Positions 1 to 64,000 of a DNA stretch of 64,000 nucleotides are shown in pieces. A model generated the notes under the pieces. That model was not told where the DNA came from. It did not search any database and saw only the letters and a program-made list of their open reading frames with translations. The stretch lies in contig JABUFB010000001.1 in the NCBI GenBank assembly GCA_013314775.1, forward strand, positions 124,001-188,000, in the 5' to 3' direction. How positions within the stretch are numbered: the stretch's first letter is position 1; each line of letters starts with the position of its first letter. The translations under genes were made by a program, and so were the position numbers. The DNA comes from Armatimonadota bacterium (GTDB lineage: Bacteria; Armatimonadota; Zipacnadia; Zipacnadales; JABUFB01).

Positions 1-267
1 GCCCAGGTGGGACTCACGGAAGCTCAAATCGATGCCTCCGCCGTCTATCGATCCCTGCGCTGGCTCGAAAGTCACGAGCAGGTGCGGTCTACCTGGGACA
101 CCACTGGCGACGGCCATCCGCGTCGCAGGTACTACATCACCGAGCTAGGAGTGAAAGCCCTCAGCCTCTGGGCCGATGTGCTCCGCCGCAGGCAGGAGGC
201 GCTGAGTCGCTACATGGTCAGGTACCGGGAAGGGGTGGCGCGCTATCGCAAGCGGCGGGACATCTGA
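1..267 (+). CDS. PadR-family transcriptional regulator, 3' part only
   Basis: The reading frame is open at the left window edge, so the true start lies outside. The visible 88 residues match the end of a PadR winged-helix domain: AVYRSLRWLESHEQVRSTWD, then a glycine-rich wing turn (TTGDGHPRRRYYITELG) and a C-terminal helix that usually mediates dimerisation. PadR proteins are cytoplasmic repressors that bind palindromic operators, often controlling a nearby transporter or efflux gene; no such partner is visible here. The gene converges on tpiA, with a GC hairpin between the two. The family call is firm; the ligand and targets are unknown. Confidence 0.85.
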   Translation, partial: AQVGLTEAQIDASAVYRSLRWLESHEQVRSTWDTTGDGHPRRRYYITELGVKALSLWADVLRRRQEALSRYMVRYREGVARYRKRRDI

Positions 268-282
268 CAGGGGACACAGAAA

Positions 283-310
283 GGGGCCGCCTCCTGATTG
301 AAGCGGCCCC
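283..310. terminator. GC hairpin between convergent genes, weak terminator candidate
   Basis: A perfect 8-bp stem (GGGGCCGC / GCGGCCCC) with a 12-nt loop lies between the end of the PadR gene and the end of tpiA. No T tract follows on either strand, so it may be a Rho-assisted terminator or a 3'-end-stabilising hairpin for both transcripts. Confidence 0.5.
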
Positions 311-335
311 AGGGGAGCATTCTGGCCGTTTGGGG

Positions 336-1166
336 CTACTGACCGCAGCAGCAGCAACCGCCCTTGGGCTTGCAGGCCTCGATGAGCGCTACGAAACTGT
401 CGGCCTTGAGCGACGCGCCGCCAACGAGGCCTCCGTCGATGTTTGGCTTGGCCATGAGGCCCTCGACGTTGTCCGGCTTCACGCTGCCGCCGTAGAGAAT
501 GCGCACGGCCTCGGCTACTTCCGCACCACCGATCTCGGCCACCACAGAGCGGATTACCCCGCAGACGCGGTCTGCTTCATCGGCGTCGCAGACCTCGCCG
601 GTCCCAATGGCCCAGACCGGTTCGTAGGCGATCACCACGTTGCGGGCATTGCAGCCGCACATGCCCTCGAACATCGCCCGGACTTGTGCGGACACGATCT
701 CGTCCGTCTTGCCGGCCTCGCGCTCGGACAGAAGCTCGCCGCAGCAGGCGATGGGCCTGATGCCGGCCTCAAGGGCCTTGGCGATCTTCCGGTTCACGCT
801 TGCATCGGTGTCCCCGAAGACCTTCTGGAGCTCCTCGGTGAAACCCTCTTCAGCCACACCGAAGCGGCCACGGCGCTCAGAATGCCCGATGATGACCCAC
901 TTCGCGCCGGTGGACTTGATCATATCTGCGGAGATCTCGCCGGTGTACGCGCCGCTGTCCATCCAGAACATGTTCTGGGCGCCAACTTCGATGGCCGAAC
1001 CCTTCACGCAGTCGACCACGGTGGTCAATGCGGTTGCCGGCGGGCACAGGATGACTTCCACCCCGGAAATGTTGCCCGCCTGTTCCTTGACCGCGCAGGC
1101 CAGCGCACAGGCCTCCTCATTGTTCATGTTCATCTTCCAGTTCCCCGCCATGATGGGCGTTCGCAT
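336..1166 (-). CDS. tpiA: Triosephosphate isomerase with an extra loop and poly-Cys tail
   Basis: Interconverts dihydroxyacetone phosphate and glyceraldehyde-3-phosphate in glycolysis and gluconeogenesis. The TIM-barrel catalytic residues are all present: Lys11 (AGNWKMN), His95 (IIGHSERR) and Glu182 (AYEPVWAIGTG), followed by the phosphate-binding LYGGSVKP. At 276 residues it is longer than the usual ~250. His95 to Glu182 spans 87 residues against about 70 in standard enzymes, because of an inserted stretch after GHSERRGRFG (about residues 103-119). The C-terminus ends KPKGGCCCCGQ, four tandem Cys encoded by TGC repeats, which is not a family feature. It is the last gene of the gap-pgk-DUF1559-tpiA operon, 85 nt after the pseudopilin gene. 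Confidence 0.97.
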   Translation of the reverse strand: MRTPIMAGNWKMNMNNEEACALACAVKEQAGNISGVEVILCPPATALTTVVDCVKGSAIEVGAQNMFWMDSGAYTGEISADMIKSTGAKWVIIGHSERRGRFGVAEEGFTEELQKVFGDTDASVNRKIAKALEAGIRPIACCGELLSEREAGKTDEIVSAQVRAMFEGMCGCNARNVVIAYEPVWAIGTGEVCDADEADRVCGVIRSVVAEIGGAEVAEAVRILYGGSVKPDNVEGLMAKPNIDGGLVGGASLKADSFVALIEACKPKGGCCCCGQ

Positions 1167-1236
1167 GCTGCTGCTCCTCTCTGTATTTCCTCGGTTTTCG
1201 CAGACAAGGCCGCTTTCGTCCCGCTCTCATTCAGGG

Positions 1237-1249
1237 GGGCGAAGCGCCC
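1237..1249 (-). other. Short intercistronic GC hairpin
   Basis: GGGCG / CGCCC with a 3-nt loop directly downstream of the pseudopilin stop, before tpiA. It is weak on its own, but each gap in this operon contains a comparable element. Confidence 0.3.
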
Positions 1250-1251
1250 TG

Positions 1252-1857
1252 CTACGGCTTGTTCACAAGCCAGTAGTAAAGGTTGTTCTCATGGGCCGTG
1301 GACAGCTTCATCCACTTCGCATGACCGTCCATGTAGACGAAGTTCGCGCCTTCATTGTGGTGCGCGGCGACTCGTCCCGCGCCCAGGTCGAAGGGCGGCG
1401 GGTTTACGAACTGGTCTGAGGGCTCGATGACCCAGTCGCCCTCATTGTTCTCGCCGATCCCGAAAGTCTGCGCAGGCTCCTCAATCTGCGCCAGCGTCAC
1501 GAAAGCCTGGGCCTCGCCTATATACGCATTGATTCCGTAGCAACCGTTGCCCGATGGCGGGACTCCCAGGCGTCGCGAGGGACAGTCGTAAATCTGGTAG
1601 TTCTTCACATACGGCAGCAGCCGCTCGCGCCACGTACCGTTCCACCAGTTGATCCCGCTGTACGCGACAGGTGTGCACTCATCGTAATCCTGCGCGTACA
1701 TGAGCATCCCCAGGCCAAGCTGCTTCAGGTTGCTCAGACACGAGGTCTGTCTTGCCTTCTCCCGGGCTCGCGCGAACACGGGAAAAAGGATCGCCGCCAG
1801 AATGGCGATGATAGCGATCACGACCAGTAGTTCGATGAGCGTGAATCCTCGACGCAT
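1252..1857 (-). CDS. DUF1559-type pseudopilin (H-X9-DG protein)
   Basis: A 201-residue type II secretion/type IV pilin-like protein. It starts with a class III prepilin leader (MRRG/FTLIE) and a hydrophobic helix of about 22 residues, so PilD-type peptidase processing after Gly4 is expected. The DUF1559 core follows ([22 protein letters not shown]), and the diagnostic H-X9-DG motif is near the C-terminus ([16 protein letters not shown]). It should sit in the cytoplasmic membrane or a pilus-like fibre; the role of these expanded families is unknown. It is placed inside the glycolytic operon, between pgk (110 nt upstream) and tpiA, with no obvious promoter of its own. It could be a passive insertion or a co-regulated surface protein. 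Confidence 0.93.
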
Positions 1858-1922
1858 GGCAAACAGTTCCTCCTCGGGTTGAGTGTGGTGCTACCGCGCG
1901 CTCCGGACATTGCGGCAGAGTG

Positions 1923-1953
1923 CGCCCCGGGGCAATCAGTTCACCCCGGGGCG
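1923..1953 (-). other. Intercistronic 10-bp GC hairpin between pgk and the pseudopilin gene
   Basis: A perfect inverted repeat (CGCCCCGGGG / CCCCGGGGCG) with an 11-nt loop. No T run follows on the minus strand, so processing, mRNA stabilisation or partial attenuation is likelier than full termination. Confidence 0.5.
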
Positions 1954-1967
1954 TGCTCCAGTTCCCT

Positions 1968-3164
1968 TCACAGGTCGTCGAGAGCGTCAATACCAGGCAG
2001 GCTGCCGTTCTCCATGAACTCCAGAGATGCGCCGCCGCCGGTGGAAACGTGCTCCATCTTGTCCGCGAGACCCATCTGGGTCACCGCGGCCACAGAATCG
2101 CCGCCGCCCACCACGCAGTAACCCGGGCAGTCCGCGACGGCCTGGGCCACGGCCAGCGTGCCCTCGTCGAAGGGCTTGTCCTCGAACTTGCCCATGGGTC
2201 CGTTCCAGAAGATTACCTTCGCGCCCTTGATGAGGTCGCTGAACAGTGCGCGTGTCTCCGGGCCTATATCCAGCGCATCCCAGCCCGGTTTGATGCCGTC
2301 TGCCGGGGCGTACAGCAGCGAATGGTCGCCCTGCTCGTTTTTCATGTGGACATCCACCGGCAGCACCAGCTTGTCCAGATGATCGCCCATCTCGTTCAGG
2401 ACCTTCTCCGCCGCTTCGGGGCTGCCTTCCGGGCAATAGGACATTCCGATCTCCATGCCCTTGGCTTTGAAGAACGCCCAGGCCATCGCGCCGCCGATGA
2501 GCATCTTTCCGCATCGCGGCAGAAGGCTGAGGATCACGTTGATCTTTTCGTCCACTTTCGCGCCGCCGAGAATGACCACGAAGCCCTCGGGCTGAGCATT
2601 ATACACCGCACCCAGCGCCTCGACTTCGGCCTGCACAAGAAGCCCCATCACAGCGGGCTTCACGATGGAGGGCACCCCGTAGACCGACGCGTGCTTGCGG
2701 TGGCTGCTTCCGAAAGCATCATTGACGTAGGCATCCACGCCGGCCGCAAGCTGCTGCGCGAAGGCCATCATTTCGTCCTTGTCCTTGGACTCCTCGCCCT
2801 TGTAGAAGCGGGTATTCTCCAGGAGCACGACTTCGCCGGGCTTGAGATTGGTCACGGCCTCGTCCCTTGCCTCGCCAATGCAGTCATCCACGAAAGCCAC
2901 GGGCTTGCCCAGGAGTTCGCTCAGCCGCGCTGCGCAGGGCGCCAGGCTCTCCTCGGGTACGCGCTTACCCTTGGGCCGGCCAAGGTGGGACGCCAGCACG
3001 AGCCCGGAACCCGACAGCGCCTCGAGGGTGGGCAGCGCCGCGCGGATCCGCGTATCGTCCGTGATGGTGGTGCCATCCAGCGGGACGTTGAAATCCACGC
3101 GGACGAAAACCTTCTTGCCCTCCAGATTCACGTCTCTGATTGTCTTCTTCGCCAATGGTCTCAC
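1968..3164 (-). CDS. pgk: Phosphoglycerate kinase
   Basis: Catalyses 1,3-bisphosphoglycerate + ADP to 3-phosphoglycerate + ATP in the cytoplasm. The 398 residues match the usual monomeric bacterial length. The N-terminal domain has the family signature KVFVRVDFNVPLDG and the HLGRPKG phosphate-binding segment. The C-terminal nucleotide domain has GGAKVDEK, GGAMAWAFFKAKG and the GGGDSVAAV P-loop-like turn. It lies 106 nt downstream of gap in the same leftward operon, with an 11-bp GC hairpin in that gap that may reduce read-through. Nothing in the sequence looks unusual. Confidence 0.98.
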   Translation of the reverse strand: MRPLAKKTIRDVNLEGKKVFVRVDFNVPLDGTTITDDTRIRAALPTLEALSGSGLVLASHLGRPKGKRVPEESLAPCAARLSELLGKPVAFVDDCIGEARDEAVTNLKPGEVVLLENTRFYKGEESKDKDEMMAFAQQLAAGVDAYVNDAFGSSHRKHASVYGVPSIVKPAVMGLLVQAEVEALGAVYNAQPEGFVVILGGAKVDEKINVILSLLPRCGKMLIGGAMAWAFFKAKGMEIGMSYCPEGSPEAAEKVLNEMGDHLDKLVLPVDVHMKNEQGDHSLLYAPADGIKPGWDALDIGPETRALFSDLIKGAKVIFWNGPMGKFEDKPFDEGTLAVAQAVADCPGYCVVGGGDSVAAVTQMGLADKMEHVSTGGGASLEFMENGSLPGIDALDDL

Positions 3165-3209
3165 TCTCCCCTGATGTCTGAGGGTCTGTTTGTGCAGCGC
3201 GTAACAAAC

Positions 3210-3238
3210 GGGGCGAGGCCAGTTGCGGGCCTCGCCCC
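3210..3238 (-). terminator. Intercistronic hairpin after gap, possible partial terminator
   Basis: An 11-bp perfect stem (GGGGCGAGGCC / GGCCTCGCCCC) with a 7-nt loop, followed on the minus strand by GTTTGTTACG. The moderate T content suggests leaky termination that would make gap mRNA more abundant than pgk mRNA. Confidence 0.5.
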
Positions 3239-3270
3239 GGAGAGCATCTTGCGACGGGTGCTCGCGGTGA

Positions 3271-4308
<1,038 letters not shown>

Positions 4309-4387
4309 TTATGTGCTGCGCTATAGTTCGGGTCTAAAGTGCGGCCGAGGAAACCAGCCTGCAGGCACCGAGACACCGTTGAGACCA

Positions 4388-4429
4388 ATTCATTATATTC
4401 ATTATAATGAATCGACTTCGCGCGGTCAA
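4388..4429 (-). promoter_or_regulatory. Sigma-70 promoter of the gap operon with palindromic operator
   Basis: On the minus strand TTGACC (4429-4424), a 17-nt spacer and TATAAT (4406-4401) form a near-perfect housekeeping promoter, with the start point expected near 4394. The -10 lies inside a perfect 16-bp palindrome, ATTCATTATAATGAAT (4397-4412). The next half-site (4388-4396) repeats ATAATGAAT as a direct repeat and supplies a second possible TATAAT (4397-4392). The AT-rich block stands out in GC-rich surroundings and looks like a repressor operator. Confidence 0.8.
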
Positions 4430-4652
4430 CCTGAACCGGCAGATTCAACCCGCCCTTGCCCAGCTGCCGGCACGGTGCGTTAGTCTATCAAAGGCCACTG
4501 CAGCGCGTCAACGAAAAACGCGGCGGGGGGCCGGGTGCATCGGTTTCGTGGGATGCGTGCAAGCTGAGGCCGATTGCGCGGTCAGCGTGTCCATCGCTCT
4601 GAGCCGTTGCTTCCCCGCACGCCTCGCAGTGGGGCAAGGGACCCACCAGCCC
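4430..4652. other. Non-coding spacer between gap promoter and dprA
   Basis: Upstream of the gap promoter and downstream of the dprA stop codon. I see no convincing gene, terminator with a T tract, or repeat in it. Confidence 0.5.
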
Positions 4653-5618
4653 TCAATCCCCGTCCGGGAAGAGAGACGGCTGGATCGCAGTGACCTTCGC
4701 GGCAGACTTCATCCGCCCTATGTGGTCCGCAATCTGCAGGCGGATGTCCGGAGCGTCGCCGGGTCCCCGGACGGGCAATGCACCGCGTTGGATGAGCGCG
4801 TTGTTTCCGGCGGCGGTCTCGCGGTCATCCGGCCAGCGCACAGCCAGGAGCAGGCGGCCCTGGTCCAAGGCGCTCTCGGCGGTATTGATGGAGCCGCCGG
4901 TGGCCCGGGCTTCGACCACGATGACCCCGCGACTCAGGGCGCTTTGCAGGCGGTTGCGGGCCATGAGGGTGGCGGTGGTGGGCTGGGCGGAGGGTGGCTG
5001 CTCGGAAAGAACCGCTCCGCGCTCGAAGATGAGCCGGGCGAGGCTGAGGTTCTCGCGGGGTGTAATGACGCGGATGCCTGAGCCGAGTACGGCGATGGTG
5101 CGGCCTCCGGCTTCGAGAGCGCCGTAATGGGCTTCGGTGTCGCAACCCCGCGCGAGGCCTGCGACCACCGTGGTTCCGGTGCGGGCGAAGGCAGCCCCCA
5201 GATCACGGGCCATGCGCGCCCCGTCCGGGCTGGGGGTGCGGGTGCCGATGATTGCAATGGCGGGATCATCCTCGGGCAGAAGGCGCCCGGCGATACACAC
5301 CACCACGGGAGGGTTGCGGATGCCCTTGAGCAGGGCGGGGAAGCCCTCCTCCCAGTCGCAGTAGACGCTGATGCACTCCTGCTTCAGTTGGGCGAGTTCA
5401 GCGCGGAAAGTGTCGAGGCGGCTTCTCAAGGAGCTGATGAGCTGGATCTGGCCTGGATCCAGGCGCAGAGACGGGAGGGCCAGGTCTTGCTCCGAGGCGG
5501 CGATTACGGCGGCGGGTGAGCCAAAGTGAGCCACAACGCGGCGAAACCCCGCGGGACCAAGACCGGCTCCCCAGGCCAGTGCCACATAACGCGCCTTGCG
5601 CATTTCGGGGGTGGGCAT
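4653..5618 (-). CDS. dprA: DNA-processing protein DprA (Smf family)
   Basis: DprA binds incoming single-stranded DNA during natural transformation and loads RecA; non-competent bacteria also keep it. The start at 5618 follows GGGGAG at 5-nt spacing and yields 321 residues. An N-terminal helical region (to about 100) is followed by the Rossmann-like DprA domain with AIIGTRTPSPDGARMARDLG, TVVAGLARGCDTEAH and TIAVLGSGI, then SEQPP, MARNR and VVEARATGGS. The canonical GS-R motif appears as GTR. It is shorter than DprA proteins that carry a C-terminal winged helix. It starts 20 nt after the upstream secreted-protein gene, so they are probably co-transcribed. Confidence 0.93.
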   Translation of the reverse strand: MPTPEMRKARYVALAWGAGLGPAGFRRVVAHFGSPAAVIAASEQDLALPSLRLDPGQIQLISSLRSRLDTFRAELAQLKQECISVYCDWEEGFPALLKGIRNPPVVVCIAGRLLPEDDPAIAIIGTRTPSPDGARMARDLGAAFARTGTTVVAGLARGCDTEAHYGALEAGGRTIAVLGSGIRVITPRENLSLARLIFERGAVLSEQPPSAQPTTATLMARNRLQSALSRGVIVVEARATGGSINTAESALDQGRLLLAVRWPDDRETAAGNNALIQRGALPVRGPGDAPDIRLQIADHIGRMKSAAKVTAIQPSLFPDGD

Positions 5619-5638
5619 CGGTGCTCCCCTGAGCTGGG

Positions 5639-7273
5639 TTACTCGATGACGAAATCGACGGTCCGCAGGATCTGTCCGGCGCGGGCAATGGTCACCTTCC
5701 ACGGCCCGGCGGCGAAACCGGTTGCGGCTGAAGGGCGGAAGGTAATCACGAACCGTCCCTCGCCCATTATGTCGACCTCGTGGCGCAGCGTGATGTTCCC
5801 CTGGCGGAAGAGGGTGACCACCAAAGTCGCTTGTTCCCGTACCGGGAGATGATGGGACACGAGCAGGGACAGCTCCGGCGTCCCGGCGGAGAAGACCGTT
5901 CCGGGATCCACGGGCTGGTTGCGGGAGTCCAGTCCCCGGCAGAGGACGACATCGCGGATGATGTCCGAGGCCGCTTCAGAGACAGCAGGAACGGCAGGCG
6001 CAGCCTCGGGACGGGTGGCGTAGCAGGTCTGGACAAAGGCATCGGCGAGTTCAGACGGTTCGGGGGCGCTGATGGACAGGTTGGTGTCACTGAGCCGAGC
6101 TACCTGCCCCTGTTTGATCTCCGTGCCCCGGAATTCCGCGGTGCCCCGGGCGACCCACAGGGTGACCGGGGCAGGACGCGTGCCCGGCACGGTCCCGACG
6201 CTGACCATGGTCAGGCCCGATGCGTGGACCCGGCCAGAAGGCGTGATGACTGCGACCGTGGATTCCAGCGAGCTGATGCGCAGCGTCCCGGAGGCGAGGA
6301 ACAAGTCACCATCGGGCAGGGCGGTGAGAAGCGACCCAGGTGCCAGTCCGAGGGATGCTCGAACGGGGCTGTCCGCGGCCTGCCGGGTGACGAGGAGTGC
6401 GGGCCTGTCCGTGGTCTGCGCGCAGTTGGCCGGGAGCAGGTTCTGAGGCACTGGGATGCCCACCTGGGGCAGTAGGGCCTGGTCTTCAGCGGACATGAGA
6501 ATGCTGAAGCCGGCGCGCAGATCGGCCTGCCAGCCCAGGAGGACCGGTTGCGCGGGAGCTTCAGGGAGTGCAAGGCGCTCCTGCGCCTGTTCGGGGGCAA
6601 GACGCGCGACGATGACGCCCTCTCCGTCAAAGGCGGGCCCCAATTGGCTGGCGGAGACCGTGAAGGGATAGGTATCCCCGAGTTCGGCGCCGGGGGCGAT
6701 CAGGCCGCGGCCATTGGTGCTCACCGGTGCGTCATTGCCGGCAGATTCTTCAGAGGGTTTCTCGGGCGGAAGGGTAAGCTTCTCGGTGCGCGCGACCATG
6801 CAGTCCACATACCAGGTGAACTCGTACTCGGCCGGGCCCGTTGAGACCTGGTGGCGGAAGGTTGCGGACGCGGAGGACGCGGTGGTCAAGACGGTCATGT
6901 TGCCGAGCCTGGAAGGGTAGACGCCGACACGGTCGGCGAGCGGACCGGTGCCGGGCACGGTGCGGACCGGCGGGAGTGCGACCCCGTCCCGGCGTGCTGC
7001 GAACCAGATCCGGTAGCCGCGGGGATTCCCGTACTCGGGATTGGCAGAGTCGCTTTCACCAAGCCCCTGCCGGCCAGTGCGCGCCCAGCGGTCCACAACG
7101 TCCTTGGGCAGGTGAGCGGACAGACGAACGTCCCAGGCAGCGGGCCCCTCCTGGCGCGCTCGACCGACTTCGAGACGGAGGGTGAGGATCCCGTCGTGGT
7201 TGAACTCCCGGGTCTGCGCATGACCCGCGATGCCGGATGCGGCCAGAAGGATGGCGATGAGGCGGACGTTCAC
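5639..7273 (-). CDS. Secreted protein of unknown function
   Basis: I do not recognise the family. A GTG start at 7273 is preferred because AAAGGAG lies 9 nt upstream and the protein then begins with a clean signal peptide (VNVRLIAILLAASGIAGHA/QTREF); a start further upstream would add an implausible leader. The 544-residue product is mostly beta-strand-like with no membrane helix after the signal. A FecR-like stretch about two thirds along (GSLLTALPDGDLFLASGTLRI ... GTAEFRGTEIKQGQVARL) suggests a beta-sandwich region. The C-terminal ~80 residues resemble an immunoglobulin-like fold (GEGRFVITFRP ... GPWKVTIARAG). Probably periplasmic or extracellular. It is followed closely by dprA without an obvious functional link. 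Confidence 0.75.
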   Translation of the reverse strand: MNVRLIAILLAASGIAGHAQTREFNHDGILTLRLEVGRARQEGPAAWDVRLSAHLPKDVVDRWARTGRQGLGESDSANPEYGNPRGYRIWFAARRDGVALPPVRTVPGTGPLADRVGVYPSRLGNMTVLTTASSASATFRHQVSTGPAEYEFTWYVDCMVARTEKLTLPPEKPSEESAGNDAPVSTNGRGLIAPGAELGDTYPFTVSASQLGPAFDGEGVIVARLAPEQAQERLALPEAPAQPVLLGWQADLRAGFSILMSAEDQALLPQVGIPVPQNLLPANCAQTTDRPALLVTRQAADSPVRASLGLAPGSLLTALPDGDLFLASGTLRISSLESTVAVITPSGRVHASGLTMVSVGTVPGTRPAPVTLWVARGTAEFRGTEIKQGQVARLSDTNLSISAPEPSELADAFVQTCYATRPEAAPAVPAVSEAASDIIRDVVLCRGLDSRNQPVDPGTVFSAGTPELSLLVSHHLPVREQATLVVTLFRQGNITLRHEVDIMGEGRFVITFRPSAATGFAAGPWKVTIARAGQILRTVDFVIE

Positions 7274-7745
7274 GCGGATAGGCTCCTTTTCGCGAGAGGG
7301 CATACTGTGGTATGGGTGCGTTGCCATGTGCACTGGGTGCAAGGGGCTGACGGCAACGACGGACGGCGGCGTCGAGACGCCCGCCCCACGCGCCGGAAGG
7401 CGGACGGCCGGCGGTTGTTGGTCGTTGTCGTTGAGCCCCGCAGGGGCGTAAGCCCTTTGCCACCAGCGTGAGCTGGTGGAATCAGGGCCGCCATTCGGAA
7501 TAGTTGGAGCCCCGAAGGGGCGGCAGAATCTGCGATGAAGCCGAAAGGCCGAGCCCGATAGTCAGGTGCGGAATGTGCCTGTTGTCCTAGGCACAGGGCC
7601 CCGCACAGAGATTGACGCACGGCGCGATCTCGCAGTCGCGGAGTGTTTTCTGCCTATAGCAGCGGGATACCTGCCGGCCTTGACCGTGGGTCGCGAAAGG
7701 GGCTACTCTCCCCGTGACTTCCGGCGCGTAAGCGATGGGCGGCAG
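7274..7745. other. Non-coding divergent intergenic region
   Basis: Separates the leftward secreted-protein gene from the rightward GspF-like gene. It holds a dispersed repeat copy at 7433-7525. I could not pick a convincing promoter for either gene. The GspF frame remains open upstream to about 7566, but that extension has no family similarity. Confidence 0.6.
7433..7525. repeat. Dispersed palindromic repeat, copy 1
   Basis: GAGCCCCGCAGGGGCG, a CCACCAGCGTGAGCTGGTGG hairpin, and GAGCCCCGAAGGGGCGGCAG occur in the same order as in the island at 18.0-18.5 kb, with a divergent middle. This is a modular, hairpin-rich intergenic repeat. Confidence 0.75.
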
Positions 7746-8963
7746 GTGAGGCGTATCCCGGACTTCGAGTACACCGGTCGAACCGAACAGGGAACCGAGG
7801 TCAAGGGCAAGATCGAGGCGCCGTCCAAGGCCGCGGCATCTGTCCGCCTGCGGCAGAAGGGCATCTGGATCGAGGCCCTCGAGGAATCCGGGGCTGCGCG
7901 ACGCAAGGCGGCGACCCCCAGGCGCTGGTGGTTCGCCTACGGTCTCGCGCCGGTGAGGCCGGGGAGCATGGGGCACTTTTTCGACCAACTCGCCGGCCTG
8001 TATCGGGCCGGGGTGAGCCTTGGCGAAGCAGTGGACGGGATGACCGCGCGAGTCTCCAGCGGGAAACTGGCGCGGGTGCTGCGGGAGACGCGGCCCATCG
8101 TGCAGCACGGGGGGACGTTGGCCGACGGTCTTGAAACCTTCCCACAAGTTTTCCCGCCCGGCGTTGTGGGGATGGTCCGCGTGGGCGAGATGACGGGGAA
8201 CCTGGATGAGGTAGCGCTGGACCTCGCGGCGGATTACCATGGTGAGCAGCGTATCTGGTGGCTGCTCCTGATCCCGAAGATCTACTTCCTGATAGTCCTG
8301 GTTCTGGCGGCACTGATCCCGAGTTTCCCGATGGTCGTGCAAGCGCCGGATATCATGTCCGGCCTGCGGCTCTGGGTGGCCCACGTCGTCGCGAAGGTGC
8401 TGCCCTGGATGTTGGTGGCGGTCGCGGCGTACTTGATGTTGCGGGTTGTGTGGAACCTCCCGGGCGTGTTGCGGGTCCGTGATATACCGGCGTACTACCT
8501 GCCGGTCTGGCGAGGGCTCACGGTGCGCTACGGGCTGTGTCGGTTCTTCCGGGCGCTGGAGCTATCGGTGCGGGCCGGGGTGGATTTCCCGACGGCCCTG
8601 GAGAGCGCGGCGGATGCGGCGGGCAACCGGTTCATGGTGCGGCAGATCAGGGCGGCGGGGGAAGCGGCCCGGAGGGGGACGCCGCTGGACCAGGCGCTCA
8701 TGCTCTGCCCGTTCATTTCGAAGGAACTGCTGGGAAGCCTGAGTTCGGCGGCGCAGGGCGGGACCTTCGACCAGACACTGCCGCGCCTGACGGAGCAGAT
8801 GAAGACGGCCCGGGACCAGATGATGGGCGGGCTGCGGTTGGCCGCGCTGGTCCTGATCTACGCAACCACGGTGCTCATCGCATTGGGCGCGCTGATCGCG
8901 GGGTATCTGTTGCTGTACAAGAGCATCTTCGAACGCGCCGGGGTGGGGGATATTCTGGAGTGA
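7746..8963 (+). CDS. GspF/PilC-type inner-membrane platform protein
   Basis: Platform protein of a type II secretion or type IV pilus machine. The GTG start at 7746 gives 405 residues, the family's usual size, and begins at the conserved PDFEYTGRTEQGTEVKGKIEA element. Two T2SSF domains follow: the first has FFDQLAGLYRAGVSLGEAV and MVRVGEMTGNLDEVALDLA, then two hydrophobic segments; the second has FFRALELSVRAGVDFPTALESA and LGSLSSAAQGGTFDQTL, then a C-terminal membrane helix. The partner ATPase (GspE/PilB) and GspG are not in the window. The gene overlaps the next one by GTGA. No strong ribosome site precedes the chosen start, so the start is less certain than the family. Confidence 0.9.
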   Translation: MRRIPDFEYTGRTEQGTEVKGKIEAPSKAAASVRLRQKGIWIEALEESGAARRKAATPRRWWFAYGLAPVRPGSMGHFFDQLAGLYRAGVSLGEAVDGMTARVSSGKLARVLRETRPIVQHGGTLADGLETFPQVFPPGVVGMVRVGEMTGNLDEVALDLAADYHGEQRIWWLLLIPKIYFLIVLVLAALIPSFPMVVQAPDIMSGLRLWVAHVVAKVLPWMLVAVAAYLMLRVVWNLPGVLRVRDIPAYYLPVWRGLTVRYGLCRFFRALELSVRAGVDFPTALESAADAAGNRFMVRQIRAAGEAARRGTPLDQALMLCPFISKELLGSLSSAAQGGTFDQTLPRLTEQMKTARDQMMGGLRLAALVLIYATTVLIALGALIAGYLLLYKSIFERAGVGDILE

Positions 8964-11155
8964 ATTGCGAAGTGCTGAGATCCGGACGTGACCATCACAC
9001 TCCACTGACACGCGCAGTCTCATTGGCCATTGCCACTACGGCACTGCTGGTCGCCTCGTCTCTTGCTGAGTGCCAGGAACTTGATTTCGAGCAGCCGGGG
9101 GCGGGGTGGTCGGTAGCACAGGGCGCGGCGCGGTGGAGCGCCGATCGACCCGCGCGGGGCACGAACTGCCTGGTCCTCGATGGTGGCACGGAGGCGACGT
9201 GGGTGGTCTCCGAAGAACTGGGCGTCGTTGTCGGTGAACCCTTCGAATTATCACTGGCCCTGAGACCAACATCCGGCGAGCCCATCGTCGCTCTGGCGCT
9301 GGTGAAGGACGCGGGGGCGCCCGAAGGCCCGTATCTTTGGCGAGGAAAGGCGTCCAGTGCGCCTCGCTGGAGCCGTCGCTCGTTCACAGTAGTGTGCGGG
9401 ATTGCGGGAGCGCGACTTGCGATCGGTGTGGAAGCGGGCAGCGGAAGCCTTGCGGTGGATGATGTGCGTCTCGGAAAAGCCAGGCTGGCCCCCGTTACGC
9501 GCAAGATCCCGAAAGACCGTCTCCCTGATTACGGGGCGCAACTGCCGCCGGACTGGCAGCCTCAGGGCAAACTGGACCTGCAAGTCCGCACCTTCATGGG
9601 AGAGGAGAGCACCTACATCCAGGCGGGGATGCTGGAGCTGAATCCCCTGCAGGAAGTGACGATAAGGCGCGGAGAGCGGACCGGCATGTATCTGGACGTG
9701 TTCAACCGCGCGCCCAAGGCGGGAACTCTCCGGGTGGAAGTCCAGGGGCCGCGGGGCTGGCGCATGGAGACCTGGGAGACGGAAGTGCCTGGGCTGCAGA
9801 CGGTCTCGCTGAACCTGCCGCTGCAGTCCATGACTGCGGGGGATTGCCGGGTCAAGGTTGTCTTCGGCGCTGGAGACAGCGCTCGGTCGATGCCGGTCAC
9901 GGTACATACTCTGCGGCAATATCCGGTGCTGGGCGCCTTCTGGACGGACCCGGACAGCATTCACGCCAAGGCAGACGCCCTGCCGGTCCAGTTCAACCAC
10001 CTGATCGCGCCGCCGGACCTCGCCCAGGCGGGCCTCCTGCGCCTGGGGTCGCTGCCGGGGGACGCGGGCCTGACGCTTGATGGGACAGCCGCGCAGGCCC
10101 TGGCGGCGCTGAGGGTGCTCCCTGAGGCGCTGGCTGAGACGCTGGCAACCATCGGGCTAACTGATCCGGCGCTCATCCTTGATACGGCGAAGGATTACTA
10201 TGCGGCGGCCCGGGCGGTCAATGAGAGCGCGGTGATCACGGGCAGGCCATTCGCGCTGAGGGCATCGGCGACGGGGCTCGAGGCCGGCGAGGATCTGCGA
10301 AGTGCGCTGGTCGAAGGCTCGGGGCGCTGGGCAGACGTGCTCAGTGTGCGGCTCCCCGAGTTTGCGGGGAGTGTTGCGGTTCGCGAAACCGGCGAGACAA
10401 CCGGAGAGGGCGCGTCGCTGCCATGCCTGGAGCATTTCGACCGCTCCTGGGACCTGGCGGGCCTGCGGAACGAGTTGATCCGGGCCGGGGCTACGCTGCC
10501 GCTGTTCGCACTGGTGTCCGGCCATAGCACTGGTGCGGATGGGCTGGACGCCGTGTTGCTCAGCCGGATCATCACCCAGATCGCGGCGGTGGGAGCCAAT
10601 GGGATTGCGTTGCCGGGGATGGCCCGCAGCACGGGGGAGATCGGGCTGATGAAGCCGGACGGCACGCTGAATGAAGCGGTCGTGACCGTAGTCGACGAGC
10701 TTGCGCGGGAGCTTGCCGGGGCCATCCCCCTGAGCCCCCCCATGAGCAGTGCAGTTGCGGCGTATGAGCCCGGACGCCCGGTGGTGCTGCGGTCCTTCAT
10801 CCGCGGCGACGAGGGGATCGTGGTGCTGTGGAACAATACCCGGGAACGGCAGTCGGTGGCGGTGGATGTGCGCGCGAGGCCGGTGCAGGTACGGCTGCTG
10901 CGCATTTCGTATCCAGGCGAGCTGTGCCAGCGGGAGTTCGACGGGAGCTTCACATGGGATGCGCTGGCCCGCAGGTGGGGCCTGCCCGCGGTGTTCGTGG
11001 ATGTGGAGCCCCTCCAGACGGTGGTCGTCTCACTGAAGCTCCGCAATCCGGACAACACGTGGTTGCGCGAGGTGGGGCCACAGCCTCCGAAAGATGAGAA
11101 GCCTGCCCCGGACAGCCTCAAGGCCATCGAAGAGCACGGCTGGCGCGATCTGTAG
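8960..11155 (+). CDS. Secreted multidomain protein, glycoside-hydrolase-like architecture
   Basis: Function not recognised. The GTG at 8960 overlaps the stop of the upstream GspF-like gene and follows a GGGGGA; an in-frame GTG at 8972 is an alternative. The 731-residue product has a signal peptide (SLAIATTALLVASSLAECQ). A ~140-residue N-terminal module looks like a carbohydrate-binding beta-sandwich (LDFEQPGAGWSVAQGAARW ... SLAVDDVRLG). The central part has TIM-barrel-like alternation (about 350-600), and the C-terminus has beta-sandwich features (GIVVLWNNTRERQSV), as in glycoside hydrolase or glycan-binding proteins. I see no clear paired catalytic acids, so enzymatic activity is unproven. 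Coupling to a secretion platform gene suggests a possible export substrate, but this is inference. Confidence 0.7.
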   Translation: MNCEVLRSGRDHHTPLTRAVSLAIATTALLVASSLAECQELDFEQPGAGWSVAQGAARWSADRPARGTNCLVLDGGTEATWVVSEELGVVVGEPFELSLALRPTSGEPIVALALVKDAGAPEGPYLWRGKASSAPRWSRRSFTVVCGIAGARLAIGVEAGSGSLAVDDVRLGKARLAPVTRKIPKDRLPDYGAQLPPDWQPQGKLDLQVRTFMGEESTYIQAGMLELNPLQEVTIRRGERTGMYLDVFNRAPKAGTLRVEVQGPRGWRMETWETEVPGLQTVSLNLPLQSMTAGDCRVKVVFGAGDSARSMPVTVHTLRQYPVLGAFWTDPDSIHAKADALPVQFNHLIAPPDLAQAGLLRLGSLPGDAGLTLDGTAAQALAALRVLPEALAETLATIGLTDPALILDTAKDYYAAARAVNESAVITGRPFALRASATGLEAGEDLRSALVEGSGRWADVLSVRLPEFAGSVAVRETGETTGEGASLPCLEHFDRSWDLAGLRNELIRAGATLPLFALVSGHSTGADGLDAVLLSRIITQIAAVGANGIALPGMARSTGEIGLMKPDGTLNEAVVTVVDELARELAGAIPLSPPMSSAVAAYEPGRPVVLRSFIRGDEGIVVLWNNTRERQSVAVDVRARPVQVRLLRISYPGELCQREFDGSFTWDALARRWGLPAVFVDVEPLQTVVVSLKLRNPDNTWLREVGPQPPKDEKPAPDSLKAIEEHGWRDL

Positions 11156-11173
11156 ACCGCCTGGGAGCGCACC

Positions 11174-11965
11174 ATGAAGGACGCGCGGGAGATCGTCCCC
11201 CTCAACCCCGAGCAAGCCCGCCTGCGAGACTTTGACCTGCGCGAGATCAATGCGCAGGACCCGGGCGACCACATGGCGCTGAAGTACATGGCGCGGCTGG
11301 AGGCAGTGGCGGCTGCGGTGCGCAAATACGCCCCCTTTGGCGGACTGGTGCTGGAAGTCGGTTGCGCGCAGGCCAATGCAGGCCTGCTCCTGGCCGAAGA
11401 AGGGTACCGATGCGTGGGTCTGGACCTGCTGCCGGATTCGTTGGGCTACGCCCGGATGAAGCACGAGCGCGGGGAGTTCCATGCGATCTGCGGGGATGCG
11501 ACGAAGCTGCCTTTTGCACAGGGGGTTTTTGATGCGGCGCTGGTGGGGGAGCTGCTGGAGCACTGTGCGCGGCCTGCGCAGGTGCTTGGCGGGATTGCAC
11601 AGTGTGTCAAGCCCGGCGGGTGTCTGATCCTGACGACGCCAAACGGCGAGCGTATCGGCAACCGCGATCGGACCTTTGCATCGGCTTGCGCGGAGGAAGA
11701 CGAGGGGCGGCAGTTCGGTCCCGGCGGTGAAGACCACCTCTTCGAGTTCACACTTGGGGAACTATCAGGGGTCGTGCGGGATGCCGGGCTGGAAGTGATC
11801 TCCACGCGCCGGCTGGGGTCGGCGCTGCACAGCAACCGGCTTCGCGCGCTGCGGAAGGGGCTCTCCCCGGAGGCTGTCCGGCGCCTAGCAGAGCCCTTGA
11901 ACGCCACGCCGGTGCTGGGACCGAAGCTCGCACTGACACTGCTTGTGGTGGCGCGAGTGCACTAA
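11174..11965 (+). CDS. Class I SAM-dependent methyltransferase
   Basis: A 263-residue Rossmann-fold methyltransferase of the Methyltransf_11 type. Motif I is GLVLEVGCAQANAGLLLAEEG (about 56-76), motif II VGLDLLPDSLGYAR, motif III ICGDATKLPFAQGVFDAALVGELLEH, and the post-core element KPGGCLILTTPNGERIG. The substrate cannot be read from sequence. The position just before a GT-B glycosyltransferase (34 nt) suggests methylation of a glycan or a lipid carrier. It begins 18 nt after the secreted-protein gene with GGGAG upstream of ATG, so it belongs to the same rightward operon. Confidence 0.9.
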   Translation: MKDAREIVPLNPEQARLRDFDLREINAQDPGDHMALKYMARLEAVAAAVRKYAPFGGLVLEVGCAQANAGLLLAEEGYRCVGLDLLPDSLGYARMKHERGEFHAICGDATKLPFAQGVFDAALVGELLEHCARPAQVLGGIAQCVKPGGCLILTTPNGERIGNRDRTFASACAEEDEGRQFGPGGEDHLFEFTLGELSGVVRDAGLEVISTRRLGSALHSNRLRALRKGLSPEAVRRLAEPLNATPVLGPKLALTLLVVARVH

Positions 11966-11999
11966 TAAGAACGGTCCCACCCTGGAATGCGGTGAACCC

Positions 12000-13850
12000 A
12001 TGTCCACAGTGCTGTTCCCCGACGAAAACTCCCAGGCTGCCGCCGATGATCTCGCGCGGTCGGAGGAAGATACAGTCGTCATTCGCCTCGTTGTGCGTGA
12101 GGATGAGCTCCGGCGGCTCAAGATGTCCGGGATCAGCCGGGAGGACTGGCAGGAGGTGGCAGAGCGGTCGGCGGAGCTCACGCGAGAACTGGGGCGGGCG
12201 ATGCCGCCGGGTCTCGGGGCAACGCGGCGGAGCACCGTGAGCTTCTGGGATTGCCGCGGGGAGTCCTTCCGATCGTGGTTCCTGGCGCCCATGCTGGCGA
12301 ATGCGGCAATCGCACGGGCTGCGGTTGCCGAACATGAGCCGAAGCGGGCGATGGTGCTGGAAGATGCCTCCCGGCCCGGGTGGTGGACATGTAGGCAGCA
12401 GGTGTATGAACCGGTCCGCGCGGGGCTTCTCGGGACAGGACTGGAACCCGAGGTACACCCACCGCTTTGGTTGCGCGCGGTTCGCCGAGCGGCGCTGGCA
12501 CTGGCCTCGCCCGCAGACGGCCTGTTCCGGCGCTTCGGCGGCGCAAGGGCGGGTAAGCGGGGGGCCTGGATGCGCTCCCTCGCCGCGCCAGAGCCGGCCG
12601 ATGTGCTCTTCCTGGCAATCGGCGCCACCAGCGTGCCCATCATCGACCGGGTCGCGTCCGCTCTGCAGTCCTTTCACGGGCTGACAAGCGCGGCTCTCAT
12701 GTTCGATCTGGACGACATGGGCATGGAGCGAGCGTCGAAGACCGACACCCCTTACTCGTACATCGACCAAGTGCATGGTGGAATGTGGGAAGCACTGGGC
12801 ACTTTCGGCAGGGTGGCGCTTGCCTGGCCGTGGTGGTATCTGCACACACTGCGGCAGGTGAACCGGACGGAGTTCGGGCGCCTTCTGCCCGCGGTGACCG
12901 CGCTGCTCATGGTAGCCCTCGCGCGAGACAGTCAGCAGACGCTGGCGGATATCGAGGCGGCAGAACGCGCTCTGGACAAGTACACGCCGAAAGTCCTCGT
13001 GTCGCTGCATCTGTCGTGGTATCGCACCGCGCCGCTTGTGCTCGCAGCCCATGCTCGAGGCATACCGGTGGTGTATCTGCAGCACGGAATCTATCTGACG
13101 AAGGACGACTGCACCCTCCCGCTGCCGTATGACGAAATGCTGGTATTCGGGGACTCCGCCGCCGAAGCGCTGGCCGACCGCGCGGGTAAAACGCCGGTGA
13201 CGGTGGTCGGTCATTGCGTGTACGACGACCTCGCGGGGTCGGGCGAGAAGTCGCCCGATCCCGGCGAGTTGCGGCAGGTGCTGCTTGCGACCCAGCCCCA
13301 CGGCTGCGAGAGGGTGGATATGGAGCGTGCGAACTGGTGGGCACGGGGAGTTGCCCTTGCATGCCGGGAGCTTGGGCTGTCTCTGGCCGTAAAACTGCAC
13401 CCGAGGGAGCTTTTCGCCGATGGCTACCGGCGGCTTGAGAACCAGATGCCCGGCACGGTGCATGTCATCCAGCACGGCGAGCGCAATTTGCATGACATGA
13501 TCCGTCAGTCATGCTGCCTTGTGACGGTGGACTCCACAGTGGTGCTGGAAGCGGCGCTGCTGGGGACACCGGCAATGGTGGTGAACCTCTCGGGGAACGA
13601 CGATCGGTTTCCCTTCGTCGCGGACGGAGGGGCGGTGGGGGTGTACCGCTTCGAGGATATTCTGCCCTCTTTGCGGCGGGTTGTGGAAACCGGAGGGGCT
13701 GAACTTGCGAGTACACGGGAGGCCTTCCTGCGGCGGCACCTGGGGATCGCGGATGGCCATAGCGCCCGGAGGGTGGCGGCGATTGTGGCGAGGCACGCGG
13801 GCAAGAGCAGTGGTCGGAGGGCGAACGGGCAGGATTGCCTATCCCGCTGA
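12000..13850 (+). CDS. GT-B fold glycosyltransferase-like protein, possible nonulosonate transferase
   Basis: The ATG at 12000 gives 616 residues. The N-terminal ~250 residues are poorly conserved. The C-terminal half looks like a GT-B/KpsS/CDP-glycerol-transferase type domain: VSLHLSWYRTAPLVLAAHARGIP and VYLQHGIYL, a KLHPREL segment (His467-Pro468), and VTVDSTVVLEAALLGTPAMV with Ser512-Thr513 and Glu517. Bacterial sialyltransferases are known to rely on an HP motif and a later Ser/Thr motif, so a CMP-nonulosonate transferase is possible. The gene is convergent with the neuA/neuB-type cassette 100 nt away. Other options are a capsule or teichoic-type polymer transferase. The fold call is fairly sure; the donor is speculative. 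Confidence 0.7.
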   Translation: MSTVLFPDENSQAAADDLARSEEDTVVIRLVVREDELRRLKMSGISREDWQEVAERSAELTRELGRAMPPGLGATRRSTVSFWDCRGESFRSWFLAPMLANAAIARAAVAEHEPKRAMVLEDASRPGWWTCRQQVYEPVRAGLLGTGLEPEVHPPLWLRAVRRAALALASPADGLFRRFGGARAGKRGAWMRSLAAPEPADVLFLAIGATSVPIIDRVASALQSFHGLTSAALMFDLDDMGMERASKTDTPYSYIDQVHGGMWEALGTFGRVALAWPWWYLHTLRQVNRTEFGRLLPAVTALLMVALARDSQQTLADIEAAERALDKYTPKVLVSLHLSWYRTAPLVLAAHARGIPVVYLQHGIYLTKDDCTLPLPYDEMLVFGDSAAEALADRAGKTPVTVVGHCVYDDLAGSGEKSPDPGELRQVLLATQPHGCERVDMERANWWARGVALACRELGLSLAVKLHPRELFADGYRRLENQMPGTVHVIQHGERNLHDMIRQSCCLVTVDSTVVLEAALLGTPAMVVNLSGNDDRFPFVADGGAVGVYRFEDILPSLRRVVETGGAELASTREAFLRRHLGIADGHSARRVAAIVARHAGKSSGRRANGQDCLSR

Positions 13851-13950
13851 GGGCAAGACGGGAACGGCGTTCGCAGGGAAGCCCCTTCCAGCATAGTGCA
13901 GGGATGCGTGTGCCCTCGGAAGAGGGTGCCGGTGCCCCCGCTGCGCGGTC

Positions 13951-15846
13951 TTACCGAACGAACTTCGCCAGGCGATTCAGGGCGATCACGAAGCCCTCGC
14001 CATCGTTGCGGTGGCCCATCCAGATCTCGGGGATGAACCCGACGTCAAGGCCTTGCAGGACAGGCATGATGTCCTCGAAAGGCACCTCTCCCTCGCCGAT
14101 TTGCAGCCCTTCGCCATCGGTGCCCGAGGCGTCTGCGATGTGGACGTGGGCGGTGTGGGGGGCGATGAGGCGAGTGAACTCCAGCAAGTCACCATGTCCC
14201 GCCGCGCAGGCGAGGGCGGCGTGGGAGACGTCGAAGCACAGCCGGGCGCCCGTCGCCTCGACGAGCTGGAGCCAGTCCTCCACAGCCATGAATGCGTCAT
14301 GATACCACTGGCCGCCGAAGTACCACGGATACGGTGGCATATTTTCCATGAGCACTTCCACACCGGGCTCCGCAAGGAGTTGGGGCAAGTTGTCGCACAG
14401 TCGGGCTACCAGGTCGGCGCGGGTGTCGGGCTCCGGCTCATAGCTCATTGCGCCGGGGTGTGAGACAACGCGCACGCGTTCGGGCGTTCCGGAAAAATGC
14501 GGGCGCAGTTCGCGGGCGATGTCCATGACCCGTCGCAGGACATCCATGCTGGTCTGCACCGTGGCGCGGTCCGGGCTGCAGAAGTTGAGCAGGCGGCCGT
14601 GGTAGTACTCGGGCGCGTGGATGACCAATTCCTGGGAGAAGGAGGGCAGGTCCGGTATCTCGGCATCCAGGTCGGTATCGGTGAGGTGGAATTCGAACAG
14701 GTCCGGGTGGAAGCGGGTCATACGGTCCAGGTCGCGGTAGCGCACCACAGGACCCCAGCGCAGGGGGAACCCGCCCGCCAGTTCCTCGAGAGACGCATCG
14801 GACAGGTCGGTCTCGCGGAACTGTTCATCCTGCGCGATATCTCTGCGGGCGGTGCGTCCAATGAGCTCGCCCATGCGCTGGGGAAGGATCCCGTGGCCGG
14901 GCCCCATGACCTTGATCATATCCGCGGCGATGACTTCTCCGGCTCGGATCGGGCGCGCCGCAACCAGGCTCTTGCCCAGGGCCAGGCGATTGAGCAGCTC
15001 CCCACGTGAGCGGACCCTTTTCGGCTTGCCCATGGCCTGCTCCACATTGCGGATGTCCCGCACCTGCTTCTCCAGGCCTACAGGTTCCAGACTGGCGGCG
15101 TGATCGGGGCCGGGCATGGTGCGGTCGAGAGTGATGTGGCGCTCGATGATGCAGGCCCCCATGGCCACGGCGGCGGTGGACACCGCGATCCCACGCTCAT
15201 GCCCAGAGTAACCAACGGGCACCCCGAACTCCCGCAGGCGCTCCATGAAGCGCAGGTTGATGTCCTTGAATGGCGCCGGGTACGTAGACTGGCAATGCAG
15301 AAGCGCAAACTGGACCCCGCGCTGGTGCAGCATTTCCACGGTGGTTGCGATCTCGTCCAGGCTGGACATGCCGGTGGACAGGATCAGCGGCTTGCCGGTG
15401 GCGGCCAGGTGCTCCAGCAGGGGCAGGTTTGTGAGGTCCGCGGATGCCACCTTGTAGCAGCGGATGCCGATGCTCTCCAGGAAGTCCACGCTCTCGATGT
15501 CCCACGGACTGCAGATGAACTCCACGCCGCGTTCGGCGCAGTATCCCGACAGGTCGCGCATGACCTCCTCAGAGAGCTCAGCCTGCTGCAGGTAGGGCAG
15601 GAGAAAGCCGATCTCCTTTTCCTCGCGTGTGGGGTCGTCGAGGGTGCGAGCGGAGTAAAGGGTTTCCAGCGTGCGCTTCTGGAACTTCACCGCATCGACC
15701 CCGGATGCCACAGCTACGTCGATGAGCTTGCGGGCAAGCTCGGGGTTGCCGTTGTGGTTGATACCCGCCTCTGCGATGATGTATGCCGGCTCGCCGGGGC
15801 CGATGAGGCGGTCGCCGATTGCCAGGTGTGTGATGATTCGCGTCAT
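13951..15846 (-). CDS. NeuB-type nonulosonate synthase fused to SAF and TIM-barrel epimerase domains
   Basis: Condenses phosphoenolpyruvate with an N-acetyl-hexosamine or related hexose to make a nine-carbon 2-keto sugar acid. The NeuB barrel covers residues 1-285: YIIAEAGINHNGN, AVKFQKRT, STGMSS, HCQSTYPAPF, and metal-binding His216 (GYSGHE) and His237 (IERHITLD). A SAF/antifreeze-like domain follows (289-345: GKSLVAARPIRAGEVIAADM, GRTARRDI). Residues 360-631 form a second barrel of the xylose-isomerase/AP-endonuclease-2 type with likely metal ligands Glu501, Asp539, His542, His567, His569 and Glu607. Ordinary NeuB/PseI/LegI proteins are about 340-350 residues, so this is a fusion. It starts 3 nt after the neuA-like stop. 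Confidence 0.93.
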   Translation of the reverse strand: MTRIITHLAIGDRLIGPGEPAYIIAEAGINHNGNPELARKLIDVAVASGVDAVKFQKRTLETLYSARTLDDPTREEKEIGFLLPYLQQAELSEEVMRDLSGYCAERGVEFICSPWDIESVDFLESIGIRCYKVASADLTNLPLLEHLAATGKPLILSTGMSSLDEIATTVEMLHQRGVQFALLHCQSTYPAPFKDINLRFMERLREFGVPVGYSGHERGIAVSTAAVAMGACIIERHITLDRTMPGPDHAASLEPVGLEKQVRDIRNVEQAMGKPKRVRSRGELLNRLALGKSLVAARPIRAGEVIAADMIKVMGPGHGILPQRMGELIGRTARRDIAQDEQFRETDLSDASLEELAGGFPLRWGPVVRYRDLDRMTRFHPDLFEFHLTDTDLDAEIPDLPSFSQELVIHAPEYYHGRLLNFCSPDRATVQTSMDVLRRVMDIARELRPHFSGTPERVRVVSHPGAMSYEPEPDTRADLVARLCDNLPQLLAEPGVEVLMENMPPYPWYFGGQWYHDAFMAVEDWLQLVEATGARLCFDVSHAALACAAGHGDLLEFTRLIAPHTAHVHIADASGTDGEGLQIGEGEVPFEDIMPVLQGLDVGFIPEIWMGHRNDGEGFVIALNRLAKFVR

Positions 15847-15849
15847 GCT

Positions 15850-16551
15850 TCAGCGTATCTCGATGCCCCGGATGGCTTCTCCGGCGAGCACGAAATCCTC
15901 CTCATGGTCAATGTCGATGGAGCGGATCGGGTCCATCTCCACCACCCTTACGTGGCCGCCAAGACGGTTCTGGTACGCGAGCAGGACATCACGGCGGGTC
16001 ACGTAGACCGCCCCATTTTCCCGGTACTTCTGGGGCATGTCCTGGGAGCGCGGGCGCTTCTGGTAGTCATACTCGGCATGGTACCGTCCGGTCTCGTCAC
16101 GAGTGCCCATGAGATACCAGTGCTGCACGTGCAGGACAGTCATTACTGCGTCGCAGCCGGAATCAAAGAGCAGGTTGATGCACTCGTCGATGGTGTCGGT
16201 CCCGCGCAAAGGCGAGGTGCACTGCAGAAGGGTCACAGCGTCGGGAATGTACCCCTCCCTGTCCTCAAGGACCTGGAGGGCGTGGAGCAGAGCGGGCTCG
16301 GTGGGGGTTGTGTCCCCGGCGAGCTCCGCGGGCCGGCGGATGACTTCGGCCCCTGCGGCAGAAGCGACTTCGGCGATCTCATCATCATCCGTAGAGACCA
16401 CCAGGCGGTCGATGAGGGTGGACCTCAGGGCAGCCTCGATGGTCCACACGATCAGCGGCTTGCCCGCCAGTTCCCGCACATTCTTGCGGGGGATCCCCTT
16501 GGAGCCCCCGCGAGCGGGGATGATGGCCAGTACACGACGATTGGTGTCCAT
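15850..16551 (-). CDS. CMP-nonulosonate synthetase (acylneuraminate cytidylyltransferase family)
   Basis: Activates a nonulosonic acid with CTP to give the CMP-sugar donor. The start at 16551 is chosen over an ATG 18 nt upstream because GGAGAG lies 6 nt before it, giving 233 residues, normal for NeuA/PseF/LegF. Motifs are IIPARGGSKGIPRKNVRELAGKPLI (CTP loop), VVSTDDDEIAEVA, TLLQCTSPLRG, a YRENGAVYVTR segment and the DIDHEEDF acidic metal site. It is the middle gene of the cassette, 33 nt after the GHMP kinase stop and 3 nt before the NeuB fusion. Which nonulosonate it uses (Neu, Leg, Pse or Kdn type) cannot be decided from sequence. Confidence 0.92.
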   Translation of the reverse strand: MDTNRRVLAIIPARGGSKGIPRKNVRELAGKPLIVWTIEAALRSTLIDRLVVSTDDDEIAEVASAAGAEVIRRPAELAGDTTPTEPALLHALQVLEDREGYIPDAVTLLQCTSPLRGTDTIDECINLLFDSGCDAVMTVLHVQHWYLMGTRDETGRYHAEYDYQKRPRSQDMPQKYRENGAVYVTRRDVLLAYQNRLGGHVRVVEMDPIRSIDIDHEEDFVLAGEAIRGIEIR

Positions 16552-16584
16552 GATGGTCTCTCCGCACAACGCAATGACGGCGGA

Positions 16585-17601
16585 TCAGTAGCGCTCGATC
16601 GTGAGCCCGGGCGATGGCACCAGTCTGATGAGCCTTTCTGCCCCCGCCGCCAGAAGCTGTGCCCCCATCCAGTCGGGGGATTCGTGCAGGGCGATGATGG
16701 TACCCCCGCGCCCGGCGCCGGATAGCTTCGCGCCAAGCGCTCCGGCCTTCAACGCCGCGTTGATGAGGCGTTCGTTCGGTTCGCCCACGCCCACGAGGTC
16801 CTGGACCAGAGCGTGGCTCTCGCGCATGAGTTCGCCCAACCACTCCCAGTCGGCGTTGATGAGTGCGCGCTTGCCGAGTCTGCCCAGTTCGCCGATGCGC
16901 GCGAAGCCCGCGATCTGGGCCGGGTCGCCGTTCTCCCACTTGCGGCGGGGTTCGGCATGGTACTGTCCCGAATGACGCTGGACGCCGCTGTTGGCCAGGA
17001 TGAAGGGCAGGTTCGGAACGTCCTGAGCCAGGGGTTCCACGGTGGCATAGGGTGCCCGGGGGTCGAAAGTGTGGTTCTCCTTGCCCCGCAGGTCCACGCA
17101 GTTGAGGCCACCGAAGACCACCATGTATTGGTCCTGGAAGCCGCAGTGGACTCCCAGTTCCTGGCGCTCCACGCGGCGCGCAAGTTCGGCAAGTTCGTGA
17201 CGCGGGATCTCAATGTCGAAATGGGCCAGGGTTCCGGCGAGGATCACCAGGAGCATGGCCGTCGAACCGGCGCAGCCACTCATGAGAGGAATATTGCTCT
17301 GAGCGCGCACATGGAAGGTTGCATTGGGGTCGATGAGGCCTTTCTCCGCGTACTCGCTGGTGCGCAGATAGCGCCAGACCGCTTTCGCCACATCCAGGAA
17401 GTGGAGGTCCGGGTCATAGGCGAGCTTATCCGGGGTGTCGATGACCTGGTACTGGCCGTAGATGTCGAAGATCAGCACCGGGCTGGAAGCAACGGTTGCG
17501 TCAGCGCGCTCGCCGATGGTACAGGAAACCACCGTGCCGCCGTATATGTCGGATGGATTGCCGATGATGCCCCCGCGACCGGGAGCAGTGACGCGAACCA
17601 T
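16585..17601 (-). CDS. GHMP-family sugar kinase, glucuronokinase-like
   Basis: A 338-residue small-molecule kinase of the GHMP superfamily. Motif 1 is PGRGGIIGNPSDIYGG (7-22); the GNPSD segment is the hallmark of glucuronokinase-type members. Motif 2 (ATP loop) is IPLMSGCAGSTAM (104-116), and motif 3 is LGAKLSGAGRGGTIIAL near the C-terminus. Known relatives phosphorylate a sugar at C-1, for example glucuronate to glucuronate-1-phosphate. It is the first gene of the nonulosonate cassette, preceded by a plausible promoter. Its product might feed the NeuB step, or it might act in uronate salvage with the nearby heparinase-like protein. Substrate assignment is inference; family assignment is strong. 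Confidence 0.85.
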   Translation of the reverse strand: MVRVTAPGRGGIIGNPSDIYGGTVVSCTIGERADATVASSPVLIFDIYGQYQVIDTPDKLAYDPDLHFLDVAKAVWRYLRTSEYAEKGLIDPNATFHVRAQSNIPLMSGCAGSTAMLLVILAGTLAHFDIEIPRHELAELARRVERQELGVHCGFQDQYMVVFGGLNCVDLRGKENHTFDPRAPYATVEPLAQDVPNLPFILANSGVQRHSGQYHAEPRRKWENGDPAQIAGFARIGELGRLGKRALINADWEWLGELMRESHALVQDLVGVGEPNERLINAALKAGALGAKLSGAGRGGTIIALHESPDWMGAQLLAAGAERLIRLVPSPGLTIERY

Positions 17602-17645
17602 GGGCAGAGACCGCCAGGTGGAAAAGTGAATAGCGCGATTATGCG

Positions 17646-17674
17646 ATTGTGGGCCTCCACGCGGCGGGAGTCAA
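17646..17674 (-). promoter_or_regulatory. Candidate promoter of the nonulosonate cassette
   Basis: On the minus strand TTGACT (17674-17669), a 17-nt spacer, then CACAAT (17651-17646), 45 nt upstream of the GHMP kinase start. The -35 is good; the -10 matches 4 of 6 positions. Confidence 0.5.
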
Positions 17675-17690
17675 GAAGAGCGTGAGTGAT

Positions 17691-17775
17691 GCCCCGGGTT
17701 GATACCCGGGTTGATGCCCCGGGTTGATACCCGGGTTGACGCCCCGGGTTGATGCCCCGGGTTGAAACCCGGGGC
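17691..17775. repeat. Tandem repeat of 12-13 bp units
   Basis: GCCCCGGGTTGAT and ACCCGGGTTGAT units alternate with a 25-bp period, ending in GTTGAAACCCGGGGCT. Each unit contains CCCGGG, so the array can fold in many registers. Confidence 0.85.
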
Positions 17776-17895
17776 TACAGGCCTGCGGCCGGGCGTCCTG
17801 AGGGACGCGTAGGTTGACGCCCCAGATCGACGCCCCGCGCTGAAGCACGGGGCTATGGGCCTGCGGCCGGGCGTCCTGAGGACGGGCTTTCCCGT

Positions 17896-17941
17896 CCCGC
17901 GCTGAAGCCCCGCGCTGAAGCCCCGCGCTGAAGCACGGGGC
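17896..17941. repeat. Three tandem 13-bp units
   Basis: CCCGCGCTGAAGC repeated three times, followed by ACGGGG. A single unit with ACGGGGCT forms the CCCCGCGCTGAAGCACGGGG hairpin seen elsewhere in the island and at 47.9 kb. Confidence 0.8.
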
Positions 17942-17946
17942 TAGGG

Positions 17947-18133
17947 GCCTGCGGCCGGGCGTCCTGCCGGACGCAAAGGCCGAGGAGATTGCCGACCAGG
18001 TTGCGGCGGTCGAGCATCTCGACAGGCCGTTTGCCGTCCAGCCCCGAAGGGGCGGCAGTCTCTTGCCACCAGCGTCAGCTGGTGGAATCAGGGCCCCCCT
18101 CCAGATTATAAGAGCCCCCGAAGGGGGCGGCAG
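17947..18133. repeat. 187-bp direct duplication, copy A
   Basis: Near-identical to 18280-18466 (offset 333 nt) with a handful of substitutions. Contains GGCCGGGCGTCCTGCCGGAC, GCCCCGAAGGGGCGGCAG, the CCACCAGCGTCAGCTGGTGG hairpin and GAGCCCCCGAAGGGGGCGG. Confidence 0.9.
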
Positions 18134-18279
18134 AAATCCGACCTCCGCCTGCGGGGGCGTCGACGCCCCAGATCGACGCCCCGCGCTGAAGCACGGGGCT
18201 ATGGGCCTGCGGCCGGGCGTCCTGAGGACGGGCTTTCCCGTCCCGCGCTGGCGCCCCGCGCTGAAGCACGGGGCTGTGG

Positions 18280-18466
18280 GCCTTCGGCCGGGCGTCCTGC
18301 CGGACGCAAAGGCCGAGGAGATTGCCGACCAGGTTGCGGCGGTCGAGCATCTCGACAGGCCGTTTGCCGTCCAGCCCCGAAGGGGCGTCAGCCCTTTGCC
18401 ACCAGCGTAAGCTGGTGGAATCAGGGCCCCCCTCCAGATTACAAGAGCCCCCGAAGGGGGCGGCAG
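18280..18466. repeat. 187-bp direct duplication, copy B
   Basis: Second copy of the 17947-18133 element. A truncated third copy of its first part (GGCCGGGCGTCCTGCCGGAC to GAGGAGATTG) follows at about 18492-18540. Confidence 0.9.
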
Positions 18467-18571
18467 ACGCCCCGCGCTGAAACCCGGGGCTATGGGCCTG
18501 CGGCCGGGCGTCCTGCCGGACGCAAAGGCCGAGGAGATTGCTTCGTCTCCAATAACGACCGTCGAAACGAC

Positions 18572-18593
18572 CGCCGACCGGGACGGTCGGCCT
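18572..18593. repeat. Palindrome shared with 27.75 kb
   Basis: Contains GCCGACCGGGACGGTCGGC, able to form an 8-bp stem with a 3-nt loop; 22 nt are identical at 27750-27771. Confidence 0.75.
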
Positions 18594-18671
18594 GCGCGGG
18601 GTTACCCATTCCGCCCCAGGTCGAGCCTCTCGCTCGACGATGTGCGGTGTTGTCGTCCCGTCCCGGTTCGT

Positions 18672-21050
18672 CTACTGGTCTACCACCATCTCCAGCCGCA
18701 GGTCGTCGATGTACGCGGTGACCTGTGATGCGTTGTAGCTGTGGATCCAGATCTGCACCGCGACGGTCTCGTCGGTGGTCTCGAACTCATACCGGAAGGG
18801 CGCCCATTGGCCCTGAGGTCCTTCGAGGGTCCCAAGCGGGGCCATGTTGCCCTTATCGTCGCTGAGGTTGGCGACCTTGCCCTCCGCGTTCAGGTAGCGC
18901 ATGTACATGCCCACGCCGTTTCCGGTCTTGTGGAAAACCTGGCCGCTGAGCACCAGTCGCTTCCTCCCCTCAACGGGCACGCGCAGGGAAGTCACATTGG
19001 AGCCCGTGCCCTTCTGGTCATCGTTGATCAGAAGCGAACGCTTGCCGGTTGCGGCCTGGTCCTCGGATATGGAACTGATCGGCCCGTCGTTCAACTGCCA
19101 GCCCCAGGATGCAAGCTCGAAGCTGCCGTTGGTCAGCAGGCCGCCGGTCTCATCGTCATTCCCGTCGGCGGGGGTAATGGTGACCGTCACCCGGGCAGAA
19201 CCCACGGGCTTTGTGAAACGGATCGCGATGCGGGTGGGCTGAACCCGGCTTTCCTCGTGGATCTCAGCGGCCTCGATGGCGAACTCACCGCCTTCCACCT
19301 CTATGCGGGCCCGGACCGCCCGGTCATACTCGGAGATGAAGAGAGACCCGTCCTCCAGTTGCAGCCAGGCTCCATCGGTGATAAGCGCCGTCTCGAACTC
19401 CCGGGGCTCGCTGAAGAGCACGGAATCCTCCACGGTCAGGCTGCCCTTGCCCTCGCGGGAGTAGACGAACTTGCGGGTGAGCGCCTCAAGCTCAGGAACG
19501 GCGTAAGCGGCCTTGAGGTCCAGTTCGAGAGTGTCGGCGCTGTCGCTGAAGTCCGCATTGATGACCTTCGCTTCCGCTTTGCGCCCGGTCTGTTGCAGCT
19601 GTCCTGCGACTTTCGGCACCGGGTGCCCGAAAGAATTGAGCAGGTTGCTCTCGTAGCGCCGATTGCTGAACGTGCGGGCGGTATATGTTTCTGCGCCGGG
19701 ATCGAGAAGTACCGGGCGGTCCTGGACCACGACCACGTACGAGCCGACATCATTGTGGTTGTGGTGCTCGGCGTTGTGGCCACCTTTGAGCGCCACGCCC
19801 AGGAGCGCCCCGGAATCAGGTGCCGGACGGGAAATGAGAATGCCGGCATCCTCGAACCACGAACGCAGACCAAGCTGAGCGCCCTTGGTTACCGGTTGTA
19901 TGCCGGAGACCGAGTTGGGAAAGCCGTAGATCAGGGCCGACTTCAGCGAAGAGGAAGCACCGCCGTCCCCGAGGTTGTCATACTGGGACAGCCCGAGCCC
20001 GTACTTGCGGTTCACGAACCACATGATACGCGAATCCGGCCGGGCGGCGACGGAGCAGTCTGCGAACGCCGGATACACGTCGCCGATGATCTGGATGCGA
20101 GCTCCGAACTGGGCGGGGGCTTTGACTTCGGGCAGAGACATGAGGTCCAGTTGGCCGCTGGTTGCCTGATAGAGGGTCTCGGCCAGGTCCACGTAGTTGC
20201 CAAAGCCGTAGTTCCAGTATCCCAGGCCCTCGCTGCAGTAGCCGTCGGCAGTGAAGCCCTTGAGGAAGTTGCGGGAATACAGCTCCGCGGCGGCCACATA
20301 TTCGGCGCGCAGGCTCTTTTCCGGGATGAGCGCAAGAGCCGCGCCGGTCACCCCCGCGAGGCAGACGGCGTTCCAGTTGTTAGTGGTGTTCATCCACCAA
20401 TTGACGCCGCGCCTGCCGGTGTACATGTCCCGATAGGGGTCAAGGACGAACTTGTGGACGCTGTCGCGGAGGGTCTTGCGGGCTTCGGGGCTGAGCCTGT
20501 CGCCCAGGAGCCAGTGGGTGCTGGCGAACTCCCAGGCCAGGGCCGAGGAGGCCAGGTCGATGTCGATCTGCTTGCCCTCGAAGTTGCGCAGGCCGGAGTC
20601 GTGTGCGGGCATCACCCAGGTGCGTTCGGCGCAAAGTGCGGCGATGAGTTCCTCGATTGCCGGGATGAAGCGTCCTTTGTTCTCCAGGCATTCGGCAATA
20701 ACAAGGGTCCCGAGCCTGCCCCTGCGCCGGCCGGAGACATTCTGCCAACGGGTACGGTTGCCCGTGCGGGAGAAGTCGAGATACAGGTCATCGGGCTGCT
20801 CGGGGATGGGCTCGGACAGGAGTTTCTCGGCGCTTGCGATGATGTTCCGCCAGGGTTCCAAAGCGGCGCGCTCATCCCACGATGCGCGGTCGTCGATGGG
20901 TGCTCCGAGACCCTTCGGAGCATCAGTGAGCATGGCGGCGATTTCGGCCACCCGGGCTTCGTCCAGAGGCTCGGCGGCGGCGTCGCCCGGGAAGAGCCCG
21001 AGCAGGAAGATGGTGCACAGTCCGGCGATGAGACAGATGACAAGCGTCAT
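18672..21050 (-). CDS. Secreted heparinase II/III-family polysaccharide lyase-like protein
   Basis: Probable periplasmic or extracellular lyase for a uronate-containing polysaccharide. The ATG at 21050 gives 792 residues starting with a signal peptide (MTLVICLIAGLCTIFLLG...GDAAAEP). The N-terminal half is an alpha/alpha toroid-type region (GVNWWMNTTNNWNAVCLAG; FTADGYCSEGLGYWNYGFG). The Hepar_II_III beta-sheet domain follows with GGHNAEHHNHNDVGSYVVVV and RPVLLDPGAETYTA, where the HNHND histidines are the usual catalytic/metal residues. The last ~150 residues look like an added carbohydrate-binding module (LTNGSFELASWGWQLNDG). It ends next to the repeat island. The exact substrate (heparin, alginate, chondroitin or other) is unknown. 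Confidence 0.9.
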   Translation of the reverse strand: MTLVICLIAGLCTIFLLGLFPGDAAAEPLDEARVAEIAAMLTDAPKGLGAPIDDRASWDERAALEPWRNIIASAEKLLSEPIPEQPDDLYLDFSRTGNRTRWQNVSGRRRGRLGTLVIAECLENKGRFIPAIEELIAALCAERTWVMPAHDSGLRNFEGKQIDIDLASSALAWEFASTHWLLGDRLSPEARKTLRDSVHKFVLDPYRDMYTGRRGVNWWMNTTNNWNAVCLAGVTGAALALIPEKSLRAEYVAAAELYSRNFLKGFTADGYCSEGLGYWNYGFGNYVDLAETLYQATSGQLDLMSLPEVKAPAQFGARIQIIGDVYPAFADCSVAARPDSRIMWFVNRKYGLGLSQYDNLGDGGASSSLKSALIYGFPNSVSGIQPVTKGAQLGLRSWFEDAGILISRPAPDSGALLGVALKGGHNAEHHNHNDVGSYVVVVQDRPVLLDPGAETYTARTFSNRRYESNLLNSFGHPVPKVAGQLQQTGRKAEAKVINADFSDSADTLELDLKAAYAVPELEALTRKFVYSREGKGSLTVEDSVLFSEPREFETALITDGAWLQLEDGSLFISEYDRAVRARIEVEGGEFAIEAAEIHEESRVQPTRIAIRFTKPVGSARVTVTITPADGNDDETGGLLTNGSFELASWGWQLNDGPISSISEDQAATGKRSLLINDDQKGTGSNVTSLRVPVEGRKRLVLSGQVFHKTGNGVGMYMRYLNAEGKVANLSDDKGNMAPLGTLEGPQGQWAPFRYEFETTDETVAVQIWIHSYNASQVTAYIDDLRLEMVVDQ

Positions 21051-21085
21051 ATTGGGGCCTCGCTTCACGTGATGAACTGCTTTCG

Positions 21086-21760
21086 TCACTTCGACTTCAC
21101 TCCGACTTTCGGGCAGATATCGGCGATGGGGCACTCCCCGCAGAGGGGCTTCTTCGCGTCGCAGATGCGGCGACCATGGAAGATGAGAGCATGACCGCAG
21201 TCGATCCACTTGTCCCGGGGGATCAGCTCCATCAGGTCCTGCTCGATCTTGTCGGTGTTGGTGGTCTTTGTTTTCTGCGCGGGTGTGAGACCCATGCGCA
21301 CCGCCAGGCGCGCCACGTGGGTGTCCACCACGAAGCCTTCCGCAATACCGAAACCGTTGCCGAGGACAACATTCGCGGTCTTCCGGGCGACGCCGGGGAG
21401 AGTGAGGAGTTCTTCCATGCTGCCGGGGACTTCGCCGCCGAAGCGCTCCAGCACTTCCCGCGCTGCGCTCGTGATGCTCTTCGCCTTATTGCGGAAGAAC
21501 CCCAGCGCATGGATGTCCTGCTCGAACTCAGCAAGGTCCGCGTTAGCGTAGTCCTCCACGGTGCGGTACTTCTGGAACAGGTCGGCGGTGACTTCATTGA
21601 CCTTCACGTCGGTCGCCTGGGCGGAGAGGATTGTGGCGACGAGAAGCTCCCAGGTGTTGCCGAACTTGAGGGCAATGGTGGCATCGGGATGAGCCTTGGC
21701 AAGGCGGGCGCAGATCTCAGCGGCGCGTTCCTTGCGAGCGGCTTTGGACTCGCGGGGCAT
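21086..21760 (-). CDS. nth: Endonuclease III, DNA glycosylase/AP lyase
   Basis: Removes oxidised pyrimidines and cleaves the abasic site in base-excision repair. The start at 21760 has GGAGGAG 6 nt upstream and gives 224 residues, close to typical Nth. The HhH motif LPGVARKTANVVLG carries catalytic Lys127; Asp146 is in VVDTHVAR. The C-terminus has the [4Fe-4S] cysteine pattern C-x6-C-x2-C-x5-C (CDAKKPLCGECPIADIC). Its stop is 35 nt before the heparinase-like gene, so the two are likely co-transcribed, although their functions are unrelated. Confidence 0.97.
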   Translation of the reverse strand: MPRESKAARKERAAEICARLAKAHPDATIALKFGNTWELLVATILSAQATDVKVNEVTADLFQKYRTVEDYANADLAEFEQDIHALGFFRNKAKSITSAAREVLERFGGEVPGSMEELLTLPGVARKTANVVLGNGFGIAEGFVVDTHVARLAVRMGLTPAQKTKTTNTDKIEQDLMELIPRDKWIDCGHALIFHGRRICDAKKPLCGECPIADICPKVGVKSK

Positions 21761-21905
21761 GATGAACTCCTCCCACGTTGAAGGCTGGTCGTTGGATGGT
21801 GCTATGGTGCGGGCAGTTGCCATATCCGTTCGCAGGGCGGGGCATGGGTCTACGCCCTACAACGGCGAAGGGCGACGACCGCGACCAACACCGCAAACTC
21901 CCCGT

Positions 21906-24900
21906 CTACAATGCCCCTGCCGGGACGACTTCCAGCGTGTGCTCCAGGGTGACGCTTTCGCCTGCGTTCAGACTCCTCTGCTTGCCGAACAATTCCAGAT
22001 TCACCCGGGATTTTGAACCGCTGTAGTTCAGCAACAGGCGCTCGACCTGATCGGTATCGAATCGGTTCACCAGGGCGATGTCCGCCCCCTTGTCCACCAC
22101 TGCCCAGGCTCCGCGCACATCGTCGGTGGTCAGCCAACGCTCTCGCTCGGCCAGGGGGTCGGCGGGATCGGCGCAATCGACTGCCGTCCACCCACCATCC
22201 GCCCCGAAGAGCCGGACTTCGCAGTTCGCGGTGGAGGTGACCGCATATTCCGGGTGCACGCGCAAAGCGGCGGATCGCGCCGCGCCTTCCGGGTTGGTCG
22301 CGGTGGTGCGGATGCGCACAAGGGGCTTGTCCGCGTCGAGTTCGATGGTTCGGCTGACGCGCAGCCCGTTCTTCAGGTTCGCCTCGAGGGTCAGACTGCG
22401 GTCGGACTTTGCGGTCACCCGATATGGCTCGAACCACCCCGGAGAGCGGTAACCACTCTCGGTGTATTCCTCGTAACCGCCCTCATCAGGCACCCAGGCG
22501 TCGGGCCTGCCCGCCTTGCGGAGAAGCTCGTGGCCCTTGTACGTTGCCGACCAGATGCGCCCTCCGAGGGAGGGGATGATGTACAGCCTCAGGTCACCGC
22601 TGTGGAGGGTCTCCAGGTCAAGCTTGCGACCCTGTTTGGGCCGGGCTTCGAGCCACGCGTCCAGACTGGCCTGGGGGCCGCCTTCGCGAACGCGCGTGAT
22701 GCCCTCGGCTCGCGCGATCTTCTCGAACCGGGCGACGAGGTCCCCGGCGTCGGTCCCGGCCTGCTGAACGAGCGCGCCGTCTTTCTCGGCGAAGCTGGCC
22801 TCGGTGCCCAGGGCGATCTGGGTGTACATGATGGGCAGCCGGGCCACCTGGACCCGGTGCAGGAGCTTCGCGTCATCCTGAACTGCGGCCTCGGCCTGGT
22901 CGAAAAGGGCCACCGACTTCTCTATCACTTCGGGCGTCAGGTAACCCGCGGTTGGTGGCGAGTAGATGCGCACGTGCATGTTGGGGATGCTCTGGGCCGA
23001 CTCGTGGATGATATTGATGTACTCACGCACGAAGGGCGCTGCCGCGCCGTAGTACGCCGCGCAGAACTCGTCGATGGCCTTGTCCGTGTCGTAGGACGGG
23101 TCCCACAGGAGCTTGGCCATCACGTAAGAGCGGAGCTCCTGAAGTTCGGACCCTTTGGTGTAGTAGCAGGCCTCCTCATAGATCCCCGTGACCCCGTTGT
23201 TGATGAAGAAGTTGATGTTCGGCCCGAGCACATAGAGATTCGGGAATGGCATGATGCTGTGGGCGTAGTTGATCACGTAGTCCCAGATGTGCAGGCGGTC
23301 GCAGATCTTGTTCCAACCGCGGATGTCGTCCACGAAGGTCTTGTTGAAGGGGTCGGTCTCCAACGGGTGAATGAAGCAGCACTCAATGCTGCAGAGACGA
23401 ATGGCTACGTTGGGCCGGGGCTTCACATGCAGCGGCGGCTTGCGGGTGTATTGATAGGCGAGGGTATCGATGATGATATGCGGGTAGTCCTTCTCGATGT
23501 CCTCGGCGATGGCGTTGACGAAATGCAGCAGGGGCCCGGCCTGGCTGCCCTCTTCTTCGGCCAGAGCGCTGCATTTCTCGCACTGGCAGTAGTTGTGCCA
23601 GTCATTCTGGGAGACTGAAATGATACTGGCATTCGGGGACTCCTTGATCCACTGGCGCACGGTCTGTATGGCGATGCGCAGGACGTCGGGATTGGTCAGA
23701 CACAGCTGTGAGTGGTCCGGGCCGACACGAGCCCCGTTGATCTCCGAGTAGTACTCGGGATGCTCTGCGAAGTAGCGTTCGGGCGGCACCAGAGCGTTGA
23801 AAGTATGCACGAAGCCGCGGTAGCTGATGTTCCCTCCCCGGGCCTCGTCAAGCTGATGCTGGGTTCCGTTGTACTTGTTGCGCACGGAGAAGTCCCCGGG
23901 GCGCGAGCTTGGGTAGTCGGTGGATCGGTATTCCAGCGGCGGGATGTAGCGCTTGTCAATGCTGCCGATCTTGATCTCGCCCTCGCGGGGCCACGTGCTG
24001 CAGTCCGGAGCAAACCAGCGGCAACCGAGATAGTCCTCCAGGAAGGTATAGGTGGCATACAGGACGCCGCGCCTGTTTCCCGCGAGCACCAGGGCAGGGC
24101 CGGCGGTCTTGATGTGGATGCCCTCGATGCCCAGGCTCTCGAAATCCATTCCCCCGATGCGTTCTTTGATGCCCGCACACTTGCCCACAAAGATGGGTGT
24201 GGCGTCTCCCCGTTCGCTGTCGTGCACTAGCGGCAGGGCCTGGCCCGTGATCAGTTCCAGGTGATGGCGCAGGTCTCGCGCGGCATGCTGCTCCTGGGGC
24301 GTTGGCTCGTCGGGGATGACGATGGCGTGGGTCTCGGGAGTGATGACCTTCCCGGAAATGGAGACCTCGCACGTCCCGAGGCCTGCCTTCCGTTCCGCAA
24401 TTGCCCGCTGCATGTCGTCAACCAATGCGGCCACCTCCTGCATTTTCTGTCGGGCGGCAGAGTTGTCCGGTAACTTGCCCAGAATGCGGTCGACGGCCTC
24501 TCGGGTGGCTTCCAGGGCCGCTTCCTGCTCGGCCACCAGGGCGATGGGATCGGCCGCAAGACTACTTTGAAGGGCGGTGCGGTATGCGGCCACTGACGCC
24601 TCCGATCCGGGATTGGACACGATCGCTTCCTCGAAGAGGCCCAGCTTCTCGGAGGCCGTCATGTCCGCGGTGATCTCGTTCAGGCGGCGAATACCCCAGT
24701 TGTAGGTGGGGCCCCCGTGGGCGATCATTGCGAGCACATAGGGCTTGCGCTCTGCGGGGTCTTTGATCTCGGCGGCGATGACCCGGGCGATGTCCGCGTG
24801 GACGATGCCTGATGTCTTTCGCATGACTTCGGTGGCGGCGGCGAGGTCGCCCTGACTGACGTACCAGCGGGCCAGGATGCGCTGCTCATCGGCGGAAGGG

Positions 24901-25394
24901 CCGGCTTTCGCCTTGATTTCGGCGATGACGTCCTCGGGTTCGGTGATCTTCTGGACCACGATGTCATCCGCCCATGCCTCGCAGTTCGCGGCATCAATGT
25001 ACGCCAGTGGATGGACTTGCATATACGGGTGGGGCGAGATGAAAGTGAGTTCCACATGGGTCCAGTCGTCCGAGGACTTCATGGCATTCTGGGCGCTGAA
25101 GGCCCAGACGTAGCTGTCCCACTCGTAGACGTATGGGGCGAAGAAGTTGCCCTTGCCGACGGTGCCCTTGACCCACTCGCTCACGCGGTAGCGGGCAAAG
25201 GGCTCGACCGGGATTTGCCCGCCGAAAGCCCCCCAGTGGTTCATGGCGTCAACCTTCAGGTACGCGGCGCGCTCACCGGTGCGTGCGACCCCCGGGGTGC
25301 CGGTAGCTTCGAAACTGGGGTCGGGGTAGATGTTGAGGGCGGCGAAGGATGAGATGGCCCACAATGCCAGGAGGGTGCAGATGAGCAGGCGCAT
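21906..25394 (-). CDS. Large secreted DUF4838 protein, GH67-like N-domain
   Basis: A 1162-residue exported protein; ATG at 25394 follows GGAGG at 7 nt and opens with a signal peptide (MRLLICTLLALWAISSFAA). Residues ~20-160 look like a carbohydrate-binding module. A helical repeat region follows. About residues 345-480 resemble the alpha-glucuronidase N-terminal domain (HAIVIPDEPTPQEQHAARDL, then GNRRGVLYATYTFLEDYLGCRWFAPD). Next is DUF4838 (FVHTFNALVPPERYF, SVSQNDWHNYCQCEKC, YQYTRKPP). A C-terminal beta-sandwich of the galactose-mutarotase type (LYIIPSLGGRIWSATYKG) completes it. Such proteins are common in polysaccharide-degrading Armatimonadota and Planctomycetota; the exact activity is not established. 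The neighbouring heparinase-like gene supports uronate polymer breakdown. Confidence 0.88.
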   Translation of the reverse strand: MRLLICTLLALWAISSFAALNIYPDPSFEATGTPGVARTGERAAYLKVDAMNHWGAFGGQIPVEPFARYRVSEWVKGTVGKGNFFAPYVYEWDSYVWAFSAQNAMKSSDDWTHVELTFISPHPYMQVHPLAYIDAANCEAWADDIVVQKITEPEDVIAEIKAKAGPSADEQRILARWYVSQGDLAAATEVMRKTSGIVHADIARVIAAEIKDPAERKPYVLAMIAHGGPTYNWGIRRLNEITADMTASEKLGLFEEAIVSNPGSEASVAAYRTALQSSLAADPIALVAEQEAALEATREAVDRILGKLPDNSAARQKMQEVAALVDDMQRAIAERKAGLGTCEVSISGKVITPETHAIVIPDEPTPQEQHAARDLRHHLELITGQALPLVHDSERGDATPIFVGKCAGIKERIGGMDFESLGIEGIHIKTAGPALVLAGNRRGVLYATYTFLEDYLGCRWFAPDCSTWPREGEIKIGSIDKRYIPPLEYRSTDYPSSRPGDFSVRNKYNGTQHQLDEARGGNISYRGFVHTFNALVPPERYFAEHPEYYSEINGARVGPDHSQLCLTNPDVLRIAIQTVRQWIKESPNASIISVSQNDWHNYCQCEKCSALAEEEGSQAGPLLHFVNAIAEDIEKDYPHIIIDTLAYQYTRKPPLHVKPRPNVAIRLCSIECCFIHPLETDPFNKTFVDDIRGWNKICDRLHIWDYVINYAHSIMPFPNLYVLGPNINFFINNGVTGIYEEACYYTKGSELQELRSYVMAKLLWDPSYDTDKAIDEFCAAYYGAAAPFVREYINIIHESAQSIPNMHVRIYSPPTAGYLTPEVIEKSVALFDQAEAAVQDDAKLLHRVQVARLPIMYTQIALGTEASFAEKDGALVQQAGTDAGDLVARFEKIARAEGITRVREGGPQASLDAWLEARPKQGRKLDLETLHSGDLRLYIIPSLGGRIWSATYKGHELLRKAGRPDAWVPDEGGYEEYTESGYRSPGWFEPYRVTAKSDRSLTLEANLKNGLRVSRTIELDADKPLVRIRTTATNPEGAARSAALRVHPEYAVTSTANCEVRLFGADGGWTAVDCADPADPLAERERWLTTDDVRGAWAVVDKGADIALVNRFDTDQVERLLLNYSGSKSRVNLELFGKQRSLNAGESVTLEHTLEVVPAGAL

Positions 25395-25662
25395 GATCAG
25401 GCCTCCGATCAAACAGCATGGGATGCAATTGGCTGGGAATCTGTTCGCCGGGGCAAAGGGATTGCCCTTTGCGAATACGAGGATTGGGGGATTGGCATAC
25501 CTTCGGCGGAATTGTTGGATCGGGGTTGCCCGTAGGCATTGTTGAGGTCGGCCGCAAGAGCGGAAGACGTCGCGGGTCACGGCGCTCCAGCAAGCCTGCC
25601 GGGTGTTGCCGGTGGTTGGTCGCTGAGCGAATTGTGTGGCGTTGTCGGAAGGCGCGTGCGTC

Positions 25663-26799
25663 TCACGTCTTCGGCATGCCAGGACCGTGCGGAATGCCGG
25701 TGAGGCCCTCGCGGATGGAATCTACGCTGGGTGGGCAGCCTTTCACGTGAGGTGCGCCGTCCCAGCCTGACTTCGTGCAGCGTCCCACGAGAAGCGTCTG
25801 CTCCTCCGTCTCCACCGAGGGGCCGATCACCACGGTCTGGCAGGTTACCGACTGCCCGCAGCCTCGAGCAATGTCCAGAGCGCGGAAGAGATTCATGGCG
25901 CAGCCGCTGCAGGCGTTCTCGCTGATGATGCGCAGGTTCGGGAACTCATCGGCGAGTGCTTCGTAGGGCAGCTGGAAGCGCCGGCGGTGCTTGTCGGGGT
26001 CTTCGCCCACGCGCTCGATGCGCTCCAGGTCCATGACGCCCACGCCGCGGTCTGCGCAGAAACGGATGAGGCGAGCCTGCTTCGGGTCGATGCCCATGAG
26101 GTCGCAGGCCACGGAATCCAGAGCGACCACGTCTTTCGATGCCAGAAGCAGGCCCATGTCCACCGGCGTGCCCGAGCCGGGCCCCATGCCCTCGTAGGCC
26201 ACGGTGGCGTCCATGAGATGCACGGTGATGGTGGGCGCGAGCATACGGCACATCTCGGCGATAGCGTGGTTCAGTTCGATCTCGTGGAAGACTTTCTTGT
26301 CGATAGGGCGCATGCAGCCTTTGAGGTTCTTGATACCGAGAGTCACCAGGGTATTGAAGTGGGTCTTCATCACAGGCATGTTGATGACAATGTCCGCCTG
26401 GTACAGGTACTCGGAAAAGGCGATGGTCTCTGGCAGGTCCGGGTGTTTCGGCCTGAACAGCCGGTACTCGCCCGCGTGGAAGTCCAAAGGTGTCGCGCCG
26501 GAGCGCTCGCAGGCGCCGAAAAGGCCGCTCTCCCGGAAGTACTCGGTGAGGGTGTCGCCGACCATGCTCCAGACTGGGCCGTCGCCAATCCAGACCTCGC
26601 CGGCGCCCTTGCTGAAGGCCCATTTCGCGCCGGCTTCCAGGACATCGGGCGAAGTGTACCCATGCCCGCCATGGCGGTTAGGTTTGAGCAGCACGGTTTG
26701 ACCGGGCTGGATGAGGTCACCCAGACCGATGAGTTCCAGCGCTCTGCCGAATGCCTGCTGGGGGTCTTCACGCGCATTGACAATGGAGACTTTGGGCAC
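25663..26799 (-). CDS. DUF362 domain protein
   Basis: Family of unknown biochemical role, often linked to Fe-S or electron-transfer proteins. The GTG at 26799 is preferred since GGGAAAGAG lies 6 nt upstream; an upstream GTG at 26823 overlaps the previous stop as GTGA and would add 8 residues. The 378-residue product shows the DUF362 core: VLLKPNRHGGHGYTSPDVL, DIVINMPVMKTH followed by TLGIKNLKGCMRP, and GLLLASKDVVALDSVACDLMG. Cysteines in NACSGCAMNLFRA and CTKSGWDGAPHVKGCPP could ligate a metal. It is directly downstream of the epimerase gene, in one leftward unit. Confidence 0.88.
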   Translation of the reverse strand: MPKVSIVNAREDPQQAFGRALELIGLGDLIQPGQTVLLKPNRHGGHGYTSPDVLEAGAKWAFSKGAGEVWIGDGPVWSMVGDTLTEYFRESGLFGACERSGATPLDFHAGEYRLFRPKHPDLPETIAFSEYLYQADIVINMPVMKTHFNTLVTLGIKNLKGCMRPIDKKVFHEIELNHAIAEMCRMLAPTITVHLMDATVAYEGMGPGSGTPVDMGLLLASKDVVALDSVACDLMGIDPKQARLIRFCADRGVGVMDLERIERVGEDPDKHRRRFQLPYEALADEFPNLRIISENACSGCAMNLFRALDIARGCGQSVTCQTVVIGPSVETEEQTLLVGRCTKSGWDGAPHVKGCPPSVDSIREGLTGIPHGPGMPKT

Positions 26800-26819
26800 G
26801 ATGCACTCTTTCCCGCGCG

Positions 26820-27707
26820 TCACCGGCTGCGGTGGGCGGCGATCAGGTCGTTGAGGGTGTACTCATTGTGCAGTCCCAGAAGGCGCTGGGCGGCCCTGGT
26901 GGAGTACCAGAAGGGAATGGGCGGCGGCGCGATGCCGTAGTCGGCGAAAAGGTCCGCCGCACCCGGGAAGTATCGGTCAATCACTGGGCACGGATCAGTC
27001 GCGAGGGCGGCGGCATCCGCGGGCTGCCAGGGCACAATGTTCCCGGCGATGACCCGCTCGAAGGTGATGCCGGGGGTGGTCACGGCGGAGACCATCAGGT
27101 CGCCCAGGTCGTTGGGGTTGTAGAGCTTTCCACCGGGAGAAATCATGGAAAGTCCGATGGTGCCGAGATCTGCCTGCGCGAGGTCCACAGACCCATCGGG
27201 AGCGAATTCGGGGCAGCGCGCGTAGCCGCACATGCGCAGGACGACGGTGCTCAGGCCGTGAACGCGGGCGAAATACTCGGCGGACAGTTCGCCCTGGAGC
27301 TTGGTGAGCCCATACATTTCCAGGGGAGTGCAGGGAGCGTTCTCATCTACCGGCAGGTAGCCCTCCTCCTGCCCGTGACCGGTGGCCCAGACGGTGCTGA
27401 TATAGACCATGCGCGAGACCCCGGCGTTTGCCGCGGCTTCCCACAGGAGGGTGACGGCCTTCACGTTCACGTCCACGAAATCGCCGGTTGCGAAGGCTTT
27501 CGGCAGGAGCACAGCGAGGTGGATGACCGCGTCGATGCCTTCCACGAGACCCCGCACCTGCTCGGGTTCGCGCAGGTCGGCCTGAATGAACTCGCACGGG
27601 TAATGGGCGGGGACGATGTCGGTTGCGCGGACATTGAAACGCTGAGCAAGCCAGGGGGTGAGGTCGCGGCCAAACTCCCCTGCGGCGCCGGTGATGAGGA
27701 TGCGCAT
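26820..27707 (-). CDS. NAD(P)-dependent epimerase/dehydratase (extended SDR)
   Basis: A 295-residue sugar-nucleotide-modifying type Rossmann enzyme. The nucleotide-binding motif is ITGAAGEFG at the N-terminus; ISTVWATGHG holds the catalytic Ser/Thr region, and YGLTK is the active-site Tyr-x3-Lys. Typical reactions of relatives are epimerisation or dehydration of UDP- or NDP-sugars, or uronate dehydrogenation. The substrate is unknown. It is the first gene of the epimerase-DUF362 pair and overlaps or abuts the next start. The nearby DUF4838 and heparinase-like proteins make a uronate or rare-sugar substrate plausible. Confidence 0.88.
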   Translation of the reverse strand: MRILITGAAGEFGRDLTPWLAQRFNVRATDIVPAHYPCEFIQADLREPEQVRGLVEGIDAVIHLAVLLPKAFATGDFVDVNVKAVTLLWEAAANAGVSRMVYISTVWATGHGQEEGYLPVDENAPCTPLEMYGLTKLQGELSAEYFARVHGLSTVVLRMCGYARCPEFAPDGSVDLAQADLGTIGLSMISPGGKLYNPNDLGDLMVSAVTTPGITFERVIAGNIVPWQPADAAALATDPCPVIDRYFPGAADLFADYGIAPPPIPFWYSTRAAQRLLGLHNEYTLNDLIAAHRSR

Positions 27708-27749
27708 GGGTTGGGTTTTCTCCGGTCAATGGTTGCGGAATTGTACATT

Positions 27750-27771
27750 CGCCGACCGGGACGGTCGGCCT
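27750..27771. repeat. Palindrome shared with 18.57 kb
   Basis: Same 22 nt as 18572-18593, containing GCCGACCGGGACGGTCGGC, in the divergent gap between the epimerase and sialidase-like genes. Confidence 0.75.
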
Positions 27772-27960
27772 ACGCGCCGGAAACAGATTTGCTCGACTGC
27801 GTCTGTTTTGTCTTCCACGCGACGGAGGGGATTCCTTCGCCCGCGGGGAAACGTACCCGCCGGCCCGGGCGTTTGTCATAGGGGACGGCATGCGGCGATG
27901 ACCTCATGGCTCTGCCCCGCAGCCTGATGCAACCGGGGGCATTGAATTGGGGGTTTGCCG

Positions 27961-29031
27961 ATGCGTGATTGCCTCGTCACTTGTCTGATACTCATCTGTG
28001 CAGGGTGCGCCATGACTGATGAAGGAATCATCGAGAGCATCATTGCGCCCGGCACCGCGCAGAATAAGCGAAACACAGAGGGCGACATCATCGTGCTCAA
28101 GGACGGGACCCTGCTGTGTGCGTGGTCCGACTTCTATGGCGGCGCCGGGGATGACGCGGGGGCGAGGATCTCGGCGGTCAAGTCCATCGACGGCGGGAAG
28201 ACCTGGAGCGAGCGGTTCACGCTGCAGGAGAACGTAGGCAAGCAGAATGTAATGTCCGTGAGCTTCCTGCGCAGCAAGTCGGGAGACATCCTGTTCTTCT
28301 TCCTGCAGAAGAACTCCGCCAGCGATCTGGACATATATGTGCGGCGGTCCAGTGATGAAGGGGAGACGTGGAGTGACGCGGTTCTGGTGAACGCCGCCCC
28401 GGGCTACTATGTGATGAACAATGCCCGGGTGATCCAGCTGAGCACGGGGCGAATCCTGTGCCCGACGTCCTTCACGGAAGAGGTCTGGACCAGCCAGCCC
28501 TTCCGCACCGTCGTGTACTTCTCGGACGATGACGGGCATACCTGGCAGCGGGGTCAGGGGATCGTGGAGTGTCCGAAGCGCGGCGCCATGGAACCCGGGC
28601 TCGTCGAACTCAATGACGGCAGGGTCTTGCAGATCATTCGGACCCAGATGGGGATGATCTGGTATTGTACATCGGGCGATGGCGGGAATACCTGGACGGC
28701 TGCGGAACCCTGGACCGTCGCTGCGCCCGAAGCCCCGAGCACTCTCGTGCGCATGCCCGACAATGGGGATTTCCTTCTCATCTACAACCCCGAGGTGGAC
28801 CTCAAAGCGGGGCACTCGGGGCCACGGACGCCACTGGTGGCGGCGATCTCCAGCGATGAGGGCAGGACGTGGTCTGAGCCGAAGGAGATCGAGAGTAACC
28901 GGTCGGCGACGTACGCCTACACCAGCGTCACCTTCCATGAGGGCCGGGCGCTGTTGACGTACTACGTGGCCGCGGGGCCAACCTTGTCGCTGAAGTTCAA
29001 GAGCATCCCGCTGGAGTGGTTCCGAAACTGA
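27961..29031 (+). CDS. Sialidase-like (BNR/Asp-box) exported protein
   Basis: A six-bladed beta-propeller of the exo-alpha-sialidase (BNR_2) type. Five Asp-boxes are visible: SIDGGKTWS, SSDEGETWS, SDDDGHTWQ, SGDGGNTWT and SSDEGRTWS. The N-terminus is a short hydrophobic export signal ending in ICAGC, which resembles a lipobox with an atypical Cys at -3; lipoprotein anchoring is possible. ATG at 27961 follows GGGGG; 356 residues. Many such proteins in environmental bacteria act on glycans other than sialic acid, and I could not place the catalytic Arg triad and Tyr/Glu pair with confidence. Presence in the same region as CMP-nonulosonate genes is notable. Confidence 0.85.
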   Translation: MRDCLVTCLILICAGCAMTDEGIIESIIAPGTAQNKRNTEGDIIVLKDGTLLCAWSDFYGGAGDDAGARISAVKSIDGGKTWSERFTLQENVGKQNVMSVSFLRSKSGDILFFFLQKNSASDLDIYVRRSSDEGETWSDAVLVNAAPGYYVMNNARVIQLSTGRILCPTSFTEEVWTSQPFRTVVYFSDDDGHTWQRGQGIVECPKRGAMEPGLVELNDGRVLQIIRTQMGMIWYCTSGDGGNTWTAAEPWTVAAPEAPSTLVRMPDNGDFLLIYNPEVDLKAGHSGPRTPLVAAISSDEGRTWSEPKEIESNRSATYAYTSVTFHEGRALLTYYVAAGPTLSLKFKSIPLEWFRN

Positions 29032-29112
29032 CGACGGCCGGGAAACGCGTAATGCGAGACCGGGCGAGTTGACCCACCAAAACAGCAGCACAACAGACGG
29101 GAGACGAGAGCG

Positions 29113-30036
29113 TTGCCGAGCTTCACCGAGCAGTTCAAGCAGTACGCCCGCAGTCGTGGCGCGGACCTCGTGGGCATCGCGCCCATGGATCGGTTCGAGG
29201 GCGTCGCGCCGCAGAATGACCCGCGCAACATCTTCCCGGACGCCAACGCGGTCGTGGTCATCGGCCGGCGCATCACCCGGGGCACTCTGCGGGGCTGGGA
29301 GGAGGGCACGAACCGGGACATCTACGAGATGTTCGGCTACAGTTGGCTGGACAAGCAGTTCGCGGCCCTCACGACTTTCGAGTGCACCGAGTGGCTGGAG
29401 GACAAAGGCTGGGAGGCAACACCGATCATGTGCTACCCGCCGGAGATGCCGCCCCAGGGCATTCCGGTGCGCAAGGGCCAGCCGGGCCCCAATGTGAACA
29501 TCGACATGGACTACGCCGCGGTGGCCGCCGGGCTGGGTGAGATCGGTTTCCACGGGGTCTTCTTGAGCCCTCGGTTCGGCCCGAGGCAGCGCTTCCAGGC
29601 GATCATCACGGATGCGCCGCTGGACCCGGACCCACTGTGCGAGCGCCAGGTCTGCGGCATGTGCACGCTCTGCGTTCATGCCTGCCCATTGGGCGCGATT
29701 GATGGGGACAATACCCGAGAGATCAACGTCGCCGGAAAGAAGATGACGGTGGCGGCGGTAGACTACGAGAAGTGCAAGCGCTGCCAGAATGGGGCGCGGG
29801 CCAACATCTACCACCCCAGCGGCAAGCCTGACCGCATCGCGGCCCTGTGTGTACGCACCTGCGTGGATATGCTGGAGCGCGGGGAGAAGATCGACGACAC
29901 CTTCCGCCTGCCCTTCCGTCAGCGCGAGGCGTGGGCGAAGGACGAGGTTGGCGGCAATGTGAGCCCCGAATCGCTGCCCTTCGGCGGCGGCTGTGCGGAC
30001 CCCGAGGGTTTCCGCAAGCGGGACGGGGAGGCGTGA
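29113..30036 (+). CDS. QueG/RdhA-like iron-sulfur protein, paralogue 1
   Basis: A 307-residue cytoplasmic redox protein starting with TTG after GGGAG. The N-terminal region (FKQYARSRGADLVGIAPMDRFEG, then AVVVIGRRITRGTL) resembles the fold seen in epoxyqueuosine reductases and reductive-dehalogenase cores, where cobalamin can bind. A ferredoxin-like cluster site follows (CGMCTLCVHACPLGAI, C-x2-C-x2-C-x3-CP), then a second cysteine set (CKRCQNG ... CVRTCVDML). The substrate is unknown. It is not a standard QueG because the QueG-specific C-terminal HEAT-like part is missing. It is followed after 7 nt by a paralogue, and cobalamin genes elsewhere in the window make B12 dependence worth testing. 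Confidence 0.75.
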   Translation: MPSFTEQFKQYARSRGADLVGIAPMDRFEGVAPQNDPRNIFPDANAVVVIGRRITRGTLRGWEEGTNRDIYEMFGYSWLDKQFAALTTFECTEWLEDKGWEATPIMCYPPEMPPQGIPVRKGQPGPNVNIDMDYAAVAAGLGEIGFHGVFLSPRFGPRQRFQAIITDAPLDPDPLCERQVCGMCTLCVHACPLGAIDGDNTREINVAGKKMTVAAVDYEKCKRCQNGARANIYHPSGKPDRIAALCVRTCVDMLERGEKIDDTFRLPFRQREAWAKDEVGGNVSPESLPFGGGCADPEGFRKRDGEA

Positions 30037-30043
30037 GGCGACT

Positions 30044-31096
30044 ATGGCTGAACTGACCGCTGCAATGGTGAAGGAGTACGCGCTCAGCACCGGGCTGGAT
30101 CTGGTGGGCATCGCGAACATCGAGCGCTTCGAGGGTGCGCCGGAGCGCATGCACCCGGCGGAGATCTTCCCCGAATGCCGGTCGGTGATTATCACCGGGC
30201 GGCGCATTCCGCGCGGGACCTACCGCGGCATTGAAGAGGGCACGCACTGGTCGAACTATACGTTCTACGCGTACAACCGGCTGAACACCTGGTTTCGACC
30301 CAAAGGGACTTACGAGACGGCCTGCTACATTGAGGACTTCGGGTGGGAAGCCGTCCCGTGCTATCCTGGTGTCCCCGAAGCCCAGCCCCAGCGGGAGCCT
30401 TTGAGACCGGGAGCCGTTGCGCCCGACGTGCAGATGGCAATCCGTATCGCCGGCTGCGCAGCGGGAGTGGGGGAGATGGGCTGGTCGAAGGTGTTTCTCA
30501 CCAGGAAGTTCGGGCCCCGCCAGCGCCTGGGGATGATCCTCACCGACGCCGAGCTCGAGCCCGACCCGCTGATTCCCGAGGACCAGCGGGTCTGCGACCG
30601 GTGCATGTCCTGCGTGCCCGACTGTCCGGGGCACTGCATCCCGCATATTCGCGACAATGACACCGTCAGCATCGAAATCGAGGGCGTGAAGTTCGAGTGG
30701 GCCAACGTGGACATGGGCAAGTGTACTCTCACCCACCACGGGCTGAACAAGGAGGCTTCTCCCTTCCTGAGCAAAGACGCGCCCGGATTGCGGCTCAACG
30801 TGGCGGAGCAGGAGATGACGGAGGAAGAGGCCTACAAGTTCACGTACACGATTGCGGGCGCGAACTGGCGGCCCACCGAGGAGTTCCCCACAGGACGGGT
30901 TGTGGACTACTATAAGACAATGCTGGAGACCACCGGGTATTTTGCGGTGTGCGGCGCGCGAGGCTGCATTCGCGCGTGCATGATGCACCTGGAGAAAACC
31001 GGGCGCATTGAGCAGCAGTTCGAGAATGAGTTCCGCCGCCGCCCGAAGTGGGAGATCAGCTGGCAGGGTGAGGCGAAGGGTCTCGAAGAAGAGTAG
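30044..31096 (+). CDS. QueG/RdhA-like iron-sulfur protein, paralogue 2
   Basis: A 350-residue paralogue of the upstream gene: both share YA.S.G.DLVGIA, a later V.I.GRRI.RGT.RG.EEGT segment, GFGPRQR-type and I.TDA.L.PDPL blocks. The cluster motif is VCDRCMSCVPDCPGHCI (C-x2-C-x2-C-x3-C), followed by further Cys (GKCTLTHHG; CGARGCIRACMMHLE). ATG at 30044 comes 7 nt after the previous stop, so the pair is translated together and may form a heterodimer. It is longer at the C-terminus than paralogue 1. The reaction is unknown; reductive chemistry on a small organic substrate is a reasonable guess, since a hydroxyacid dehydrogenase gene follows 64 nt later. Confidence 0.72.
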   Translation: MAELTAAMVKEYALSTGLDLVGIANIERFEGAPERMHPAEIFPECRSVIITGRRIPRGTYRGIEEGTHWSNYTFYAYNRLNTWFRPKGTYETACYIEDFGWEAVPCYPGVPEAQPQREPLRPGAVAPDVQMAIRIAGCAAGVGEMGWSKVFLTRKFGPRQRLGMILTDAELEPDPLIPEDQRVCDRCMSCVPDCPGHCIPHIRDNDTVSIEIEGVKFEWANVDMGKCTLTHHGLNKEASPFLSKDAPGLRLNVAEQEMTEEEAYKFTYTIAGANWRPTEEFPTGRVVDYYKTMLETTGYFAVCGARGCIRACMMHLEKTGRIEQQFENEFRRRPKWEISWQGEAKGLEEE

Positions 31097-31160
31097 CCCA
31101 GGGTCGAGTTCGGCAGGCGATGGAAAAACACGGCCCACCGCGGCCACAGGAGCGAGCCAA

Positions 31161-32204
31161 ATGTCAAAGCTGAAGGTTTGGTATATCCAGACTGAGGCCC
31201 ACACCGAGCGGGTCTTCCAGCCCGAGCATTACCAGGCAATGCTGGACGAGTTCGACGTCACGGTGAACACCACCGGCAGGAATCTTACCACCGACGAAAT
31301 CGCGGCGGGCATCGCCGGGTATGATGCGATTGTCACCGGCTGGGGTGCGCCGCCCTTGACCGACCCAGTGTTCGAAAATGCCGACCGGCTCAAGCTCATA
31401 GCCCATTCCGCCGGATCCATCAAAGCACTGGTGTCGCGGGAAGTCATTGATAAGTACCTGGTCCCCCGGGGCATCGTGCTCTTCAGTGCAAACGTAGCCA
31501 TCGCCTACAATGTGGCTGAGTCCACCGTGGGCATGCTGCTCATGACCTGCCACCGCTGGCCCGATTTCAACGCATACTTCAAGCGGACCGGTATGTGGAA
31601 GGATCCTTCAGTGCGCTGGAATGCCCGGTTCCTGAAAGGCAGCACCGTGGGCATCGTGGCCGCGAGCAAAGTGGGTCGCGAGGTGATCAAGCTCCTTAGC
31701 GTCTGGCCGCTGAAAATGATCGTCCACGACCCATACCTCTCCGACGAAGAAGCAGCGGAAATGGGTGTGGAGAAGGTCGGGCTGAATGAGCTGTTCGAGC
31801 GTTCCGACCATGTGACCATCCACCTGCCCAGCATCGAGTCCACGAACAACATGATCGGCAAGGAGCAGTTCGACCTGATGAAGCCGGGAGCCACGCTTGT
31901 GAACACGTCGCGCGGGTCGTGCATCGATCACGACGCGCTCATTGAGAAGTGCAAGGCGGGCCTGGCCGACCCGGACAATCAGGGCATATTCGTGTGCCTG
32001 GACGTGACCACACCCGAGCCGCTGCCCAGGTACAGCGAGTTCCGGCTGCTGGACAACGTATATATCGCTCCCCACGTTTCAGGGGCGGGGTTCTACGGGT
32101 ACTTCAAGATAGGTGAGCAAACGCTGGATGCTCTGCGCGCGTATTCTGCCGGGGAACCTGTCGTGGGCGCAGTGGATTATGACAGGTACGAGATTCTTGC
32201 TTGA
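31161..32204 (+). CDS. D-2-hydroxyacid dehydrogenase family protein
   Basis: Related to D-3-phosphoglycerate and D-lactate type dehydrogenases; 347 residues with AGGAG upstream of ATG 31161. The catalytic Arg (NTSRGSCIDHDAL), Glu (LDVTTPEPLP) and His (APHVSGAG) are all present, so the family call is sound. The NAD-binding turn, normally GxGxxG in VGIxGxGxIG, reads VGIVAASKVGR, with the first two glycines replaced by Ala and Ser. This may change cofactor preference or impair binding. It lies downstream of the Fe-S paralogue pair, and its stop overlaps a possible TTG start of the GT2 gene. The substrate is unknown. Confidence 0.88.
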   Translation: MSKLKVWYIQTEAHTERVFQPEHYQAMLDEFDVTVNTTGRNLTTDEIAAGIAGYDAIVTGWGAPPLTDPVFENADRLKLIAHSAGSIKALVSREVIDKYLVPRGIVLFSANVAIAYNVAESTVGMLLMTCHRWPDFNAYFKRTGMWKDPSVRWNARFLKGSTVGIVAASKVGREVIKLLSVWPLKMIVHDPYLSDEEAAEMGVEKVGLNELFERSDHVTIHLPSIESTNNMIGKEQFDLMKPGATLVNTSRGSCIDHDALIEKCKAGLADPDNQGIFVCLDVTTPEPLPRYSEFRLLDNVYIAPHVSGAGFYGYFKIGEQTLDALRAYSAGEPVVGAVDYDRYEILA

Positions 32205-32263
32205 AAACGCGACGGGCGGGAGTGACGGTGGTGCCTCCCGCCCGCACCAGACTACCCGGGAGC

Positions 32264-33055
32264 ATGCGAGTGGACGAAAGCTCGAGCATCCGAAGCCTGA
32301 CAATCATCATTCCCGCCTACAACGAAGCCAGGCGCATCGGACCGTCGCTGGATAGGATCGTCCAGTACGCTTCAGGAAGCGAACTGTCGGTGGACCTGCT
32401 GGTTGTGGACGACGGCAGCACTGACGGGACGGCCGATGTGGTGCACGAGACTGTAGCCGGCCGCATGCCTGTGAAGGTTGTCACGAACAACCCCAACCGG
32501 GGCAAGGGGTTCTCGGTGCGGCGAGGATTGATGGAGGCCGGCGGCGACTGCGTCCTGTTCAGCGACGCCGATCTGTCCACACCCATCGAGGAGGCCGATC
32601 ACTTGCTGGCGGCGATCCGGGAAGGTGCGGACGTAGCGATCGGGTCGCGGTCCATGAAAGGGTCGCACATTTCGGTACACCAGCCTTGGTGGCGGGAAAA
32701 GGCGGGGAAACTGTTCGGACTGATGGTGCGCCTGCTGGTGCTGCCGGGGATTCAGGACAGCCAGTGCGGTTTCAAATGCTTCCGGGCCGAAGCGGCGCGG
32801 CGCATTGCTCCCCTGCTCACTCTGGACGGGTGGGCTTTCGACGTGGAACTTCTTCTGGTGGCGCGCCGCCTGGGCTACAGGATCGCGCAGGTCCCGGTGG
32901 AGTGGCGGAATGATCCCAACACCAAGGTTCGCATGCTTACCGACGGCCCACGAATGCTGGTGGATATGCTGCGTGCGCGTTGGCGTGTAAGCCGACTGCC
33001 TCTTGAAACAACCTCCAGTCACCGCGTAGCGCAGCCAACGTCGAGAGAACCCTGA
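32264..33055 (+). CDS. Family 2 glycosyltransferase, dolichyl-phosphate glucosyltransferase-like
   Basis: A GT-A fold transferase of 263 residues that moves a sugar from a nucleotide donor to a polyprenyl phosphate or glycan. Motifs are LTIIIPAYNEARRI, LLVVDDGSTDGTADV, NRGKGFSVRRGL and FSDADLSTPIEE (DxD-like), plus DSQCGFKCFRAEAARR typical of the ALG5/DPM subgroup. The GWAFDVELLLVARRLG segment is also typical. The start is uncertain: ATG 32264 is only 1 nt from GGGAG, GTG 32270 is at 7 nt, and TTG 32201 overlaps the upstream stop. No C-terminal membrane helices are visible. Likely involved in surface glycan assembly. Confidence 0.9.
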   Translation: MRVDESSSIRSLTIIIPAYNEARRIGPSLDRIVQYASGSELSVDLLVVDDGSTDGTADVVHETVAGRMPVKVVTNNPNRGKGFSVRRGLMEAGGDCVLFSDADLSTPIEEADHLLAAIREGADVAIGSRSMKGSHISVHQPWWREKAGKLFGLMVRLLVLPGIQDSQCGFKCFRAEAARRIAPLLTLDGWAFDVELLLVARRLGYRIAQVPVEWRNDPNTKVRMLTDGPRMLVDMLRARWRVSRLPLETTSSHRVAQPTSREP

Positions 33056-33221
33056 CTGCAGCGCTTTCAACAGGCGTGGTATGGTCCTTGCAGGGAACGG
33101 CGAACGCGGCAGGGACGTTCCGCGCCGGTAACGAAGTAGTGCCTGGTGGAATGCCGCGCCCTGGCGTGACCATGGCGCTGCGTGGGCTGCCGTCGCATAC
33201 AGCAGCGAGGAAGGACTTGCC

Positions 33222-34247
33222 ATGTCAGAGCTTCGTCTGGACCCGATCCTCAACCGGTGGGTCATCGTCGCTCCCGCGCGAGGCATGCGGCCCCAGGGGT
33301 TCGACCCTGATCCCCAGGATGCCGAGCGTCCCAGCGCCTGCCCGATGTGCGAGGGCAACGAGCGCATGACCCCCAATGAGATATTCGCCGTGCGCGACCG
33401 TGGAGAGCCTGACAAGCCGGGCTGGTACGTGCGCGTGGTCCCCAACAAGTTCCCCGCGCTGCGGGTGGAGGGCAATCTGGAGCCCCGGCGAGACGGGCTC
33501 TTCGAGCGCATGGACGGGGTCGGCGCTCACGAGATTGTGATCGAAACCCCGGACCACACCCAGGACCTTGCCTTCATGCCCCAGGAGCAGATTATCCGGG
33601 TCATCACCGCCCAGTGCCAGCGTGTGGAGGATCTGCAGCGGGATGCACGCTTTCGCCAGGTGATCGTCTTCCGAAATCACCGCAAGGCGGCGGGGGCAAC
33701 CCTCGGACACCCCCACTCGCAGGTCATGGCGGTGCCGATCATCCCAAGGTGCATCCAGGACCAGCTTGCATCGGCGGCCCGCCATGAAGAGCGGAACGGG
33801 ACGTGCCTGTTCTGCGATGTACTCGCGCAGGAACTGTCGGCAGGAGAGCGGATAGTCCTCGAGAGCGACGGGTTCGTGGCCTTCGTGCCCTACGCTTCAA
33901 TGCACCCATATACCACGGTGATCTACCCGCGGTCCCACGGGCACCAGTTCCCGGGCATGTCCGCCCAGGAGCGTGCAGACCTGGCGGACGTGCTGCGCCG
34001 CGTGCTCCTGGCGTACCGCGCAGCGCTGTTTGACGCCCCCTACAATCTGATCTACCACACCGCGCCTAACTCGCTCGTTTGTGGATTGGAGCCGGATTGC
34101 GAGAACCTGGAGACCCGATATCACTGGCATGTTGAGATCATCCCGCGGGTCGGCCAGGTAGCGGGGTTTGAGCGCGGAACCGGGCTTTACATCAACCCTG
34201 TGGCGCCCGAGAGTGCGGCGAAGGAACTCCAGCAGGCCGTTGGCTAG
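33222..34247 (+). CDS. galT: Galactose-1-phosphate uridylyltransferase
   Basis: Swaps UMP between UDP-glucose and galactose-1-phosphate (Leloir pathway); some relatives are ADP-glucose phosphorylases. The 341 residues contain zinc-type Cys40/Cys43 (ACPMCEGN), a second CLFCDVL pair, the nucleophile region GATLGHPHSQV with His165, and the C-terminal HWHVEIIPR. It is the first gene of a run leading to sensor kinase, regulator, glgC and glgA. Given that company, an ADP-glucose or glucose-1-phosphate role connected with glycogen is possible instead of, or besides, galactose use. ATG follows AAGGA. Confidence 0.93.
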   Translation: MSELRLDPILNRWVIVAPARGMRPQGFDPDPQDAERPSACPMCEGNERMTPNEIFAVRDRGEPDKPGWYVRVVPNKFPALRVEGNLEPRRDGLFERMDGVGAHEIVIETPDHTQDLAFMPQEQIIRVITAQCQRVEDLQRDARFRQVIVFRNHRKAAGATLGHPHSQVMAVPIIPRCIQDQLASAARHEERNGTCLFCDVLAQELSAGERIVLESDGFVAFVPYASMHPYTTVIYPRSHGHQFPGMSAQERADLADVLRRVLLAYRAALFDAPYNLIYHTAPNSLVCGLEPDCENLETRYHWHVEIIPRVGQVAGFERGTGLYINPVAPESAAKELQQAVG

Positions 34248-34300
34248 TACGGAGACTGAGAACGTCCTTCCGGGGCGGCTTTGGCATCGAGGCAGAGCAG

Positions 34301-36934
34301 ATGGCAGCAACGCAGAGCACACAGCGCGAGCAGCAGGAGCGCCTGGCGCAGCTTCTAGAGACCCACGGCGAGGCCATCACAGCGCGCTGGGAGGAACATG
34401 GTGCAGTGGGGCTGCCGATCACGCCGGGGCTCGAAGAGGCGTCCGATCCCGGTGTGCGGCCTTTCTGCGCGGTGCTCAGGGCGTTGATCTACCGGCTGCG
34501 AGCAAGCCGTTCGGAGCGCGTGCAGTACTTGAACACTCTGCTTTCCCGGTGGCACGCGAACGGCATCGTGGGGGCGGCGGCGGACCCATATTTCGACTGG
34601 TTGCGTGACGCGCTGCACGAAGTGCTCACCGACCTGGGGCTGGCCGACAGCGAGGGGGACGCAGCCGGCATTCTGTTCCAGGAACTGGTCGCCCTCCGGG
34701 TTGAAATCAGCAATCTGGAAAGTGCCGTGCTCCATGCACAGCGCGCGGAACTCCAGATGCACCTCGACGCCCTTCTGGAGCGGGTTCCGGAACCGGTCTT
34801 CCTCGTGGAGCCCGGCGACGGGCTGATCCGGGCCGCAAACGAGACGGCAGCCGAGCTCACGGGCTATTCCGAGGCGCGCTTGAGGGGGCTGACGCTCAGC
34901 GATCTTTTCCCCGAACTGCGCGACGAGTCCCTGCGTGCGGTGATGGCGGAGGCCACAGACAATGGACATGCATCCCGTCGAGACCTGGAAATGCATGGGG
35001 GCGACGGTGCCAAACTGCGCGTGAACCTGGACCTGACCCTCATGCGGTCCGGCTCGCGCCCTCTGGCCATGGCATTGCTGGACAATCCGGAGAGCGCCGA
35101 GGCCGGTCGGGCGGCCCTGCGCAACCTGACCCGGGATCTGAGAGCCGAAGTCGATGTACGCCTGGCCCAGATCGACCGGCTCCGCGCGTTCTTCGAGAAC
35201 GTCATCTCGGCTCTGCCCATCCGGATTCTGGTGCTTGATTCGGAACTCCGGATAATCCACGCGAACCGGGCCTACTATGCCGAGCGGGGCCTGAGCAAGG
35301 AGCAGGTTGTCGGCAAGCGCATCGACGAGGTCATGTCCGAGCATACGCTGCAGAAGGCCGGGCTGCAAGCAGCGCTCCTGTCGGTGCTGGAAACAGGACA
35401 TCCCGTTCGCTGGTCGGGGCACCGGTCGGCCAGCACGCATCGGGACCGGGTCGTCAACATCCGCGTGGACCCGTGCCAGGGCCCCGACGGCGACCGCACC
35501 ATCCTCCTGACACTGGAGGACATCACCGAGCGTCAGCGGCAGCTGTATGAACGGGCGATTCTCCAGCAGATATCCCACGCCTTGCTGGGGCAGCTCGAGT
35601 TACCCAGACTACTGCACGCGATCCTCACAGGTATGACTGCGGGGGGGGCGGTGGGCCTGGGGTTCAACCGGGCATTCCTGCTGCTGGTGGACGAGGAGGA
35701 AGGGGTGCTGCAGGGGCAGATGGGAGTCGGGCCGGAGAACCTGGAGCAGGCGATTCAGATCTGGAACGAGATCTCGGACGACCACCACACTCTCCAGGAT
35801 TTTCTCGCGGAATACGATCGCGCACCATCGCCCGGTGAGGAGCCCCTGCGAGAACTGGTGAGCCAGCTTCGCTTCCCGCTGGATGAACTGGATAAATTGC
35901 CGATGGCCGCCATCGTCGCGCACCAGGCCGTACACGTGCTGGCCGCCGAGGTGGACGAACGGGTGCCCCAGAAAATGCGGGACCTCCTCGGGACCAGTGA
36001 GTTCGTCGTGGCGCCTCTGGTGGCGCGGGATAAAGTGATCGGCGCCGCCATCGCCGACAACAAGTTCACGGACCAGCCCATCAGTCAGGCGTCGGTGCAG
36101 CTATTGACGGCGCTTGCGGATCAGGCTGCACTGGCCATTGACAGCGCCCGAACGTACCAGAGGGCGCGCGAGGATGCCCAGCGGCTGGATGAGGCGCTTA
36201 CTGAGCTCAAAGCAGCCCAGGCGCAGCGTCTGCAGAGCGCGAAGCTGGCGGCCATCGGAGAGGTCACGGCAATTGTCGCCCACGAGATCCGCAGCCCGTT
36301 GTCCACCATCGGAGGCTTCGCGAGGAGCATCGCCCGGCAACCGGACCGCGTGGACCGCAATGCACGCAATGCCCAGATCATCGTGGAAGAGGTGGAGCGA
36401 CTCGAGCGGATCCTCGGGGACCTGCTTGACTTCAGCAAGCCCTCGGAACCCGAGTTGAGCATGATCCAGCTTGGGCCGATCCTGGAGAGCGTTGCCGAAA
36501 GCCTCCGGTACGACTCGCGGGCCGAGGACGTGGAGGTTCGGCTGGACCTGCCAGAGAATGCCCCCGACGTGCTGGCGGACCCCAAGCAGGTGCGACAGAT
36601 TCTCCAGAATCTGGTGAATAACGCACTGGAGGCAATGCGGCAGTCCGGAACCCTCACCCTCGGGTTGGTGGAGCGCAACGGCGCGGTGGAGATGTATGTC
36701 CAGGACACCGGAGAGGGCATACCCGCCGAGCGTCTGGAGCAGATCTTCGACACCTTCTACACGAGCAAACCCACGGGGACGGGCCTGGGTCTGGCGCTAT
36801 GCAAGAAGCTTGTGGCTCAGCACGGGGGAGAGTTGTTGGTGGAGAGCGAAGAGGGACGTGGGGCGCGGTTTACGGTCTCATTCCCGCCCCCGACCGAGAT
36901 GGAACGCATCCTGGGGCCCGAAGACGAGATATGA
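34301..36934 (+). CDS. Soluble PAS-PAS-GAF sensor histidine kinase
   Basis: An 877-residue cytoplasmic two-component kinase with no membrane segment. Order of domains: helical N-terminal region (1-150) of an RsbR-like look, PAS (about 155-260, LLERVPEPVFLVEPGDGLI), PAS (about 300-405, ISALPIRILVLDSELRIIHAN ending LTLEDITER), GAF-like region (about 415-620), HisKA with phospho-acceptor His661 in IVAHEIRSPLSTIGGF, and HATPase with NLVNNALEAM, DTGEGIPAE and GTGLGLAL. The ligand is unknown; absence of membrane helices implies sensing an internal signal. It sits between galT and glgC, with a receiver-only protein next, so it probably reports energy or carbon status to glycogen synthesis. Confidence 0.95.
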   Translation: MAATQSTQREQQERLAQLLETHGEAITARWEEHGAVGLPITPGLEEASDPGVRPFCAVLRALIYRLRASRSERVQYLNTLLSRWHANGIVGAAADPYFDWLRDALHEVLTDLGLADSEGDAAGILFQELVALRVEISNLESAVLHAQRAELQMHLDALLERVPEPVFLVEPGDGLIRAANETAAELTGYSEARLRGLTLSDLFPELRDESLRAVMAEATDNGHASRRDLEMHGGDGAKLRVNLDLTLMRSGSRPLAMALLDNPESAEAGRAALRNLTRDLRAEVDVRLAQIDRLRAFFENVISALPIRILVLDSELRIIHANRAYYAERGLSKEQVVGKRIDEVMSEHTLQKAGLQAALLSVLETGHPVRWSGHRSASTHRDRVVNIRVDPCQGPDGDRTILLTLEDITERQRQLYERAILQQISHALLGQLELPRLLHAILTGMTAGGAVGLGFNRAFLLLVDEEEGVLQGQMGVGPENLEQAIQIWNEISDDHHTLQDFLAEYDRAPSPGEEPLRELVSQLRFPLDELDKLPMAAIVAHQAVHVLAAEVDERVPQKMRDLLGTSEFVVAPLVARDKVIGAAIADNKFTDQPISQASVQLLTALADQAALAIDSARTYQRAREDAQRLDEALTELKAAQAQRLQSAKLAAIGEVTAIVAHEIRSPLSTIGGFARSIARQPDRVDRNARNAQIIVEEVERLERILGDLLDFSKPSEPELSMIQLGPILESVAESLRYDSRAEDVEVRLDLPENAPDVLADPKQVRQILQNLVNNALEAMRQSGTLTLGLVERNGAVEMYVQDTGEGIPAERLEQIFDTFYTSKPTGTGLGLALCKKLVAQHGGELLVESEEGRGARFTVSFPPPTEMERILGPEDEI

Positions 36935-37106
36935 GGCCCCTATCAGGGGCAAGTGTGGTATCCTGACGGCCACAGCACGGTCGGAACAGTGGCGGGGAGA
37001 ACGCGCAAGAGGCGCTTGCTGACTTGTCTCCATTGCGGTGTAACCGGCGTCAACTGTGCCGCCTTTCGGACGCACCGGAAGAGGCCGGCCGAAGGAGTGT
37101 GACAGT

Positions 37107-37496
37107 GTGCCTAGAGTGCTCATTGTGGACGACGAGGCCCACCTGCGCGACCTCTACGAGCAGGAGTTCGACTACTACGGCTATGACGTGGTTACCGCCC
37201 AGAGCGGGCAGGAAGCCATTGCGGCGCTGGAACAGCACGACGTGGATGTGGTGGTGCTCGATATCGCCATGCCGGGTATGGACGGCATTGAAGCCCTCGC
37301 CAAGATACTCGCAGTGAACAATGAGCTTCCGGTGATCCTCAATACGGGCTACGCCAGCTACAAAGATGACTTCATGACCTGGGCGGCTGAAGCGTACGTG
37401 ACCAAGAGCAGCGATATCCGCGAGCTTGTGGATGCTGTCGCCGAGGCGCTCAAGAAACGGGGAATCGAGCCCCCTGAGCCGCCTGAGGACAAATGA
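37107..37496 (+). CDS. Stand-alone response regulator receiver
   Basis: A CheY-type single receiver domain of 129 residues. GTG at 37107 has AAGGAG 9 nt upstream. The acidic pocket is Asp8-Asp9, phospho-acceptor Asp52 in VVVLDIAMPGMDG, Thr80 in VILNTGYAS and Lys100 in AYVTKSSDIRELV. The short C-terminal tail (EPPEPPEDK) has no DNA-binding domain, so output is by protein contact. Its stop overlaps the glgC ATG (ATGA), giving strict co-translation with ADP-glucose synthesis, and the sensor kinase is the upstream neighbour. A direct effect on GlgC or GlgA activity is an attractive inference but unproven. Confidence 0.95.
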   Translation: MPRVLIVDDEAHLRDLYEQEFDYYGYDVVTAQSGQEAIAALEQHDVDVVVLDIAMPGMDGIEALAKILAVNNELPVILNTGYASYKDDFMTWAAEAYVTKSSDIRELVDAVAEALKKRGIEPPEPPEDK

Positions 37497-38737
37497 GATC
37501 CATGGACTACGGTGTGACCGAGCGCGACATCCCCGCAGATCTGCTGGTGATGATCCTCGCCGGCGGCCAGGGGCAGCGACTGTACCCGCTTACGCGACGC
37601 AGGGCGAAACCGGCCGTGAGGTTCGGCGGGAACTACCGCATGATCGACTTCACGCTGAGTAACTGTGTGAACTCGGGAATGCGGCGCATTTTTGTGATGA
37701 CCCAGTTTGCCGGATGGTCGCTGAACCGCCACATCCGCCGCGGCTGGGCCTCCATGCTCAGCGATGAACTCAATGAGTACGTGGAGGTCGCCCCGGCCCA
37801 GAGGATGCACGGCGACCGGTGGTACGCGGGAACGGCAGACGCGATCTACCAGAACATCTTCCTCCTTCAGCAAGAACGCCCCGAACTGGTGGTTATTCTC
37901 TCCGGCGACCATGCCTACAAGATGGACTACCGGCGTATGGTTCGCCAGCATCTGGATGCGGGCGCTGTGCTGACCATCGCCAGCCTCAGCCTGCCCCGGG
38001 AGGCCTGCACGCAACTGGGCGTGCTCGAAGTGGACGAGAACTGGCGCATCGTGGGTTTCGAGGAAAAACCGGATAACCCGAAACCGCTGCCGGACGATCC
38101 GGCTCATTCGCTGGTTTCCATGGGTGTCTATGTGTGGGAGACCGAAGCTCTGGTGCGGCGCGTGGCGGATGATGCCACCCGCAGGACCAGTCACGACTTC
38201 GGCAAGGACATCATCCCCGCCATGGTGCGAGAGGGCGCGGCTGTCTACGCGTACCATTTCGACACCGCTCCCGGCGGGGCGAAGGCTTACTGGCGGGACA
38301 TCGGGACGCTGGACGCATACTGGCTGGCAAACATGGAATTGGTGGACGTGGTGCCCGAGCTGAACCTGTACGACCAGGGCTGGCCCATCTACACCGACCA
38401 GGTCCAGGCGCCGCCGGCGAAGATGGTGCATGCTGATCTGTGCGCGGTCACTGATTCGATGGTCTGCGCCGGGACAATTATCTCGGGCGCCACTGTACAC
38501 CGCAGCGTGATTTCGCCCAACTGCTACGTCCACAAAGGCGCGCAGGTGGTTGAGTGCGTGGTCATGGACGGCGCCGATATTGGACGTGGAGCACGTCTGT
38601 TCCGCACAATCGTGGATGAAGATTGCCGGATCCCGGAGGGCTTTGTCATTGGATATGACCGGGAAGTTGACGAAAAGCGTTTCGTGGTGTCCGAGGGCGG
38701 AATCACCGTCGTTCCGCAAGGCGTGATTCTGGGCTGA
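37493..38737 (+). CDS. glgC: Glucose-1-phosphate adenylyltransferase
   Basis: Makes ADP-glucose, the committed step of bacterial glycogen synthesis. The 414 residues contain the nucleotide loop VMILAGGQGQRLYPLTRRRAKPAV, RMIDFTLSNCVNSG, GTADAIYQN, ILSGDHAYKMDY, FEEKP and YWRDIGTLDAYW, followed by a C-terminal left-handed beta-helix (GATVHRSVISPNCYVHKGAQV). The ATG overlaps the upstream regulator stop; a second in-frame ATG lies 9 nt later. It is followed 54 nt later by glgA. The N-terminal Arg cluster implicated in allosteric control of other GlgC proteins is present (RRRAKP). Confidence 0.97.
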   Translation: MRSMDYGVTERDIPADLLVMILAGGQGQRLYPLTRRRAKPAVRFGGNYRMIDFTLSNCVNSGMRRIFVMTQFAGWSLNRHIRRGWASMLSDELNEYVEVAPAQRMHGDRWYAGTADAIYQNIFLLQQERPELVVILSGDHAYKMDYRRMVRQHLDAGAVLTIASLSLPREACTQLGVLEVDENWRIVGFEEKPDNPKPLPDDPAHSLVSMGVYVWETEALVRRVADDATRRTSHDFGKDIIPAMVREGAAVYAYHFDTAPGGAKAYWRDIGTLDAYWLANMELVDVVPELNLYDQGWPIYTDQVQAPPAKMVHADLCAVTDSMVCAGTIISGATVHRSVISPNCYVHKGAQVVECVVMDGADIGRGARLFRTIVDEDCRIPEGFVIGYDREVDEKRFVVSEGGITVVPQGVILG

Positions 38738-38791
38738 GTCCGGCCGGCCGAGCCAGAGTGCCACCGTGTTCCGAGAGGGTGTCGGGTCTCG

Positions 38792-40216
38792 ATGAAAGTT
38801 ATGATCGCGTCGGTGGAACTGGCCCCCTTCGCCTGGACAGGGGGGCTGGGTGATGTAACGGCGGGACTTGCCCGCGCACTTGAGAAGCTTGGCGTTGAAG
38901 TCCGGGTTATCATGCCGAAGCACCGGGGCGCCGCTGAGCGCGGGACTGAGGTACACCGCGCGGTGGACTACTGTCCGGTGCACATGCCCTGGTGGGTGAC
39001 AGGCTGCGCCATCGACGAGACCCGCCTGCCCCATTCCGACGTGCCGGTCTACATGGTGGAGCATCACCAGTATTTCGACCGCGAGGGCGTCTTCGGCCCC
39101 CCGGGGGGAGACAGCTTCGGCGACAACCTGGAGCGTTTCGTCTTCTTCTGTCGGGCGATCCTGGCCGGCTTCCCCGGCCTGCGATGGACCCCCGATGTCG
39201 TCCACCTCAACGACTGGCACACCTCGTTGCTGGCTCTGTACCAGCGCATGTGGTCACTCAATCTACGTACGGTGTACACGGCGCACCAGTTGGGGATCAC
39301 ATACCACGGGCTGTTCCCGACCACACTGCAGACCCTTGCGGGGATTGACCTCGGGAGACCGGAAGTCCGCAAGTTCGTGCAGGACGGGCAGATTGACCTG
39401 GCCCGCGCCGGACTGGCGCTTGCGGACATGGCCAATACTGTGAGCGAGCGATACGCGTGGGAGATCGCTCAGCCGTGGGCTGAGGAGGGTGTGCGGGACC
39501 TGATCGAGGAGATGGGCGACCGGTTCCGGGGCATTCTCAACGGTGTAGACTACGCGGTCTGGGACCCGGTCGTCGATGGGACCATCGCAAAGCAATTTGG
39601 CCCCCATGACCTGTCAGGCAAGGCGGAGTGCAAGGCCTATCTGCAGCGCATCGCCGGACTGCCCCAGGACCCGACAATGCCTCTGGTGGGGATGGTCAGC
39701 CGGCTGGATGCCCTCAAGGGGTTCGATATCGTGATCCCGGTGCTGCACGACTGGCGCGAGGCGCAGTTCGTCTTCCTGGGCACCGGCGACCACCGTTACG
39801 CAGGCGCGATCGGCCACGCCGCGGCCACGCGCGAAGATGTTGCGGCATTCATCCAGTTCGACGACCTACTCGCACGGCATATCTACGCGGGCGCGGATAT
39901 GTTGCTGATGCCCTCGCGCCGCGAGCCCTGCGGGACCAGCCAGATGATCGCGCTGAAATACGGGACCATCCCCATCGTGCATGCCACGGGCGGACTCGCG
40001 GATACAGTCAGTGAGGACCCGGAGAACCAGAACGGTTTCACATTTCAGCGGTATTCCGTGGAAGACCTCAGGTGGGCGCTAAGCCGCGCCGTCGAGCGCT
40101 ACCGGGATCCTGCTGCGTGGGAGCAGCTTGTGAGAAGGGCGATGGCCTGCGACTTCTCATGGGAGCGTTCGGCGAGGAAGTACCTGGAGATGTACGAGGC
40201 GGCGATGAATCTGTAG
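38792..40216 (+). CDS. glgA: Glycogen synthase, GT5, with Lys15 replaced by Trp
   Basis: Transfers glucose from ADP-glucose to the growing alpha-1,4-glucan. The 474-residue GT-B protein contains VHLNDWHTSLL, GILNGVDYAVWDP, GMVSRLDALKGFD (Arg/Lys phosphate contacts), MPSRREPCGTSQMIALKYG with the catalytic Glu, and HATGGLADTV. The N-terminal loop normally reads KTGGL, with Lys15 contacting the donor; here it is FAWTGGLGDV, so Trp15 takes its place. Donor preference or kinetics may therefore differ. It is the last gene of the glycogen operon, closed by a strong terminator 31 nt after the stop. Confidence 0.96.
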   Translation: MKVMIASVELAPFAWTGGLGDVTAGLARALEKLGVEVRVIMPKHRGAAERGTEVHRAVDYCPVHMPWWVTGCAIDETRLPHSDVPVYMVEHHQYFDREGVFGPPGGDSFGDNLERFVFFCRAILAGFPGLRWTPDVVHLNDWHTSLLALYQRMWSLNLRTVYTAHQLGITYHGLFPTTLQTLAGIDLGRPEVRKFVQDGQIDLARAGLALADMANTVSERYAWEIAQPWAEEGVRDLIEEMGDRFRGILNGVDYAVWDPVVDGTIAKQFGPHDLSGKAECKAYLQRIAGLPQDPTMPLVGMVSRLDALKGFDIVIPVLHDWREAQFVFLGTGDHRYAGAIGHAAATREDVAAFIQFDDLLARHIYAGADMLLMPSRREPCGTSQMIALKYGTIPIVHATGGLADTVSEDPENQNGFTFQRYSVEDLRWALSRAVERYRDPAAWEQLVRRAMACDFSWERSARKYLEMYEAAMNL

Positions 40217-40247
40217 CGAGCCACGGTGAGGAGCAGTGATGAACAAC

Positions 40248-40287
40248 AGACCGCCCCCGGCCTTGGCAGTGGGGGCGGTCTTCTCGT
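40248..40287 (+). terminator. Intrinsic terminator of the glycogen operon
   Basis: An 11-bp perfect stem (AGACCGCCCCC / GGGGGCGGTCT), a 12-nt loop, then a pyrimidine-rich tail TTCTCGTC. It lies between convergent glgA and the DUF1559 gene and could serve both. Confidence 0.8.
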
Positions 40288-40317
40288 CAATGGCGGCCCT
40301 GGCAAGGGACCGACAGC

Positions 40318-41016
40318 TCAATTCAGGTTGTAGGCGGACTCGTCCTGAGACAGATAGCCCAGGTTCGGATCGTGGCTGGAGGGCAGGAACTTCTGGGTGG
40401 CGGCCTTCGCATGGCCGTCACAGTAGGCAACATTGGCCGCGCCGTTGTGGCGGAAGTGCACTGTCGGGCCCGGGTCCCAGGCCATGTAAGGATGAGCCGG
40501 CGAGTGGAGCAGGTTGTTGCCATAAAGCTCGTTGGTCCAGGTGGACCAGATAGCGCTGTCGCAGACAAGTACCGTCTTGCTGGGCTGGTTGATGGCGGCC
40601 AGTGATGCTGGTGTTCCGCCGATTGCTGGGCTGCAGCCCACGTAGCTGACATTGTACGCATAGCCCGAATACGGACGGTCGGAGGAGATACCCTTGATCG
40701 ACGGGCATTGAGCGATCTGATCGTTCTTCGTATAGGGCGTGATGAGGCCCGGGCCGATGATGTTGCCCGACCAGTCAACCTTGGTGTCCCAGTAGGTCTG
40801 CCAGTCAGGATAGACGGCCATGGGCATGGTCTCGTCGTAGTCCTGGGCATACATGAGGAAAGCGAGGGCAAGTTGCTTGCAGTTTGACAGACAACTTGCC
40901 TGTCGCGCTTTCTCCCGCGCCCGGGCGAACACCGGGAAGAGGATCGCGGCGAGGATCGCGATAATTGCGATGACGACCAGAAGTTCGATGAGCGTGAAAC
41001 CCTGGCGGCGCTGCAT
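40318..41016 (-). CDS. DUF1559-type pseudopilin behind a cobalamin riboswitch
   Basis: A 232-residue type IV-pilin-like protein. The class III leader [11 protein letters not shown], hydrophobic helix and CSLSN-type core ([22 protein letters not shown]) are present. The C-terminal H-X9-DG motif reads [16 protein letters not shown], with aromatic and Cys residues in the middle typical of the family. ATG 41016 is chosen because the prepilin leader starts there and GGGAGACAG precedes it. The upstream 350 nt contain a complete cobalamin riboswitch and an intrinsic terminator on the same strand, with no other gene between. The protein is paralogous to the one at 1252-1857. A role in cobalamin uptake or surface structure is speculative. 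Confidence 0.93.
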
Positions 41017-41065
41017 GGCTTCTGTCTCCCTGTGCCGGGCATGGCAGCCCGGGTGATGGCCCAAC

Positions 41066-41093
41066 AAAAAACCGCGACTCGGAGGAGTCGCGG
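41066..41093 (-). terminator. Intrinsic terminator between riboswitch and pseudopilin gene
   Basis: On the minus strand a 9-bp stem (CCGCGACTC / GAGTCGCGG) with a 4-nt loop is followed by six T residues. It lies 50 nt upstream of the pseudopilin start and 62 nt after the riboswitch, so it could be the expression platform or a plain terminator. Confidence 0.9.
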
Positions 41094-41115
41094 CGAGAAT
41101 CGTTCTTCGGATACG

Positions 41116-41144
41116 AAAAACGCCCACCCTCTCCCCTCGAGAGG
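41116..41144 (-). other. Second hairpin with T run after the riboswitch
   Basis: CCTCTC / GAGAGG with a 5-nt loop, then TGGGCGTTTTT on the minus strand, 11 nt after the riboswitch P1 helix. The stem is short, so it is a weaker terminator or part of the switching element. Confidence 0.45.
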
Positions 41145-41154
41145 ATGCAGCAAA

Positions 41155-41337
41155 TTGCTTGCGGGCCGTCTCCTGGCTTCCGGCTTAGCCTACTCCCCGC
41201 GCCTTCCCACCCTTCTGAAGAGGGCAGTGGCATCGTGCGGGTTTCGCATCCGGTTACAGTTGCGGGGCAGCGACGGTCTTTCACCGTCTTCCGAGCGCCT
41301 GTGACTCAAAAACCACAGGCCTGTACCACGCAAGCAA
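41155..41337 (-). ncRNA. Cobalamin (B12) riboswitch
   Basis: Minus-strand RNA with every class hallmark in order: CGGTGAAAGACCGTCGCTGC, CCCCGCAACTGTAACCGG, GATGCCACTG, GGTGGGAAGGC and the B12 box AAGCCAGGAGACGGCCC. A perfect 9-bp P1 closes it (TTGCTTGCG at 41337-41329 with CGCAAGCAA at 41163-41155). These aptamers bind adenosyl- or other cobalamins and usually switch off transport or synthesis genes. Here the first downstream gene is a DUF1559 pseudopilin, with terminator hairpins in between. Confidence 0.97.
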
Positions 41338-41358
41338 GATGTATTTGATTGTGGCGGC

Positions 41359-41388
41359 ACCATACCACATCAGCAGCAGGCGGGGCAA
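41359..41388 (-). promoter_or_regulatory. Candidate promoter of the riboswitch transcript
   Basis: TTGCCC (41388-41383), an 18-nt spacer and TATGGT (41364-41359) on the minus strand, with the start expected about 15 nt before the riboswitch P1. It lies just after the larA stop, so the leader need not depend on larA read-through. Confidence 0.55.
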
Positions 41389-41397
41389 CCCCCTTTT

Positions 41398-42678
41398 TCA
41401 GCCCCCCACATCACACAAAACGTAAGGTCCCTCCGGGATCACGGCGATGGTTGCCTCCGGACCGAGACGCTCCAGTGCGAGGCGAACGCCCTCCTCCACT
41501 GACGAAACGGGCTCCACAAACAAGCGCGCCTGGGTAGCTCGGTCGATGCAGGTGCAGAAGTTGAGCACACTGCAGCGGCGGAGTGTCTTCTCGAGAACGT
41601 GGGCCTGCCACTGGTCAATGGTGCTCTCGTTGGTCTCAAGGACCCGGCGCATGTGTGCATGCAGGTCGTCGAGGTTGAGCATGAGGGCGGTGAACTCCGG
41701 ACCGCCGATCCCTTCCCTGTTCTCTTGCGCAATCACGATGCAGCCGCCCTCGCGCACAATGGGCGCCGCGCCCACCATGCCCTTGGCGCCCTGGTAGAAG
41801 GTGAGGTCCAGCGGGTATCCGGCAGCACTGGTGACCACGATGTCCACCGGCGCGGGGATGGTCACCCGCGTCTGCTGGATGGCGCGCTCCACGGCGGCGA
41901 GATGTGCGGCGCGCATGTCTCCCGCAAACAGACCCGTGATTCGGCGCTGCTCATCCAGTACACAGTTGACGATGAAATCCGCGCCGCCCGCAAGGTCCGC
42001 CACCTCCAGCGCCTGCTCGTGGACGCGATTGCCCGTGAGGTTTCCCTGCCGCGCCTCATCGGGTTCCAGCATGCGGGGGCTGTGCCAGGCCATGATTGTT
42101 TCAGCGGCGCAGATGCCGGGGCAAATGGCCTTGCGCCCACCGGAGAAGCCCGCCATGAGATGGGGCTCCACCAGGCCGGTGAGAATCTTCAGTTCGGCGT
42201 CCACATAACGCTGATCCACCAGCGCCGGGATACCCAGCGATGTTGTTCCGACAGACACGTGAGAGGCGGCATCGCGCGCCTCGTGGTTCACCACGGCAAT
42301 GCCTCTAAGCAGGGCCTCGCCCAGGCCCATAGCCTGGAACTCATCGAGCGTGTTGCCACGGTGCAGCCCCGTGGCGACCAGGACGGTGATCTGGTTGGGC
42401 TGCAGGCCGGAAGCGTCGAGGCAGTCCAGGATGGGCGGCAGGAGAATATCGTTGGGCACCGGGCGGGTGATGTCGGACACCACGATGCAGGCCGACTGCT
42501 TCCCGCTTGCGATCTCAGCCAGCGGCGGAGACTGGATCGGCTCTGCCAGGGCATGCGCGCACGCTTCTAGCGGGGCGGAAAGCGGCGGCAGGTCATTCAT
42601 GCGGAGAATGTGGCGCACATTGGCGTCGGGCAGGTCCACCTCCAGCCCGGCCTTGCCGAAACGCAGGTTGATCTTCAT
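41398..42678 (-). CDS. larA: LarA-family nickel-pincer racemase
   Basis: Related to lactate racemase, which uses a covalently bound nickel-pincer nucleotide; family members also racemise or epimerise other 2-hydroxy acids. In the 426 residues the known catalytic set is intact at near-identical numbering: Arg72 (DITRPVP), His106 (ATGLHRG), His173 and Lys183 (EPHLMAGFSGGRKA), His199 (AWHSP), Gln296 and Lys299 (YQGAKGM). No larB, larC or larE cofactor genes are in the window, so cofactor supply must come from elsewhere. The substrate is unknown; sugar acids fit the carbohydrate setting. Transcribed leftward and divergent from the lipoprotein gene. Confidence 0.9.
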   Translation of the reverse strand: MKINLRFGKAGLEVDLPDANVRHILRMNDLPPLSAPLEACAHALAEPIQSPPLAEIASGKQSACIVVSDITRPVPNDILLPPILDCLDASGLQPNQITVLVATGLHRGNTLDEFQAMGLGEALLRGIAVVNHEARDAASHVSVGTTSLGIPALVDQRYVDAELKILTGLVEPHLMAGFSGGRKAICPGICAAETIMAWHSPRMLEPDEARQGNLTGNRVHEQALEVADLAGGADFIVNCVLDEQRRITGLFAGDMRAAHLAAVERAIQQTRVTIPAPVDIVVTSAAGYPLDLTFYQGAKGMVGAAPIVREGGCIVIAQENREGIGGPEFTALMLNLDDLHAHMRRVLETNESTIDQWQAHVLEKTLRRCSVLNFCTCIDRATQARLFVEPVSSVEEGVRLALERLGPEATIAVIPEGPYVLCDVGG

Positions 42679-42701
42679 GGCGTGAGCGCTCTCCTTTGCC
42701 C

Positions 42702-42730
42702 TTGCGGTTCAGGGACGATGGGGCTATGGT
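42702..42730 (+). promoter_or_regulatory. Candidate promoter of the small lipoprotein gene
   Basis: TTGCGG (42702-42707), a 17-nt spacer and TATGGT (42725-42730), 50 nt upstream of the ATG at 42780. Confidence 0.5.
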
Positions 42731-42779
42731 ACCACAAGCCGCCGGGATCGGAGACGCCGAGAGACCTAGAGAGAGGCTG

Positions 42780-43307
42780 ATGAGACTGACGATGCGTCGC
42801 ATATCGCTGCTCTTGTGCGCACTTGTCCTCATTGCCGGCTGCCCGAAACGGGAGCCGACCGTAGAAACATCCCCGCCTCCAGCGGGCCGGCACCCGCAGG
42901 ATGTCGCGGCGCCGATGCCGGAGACGTCGGCCCCGGAAGAGGCCCGGGCAGAGCAGCCCGTAAAGCCGAGCGCGCCCAGAACTGCCCGGGCCGAAGCCCC
43001 GCGGGCACGATGGGCGATTCCTGAGGGCCCGCTGGATGACGAGAAGTTCGTTGTCATGTCTGCCAAGTATGCGGCGGCCGTGGAATCCCTTGACGAGGAC
43101 GCGCGCAGCGAGGAGAACATGCGGCTGGTGCTGCGTGAGGTACTAAAGGAAGCCAACGTCACCGAGGAGGAGTACAGCGCGTATGCCGAAGAGGCCGCGA
43201 AGGACCCCGAGCGCGCCGAGCGACTGACGAAGCAGATCGAGTATGCCATGAAGTCGCGCGGGTTCGGCAAACTCCGCGGCCAGGTAACGAAACAGCGGCC
43301 GCAGTAG
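42780..43307 (+). CDS. Small lipoprotein, unknown function
   Basis: A 175-residue exported protein. ATG 42780 (with a second ATG 12 nt later) leads into RRISLLLCALVLIAGC, a signal peptide with a canonical LIAGC lipobox, so a diacyl-glyceryl anchor is expected. A Pro/Ala/Glu-rich linker of about 60 residues follows. The C-terminal 90 residues are charged and helical (EENMRLVLREVLKEANVTEEEYSAYAEEA), suggesting a small coiled domain. I do not recognise a family. It converges on the Gfo/Idh/MocA gene with only 11 nt between stops. Confidence 0.75.
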   Translation: MRLTMRRISLLLCALVLIAGCPKREPTVETSPPPAGRHPQDVAAPMPETSAPEEARAEQPVKPSAPRTARAEAPRARWAIPEGPLDDEKFVVMSAKYAAAVESLDEDARSEENMRLVLREVLKEANVTEEEYSAYAEEAAKDPERAERLTKQIEYAMKSRGFGKLRGQVTKQRPQ

Positions 43308-43318
43308 GAATGGTGTAA

Positions 43319-44344
43319 TCAACCGCCGATCTCCACTCGGCAGCCGGTCTTCCAGGACTCGTACGCCGCGCAGCAGGTGGCTACGGCGGCGCGGGATTCG
43401 GCGAGGGTGACGTCAGTCTCGGCGCCGGTCAGGATGCAGTCCACGAATTCGCTGACCAGTTCGCGGATGGCGAACCGGGCCACTCCCGGCGCATTGCGGA
43501 CGCGGATGGGCCGGTAGTCTCCGCCCTGCAGTAGAAGCAAAGGCAGTTCATCCTCCGGGTCATCGCGGATGAGCAAGGAGCCCTCCGTTCCCAGCAGTCG
43601 GCGCTCCTCACTCCAGCGGTCGCCGATAGCCACGTATGTCACGACGACGGAACACAGCACCCCGCTCTCCATCTCCAGGGCGACTATGCTGGTGTCATCC
43701 GCCTTGTTCTCGGGCTCTACGAGCAAACGCGTGCCGGTCATGGTCACGGCCTTCGCGGGGCCGAAGAAGTGCTGGAGCATGTAGACCGCGTGGTAGCCGG
43801 TGTCGAACATCGCGCCTCCGCCGGCCTTCTCCCAGTCACCTTTCCAGTTCTCCGGATCATTCATGCGGGCGAACTCGTTGCCGATGACGGTAACCATCCC
43901 CATCAGCGGCTTGCCGATAGCCCCATCATCCAGCAGCTGCTTCGCCTTTACATGTGCCGGAAAACGGCGCATGCACAGGGCGCATAGGAGCCTGCGGCCG
44001 GACTCCTCTGCGGCCGCGATCATCGCGTCGCACTCCTGCACCGACATGGCCAGGGGCTTTTCGATGATCACATCTTTGCCTGCGCGCAAGGCATCCACAG
44101 CCTGGGTAACGTGGAGATAATGGGGCGTGCAGATGTCGATGATGCGGATGGAATCGTCTTCGAGGAGCGCACGGTAGTCGTCGTACTGCTCGCGGATGAT
44201 TCCGAACTCAGCCATGAGTCCGGCCCGGGCCTGTTCCGATGGGTCGGCGACGGCGACTCTGTCCACGCCGGTGTGCCGCACGAAGGCAGCAAGGTGAGGG
44301 CGGGTGATCCCACCCGCGCCGATAAGCCCGACTTTGACGCCCAA
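43319..44344 (-). CDS. Gfo/Idh/MocA family oxidoreductase
   Basis: NAD(P)-dependent sugar or cyclitol dehydrogenase type, 341 residues. Rossmann motif VGLIGAGGITRPHL at the N-terminus, DICTPHYLHVTQAV, and the catalytic-loop IIEKPLAMSVQECD with Lys. The C-terminal alpha/beta domain has AGGGAMFDTGYHAVYML with the usual Asp-x3-His (D-x-G-Y-H). Typical substrates are inositol, glucose, uronates or nucleotide sugars; none can be chosen here. It starts 21 nt after the asparaginase stop and is the last gene of a leftward unit. Confidence 0.92.
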   Translation of the reverse strand: MGVKVGLIGAGGITRPHLAAFVRHTGVDRVAVADPSEQARAGLMAEFGIIREQYDDYRALLEDDSIRIIDICTPHYLHVTQAVDALRAGKDVIIEKPLAMSVQECDAMIAAAEESGRRLLCALCMRRFPAHVKAKQLLDDGAIGKPLMGMVTVIGNEFARMNDPENWKGDWEKAGGGAMFDTGYHAVYMLQHFFGPAKAVTMTGTRLLVEPENKADDTSIVALEMESGVLCSVVVTYVAIGDRWSEERRLLGTEGSLLIRDDPEDELPLLLLQGGDYRPIRVRNAPGVARFAIRELVSEFVDCILTGAETDVTLAESRAAVATCCAAYESWKTGCRVEIGG

Positions 44345-44365
44345 CGATACCGCCTCCCGGGAGCA

Positions 44366-45370
44366 CTAATGCTCCAGGCTGAATTCCGCCGCCCTGACCT
44401 CGCCGATGACCTGGTTCCGGCAGTTCCGCAGCGGCGTCGTCACGAAACACTCCAGGGCCGCGCGGGTGTTGTCGTCGCAGGCGCCCAGGAGTTCCAGTAT
44501 CCGTAATACTGCGCAGGCCTGTCCTCGTGCGCTGCCGTCCACGGTGCGCATGGCCGCGCCGATGCCCAGGTCCGTGAGCCCCAACACGAACAACCCCTCC
44601 GCGCCGCCCTTGGCGACAATGCGCCCCTGGTAAGCCTCGAGGAGCGCGCTGTTGAAGGCGCCGCTGCCGCTGATCATCACAGGCTCGGCGGCCATGGCGG
44701 CAATGATCCTGGCGGCCGCGGGCTGCAGATCCCCGGGCAGCGCTGCGGGAGTGGCCAGACGCGCGAAAGCGGTAGCCATCGACTGAAGGCTCATGCCGTG
44801 AATGGGAGCCGAGCAGCCGTCCACGCCCAGGATAATATCGCGGGGGAGAATGCCGGACAGCAGGCTCATGTTCTTCAGGATCAGCTGTTGGACGGGGCTG
44901 TCCGGCTCGAGGTACGTCGCGATGTCGGCGCCAAGCGCCAGCGTGGATGCGAGCATTCCGGTGTGCTTGCCGGAACAGTTGTTGTGGGCGGGCGAGGGGT
45001 CCTGGCCCTCGCGCACCAGGCGAGCGCTCTCGGCCGGATCGCCGGGCATATGAGTGCCGCACTGAAGGGCTGACTCGCCCAGCCCCATCTTCGCCAGCAT
45101 TCCGCGCACCGTGGCCAGGTGTTCGGCCGAGCCATGGTGGGATGCACAGCAGATTGCCAGCTCTTTCGCGGTGAAGGCGAAGCGGTCGGCGGCGCCCGTC
45201 TGCACCACGGCAAGAGCCTGGATGGGCTTGGCGGAGGACCTCCAGAAGACAGTGCGGGAAGGGTCGCCGACCCTTCCCATAAGTGTTCCGGATGCATCGC
45301 ACACCGCGATGTCCCCGTAGTGGATGCACTCGATCAACCCGCTACGGGTCACGTGAATCAGCGGTTCCAT
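44366..45370 (-). CDS. Rhizobial-type (class 3) L-asparaginase family protein
   Basis: Hydrolyses L-asparagine to aspartate and ammonia in characterised relatives (Asparaginase_II, Rhizobium etli ReAV type). ATG 45370 gives 334 residues. The serine-lysine pair is Ser45-x-x-Lys48 (RSSAKPIQ), and the zinc-site residues Cys132-x-x-Lys135 (NNCSGKHTG) and Cys186 (VDGCSAP) are all spaced as in ReAV, offset by three residues. The SHHGSAEHL segment is also conserved. It is not related to AnsA/AnsB. Cytoplasmic, no signal peptide. It lies 39 nt after the copper-amine-oxidase-N protein gene and 21 nt before the dehydrogenase, probably one transcript. Confidence 0.92.
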   Translation of the reverse strand: MEPLIHVTRSGLIECIHYGDIAVCDASGTLMGRVGDPSRTVFWRSSAKPIQALAVVQTGAADRFAFTAKELAICCASHHGSAEHLATVRGMLAKMGLGESALQCGTHMPGDPAESARLVREGQDPSPAHNNCSGKHTGMLASTLALGADIATYLEPDSPVQQLILKNMSLLSGILPRDIILGVDGCSAPIHGMSLQSMATAFARLATPAALPGDLQPAAARIIAAMAAEPVMISGSGAFNSALLEAYQGRIVAKGGAEGLFVLGLTDLGIGAAMRTVDGSARGQACAVLRILELLGACDDNTRAALECFVTTPLRNCRNQVIGEVRAAEFSLEH

Positions 45371-45409
45371 GTCTCGCCTCTCATAGGTCGGCCCGCGGTG
45401 GCTCAAGTG

Positions 45410-46255
45410 CTACTCAGTCTGCGGAGCCGGCGCACCCTCGTCGGGAGCGGTCGCGGGCTCTCCGGTCTCCTCGTCCGCCGTGATAGGAGGCACGAGAACC
45501 GCGGTGTTGTTCACTGGATCCCAGCGGACCCCGAAGCCCAGCTTTTCAGACATCGCGCGCACCGGGATCATCAGAATGTTGTTGGCGATGGCGGTTGGCT
45601 GCGCGAGAAGCGTGAGTTGCTGGTTGATATAAAAGTAGCTGTGCCCCAGGGGGATCACGAGCCAGCGTCCGTCAGGCATGACCGCTATTGCGCTGCGGTA
45701 GGTAGCGTTATAGTTGAGTGAGGCGCCGAGAGCCGGGAAATAGTCCCTGGCGGCGATATAGAGAACCCCATTGAGCACCAGCGGCTGGACCGTCAATTCG
45801 ATGGGCAATTCGCCGCACTCGAGACAGACTTCGGCTGAGGGCAAGAATCCCTGTGGCCGGAAGGGGATGACGAACACCGGCTCTTCCACCGGCTCCTCCT
45901 GCCACCAGTCATCCCAATAGCGGCCCTCGCCGAGCGTCTGGACGTCGGAACTGAGCGGCCTGTCATCCAGGCGCGGCCGTCCCCACCAGTAAGACCTCTC
46001 ATTGCGCACCCGGTCGCTGCCAAGGCCCTCGTTCTTTCGGTCTCGCAGCGTCGCCCGGTCATCCAGACGGGAGCGGCCATCCCAGTAGACCGGGTCGTTG
46101 CGCAGCCGGCCACTTCCGAGGCCATCCTTCTTGCGGTCTCTCAGGGTCGGGCGGTCATCAAGGCGCGGGCGATCGCCAAAGACTGCCTGCGCGTGACTGG
46201 CCGAGGCCAAAGCAAGCAGGACTCCGGCGGCAACCAGAAGCCGTGTGGCTTTCAT
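45410..46255 (-). CDS. Exported copper-amine-oxidase-N domain protein with 32-residue repeats
   Basis: A 281-residue secreted or periplasmic protein with a signal peptide (MKATRLLVAAGVLLALASASHAQA). Residues about 26-115 contain two full 32-residue repeats (RPRLDDRPTLRDRKKDGLGS and RSRLDDRATLRDRKNEGLGS, each ending in a YW.G segment) and a partial third. After an acidic linker comes a copper amine oxidase N-like domain (VLYIAARDYFPALGASLNYN ... ILMIPVRAMSEKLGFGVRWDPVNNTAVLV), a module common in cell-wall and exported proteins, not an enzyme on its own. The C-terminus is an acidic Pro/Ala tail. The role is unknown; adhesion or cell-wall binding is plausible. Confidence 0.82.
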   Translation of the reverse strand: MKATRLLVAAGVLLALASASHAQAVFGDRPRLDDRPTLRDRKKDGLGSGRLRNDPVYWDGRSRLDDRATLRDRKNEGLGSDRVRNERSYWWGRPRLDDRPLSSDVQTLGEGRYWDDWWQEEPVEEPVFVIPFRPQGFLPSAEVCLECGELPIELTVQPLVLNGVLYIAARDYFPALGASLNYNATYRSAIAVMPDGRWLVIPLGHSYFYINQQLTLLAQPTAIANNILMIPVRAMSEKLGFGVRWDPVNNTAVLVPPITADEETGEPATAPDEGAPAPQTE

Positions 46256-46433
46256 CGTGTTCACACTCCCAATGCCGCTCAGGTCAGCGGCGAATCTCCA
46301 CCGACGATGTGCAGGTCGAGCCCCGGATTCATCCAGGCTTGGTCTGCTCTTGCAAGGAACCGTGAGACGCCCCCACCTGGTTCCCCAGCGCCGAATAACA
46401 GCGCGCCCTGGACCGGTTCCCCACGGCAATCGG

Positions 46434-47036
46434 TTATGATCCGGTGCGGCTCAGGCGGCGTCGCCGCCGCCCGAATGAGAAGACCAGGACACCCAGGAAC
46501 ATGACCAGTCCGATGAAAATGGCGATATTGGCGAAGGGCTCGCCGGGCAGAGCTTTCGGGCCTGTGGCATAGTAAACCAGCCCCGAACCCAGGGCGCAGA
46601 AGCCCAACAGGGCGGCGCTCCAGATGTAGATCCACTGAAACGCCGACGCCACGGCCTCGAGATCGAAGCCGCCGCTGTCCCGCATCTTCCTGGCGTCTAC
46701 CCCGTCCTCAAGCCGGGTCTCGAAATGCTCGGCGAGATCGGACATGATCCGATCGAGTTCACCCTCGAGTTCGCCTTGCCTGACCATGCTGATGAAGAAA
46801 GGTGAGAAGACCTGGGGGTAGCGGCTGAAAGCGGTGGCCAGGGTGCGGCCCATCTCCACGTCGCTGCGAACCTTATCCAGGATCTCGCGCATAAGCGCGG
46901 AACCTGTCTGCTCGCGAAGGGCCTCGAAGATATCCAGGATGTTCACCTGGGCGTGCATGAGGCTGGCGAACTGGCGGCAGAACGCGGCCATGTCGGCGTT
47001 GCTCACCTGGCTATCGGCTGTGGGCACTGCGGACAC
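46434..47036 (-). CDS. Half-size GspF-like protein with a single T2SSF domain
   Basis: A 200-residue membrane protein. The first 110 residues match one T2SSF domain: AAFCRQFASLMHAQVNILDIFEAL, then LATAFSRYPQVFSPFFISMVRQGELEGELDRIMSDLAEHFE. Two hydrophobic segments follow (WIYIWSAALLGFCALGSGLVYY and NIAIFIGLVMFLGVLVFSF), ending in a basic RRRRRLSR stop-transfer tail. Normal platform proteins have two such domains and about 400 residues, so this is either a reduced platform subunit or a fragment that stabilised as a gene. GTG start at 47036 is uncertain. Upstream is a TPR protein gene. Confidence 0.8.
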   Translation of the reverse strand: MSAVPTADSQVSNADMAAFCRQFASLMHAQVNILDIFEALREQTGSALMREILDKVRSDVEMGRTLATAFSRYPQVFSPFFISMVRQGELEGELDRIMSDLAEHFETRLEDGVDARKMRDSGGFDLEAVASAFQWIYIWSAALLGFCALGSGLVYYATGPKALPGEPFANIAIFIGLVMFLGVLVFSFGRRRRRLSRTGS

Positions 47037-47123
47037 CCCCTGAGGCGGGAAGAAGATCGCCGAAAAGTTGCAGCGACGGACAGTTCGTCGGGGATGTGGC
47101 TGCTTCCTTCAGGGCCGGAGCCG

Positions 47124-47618
47124 TCATCCGGGCAGGAGCCGCTCGCGCAGGGCATTGAGCGCCGCCTGGGTCTCGCGGTGACCGGGGTTCACCGCGAGTT
47201 CCAGCTCCATCTCGGCCATGGCATTGGGGAGCTCATTGCGCTTGAGGTAAATGACAGCGAGATTATAATGCGCGCCGGCCTGTGTTGGGTTGATGTCGAG
47301 CGCCTTCAGGAGAGCGCTCTCGGCCTTGTCGAGATGCCCCAGGGCGTTTTCGGCAGCCGCGAGGTTCAAGTACGCGCGCGCCTCGGAAGGCTTCAGTTCA
47401 ATGACGCGCTGAAACTGTTCGATAGCTTTGGTATGCCGTCCCGCCATGTGGTACACGAGGCCGAGATTGTGCAGGGCGGGTATGTGGGTCGGGTCTGCCT
47501 CAATGACTTCGCGCAGCAGGCGCGCGGCTTCCTCGTGATTGCCGCGCCGCATTGCTCGCATGCCGGCACGGTACTTTGCGGGAGTCGAACGGGGTTCGCG
47601 CTTCCTGAAAAGCCGCAT
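47124..47618 (-). CDS. TPR-repeat protein
   Basis: A 164-residue protein with a start at ATG 47618, GGAAGGGG upstream. A basic N-terminus (MRLFRKREPR) leads into about three to four tetratricopeptide repeats, for example NHEEAARLLREVIEADPTHI, TKAIEQFQRVIELKPSEARA, DKAESALLKALDINPTQAGA and PNAMAEMELELAVNPGH. TPRs mediate protein contacts; no signal peptide is visible, so it is cytoplasmic or peripheral. The frame stays open far upstream on the minus strand, antisense to the SGNH gene, but that extension is not coding. Its neighbour is the half-size GspF-like gene, suggesting a pilus or secretion accessory. Confidence 0.88.
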   Translation of the reverse strand: MRLFRKREPRSTPAKYRAGMRAMRRGNHEEAARLLREVIEADPTHIPALHNLGLVYHMAGRHTKAIEQFQRVIELKPSEARAYLNLAAAENALGHLDKAESALLKALDINPTQAGAHYNLAVIYLKRNELPNAMAEMELELAVNPGHRETQAALNALRERLLPG

Positions 47619-48110
47619 GGCAGACCCCTTCCGTGGCGGTTTGCCGAAGTATAGCAGAGCGCGAATTGCGGGGTCAAACAACGGGGGAGCAGGGGGAGCA
47701 GGGGACCAGCATCGGTCCTGAGGGATGCGTGTCGGCCTCCCATGTCGCTCCGCGGCCTTTGGGGCAAGGGCTGAGGGTGAAGGCCACGCGGAAGGCGAAT
47801 GCCCCCCAGCGCACACACATCTCTCAGACCCGATGCGCATACGTGAGGACAGCCCAAGGCCCACAGCCCCGCGCCTCGCGTGGCAGTCTACTTGGTCCTC
47901 GTCCGGAGGACGGACGGCCCAAGGCCCACAGCCCCGTGCTTCAGCGCGGGGCCTCCCCCGGCGGCCGGCCTTTCGCCTCACAGCCCGCGGAGTGGAGCGA
48001 AGCGGAACGGAACCTGTGGAATCGGCTGGAACGTGCCCGGCGGGCAGGTACAGCTCCGTCTCCCGCCGAAACAGCCCACGTTGCCACAGCTTGCCCTCGG
48101 AGGGGCGTCC
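47619..48110. other. Non-coding divergent region with repeat copies
   Basis: Between the TPR gene and the SGNH gene. It contains dispersed repeat copies (47856-47870 and 47921-47951) and otherwise no gene or promoter I can support. Confidence 0.55.
47856..47951. repeat. Inverted copies of the 18-kb repeat module
   Basis: AAGGCCCACAGCCCCG occurs twice (47856, 47921). The segment 47921-47951 is the exact reverse complement of the CCCCGCGCTGAAGCACGGGG...GGGCCTT hairpin module around 18252-18284. Confidence 0.8.
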
Positions 48111-50591
48111 ATGATCCGTCTCGCCGCCGTCACCCTCGCGCTGACTGCCGCGCTTGCCGCCAGTGCTGACACAGAAGGCCCGGCAATGCCCCGGAATCTC
48201 CTGGCTAATCCCACCTTTGAGTTCCACGCATTCGGCCCGCACCGCACCGGGCGCGCTGATGGCTACACGTCGCGCAATGTCGCATTCTGGAATACCGAAG
48301 CCTGGGGCGACATCACGGTCATCCGCGAATCCCACGCGCCGGAGGAAATTCGCCCCGGTTTCTCCGCCGGTAATCTCGTGTCGATCCAACCAGGCAAGCG
48401 ATTCTGGCAGTTCTTCACCTTGCCCGAAGCCGGTCTCGCACACGGGGAGTCCCTGAGTCTGCTGGCCTACGGCAATCAGCCCGCGCCGGGGGCACTCAAG
48501 GCGAGCGTGCGGCTGATGAAACTGGACAGCGAGGACGGCACGTGGAACCCGAAGGATTTTGGGATGCCCCGCGATGAGACTTTCCCCAAGCACTCTCGGG
48601 GTGAACTGGTGGTGGCGCGCAGCCACGATGCCACCTCGGACCGGGTGGGGCCGGTGGAGCTGCGCATCGAGAACGCAATGATCGAGGGCAAGGTCACGAT
48701 CGGGCCGGACTCCCACTCGGATGACATCAACACGGTGGGGATTGAGGTGCTGTTCGAGAACACCTCGGCGGATAAGCCGGTGTGGGTCTGGTTCCCGACG
48801 CTTTGCGTGGGGCAGACTGCACAGGCGCGACTGCTGCCCGGGCGTGAGATGAGGCCTTACTACCGGGGCATTCCGCGGACGATCCAGAAGCTGTGGAAGG
48901 GCGAGCCCTTGCACATCATCCTGATGGGATCCAGCATCGACCGGGGCAGCGCCAACCCGCCCATGTACTTGTATGACGAAGACCCAAACTCGCCCACCTT
49001 CAAGCAGCCGAAAGCCGAGGGTGCTTTCAACGCGGAGCTCGTGGGCCGACCGGAGTTGGACGGCTACATCGGCTGGTGGCAGCACTACTTCAGCTACGCC
49101 GGGCGGCTGCGCCTCGAACTGATGCGTAAGTTCGATCTGCCTGTGAACAAGCTTCTCCTCAACATCATGGCCTGCGACGGATCGTGCGTGGGCGAGGCGC
49201 ACTCAGGGCTTGCGGACTATTGCTCTCTATCGATCCCGCCCGACGAGAACATGAACGGACACAAGAGGGGCAAGACGTGGCAGGAGCTCTACCCTGACCT
49301 GTTTGCACGGCCCGAGGGCCCCCGGCCGGACCTGGTGATCTTCGGCAGCGGCGCCAACGAGAAGACCGACACCCCGGATGAGGTGGCGGTGTTCGAGGGC
49401 GCGATCCGGTGGATCCAGCGGCATTATCCGGACACCGAGTTCCTCTTCTGCATGTTCCAGAACTATGGGACCTACACGCCGAACACCGCAGACCTGATGG
49501 CTCTGAGCATGCGCTACCAGATTCCGTTCCTTGACTACGGCAAGGTGTCTGACGACCTGGTGCGCTGGTGCAACCGTTACGCACTGGTTCCGAAGGACGG
49601 GCATCCCCAGGCGGCGGCGCATTATCTGTGGTTCAAGCAACTGGAAAAGGCCTTCGAGTGCTGGGACCCGATCGAAGCCGGGCAGGCTCAACTGCAACTT
49701 CCCGCGCGCGTGCACCCGAACACGTACGGGTGGGAAGGGGACATGATCACTTTCGGGCCGGAGAGCCCGCGCCTCCGGGGAAACATGTTCGTGTTCGAAG
49801 ACACCGCCATCAACTGCTGGGGCAGTGTCAATGGTGACCCGGTGCCTTACGTCGACGGCGAGAAACAAGCCTCGCGGCGCAGTTCGCCCAACCGCGATGT
49901 GCGCAACTCCCTATTCCGCTACGGCCGCGCAAGGCTGGGCGACCGGCATATCCTGGAACTCGTCGGTCCCGAAGCAAGACTGACATACGTGGATGCAAAG
50001 GTCTGCCCGGGACGCCGGTTCTTCCCCGTGGACCACCCGCTATGGGACTTGCAGGGCCGCCAGATTGAGCCCTTCGCATCCCAGTGGGGAGCGCCATGCG
50101 GAGACCGACAGGCTGTGCTCTCCGAAGGGCAGGCGGTGGAGATCGATGTGGTGGCTACGGACCTGTCTGTGGCCTGGGTGGATGCGCCGGATGGCGGCAC
50201 GATGCGGGTGCTTGTGGATGGAGCGGAGAAGGCAGTCATCGAGGCGAACCAGCCGTATATGGACACGACCGGTGTCGCCCATTATCTCGAAAACCGCCGC
50301 GGCATACTGAATCTGCCCTACGGTCTGCACCGGGTGCGGGTGGAAGTGACCGCCGGAACGGTTCCGCTGCTGGGGCTGTTCGCGTATGATTCCAGGCCGA
50401 ACCTGTCCAATGAGCGCCGCGTGCGGGGCATCGCGACGGCCGGAGAGACTGTGCGGTTCACGAGGCCATTCAAAGCGCGTCCTCTGGTGCTGTGTGACGG
50501 AGGACTGGTAGTCGAGACCGAGGATTCCGGCCCGGATTTCGTCACTTTCAGTGGAGAGGGTACCGGCGCTTTCGAGGCGGTGGGGGAGTAG
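48111..50591 (+). CDS. Large secreted SGNH/GDSL hydrolase-like protein
   Basis: An 826-residue exported protein; ATG 48111 has GGAGGGG 5 nt upstream and opens with a signal peptide (MIRLAAVTLALTAALAASA). The N-terminal ~230 residues form a carbohydrate-binding-like beta-sandwich (NLLANPTFEFHAFGP). The SGNH core follows: block I IILMGSSIDRGS with the nucleophile Ser, a block III-like DLVIFGSGANEKTDT, and block V PKDGHPQAAAHYLW with the Asp-x-His pair. A C-terminal beta-rich region of ~250 residues may bind substrate. Such hydrolases commonly deacetylate or de-esterify polysaccharides. It stands alone between leftward genes. The fold call is good; the substrate is unknown. Confidence 0.82.
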   Translation: MIRLAAVTLALTAALAASADTEGPAMPRNLLANPTFEFHAFGPHRTGRADGYTSRNVAFWNTEAWGDITVIRESHAPEEIRPGFSAGNLVSIQPGKRFWQFFTLPEAGLAHGESLSLLAYGNQPAPGALKASVRLMKLDSEDGTWNPKDFGMPRDETFPKHSRGELVVARSHDATSDRVGPVELRIENAMIEGKVTIGPDSHSDDINTVGIEVLFENTSADKPVWVWFPTLCVGQTAQARLLPGREMRPYYRGIPRTIQKLWKGEPLHIILMGSSIDRGSANPPMYLYDEDPNSPTFKQPKAEGAFNAELVGRPELDGYIGWWQHYFSYAGRLRLELMRKFDLPVNKLLLNIMACDGSCVGEAHSGLADYCSLSIPPDENMNGHKRGKTWQELYPDLFARPEGPRPDLVIFGSGANEKTDTPDEVAVFEGAIRWIQRHYPDTEFLFCMFQNYGTYTPNTADLMALSMRYQIPFLDYGKVSDDLVRWCNRYALVPKDGHPQAAAHYLWFKQLEKAFECWDPIEAGQAQLQLPARVHPNTYGWEGDMITFGPESPRLRGNMFVFEDTAINCWGSVNGDPVPYVDGEKQASRRSSPNRDVRNSLFRYGRARLGDRHILELVGPEARLTYVDAKVCPGRRFFPVDHPLWDLQGRQIEPFASQWGAPCGDRQAVLSEGQAVEIDVVATDLSVAWVDAPDGGTMRVLVDGAEKAVIEANQPYMDTTGVAHYLENRRGILNLPYGLHRVRVEVTAGTVPLLGLFAYDSRPNLSNERRVRGIATAGETVRFTRPFKARPLVLCDGGLVVETEDSGPDFVTFSGEGTGAFEAVGE

Positions 50592-50845
50592 GGGAGGGCG
50601 GCCTGCCCCCTTTGCGCCCTCTTCTTCGCGGTGAGGCAGCTCAGAATGAGGGGGAAGGCGACGGCAAAGGCGTTTTGGTCGCGTGGGGCGGGCGTCTCGC
50701 CCCCGGCCGTCCCTCCAGATGCAAACGACCTACAACGGGGCCGGATAGGGTCCCGCCGGAACCGCTCCGCGGTGTTGTGTCCCCGAACGGCAGTGTGTTC
50801 GCGCGGGTGGGGACACATGACACGGCGCTGGGAACGGCGATCCGC
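50592..50845. other. Spacer between convergent SGNH and rpe genes
   Basis: No gene, clear terminator or repeat recognised in this 254-nt gap. Confidence 0.5.
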
Positions 50846-51505
50846 CTACTCCCCTGCCAGCCGGCGCAGTTCCTCTACGGCCCCGCGGTAGCCTTCGGGA
50901 TGCTTCACAAACCACGAGCCCGTGACGATCACATCCACCCCGGCGTTGATCACCAGTGGCGCGGTGCGCGAATTGATCCCGCCATCGACTGAGATCAAAG
51001 TATCCAGACCCATCCGGTCGATGGTCTGGCGCAGGAGTTCGATCTTGCGCAATGAGCCGGGTATGAACTCCTGGCCTCCCGCCCCGGGCTCAACGCTCAT
51101 GACCATCACCATGTCCGCGGCAGGCAGGATAGTCTCCAGCTCGGCCAGCGGCGTGGCGGGATTGTACACGATCCCCGATTTCACACCCAGGCCGCGGATG
51201 CGCTCGAGAAGGCGTACCGGACGCGGGTCGACTTCGGCCTGGAACATGATGCTGTCCGCGCCGGCACGGGCGTAGGCCTCGATCTGCGCGTCCGGGTTGG
51301 CGATCATCAGGTGGACATCGAAAGGCGCATCAGTCACCTCGCGCAGGGACTTGATCACGATCGGACCGTAGGTGAGATTTTCAACGAAATGGCCGTCCAT
51401 GCAGTCGAAGTGGACCCAGTCAGCGCCGGCGTTCACGAAGTCCACGACTTCCTGGCCGAGCTTGCGGAAGTCGGCGGCCAGGGTGGATGGAGAGATCTTG
51501 ATCAA
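50846..51505 (-). CDS. rpe: Ribulose-phosphate 3-epimerase
   Basis: Interconverts ribulose-5-phosphate and xylulose-5-phosphate in the pentose phosphate pathway. A TTG start at 51505, with GAGGAG 6 nt upstream, gives 219 residues, the normal size. Motifs are IKISPSTLAADFRKLG, WVHFDCMDGHFVENLTYGP, FDVHLMIANPD, SVEPGAGGQEFIPGSLRKI and ISVDGGINSRTA; the Asp and His metal-binding residues are present. The loop reads VEPGAGGQ where many enzymes have VNPGFGGQ. Divergent from the EamA gene, with 156 nt between. Confidence 0.96.
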   Translation of the reverse strand: MIKISPSTLAADFRKLGQEVVDFVNAGADWVHFDCMDGHFVENLTYGPIVIKSLREVTDAPFDVHLMIANPDAQIEAYARAGADSIMFQAEVDPRPVRLLERIRGLGVKSGIVYNPATPLAELETILPAADMVMVMSVEPGAGGQEFIPGSLRKIELLRQTIDRMGLDTLISVDGGINSRTAPLVINAGVDVIVTGSWFVKHPEGYRGAVEELRRLAGE

Positions 51506-51661
51506 GGCAGGCTCCTCTTCGGCAGGTGAGTGGCCGGATGATCCGGCCTTTGACTCCCTTCCAGCGCGGGTGTAATGTATTGCAGCCCGAGACGGCCGGC
51601 GGCGCCGTACAGCCGGGCAAAGGGCTATTCTCCAAAGCTGCGCCAATCCCTGCCTGATGAG

Positions 51662-52600
51662 ATGAGACCGTTGGCCGAACCAGCTATCAGAGAAAGACCC
51701 GTGGTGCGCGAGCAAACCATCGACCCCATGCTGCTGTCGGTGGCAGTGGTGTGGGGGCTGAACCCGGTGGCCAATAAATGGGTCCTGGAGGCCATGGGGC
51801 CCGCGGGGGTGCTGGCCTTTCGCTATGTGGGCTGCACGCTTGTGCTGCTTTGGGCGGCCTGGCGCATCAACGGCCGACAGGCTTTCCGTGCATCCACGCC
51901 GCCGCTGACCATGTGGATCGTCGGGGCGTTGGTGGGAGCCCAGCAGCTCATGTACATCTACGCGCTGGACTGGACCACGGCCAGCGAAGGCGCACTGCTT
52001 ATCAGTGTGGCGCCCATCTGGACGGCGCTTGCGGGTGCTGCGCTGGGGATGGAGCGCATCGGCGGCGCTAACTGGCTGGGGATCTTCGCCGCGGCAGGTG
52101 GTGTGGCCCTGCTGGTGATGGGCGGCGAAAAGGCGGGTGCGGAGGCGAGCCACCCGCTCGCCGGGAATCTCCTGATGCTCCTGTCTTCGCTCCTGTATGG
52201 CGGCGGCATGGTCTACCTGAAGCGCGTCATGGATCAATATGAGCCGGTGCGGGTGATGGCCTGGGCGTTCGTGTTCGGCTCGTTCATGGTGATCCCCGCC
52301 GGGTACGGGCAACTTGTGGGCGCGGATTGGTCGCAGTTCAATGCCGCCCTGTGGGGCGCGATGCTGTACTCAGCGTTCCTGTCCGGCGGGTGGGGAATGG
52401 TGGTGTGGTATCGGACGATCGCGCGAACCACGGCGGCACGGACGGCGGTGTACCAGTATCTCGTGCCGGTGGTTGCGCTTGTGGGCGCGTGGGCGCTCCT
52501 GGGCGACCGCCTTCTGCCCCTCCAGCTGTTGGGTGCGGCAATTGTCATACCGGGGCTCATTCTGGCACGACGGCCGGCACTCGGGGACCCGTCTGATTGA
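51662..52600 (+). CDS. EamA/DMT-family transporter
   Basis: A drug/metabolite transporter superfamily membrane protein with two EamA repeats and about ten transmembrane helices in 312 residues. The first repeat has AVVWGLNPVANKWVLEAMGP and WTTASEGALLISVAPIWTALAGA; the second has GNLLMLLSSLLYGGGMVYLKRVMD and RTTAARTAVYQYLVPVVALVGAWALLGDRL. Members export amino acids, metabolites or drugs; the substrate cannot be inferred. ATG 51662 is chosen because the sequence before it is not family-like; a GTG further in (VVREQTID) is an alternative. Its stop overlaps the -35 of the cdaA promoter. Confidence 0.92.
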   Translation: MRPLAEPAIRERPVVREQTIDPMLLSVAVVWGLNPVANKWVLEAMGPAGVLAFRYVGCTLVLLWAAWRINGRQAFRASTPPLTMWIVGALVGAQQLMYIYALDWTTASEGALLISVAPIWTALAGAALGMERIGGANWLGIFAAAGGVALLVMGGEKAGAEASHPLAGNLLMLLSSLLYGGGMVYLKRVMDQYEPVRVMAWAFVFGSFMVIPAGYGQLVGADWSQFNAALWGAMLYSAFLSGGWGMVVWYRTIARTTAARTAVYQYLVPVVALVGAWALLGDRLLPLQLLGAAIVIPGLILARRPALGDPSD

Positions 52601-52625
52601 CCGCCATTCCGACCTGTGCTATAGT
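52597..52625 (+). promoter_or_regulatory. Sigma-70 promoter of cdaA
   Basis: TTGACC (52597-52602), a 17-nt spacer and TATAGT (52620-52625), expected start near 52632, 53 nt before the cdaA ATG. Strong match. The -35 overlaps the stop codon of the EamA gene. Confidence 0.8.
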
Positions 52626-52684
52626 CAACCTGCGCGAATATACGTTCGCATAGGCGTTCAACTGAGGACCTGAACCAGCAACCG

Positions 52685-53491
52685 ATGGATTTCTGGCAGG
52701 CGATCATCGATACACTCCGTCACGTCAACATCATTGACGTGATAGACATAACCCTCATCGCCTATATCCTCTACCGGATTGCGGTTGCGGTGCGCGGAAC
52801 CCGCGCCGTATCGCTGATCAAGGGGATTGCGCTCGTACTGGCGGTGTTGTGGGCCAGTCAGATTCTGCCTACTTTCAATTGGATCATCCGCGGCGTACTC
52901 CCCACCGGCGTCATCGCCCTCATCGTCATTTTCCAGCCCGAGCTGCGCACGACCCTGGAGCGTCTCGGACGTGGACGCCTCTTGCAGTTTCGCCTCATGG
53001 ATTCGCAGCAGACGGAGCGGGTCATCAATGAGGTGCTGGACGCCTGCGAGGACTTTTCAGCAAGGCGCATCGGTGCTCTTATCGTGATGCAACGCGATGC
53101 ACAACTGATGGAGATCACTCGCACGGGGAAGACCATTGACGGGCTGGTGTCTTCCGAACTGCTAAGCACATTGTTCGCGCCACGCAGCCCCCTGCACGAC
53201 GGCGCGGCCGTGATTCAGGAGAACCGGATTGTCGCTGCCGGCTGCGCACTGCCGCACTCGGAGAACCCCGGGCTGTCGGCAACAACCGGCATGCGTCACC
53301 GGGCTGCGCTTGGGCTGTCGGAACGCACCGACGCCGTCTGCGTGGTGGTCTCCGAAGAGACCGGGTACATGTCGCTTGCGGTGGAGGGCACATTGAGCCC
53401 CGGTTTGGAGCGCATCCAGATGATGGAGCGTCTGCTGTCGCTGTTTGAGTCTGACCGTCGACAGTCCAGCATTTTCTTCTGGCGCAAATGA
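52685..53491 (+). CDS. cdaA: Diadenylate cyclase CdaA
   Basis: Makes cyclic di-AMP from two ATP at the cytoplasmic membrane. The 268 residues start with three transmembrane helices (about 15-35, 42-60, 70-85), followed by the DisA_N cyclase domain. Catalytic motifs are intact: Asp172-Gly-Ala (LHDGAAVI) and Arg204-His-Arg (GMRHRAALG). It has its own strong promoter and is followed by the YbbR-domain gene, the usual cdaA-cdaR order; glmM, which often comes third, is absent. c-di-AMP typically controls potassium and osmolyte balance and cell-wall integrity. Confidence 0.97.
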   Translation: MDFWQAIIDTLRHVNIIDVIDITLIAYILYRIAVAVRGTRAVSLIKGIALVLAVLWASQILPTFNWIIRGVLPTGVIALIVIFQPELRTTLERLGRGRLLQFRLMDSQQTERVINEVLDACEDFSARRIGALIVMQRDAQLMEITRTGKTIDGLVSSELLSTLFAPRSPLHDGAAVIQENRIVAAGCALPHSENPGLSATTGMRHRAALGLSERTDAVCVVVSEETGYMSLAVEGTLSPGLERIQMMERLLSLFESDRRQSSIFFWRK

Positions 53492-53558
53492 CCTCGGGAC
53501 CAGCCGCGGCAGACAAGAGCTCAGCGCGTCTGCGCAGACATGACGGAGACCAGAAGCA

Positions 53559-54755
53559 ATGTGGCGTGCGCTGTATCGGGCAATCCGGCATGAGCTCGGG
53601 CTGAAACTGCTGTCTCTCCTGGCGGCGATCGCCCTGTGGCTGCATGTGATGAACACCGAAAATCCGTACCGCGGAGCAACACTGTCCTGCGCGGTGCGGC
53701 CCTTCAACGTGCCGGACGGCCTGGAGGTCACCAAGATCCGCCCGGAGACCATCGAGGTGCGCGTGCAGGGCAGGCTCAGCGCGCTGGACCGCACCCAGTT
53801 GTCTTCTCTGCGGGCGATGGCCGACCTGTCCCACGGTAAGCCGGGCCGCAATGAGGTGAAGCTGTACGTGGCCGGTCTCCCGGACCGCATCACCATCGAA
53901 TCACAGGAGCGTGACACTGCCCAGATCTGGCTGGATCATCGGGTCGCCGAGCGCTTCGAGGTGAAGCCGGTGATCGTCGGCAAACCGATGGAAGGCTCTG
54001 GGCTACTGTCTGATGTGATCGTGGATCCGGCGCGGGTTCGCATATCGGGATCATCCGAGGCGATCGAAAGCGTGGCTTCCGTGGTTGTTCGAGTGGACAT
54101 AACGGGCATGTCGGCCAAACAGACGGTGACCCGTCGGGTGGAGGTGCTGGATGCCCGACAAGCCTCGGTGCGAGGGGTGACGGTGACGCCACCGCAGGTT
54201 CGGGTGGAGTTGCCGATCTATCGGGTCACAACGAAGGAAGTGCCCGTTCGGGCGCGCATTGGTGCTCCCATGGCGGGCTACACCTTGTCCGATGTACGCA
54301 CCAGTCCTGACACGGTGACCCTGAAGGGCCCGCCGGAGGCCCTGCGGGCAATCACCGAGATCACGACTGAGTGGCAGAGCATCCGGGACCTGCGGACAAC
54401 GAAAGCGTATAGGGCGCCTTTGGTCATTCCGAGCGGTGTGTGGCCGCTGGATGACGTCCGCAGCGTACTGGTGCGAGTGTCCGTCCGACCTGTTGCGCCG
54501 ACGACTCGTCAGGTGCCGTCGGACGAGGACGGACAGACCAAGCCCGATGACCTGAAGGCAGGCGAACCGCGCGCGCCTCAGGCGACTGAGCCTGAGGAGG
54601 ATCAGCCCGCTCCCGTCATCGACAGGCCTGGTGTGCGGAAGCCCGACACGCCGTCGCAGGATGAGACAGCGACGGAACGCACTTGGAACCGCACTCGCTC
54701 CGGTCCCGGTGATCTGACCGAGACAGGAGGTGACCGGCCCCAGAAAGGACAGTAG
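53559..54755 (+). CDS. cdaR: YbbR-domain CdaA regulator
   Basis: A membrane-anchored partner of CdaA. One N-terminal helix (LGLKLLSLLAAIALWLHVMN) anchors it, with the rest outside the cytoplasm. Three YbbR-type repeats can be followed (GLEVTKIRPETIEVRVQG; SGLLSDVIVDPARVRISG; GYTLSDVRTSPDTVTLKG), plus a probable weaker fourth segment between. The C-terminal ~75 residues are a charged, Pro-rich, low-complexity tail (EPEEDQPAPVIDRPG) not seen in standard CdaR. At 398 residues it is close to usual length. It lies 67 nt after cdaA, on the same transcript. Confidence 0.93.
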   Translation: MWRALYRAIRHELGLKLLSLLAAIALWLHVMNTENPYRGATLSCAVRPFNVPDGLEVTKIRPETIEVRVQGRLSALDRTQLSSLRAMADLSHGKPGRNEVKLYVAGLPDRITIESQERDTAQIWLDHRVAERFEVKPVIVGKPMEGSGLLSDVIVDPARVRISGSSEAIESVASVVVRVDITGMSAKQTVTRRVEVLDARQASVRGVTVTPPQVRVELPIYRVTTKEVPVRARIGAPMAGYTLSDVRTSPDTVTLKGPPEALRAITEITTEWQSIRDLRTTKAYRAPLVIPSGVWPLDDVRSVLVRVSVRPVAPTTRQVPSDEDGQTKPDDLKAGEPRAPQATEPEEDQPAPVIDRPGVRKPDTPSQDETATERTWNRTRSGPGDLTETGGDRPQKGQ

Positions 54756-54862
54756 CACAGACCGCACCACGCGGGCCTGCGCAGTGCGCAGACCCATTCA
54801 CTGCAGCTCCATTTCTCATCTGACTCCTGGATCAGGCTACCGGTCTAAGCAAAGGGGGGACT

Positions 54863-55993
54863 ATGGTGGCCAGAACGTCGATCTCCGACGTGCTGGCCCT
54901 CCTTGGGGGGCCAGGCCTTGATGACAGTAATGATGCAGTACGCCAGCGTTACAGACAGTTCCTCTTACAGCCCAAGTGGTCTCCACAGGACATCGGCGGA
55001 TGGATCAACGAATGTCTTGAACTGGGGAGCAGGGCTCGCCCCGAGTTCTACTTCGCACTGCAGGACCTTGTCGTAAGCATTGGCGTCCAGTTCGGCATGG
55101 AAGTCGAGTTCGGCTCCTACACCGGTGCAGGGGCGCAGGTGCCCTTTGATGGGCGCTGGCGGACCGCCCAGGGCCACGACATCCTGGTCGAGGTGAAGAG
55201 CTCGCCTTGGCCGATCGGCACCTGCAATCAACTGGGGAGCTATCTCGACGCCTATGCAGCCGCAACCGATCAGCGACCCAACCAGGTGTTCGGCATCTAT
55301 GCCATCGGTGACGGCGATTTCTCGCCGGTGATCGACCAGATCAAGGGCGGCGAATACCGCAATCGGATCAAGGTCATTTCGTTCTGTGACCTCGTGAAGC
55401 TCTTTTCGCTGCGCAATCTCCTGGAGCAGCAGATGCCTGCCCGCAGGATACACCAGGTCATCCAGGACCTGCTGCTTCCCTTCGAGAGCGTGAACGTGGG
55501 CAGCATCCTGGAGATCATCCAGGGACTGGCTATCGCATCCTTCGGCGAGAACAGCTTGGAGGACAGTGCTGCCTGTGGCCAGTTGCCGCGTGAAGAATGG
55601 CGGCGGTCGGAGTTGTTCGATTTCCTCGACGACTGCCAGCCCAACCAGGTGGCCATGCTGCTTGCGTTGTGCTCAGCCCCGGGCTCCGGAATGTCGGCCG
55701 AGCAGGTGCTGGAGCGCATGTCGGCACTCGCGCCGGTGGTTCCAGGTCTTGCCAACGAGCAGACCTTCTCAGCCAAGACTCTCGGCGGGACGCGATCGGG
55801 GTTCTCGAAGCGCGAACAGCAATTGGGCAAGAACAGCGTGGTCGGATGCCGCAATGGGCACTACTACATCCGCGAGGAATACGCCGAGTGGGTGACGGAG
55901 TGGCTCACGCAGGCGAACCTGCTGCCCCTTGCGGTTGACCTAACGCCCGAACTCGGCGGGCTCTTTGCCGATGCTCCGGGTGCCCCGGCGTAG
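54863..55993 (+). CDS. PD-(D/E)XK nuclease-like protein
   Basis: Family not certain. The 376-residue cytoplasmic protein has a restriction-endonuclease-type core at about 58-150: a Glu in RPEFYFALQDLVVSIG or MEVEFG, Asp96 in PFDGRW, then ILVEVKSSPW with Glu110-x-Lys112, and a following Gln (CNQLGSYLDAY). A second half (about 215-350) is helical with a winged-helix-like end (SAEQVLERMSAL ... HYYIREEYAEWVTEWL). ATG follows AAAGGGGGG at 4 nt. It sits 107 nt after cdaR on the same strand; no methylase or helicase partner is visible. It could be a solitary restriction or repair nuclease; assignment rests on the motif alone. Confidence 0.6.
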   Translation: MVARTSISDVLALLGGPGLDDSNDAVRQRYRQFLLQPKWSPQDIGGWINECLELGSRARPEFYFALQDLVVSIGVQFGMEVEFGSYTGAGAQVPFDGRWRTAQGHDILVEVKSSPWPIGTCNQLGSYLDAYAAATDQRPNQVFGIYAIGDGDFSPVIDQIKGGEYRNRIKVISFCDLVKLFSLRNLLEQQMPARRIHQVIQDLLLPFESVNVGSILEIIQGLAIASFGENSLEDSAACGQLPREEWRRSELFDFLDDCQPNQVAMLLALCSAPGSGMSAEQVLERMSALAPVVPGLANEQTFSAKTLGGTRSGFSKREQQLGKNSVVGCRNGHYYIREEYAEWVTEWLTQANLLPLAVDLTPELGGLFADAPGAPA

Positions 55994-56000
55994 GCGGCGG

Positions 56001-56894
56001 TCAGTCGCCAAGGACCTCGCAGGCGTTGACAAGTGCCTCGTGATCCGGATCATGGCGGGCATAATTGGCCAGCGCTCTTGCCGGACTCTGGTTGGCGTAG
56101 CAGTACAGGCACCCCGCAGTGCAAAGGTCATAGGCGCCAATGTCCACCGACCGGTGACACCCGCAGCCCGGGCGGCTGGGTGCCGGAGGAACGCGCTCCG
56201 GCAGGTGAGCGCCTAGCCGGATGAGCCTGGCGGGATCGACGCAGTGCGCCTTCGCCACCGGGCCGGACAGCAAGTCCGCGTTACAGCACGCGGCAAGCGA
56301 GAAGCCGTGATCCGATGCGATGCGAGCCATTGCGAGTGCGAGATCGAGACGTTCCTGCACACCTGGCTCACGGTACTCCACGCCTGCTGCGCGGAATGTC
56401 TGCCGCTGCCGGCGGTACGGCGACATGAAGCTGAAGATACAGGCCCGTGTGGCTCCCTCAAGCTGCCGGGCGAGACGGCAAAAGCGCGCGAGGGTCTCGG
56501 CAGCCCCGATCTCCGGCGTGAGAACGATGGGGTCGAACCGCCAGACCAGTGCGTCGGTGGAGAACCGGCTCGAAAGCTCGCGGGCCTGTGCCACAGCTTC
56601 ACAAGCCGCCTGAACCCGCGGCTCGAGTTGTGCCGGGTAGTCGTTGATCGTCATCTGCACGTAGAAAGGATACTGCGCTCGAATCTCATCGAGACGGGGC
56701 ATCAGGGGCCCGAGGTTACGCGTCCACAGAACCATCCCGCCCACGTCTTCCGGGCGCAGGCTCACGGTCATCCACTGGCGCGTGAACGGATGTCGGTACC
56801 GGCAGAATCCCGCGGAGATTCGCCGCATGAGCCACTCTGAATACAGAGCGGGGATGTCCGTGCGCCTGCTGGCTGAGATAATCTGGCCGGGCAT
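56001..56894 (-). CDS. DUF1848 protein with C-terminal Cx3CxxC cluster site
   Basis: A 297-residue protein of the DUF1848 family, distantly related to radical SAM/spore photoproduct lyase-type proteins. ATG 56894 follows GGAGG at 9 nt. The N-terminus has the hallmark IISASRRTDIPALYSEW, the middle has VLWTRNLGPLMPRLDEI and VWRFDPIVLTPEIGAAETLARF. At the C-terminal end Cys258, Cys262 and Cys265 (CTAGCLYCYAN) form a radical-SAM-like C-x3-C-x2-C, placed late in the chain rather than near the N-terminus. Biochemical function is unknown. Convergent with the nuclease-like gene, 7 nt apart. Confidence 0.9.
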   Translation of the reverse strand: MPGQIISASRRTDIPALYSEWLMRRISAGFCRYRHPFTRQWMTVSLRPEDVGGMVLWTRNLGPLMPRLDEIRAQYPFYVQMTINDYPAQLEPRVQAACEAVAQARELSSRFSTDALVWRFDPIVLTPEIGAAETLARFCRLARQLEGATRACIFSFMSPYRRQRQTFRAAGVEYREPGVQERLDLALAMARIASDHGFSLAACCNADLLSGPVAKAHCVDPARLIRLGAHLPERVPPAPSRPGCGCHRSVDIGAYDLCTAGCLYCYANQSPARALANYARHDPDHEALVNACEVLGD

Positions 56895-57034
56895 GCAGAG
56901 TGCCTCCGCGAACTGCGCTTGTATGCAGTCTACACCACCGGCCGCAACAATACCACGCCGGCAGGTCCGTGGACGTGGACGGCGAACCTGCCCGTATTGA
57001 GCCACGTCATCCTGAACTGAAGAGGCCCACGACT

Positions 57035-58414
57035 ATGCCGAGTATCGTCCAGCCCGCGCGCCAGATCCCGGTTGTAGCTGACGTCGATGTGTGTGTCATT
57101 GGGGGCGGGCCGGCGGGCCTGCCGGCGGCCATCGCTGCCGCGAGGCAGGGCGCCAGCGTTGCTCTGGTTGAGATGCATGGCTTTTTCGGGGGCATGGCCA
57201 CGGCGGGTTTCGTGGGGCCGATCCTCGGTCACACCGCCAGTCGCTCGAAGATACCCGTGGTGGGCGGCATCCCGCGGGAGATGTGCGAGCGGATGGCTGC
57301 CATCGGGCAGGCCGTGCCCTGGGAACAGGCTCTCGCGATGTGGGGTGTGCCCTTCAATGCCGAGGGCTACAAGATCATCGCGGACCGCATGATCCGTGAA
57401 GCCGGGGTGAAGGCGCTGCTGCACGCCTTCTTCGCCGACAGCGTGGTGGACGACAACCGCATGACCCACGCCATCATCGAGAGCAAGTCGGGCAGGCAGG
57501 CCATCAAGGCCAGGGTGTTCGTGGACGCCACCGGCGATGCCGACGTCGCTTATCGTGCCGGAGCGCAGTGCACCAAGGGAAGGCCCGCTGATGGCAGGCC
57601 AATGTCGATGGGCAGCATGTTTCACATCGGCGGTACGGGAACGCTCACAGACGAGACCCGCCAGGCTCTCGTGGCGAAGATGCGGGAAGCCGTGGCGGCG
57701 GGCGAACTGAACCTCTACAATTGCAGCCTGGGCGGACATGGCTCCAACCTCAACGAAGGGCAGGCTTCTCTGAATATCACCCGCTTTGGTGGTGACTGCT
57801 CTGAAGTTGAGGACCTCACTGCCGGGGAGTTCGCCACTCGCGAGATGGCCTGGAAGGTCGCGGAGCTGTGGCATTCGGTGCCGGGCGGGGAAGGTCTTTA
57901 CATCCAGGCTACCCCGGCCCACGTGGGCACCCGGGAATCCCGGCAGCTTGTGGGCGAACACAGGATCACCGGGCAGGACGTCGTGGATGCCCGGAAGTAT
58001 GATGATTCCATCGCGCGGTGCGGGTACTGGATCGACATTCACTGCCCGCTGGGGCTGGTGGAGCGAGGCAGCGTTCACCTTTGCTCGGTCAATTGCAGCC
58101 GCAAGGAATGTTATATGCTCACCGAGTACGCCGACCAGCTGCCCGATGAGCTGTACCCGCCGGACGGCGAGTGGTTCGACATCCCATACCGCACGCTGGT
58201 GCCCAAGGATCTCGACGGTTTGCTGGTGGCCGGTCGCTGCATCTCGGCAGATCACCAGGCCATGGCCGCCATGCGCGTGATGGCGCCCTGCATGGCCACC
58301 GGGCAGGCAGCGGGTACGGCGGCTGCGATGGCCGCCCTGGCGCAGATCAGGCCAAGGAGCGTGGATGTGTCTGCGCTCCGCGCGACGCTTGCCGGGACAG
58401 GAGCGCTGGTCTGA
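57035..58414 (+). CDS. FAD-dependent oxidoreductase (FAD_oxidored family)
   Basis: A 459-residue flavoprotein of the PF12831 type. The dinucleotide-binding motif is DVCVIGGGPAGLPAAIAAARQGASVALVE near the N-terminus. FVDATGDADVAYRAGA and DLDGLLVAGRCISADHQAMAAMRVM (the second FAD contact, with a GR motif) confirm the fold. No signal peptide is visible. Members in Armatimonadota and Planctomycetota are common near carbohydrate genes, but their substrates are mostly unknown. AGAGG lies upstream of ATG. It is followed 34 nt later by cobO. Confidence 0.9.
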   Translation: MPSIVQPARQIPVVADVDVCVIGGGPAGLPAAIAAARQGASVALVEMHGFFGGMATAGFVGPILGHTASRSKIPVVGGIPREMCERMAAIGQAVPWEQALAMWGVPFNAEGYKIIADRMIREAGVKALLHAFFADSVVDDNRMTHAIIESKSGRQAIKARVFVDATGDADVAYRAGAQCTKGRPADGRPMSMGSMFHIGGTGTLTDETRQALVAKMREAVAAGELNLYNCSLGGHGSNLNEGQASLNITRFGGDCSEVEDLTAGEFATREMAWKVAELWHSVPGGEGLYIQATPAHVGTRESRQLVGEHRITGQDVVDARKYDDSIARCGYWIDIHCPLGLVERGSVHLCSVNCSRKECYMLTEYADQLPDELYPPDGEWFDIPYRTLVPKDLDGLLVAGRCISADHQAMAAMRVMAPCMATGQAAGTAAAMAALAQIRPRSVDVSALRATLAGTGALV

Positions 58415-58448
58415 TCCAGCGCGACGGTTCATCGAACAGGAGCATTTC

Positions 58449-58982
58449 ATGGTTGCTGACACGATCAGGCACAGGGGCCTGGTGATCGTTCACACCGGAG
58501 ACGGCAAGGGCAAGACTACCGCCGCCCTGGGGCTGGCCCTGCGCGCCGTCGGGCATGGGATGCGGGTGCGGATGGTTCAGTTCCTGAAAGCGCAGGACGC
58601 CGGCGAGCACAAGGTCGCCCCTCGGCTGGCGCCGGAGCTTCAGATCGATACGCTGGGCACCGGTTTCGTGGTCGGCGAATGGCAGCCCGCCGACATTGCG
58701 GCCGCTCGCGAGGCCTGGGATGTGGCCAGGCAGGCCATCGCTTCGGGCCAGTGGGATATGGTGATTCTGGACGAGATCACGTATGCCCTGAATGCCGACG
58801 CCGTGACGCAGGACGAATTGCAGACGGCGCTTTCTGAACGACCCGAACAGGTGACGGTGGTCATCACCGGGCGCGATGCTCCGGCGGCCCTGATGCTCGA
58901 AGCCGACCTGGTTACCGAGATGGTGAGCGTGAAGCACCCTTTCAGCAGGGGCATCAAGGCGCAGCGGGGGATCGAGTTTTGA
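58449..58982 (+). CDS. cobO: Corrinoid adenosyltransferase CobO/CobA type
   Basis: Transfers the adenosyl group of ATP to cob(I)alamin or cob(I)yrinate to make adenosylcobalamin. The 177 residues carry the P-loop HTGDGKGKTTAALG (residues 15-28), AVGHGMRVRMVQFLK, the LDEITYALN Walker B-like segment and HPFSRGIKAQRGIEF at the C-terminus. ATG 58449 has GGAG at 7 nt. It is translationally coupled to the downstream hydrolase-like gene through a TTGA overlap. No other cobalamin synthesis gene is present in the window, so the cell probably salvages corrinoids or has its main cluster elsewhere. Confidence 0.96.
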   Translation: MVADTIRHRGLVIVHTGDGKGKTTAALGLALRAVGHGMRVRMVQFLKAQDAGEHKVAPRLAPELQIDTLGTGFVVGEWQPADIAAAREAWDVARQAIASGQWDMVILDEITYALNADAVTQDELQTALSERPEQVTVVITGRDAPAALMLEADLVTEMVSVKHPFSRGIKAQRGIEF

Positions 58983-60013
58983 GGCTCTTTCCCGACTGGC
59001 ATCCGCTGGCTCCGCATCTGGCGTTGCGTGAGTACGTGCGCGAGCTGGAGCCTGAGTTCTCCCTCCTGTTCCGCGGACACGAGGCCCCGACGCAGTGGGC
59101 ACAGGGTCTGCGGGCGAAGCTCCGTGACCTGGCCGGCTGGCCTGAAGAGCGTTGCGACCTGCAGGTGCGCGAACTGGACGTGACCCGATGTGAGGGGTAC
59201 GCGCGGTCGCGGCTGGTCTACACGGTGGAGCCTGGGGTTGACGCGGTTGCGTGGCTCTGTGTCCCCCACGGGCTGCAGGAGCCGGTTCCGGCCGTGATCT
59301 GCGCACACCAGAGGGGGCCAGGCCGGGACGAAATCATGGGCCTGACCGGGTTCCCCGATCCCCGCCGGGGTCACGGACTCGCAGAGAGTCTTGCGCAGGC
59401 GGGATATGTGGTCCTGGCGCCCGATGCCCGATGCTTCGGCGAGCGCCTGGGCGATGAAGCAGGCCTTGCAGCGGCTGGAGCGGTTCTCGGGACCCCGCTG
59501 GCAGGTCGGCAGGCGTGGGACCTGAGCCGCGCGGTGGATGTCCTCCTGGAACGCGCCGACGTCCGGACAAGACGGCTGGGTCTGGTCGGCTTCGGGATGG
59601 GTGCCAGACACGGACTCCTCACGGCGGCCCTCGACGACAGGCTCTATTGTACCGCGCTATGCGGCGGCCTGACCACTCTGCGCGAGGTGTTGGTGGCGGG
59701 CAATTGCGTGGATGGCCTCATCGCAGCGGGGGACCTTCTCCCCGGGCTGCTGCGCTGGGCCGACCTGGACGATGTTGCGTGCCTTGTGGCTCCCCGAGCG
59801 CTGATCGTGCTGCAGCCTTTGCCTGATGTTGGGGTCCCGGAGGCCGGAGCGCGGGAGTTCGCCGAGCGGGTAGCCGCGGGTTTCGAGGTTCTCGGCGAGC
59901 AAGTGAAGCTGGAAGTCCGGTTGGAGGCCGCCGACACGCTGGACTGCCCGGCGGCGATTGCTCGGTTCTTCGACGACTGGCTGAAGCTCCCGGAACCCGA
60001 AGGGCAGCAGTAA
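58979..60013 (+). CDS. Alpha/beta-hydrolase-fold protein lacking the catalytic serine
   Basis: A 344-residue protein of the dienelactone-hydrolase/acetyl-esterase-like fold. TTG start at 58979 overlaps the cobO stop. The fold landmarks are AVICAHQRGPGRDE (oxyanion region), RGHGLAESLAQAGYVVLAPDARCFGERLG and RLGLVGFGMGARHG. The nucleophile elbow, normally G-x-S-x-G, reads Gly204-Phe-Gly206-Met-Gly208, and the C-terminal region that usually provides the catalytic His has none (AADTLDCPAAIARFF). It is therefore probably a non-hydrolytic pseudoenzyme or has a changed chemistry. Coupling to cobO is a positional clue only. Confidence 0.82.
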   Translation: MRLFPDWHPLAPHLALREYVRELEPEFSLLFRGHEAPTQWAQGLRAKLRDLAGWPEERCDLQVRELDVTRCEGYARSRLVYTVEPGVDAVAWLCVPHGLQEPVPAVICAHQRGPGRDEIMGLTGFPDPRRGHGLAESLAQAGYVVLAPDARCFGERLGDEAGLAAAGAVLGTPLAGRQAWDLSRAVDVLLERADVRTRRLGLVGFGMGARHGLLTAALDDRLYCTALCGGLTTLREVLVAGNCVDGLIAAGDLLPGLLRWADLDDVACLVAPRALIVLQPLPDVGVPEAGAREFAERVAAGFEVLGEQVKLEVRLEAADTLDCPAAIARFFDDWLKLPEPEGQQ

Positions 60014-60081
60014 CTGTCTAACAAACCAGCCCGAGGGGGAACGCGTGTTCTTGCTCGGGCATACTCCGGCCGTGGGAAAGG

Positions 60082-61113
60082 ATGTCGCCCGTGCGTTTCC
60101 ACCGAACTGCCCTGATTCTCGCCCTCTCATCCGTGGCATTGTGCGCCTGTCTGAGCCTGAGCGGCTGCGCGGGAGGTCTCGCGGGACTGCTGCTATTAGA
60201 CAAGTGGGAAGAGTGGTTCGATGATGGGAGCGAAGACCCATTGGATTACCGCGTCTTCGTGGACGGGTATGACATCGTCTCTTCAGCAACAGCCAGCGGG
60301 ATTCTGGACCTGCGCGGCCTGGAGCCACGCGACTACCTGATCACCGTCTCGCGTCCACCGGAGCTGCGCCGCGGCCTTCAGGCAGTGGTCACCGTCGCGT
60401 CCAACGGCCGGGTGGACCTGCGCAACGAGAACCTGTTCGAGGGCGGGACGATCAGCGGCAAGGTGCGCCGCGATACTTCCACCGGAGCGCTTCTGCCTGG
60501 CGTGCGAGTGATTGCGATCAAAGACGGCGCCGCGCTGCTTGCAGGCGGGAGAGCACCCATCTCAATCCCGCCTCAGACCAGCGCCATCAATAACGTTGAG
60601 TACATGATCGGTTACACGAACGACAGCGGCGAATACAGGCTGGGCCCGGCGGAGTTCGGCAACTGGCTGGTGTTGGCGACGCAGGCGGGGTTCACGGCGG
60701 ACGTGGCCTACACGTCGGTCCGTTCCGGAGTAAACGGCACGGCGAACCTGGTGCTGGAGACGGATGGGAGTGTGCAGACGGGGGTTGTGACGGGTTCAGT
60801 CTCCTCTGGAGCGACCCCGCTGGACAGCCCGCTGATCACCGCGTTTCTCGACGCACCGTATGTGCCGCAGATTCCTGCCGATGTGCGCAATGAGGTGCGC
60901 AACCAGTCCGGCGCTAATCTTCCCGCGGGGGACTGGTTCGAGTTCGACACGCTGACAACGATTGCCCCGGGAACCCGGAGCTACGCGCTTACACTCCCCG
61001 TGGGGACCCACAGCATCGAGGCCTTCGCGTTCCGATACATCGCCGACAGCGCGGACGCGGTGGTAACCTCAGGCGGTGCGGCCGTGCTGGACTTTGCATT
61101 GCGGCACAGGTAG
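60082..61113 (+). CDS. Lipoprotein with carboxypeptidase-regulatory-like domain
   Basis: A 343-residue surface or periplasmic lipoprotein. The signal peptide ends in CLSLSGC, a canonical lipobox. After a linker comes a carboxypeptidase-regulatory-like (Ig-type) beta-sandwich: ISGKVRRDTSTGALLPGVRVIAI ... GYTNDSGEYRLGPAEFGNWLVLATQAGF, then a further beta-rich half (VVTGSVSSGATPLDSPLITAF ... YALTLPVGTHSIEAFAFRYI). No enzymatic residues are seen. The start is uncertain: ATG 60082 touches its GGAAAGG, while GTG 60091 has better spacing. It ends in a strong terminator. Confidence 0.8.
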   Translation: MSPVRFHRTALILALSSVALCACLSLSGCAGGLAGLLLLDKWEEWFDDGSEDPLDYRVFVDGYDIVSSATASGILDLRGLEPRDYLITVSRPPELRRGLQAVVTVASNGRVDLRNENLFEGGTISGKVRRDTSTGALLPGVRVIAIKDGAALLAGGRAPISIPPQTSAINNVEYMIGYTNDSGEYRLGPAEFGNWLVLATQAGFTADVAYTSVRSGVNGTANLVLETDGSVQTGVVTGSVSSGATPLDSPLITAFLDAPYVPQIPADVRNEVRNQSGANLPAGDWFEFDTLTTIAPGTRSYALTLPVGTHSIEAFAFRYIADSADAVVTSGGAAVLDFALRHR

Positions 61114-61192
61114 GAGTAGGAGCGGTCGGCGGCTGCTGCGAGGCTCGCCAGAGACTGCAGGTAGCCGCTTGGAGAACGCCCGGCACAATCGC

Positions 61193-61230
61193 AGAGGGCC
61201 GTTCCCGACATCGGGAGCGGCCCTCTTTCT
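61193..61230 (+). terminator. Intrinsic terminator after the lipoprotein gene
   Basis: A stem of about 16 bp (AGAGGGCCG-TTCCCGA / TCGGGAG-CGGCCCTCT, with one G-T pair) and a 2-nt loop, followed by TTCTTT. It lies between convergent genes. Confidence 0.85.
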
Positions 61231-61256
61231 TTGCGCGTTCGATTGGAGCTCGCAGA

Positions 61257-64000
61257 CTATCCGCGCCGCGACCTCATCTTGAAGGACTCCCAACCCTCGA
61301 GGCCCCAGCGCCACCATTCCGGTGGGATCTGTAGATCCTTGAGGACCGAGAGCTGCTCGTCGCCGGCCGGGTCATCCATGCTTGCCGCTAGAACGATCCC
61401 CAGCAGGTACCGGATGTGGTCCGCGGATCGGCCGGCGGGTCGCTTCTTCACGTACTCACGCAGTTCCGCAAGCTGGTCCACGCTGCCCGGCAAAGTCAGG
61501 TCCTCGTTCTCACGAAGCGCGCGCTGGATGTCGATGTCCACGATGTTCGCGGCGCGCAGGGCCCGGATCTCGAGCTTGGCGGCCTTGGTCGCGGCGGCGA
61601 GGGCTGTGTCGGCGTAGCCTCCGGAGCCCACTGTTTCGCGGCGCCGCCACAGGGACATGACCTCGCGCCAGGATGTGTTCACCCCGCGCGCCCCGGTGCG
61701 GTCGCGCAGCTCCATTTCCACCAGGAACAGGCGGGACCAGGCCACGCGGGCCATCACGCCCTGTGCGCCACCTTCAATGGCCTGGATCATGCTGCGGCGC
61801 ACCGTCTGCAGTTGCTCGACGGAGAGTTGCTTCGGATCCTGCTGGAAGTACGTGGGCACACCGCGACCAAACTCGCTGCTCGTCCCCAGGGGGTTGGTGC
61901 TCGCGAGAGCGACGCCGCCCGCAAGAGCGTCCTGGGTGATGGTGTTGGTGCTCAGGTACTGGGGCTCGTAGATGACCGGCAGCGAGCCTTCGCGGTGCAG
62001 GATGGACAGGGCTGCGAGCCAGACCTCGGGCGATGGGGAGCTCATCCAGGTACCAAGCGGAAGTTCCCCGTCCGGGTCCTCTTTCAGGTAGTTGACCAGG
62101 TTGGGCATGAGGTCGCCGCCGCTGTACTGCGGACCCTTCGCCTGCTGGCGGGCGATCTCATTGACGACTTCCTTGATCCGCTCAGCGTTGGGCTTCCAGC
62201 CGTCCGCCATGATCTTCTCCGCCCGGGCCAGCATGTACTCGGACATCGCGGGAGCCGGGAGCGCGGTGTAGACCACCGCGAGATCCAGCACGTACTGCAC
62301 CTGCGGCCGGAAGTCCGGGTCGGATTCCTTGTCGATGAAGCGCTGGTATTCGTCATGCGCAGACCGTGCAAGCTGGTCGATGCTGTAGACCTTCTTCAGC
62401 TGCATGAGGAAGGGGTCGAAGTCCTCGGGCTGCTTGCCGCTGGTGTAGCGCAGGTCGGCCCAGCGCTTGGGCAGGTCCTCGCGGCCGACGTAGGGCACGT
62501 GCACCATCGCGTGGCCCACTCGGCGGCCCATCTGGTTGATGTGCCCGTAGTCGGTCAGCTGGGCGAAGACGTGGCCCTGCGGCGCAACTCCGCGAATGAT
62601 CCCGTTCGGAATCGGCGGCCGTTCGTCACCCGCAGGCGCGGCGCCGCCCATGCCACCGGCCATCCCACTCGGCATCCCGGGCATGCCGCCGGGCATTCCA
62701 CCGGGCATGCCGCCGGGCATTTCCATGCCTCCGCCCATGCCTGCTCCAGCCGCCGCACCGCCCGCAAGCGGCGCCGCCGGCAACCATCCGGCCGGATCTC
62801 CACCAGCGGAGGAGGCGGCTCCCATCCCCGCACCGCCCATGTCGCCGCCAGCCATTCCGGGCATGCCGGGACCCATCATCCCTCCGGGCATGCCGGGACC
62901 GATCATCCCTCCGGGCATGCCGGGACCGATCATCCCTCCGGGCATGCCGCCAGGCGGAGCGCCCGCGCCAGCCCGAGTCGCAGGGGCGCCGGCTTCGGGG
63001 TCGCTTCCTTTGCCGCCCTCAACCTGGGGCTCGGCGAAAACGTCGGCACCCATGACAAGAATGGCCGGGAGCTCTTTCAGGAACTGCTCAGGGACATCGT
63101 CAAGCCCCTGCTGCATCTCTTCCAGGCCGGGCTCCACGCGCACATACTTCACCCAGTAGCGGCCCTTCAGGTAGTCGGCGATGTGGGATTGCTCGAGAAT
63201 GCGCTGCACGAAGGCCTTCTGTCGGCTTGGTGCATCCGGGTTCGGGCGCGCATTGGGGTCGCCCGGAGGCGCGTCGATGTCGAAAGACTCATCGCCCTCA
63301 TAGAAGACCACGATCCCCGGGTACGCGGTGAGAAGCACCGGGATCTGGTTGGTGGCTTCTTCGGTCGCGAAATTCTGCAGGATCTCGGAGCGAATCTTGT
63401 GGATGCGCGGCTCGTACCGCTCCAGGCCGCTGCGCATGTTGGAGAACTGGGTCTCGCGGCGGCTCACCTCGTCGGGCTCGGCCCATGCGGAATTGGCCAG
63501 CCGATTCTCGGCGTCATCGATGCGGCTGCGCAACTCGTCGATGAACTTCTCGGCACGCGCCGCGAAGTAGTCGGCCTCGTAATGCTTGCGCAGGTCGCTG
63601 AAGGCCTGGGCCGCGTCCAGGAGCAGCTCGATGTCGTCGTGCTTCGGATCGGCCGCGATGGCGCGGACTGCGTCGTCCGCGAGTTTCGCGCGGTTCAGTT
63701 TCTCCACCATGATCTCCGGCTGAGCGGCGGAAGGCAGGGGGCTGAGCCGCCGGCCGCCCTGGAAGCTCCAGTACTGCATGAGTCGCGCAACCCGCGCGGG
63801 CATGCGGTAGTCGTAACCCGCGAAATTGATGGCTCCAGCAACCTGGGCTTGCGCACCCATGCCGCCTTCAGCGCCCATCATTCCGCCCGCTTCGCCGCCG
63901 GGCATCCCAGGGCCCATCATTCCGGGCATTCCACCCATCATTCCGCCGGGCATTCCCGCGCCCATCATGCCGCCCATTTCGCCGCCCTGAGCTGTCGCCG
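61257..64000 (-). CDS. Large Met/Gly/Pro-rich protein, 5' end outside window
   Basis: Family not recognised. The frame is open at the right edge; at least 914 residues are visible and the true start lies beyond. Two low-complexity blocks of MPGG/MGGM repeats occur: near the left end of the protein (residues before AQVAGAINFAGYDYR) and around 62640-62960 (MPGGMIGPGMPGGMMGPGMPG). Between and after them are long helical, charged stretches (ELLLDAAQAFSDLRKHYEAD, FIDELRSRIDDAENRLA) suggesting coiled coils. A pilus-assembly-type or matrix scaffold role is possible but unsupported. No signal peptide or membrane helix in the visible part. Confidence 0.75.
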   Translation of the reverse strand, partial: ATAQGGEMGGMMGAGMPGGMMGGMPGMMGPGMPGGEAGGMMGAEGGMGAQAQVAGAINFAGYDYRMPARVARLMQYWSFQGGRRLSPLPSAAQPEIMVEKLNRAKLADDAVRAIAADPKHDDIELLLDAAQAFSDLRKHYEADYFAARAEKFIDELRSRIDDAENRLANSAWAEPDEVSRRETQFSNMRSGLERYEPRIHKIRSEILQNFATEEATNQIPVLLTAYPGIVVFYEGDESFDIDAPPGDPNARPNPDAPSRQKAFVQRILEQSHIADYLKGRYWVKYVRVEPGLEEMQQGLDDVPEQFLKELPAILVMGADVFAEPQVEGGKGSDPEAGAPATRAGAGAPPGGMPGGMIGPGMPGGMIGPGMPGGMMGPGMPGMAGGDMGGAGMGAASSAGGDPAGWLPAAPLAGGAAAGAGMGGGMEMPGGMPGGMPGGMPGMPSGMAGGMGGAAPAGDERPPIPNGIIRGVAPQGHVFAQLTDYGHINQMGRRVGHAMVHVPYVGREDLPKRWADLRYTSGKQPEDFDPFLMQLKKVYSIDQLARSAHDEYQRFIDKESDPDFRPQVQYVLDLAVVYTALPAPAMSEYMLARAEKIMADGWKPNAERIKEVVNEIARQQAKGPQYSGGDLMPNLVNYLKEDPDGELPLGTWMSSPSPEVWLAALSILHREGSLPVIYEPQYLSTNTITQDALAGGVALASTNPLGTSSEFGRGVPTYFQQDPKQLSVEQLQTVRRSMIQAIEGGAQGVMARVAWSRLFLVEMELRDRTGARGVNTSWREVMSLWRRRETVGSGGYADTALAAATKAAKLEIRALRAANIVDIDIQRALRENEDLTLPGSVDQLAELREYVKKRPAGRSADHIRYLLGIVLAASMDDPAGDEQLSVLKDLQIPPEWWRWGLEGWESFKMRSRRG

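What the first reader, a model, noticed from the sequence alone, without database searches (positions are those of the whole stretch)
13951..15846. NeuB nonulosonate synthase fused to a xylose-isomerase-type TIM barrel
Residues 1-345 form a complete NeuB-SAF enzyme with both metal-binding His. Residues 360-631 add a second barrel with a plausible intact metal site (Glu501, Asp539, His542, His567/569, Glu607). Standard NeuB, PseI and LegI stop near residue 350. The extra domain could isomerise or epimerise the sugar substrate just before condensation, replacing the separate epimerase of known pathways.
Basis: partly seen in the sequence, partly recalled or inferred. Interest (0 to 1): 0.7.

Follow-up and report, generated by a model that had tools for sequence, protein, structure and literature searches.

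The report
Sialic-acid-type synthase with fused metal barrel
One bacterial protein joins the enzyme that builds sialic-acid-like sugars to a second metal-binding barrel; the same fusion occurs in many unrelated microbes, and the second half looks more like a phosphate-removing enzyme than the sugar isomerase first proposed, which would make two pathway steps in one protein.

Summary
The fusion is real: a 631-aa ORF on the MINUS strand (13951-15846), NeuB + SAF + AP_endonuc_2, last gene of a tight operon GHMP kinase - CMP-sugar cytidylyltransferase - fusion. It is not an assembly accident. Every relative on an untruncated contig is also one ORF (about 80 loci: Armatimonadota, Chloroflexota, Deltaproteobacteria, Verrucomicrobia, Planctomycetota, Patescibacteria, a methanogen), usually beside a CMP-sugar synthetase. 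I found no paper on it. The barrel is confidently folded (pLDDT 92.6) and its metal site is intact, but it is not the isomerase type. It carries two extra invariant His (410, 463) found in endonuclease IV, CbiR and MJ1311 and absent from the hydroxypyruvate-isomerase-like and IolE-like proteins tested. The NeuB half lacks the SAF Arg (R314) that positions N-acetyl in free-sugar NeuBs, and shares signatures (KFQKR, GYSGHE) with a sister clade of SAF-less NeuBs whose CMP-synthetase is fused to a KdsC/KDN-9-P-phosphatase-like HAD. Fusion loci almost always lack that HAD. Best reading: the barrel is a built-in phosphatase for a nonulosonate-9-phosphate made from a hexose-6-phosphate (KDN-like). 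An isomerase feeding the NeuB site remains the main rival. One Ensifer relative with a degenerate barrel and one locus with both modules count against certainty. No function has been assayed.

The parts
13951..15846 (-). NeuB-SAF-barrel fusion, 631 aa (ATG at 15846, stop at 13951)
   Evidence: AF2 pLDDT 93.3, pTM 0.75
14797..15846 (-). NeuB + SAF half (residues 1-350): PEP-dependent NulO synthase; R314 equivalent is Gly315; signatures KFQKR (54-58) and GYSGHER (212-218)
13954..14793 (-). C-terminal TIM barrel (residues 352-631), metal ligand candidates H410, H463, E501, D539, H542, H569, E607
   Evidence: AF2 pLDDT 92.6, pTM 0.92; Foldseek best 3wqo MJ1311; ligands invariant in 55/55
15850..16569 (-). 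CMP-sugar cytidylyltransferase (NeuA/PseF-like, no HAD domain); probable start ATG about 16551; stop lies 4 bp before the fusion's ATG
16585..17601 (-). GHMP sugar kinase, nearest solved relatives are heptose-phosphate kinases; conserved beside the fusion only in near relatives (70-80% identity)
11943..13850 (+). Convergent glycosyltransferase, weakly like the BFO_1060 / surface polysaccharide families; homologue lies directly downstream of the fusion in L034

Best explanation
The protein is a two-step enzyme of CMP-nonulosonate synthesis. The NeuB-SAF half condenses PEP with a phosphorylated, mannose-configured hexose (most likely mannose-6-phosphate, or a hexosamine-6-phosphate) to a nonulosonate-9-phosphate. 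The fused C-terminal barrel, a di-metal endonuclease-IV/CbiR/MJ1311-type site, removes the 9-phosphate, giving the free nonulosonate that the neighbouring cytidylyltransferase activates for surface-glycan glycosyltransferases. The fused barrel would be a non-orthologous stand-in for the HAD phosphatase that the sister lineage fuses to its CMP-synthetase. Shown: fusion, conservation, ligand set, loss of R314, shared signatures, gene neighbours. Inferred: phosphorylated substrate, phosphatase activity, product identity.
For: (1) Ligand set: H at both distinguishing positions in the fused barrel, CbiR and MJ1311 (H463 column also in 6/6 Nfo; the H410 column pairs with EndoIV 'VHAP' in the alignment); hydroxypyruvate-isomerase-like (6) and IolE-like (5) proteins lack them. 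CbiR hydrolyses a phosphoester (PMC7733943). (2) Closest solved relatives MJ1311 E 6.6e-17, then EndoIV 1e-6. (3) R314, which positions the N-acetyl group of ManNAc (PMC6795526), is G/T/S/C in 75/75 fusions; 12 of 14 SAF-bearing standalone NeuBs have R. (4) Fusion NeuBs form one clade (100/99), sister to SAF-less NeuBs (96/87); both share R58 (75/75 and 11/11 versus F/Y/H in R314-type) and GYSGHE. (5) 8 of 9 sister loci carry a KdsC/KDN-9-P-phosphatase-like HAD, mostly fused to the CMP-synthetase, versus 3 of 84 fusion loci (one of these belongs to a SAF-less pair) and 0 of 16 other NeuB loci. (6) KDN routes need Man-6-P synthase plus phosphatase (PMC6200933).
Against: No assay. L079 carries both an intact NeuA-HAD and an intact fused barrel. 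The Zn3 ligands of EndoIV (D229, H231) are Gly here, so the site is not the full trinuclear one. In Ensifer canadensis pT173e the barrel has lost two ligands (H463N, E501Q), and a ManC-type enzyme with a mannose-6-P isomerase domain lies next to the NeuA; that could be read as replacement of an isomerase. The substrate phosphate is inferred only from R314 loss and shared signatures. The HAD comparison treats related loci as independent.
Confidence: 0.42

Rival explanations
1. Isomerase/epimerase: the barrel makes the mannose-configured aldose (from fructose, fructose-6-P or an epimer) just before PEP condensation, replacing NeuC/PMI-type enzymes.
For: AP_endonuc_2 fold; Foldseek also matches UlaE and ketose 3-epimerases; E501/D539/H569/E607 suffice for a ketose-epimerase-type site; no NeuC/LegG/PseG gene among the neighbour families annotated; in Ensifer a degenerate barrel coincides with a PMI-domain enzyme beside the NeuA.
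Against: H410 and H463 are invariant, and the hydroxypyruvate-isomerase-like and IolE-like proteins tested lack them; the sister lineage couples NeuB to a phosphatase, not an isomerase.
Confidence: 0.27
2. Another hydrolytic or tailoring reaction: for example release of a hexose from an NDP-sugar or sugar phosphate before condensation, or a late modification of the nonulosonate.
For: EndoIV/CbiR-type site is hydrolytic; variable neighbours (radical SAM, DegT, carbamoyltransferase, SDR, Gfo/Idh/MocA) show the final sugars differ between clades.
Against: The one neighbour shared across clades is the CMP-synthetase; a hexose-releasing hydrolase would not explain the HAD complementarity.
Confidence: 0.18
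3. The barrel is a non-catalytic structural or regulatory module.
For: The Ensifer homologue has lost two ligands while keeping the NeuB residues.
Against: Seven ligand candidates plus R369, D372, E385, D392, E413, D572, E579, W609 and H612 are invariant in 55 sequences across phyla.
Confidence: 0.06

Closest known systems
N-acetylneuraminate synthase NeuB (N. meningitidis, 1XUU) / NCBIfam TIGR03569
   Same: Barrel + SAF, all metal/PEP residues; 356 bits to TIGR03569
   Different: Below the equivalog cutoff (399.65 bits); R314 replaced by Gly, F288 by Ala; extra C-terminal barrel
KDN-9-P / Neu5Ac-9-P synthase routes with a separate or CMP-synthetase-fused HAD phosphatase (B. thetaiotaomicron, vertebrates, P. 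parvum)
   Same: Sister SAF-less NeuBs sit with CMP-synthetase-HAD fusions; the step logic synthase, phosphatase, CMP-activation fits
   Different: Here the second module is a metal TIM barrel on the synthase, not a HAD on the CMP-synthetase; phosphorylated substrate not shown
MJ1311 (3WQO, D-tagatose 3-epimerase-like, function unknown)
   Same: Closest solved relative of the barrel by HMM and by fold; same H, H, E, D, H, H set
   Different: Standalone; keeps D and H at the Zn3 positions that are Gly here
Endonuclease IV (Nfo) and CbiR
   Same: Same barrel and the H,H,E,D,H,H,E ligands
   Different: No DNA or cobamide role likely; fused to NeuB; WYFGGQW loop; Zn3 ligands lost relative to Nfo
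Xylose-isomerase-like epimerases/isomerases (UlaE, DTE, Hyi, IolE)
   Same: Fold and the shared E/D/H/E core (E501, D539, H569, E607) in the Hyi-like proteins
   Different: The Hyi-like and IolE-like proteins tested lack the two extra His

Membership tests
NeuB/NnaB N-acetylneuraminate synthase (TIGR03569) | Score above the curated equivalog cutoff | tested here: not met
   356.2 versus 399.65 bits
NeuB/NnaB N-acetylneuraminate synthase (TIGR03569) | SAF Arg314 positioning the N-acetyl group | tested here: not met
   Gly in the window; G/T/S/C in 75/75 fusions
NeuB family in the broad sense (PF03102 + SAF) | NeuB barrel with metal/PEP residues, SAF domain | tested here: met
Sugar-6-phosphate-using NulO synthase (NANS / KDN-9-P synthase type) | Accepts hexose-6-phosphate; product needs a phosphatase | not testable with these tools
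   Only indirect: R314 loss, shared R58/GYSGHE with the HAD-linked sister clade
AP_endonuc_2 superfamily (PF01261) | Pfam match over cutoff and TIM-barrel fold | tested here: met
   88.9 versus 31.1 bits; fold
Xylose-isomerase-type isomerase/epimerase | Ligand pattern of the isomerases tested (E, D, H, E without the two extra His) | tested here: not met
   H410 and H463 present in 55/55; E/D/N or gap and T/C in Hyi-like, gap and A in IolE-like
Xylose-isomerase-type isomerase/epimerase | Interconverts aldose/ketose or ketose epimers | not testable with these tools
   needs assay
Endonuclease IV | Nine Zn ligands (H69,H109,E145,D179,H182,H216,D229,H231,E261; E. coli numbering from memory) | tested here: not met
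   Seven of nine; the D229/H231 positions are Gly578/Gly580
CbiR cobamide phosphodiesterase (NF041277) | Score over cutoff (105 bits) | tested here: not met
   20.7 bits, although the ligand His/Asp/Glu pattern agrees

The most novel reading that the evidence does not exclude
An endonuclease-IV/MJ1311-type di-metal barrel is a dedicated nonulosonate-9-phosphate phosphatase fused to its synthase, defining a compact KDN-like CMP-sugar pathway spread over many uncultured phyla. This would be a new activity for the AP_endonuc_2 superfamily.
Probability: 0.35. Interest if true: 0.68.

Novelty: new variant of a known kind. Interest (0 to 1): 0.5.

Why it matters
If right, many environmental bacteria (notably Anaerolineae, where the cluster also carries sulfation genes) make a nonulosonate by a compact route that present annotation calls N-acetylneuraminate synthase. 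That would change predictions of which sugar they display. It would also give a function to the MJ1311-like, His-rich branch of the xylose-isomerase-like barrels, whose best structure has no assigned role.

Tried and rejected
Chimeric assembly or chance ORF: rejected, fused in all untruncated relatives across phyla. Viral or phage origin: no match. Standard Neu5Ac, Pse or Leg synthase: scores below equivalog cutoffs and R314 lost. Literature on the fusion: none found. WecB/NeuC-type epimerase presence in fusion genomes: found in 14 of 16 genomes searched but not informative, as such enzymes are common. GHMP kinase as a clue to the substrate: found beside the fusion only in close Armatimonadota and with ambiguous homology, so not used. 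No human NANS structure came up in the PDB search, so NANS was not compared; a remembered similarity of its GYSGHE motif is only a lead.

Full report
Observation. The ORF lies on the minus strand, 15846 to 13951, 631 aa. Pfam finds NeuB, SAF and AP_endonuc_2 in that order. It ends a tight operon: GHMP kinase (16585-17601), CMP-sugar cytidylyltransferase (15850-16569) and the fusion; the cytidylyltransferase stop is 4 bp from the fusion start. A glycosyltransferase converges from the other strand.

Spread. In 291 genomes of the same phylum the C-terminal domain occurs in 16, all of one order; all untruncated hits are fused. One scan of 84,980 species genomes with the barrel alignment gave 103 relatives, 80 kept, in Armatimonadota/Zipacnadia, Chloroflexota, Deltaproteobacteria, Verrucomicrobia, Planctomycetota, Patescibacteria and a Methanoregula. 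All but contig-truncated ones carry NeuB and barrel in one ORF. In 48 of 77 loci the gene directly upstream is the CMP-synthetase, and a capsule-type glycosyltransferase often follows. Fusion NeuBs form one clade (100/99), so one fusion event is the simplest history.

The barrel. AF2 gives pLDDT 92.6 and pTM 0.92. Foldseek ranks MJ1311 (3wqo) first, then UlaE, EndoIV and ketose 3-epimerases. The sequence profile finds MJ1311 (6.6e-17) and EndoIV (1e-6) but isomerases only weakly. Candidate ligands H410, H463, E501, D539, H542, H569 and E607 are invariant in 55/55 and lie at or just past the C-terminal ends of strands in the model. Profile alignment and a joint alignment show H at both 410 and 463 in CbiR and MJ1311; Nfo has H at 463 and its 'VHAP' motif pairs with 410. 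Hydroxypyruvate-isomerase-like and IolE-like proteins lack both. The hydroxypyruvate-isomerase-like set scored below that family's curated cutoff, as did the IolE-like set, so they are relatives, not proven members; UlaE and ketose 3-epimerases were not compared residue by residue. The third-metal ligands of EndoIV are Gly here. The site is therefore most like a di-metal phosphoesterase site.

The NeuB half. All metal and PEP residues are kept in 75/75 apart from one E25D, but Arg314, which in N. meningitidis NeuB positions the N-acetyl group (PMC6795526), is G/T/S/C in 75/75; 12 of 14 SAF-bearing standalone NeuBs keep it. The sister group is a SAF-less NeuB clade (96/87). Fusion and sister share K57-R58 after the active-site Gln and GYSGHE around the metal His; R314-type NeuBs have an aromatic or His at position 58 and mostly LSDHT.

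Context test. The sister NeuBs sit beside a CMP-synthetase fused to a C0-type HAD resembling KdsC, the B. thetaiotaomicron KDN-9-P phosphatase entries (3e81/3e8m; that identity is from my own knowledge, the entries are labelled acylneuraminate cytidylyltransferase) and a mammalian CMP-synthetase HAD domain. HAD is found in 8 of 9 sister loci, 3 of 84 fusion loci and 0 of 16 R314-type or other NeuB loci. One of the three, L062, belongs to a SAF-less pair in the same cluster. The Fisher p values treat related loci as independent and serve only as a guide. A phosphorylated route needs a phosphatase between synthase and CMP-activation (PMC6200933). The fused barrel occupies that place.

Counter-evidence. 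L079 has both modules, both with intact motifs. In Ensifer canadensis pT173e the fusion gains an N-terminal CBS domain and loses two ligands (H463N, E501Q), and a ManC-type enzyme with mannose-6-P isomerase domain lies upstream of the NeuA. This supports mannose-6-P supply but could also mean the isomerase function moved out of the barrel.

Verdict. Best supported is a synthase plus phosphatase fusion, at 0.42. No paper describing the fusion was found in the open-licence library; subscription papers were not searchable.

Noticed in passing
whole genome G000: 65 AP_endonuc_2 (xylose-isomerase-like) matches in a 6.1 Mb genome, a large expansion; several (L167, L176, L184) share the His-His ligand pattern.
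   Followed up: partly
L202:8230-9360 (G000:C10): Second, divergent NeuB-SAF protein that lacks several catalytic residues (K53D, Q55F, K129N, Y186S, S213V, E234S) and sits with a Pyr_redox_2 and a zinc alcohol dehydrogenase gene, with a xylose-isomerase-like gene about 3 kb away; possibly a repurposed NeuB fold.
   Followed up: partly
L046, L047, L052, L058, L093, L109, L110 and others (Chloroflexota): Conserved cluster pairs the NulO fusion with a fused ATP-sulfurylase/APS kinase and sulfotransferases, suggesting sulfated nonulosonate glycans; fits reports of sialylation plus sulfation in granular sludge (PMC10483923).
   Followed up: partly
L203:11566-13959 (Ensifer canadensis pT173e): Fusion with an added N-terminal CBS domain and a degenerate barrel metal site, beside NeuA and a ManC-type enzyme; a cultured strain, useful for tests.
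   Followed up: partly
L197:6785-8887 and L198:8049-10098: SAF-less NeuB next to a CMP-sugar synthetase fused to a KdsC-like HAD phosphatase, conserved in Armatimonadota.
   Followed up: yes
window 17687-17934: GC-rich tandem repeats (13, 25 and 78 bp units) just upstream of the operon.
   Followed up: no
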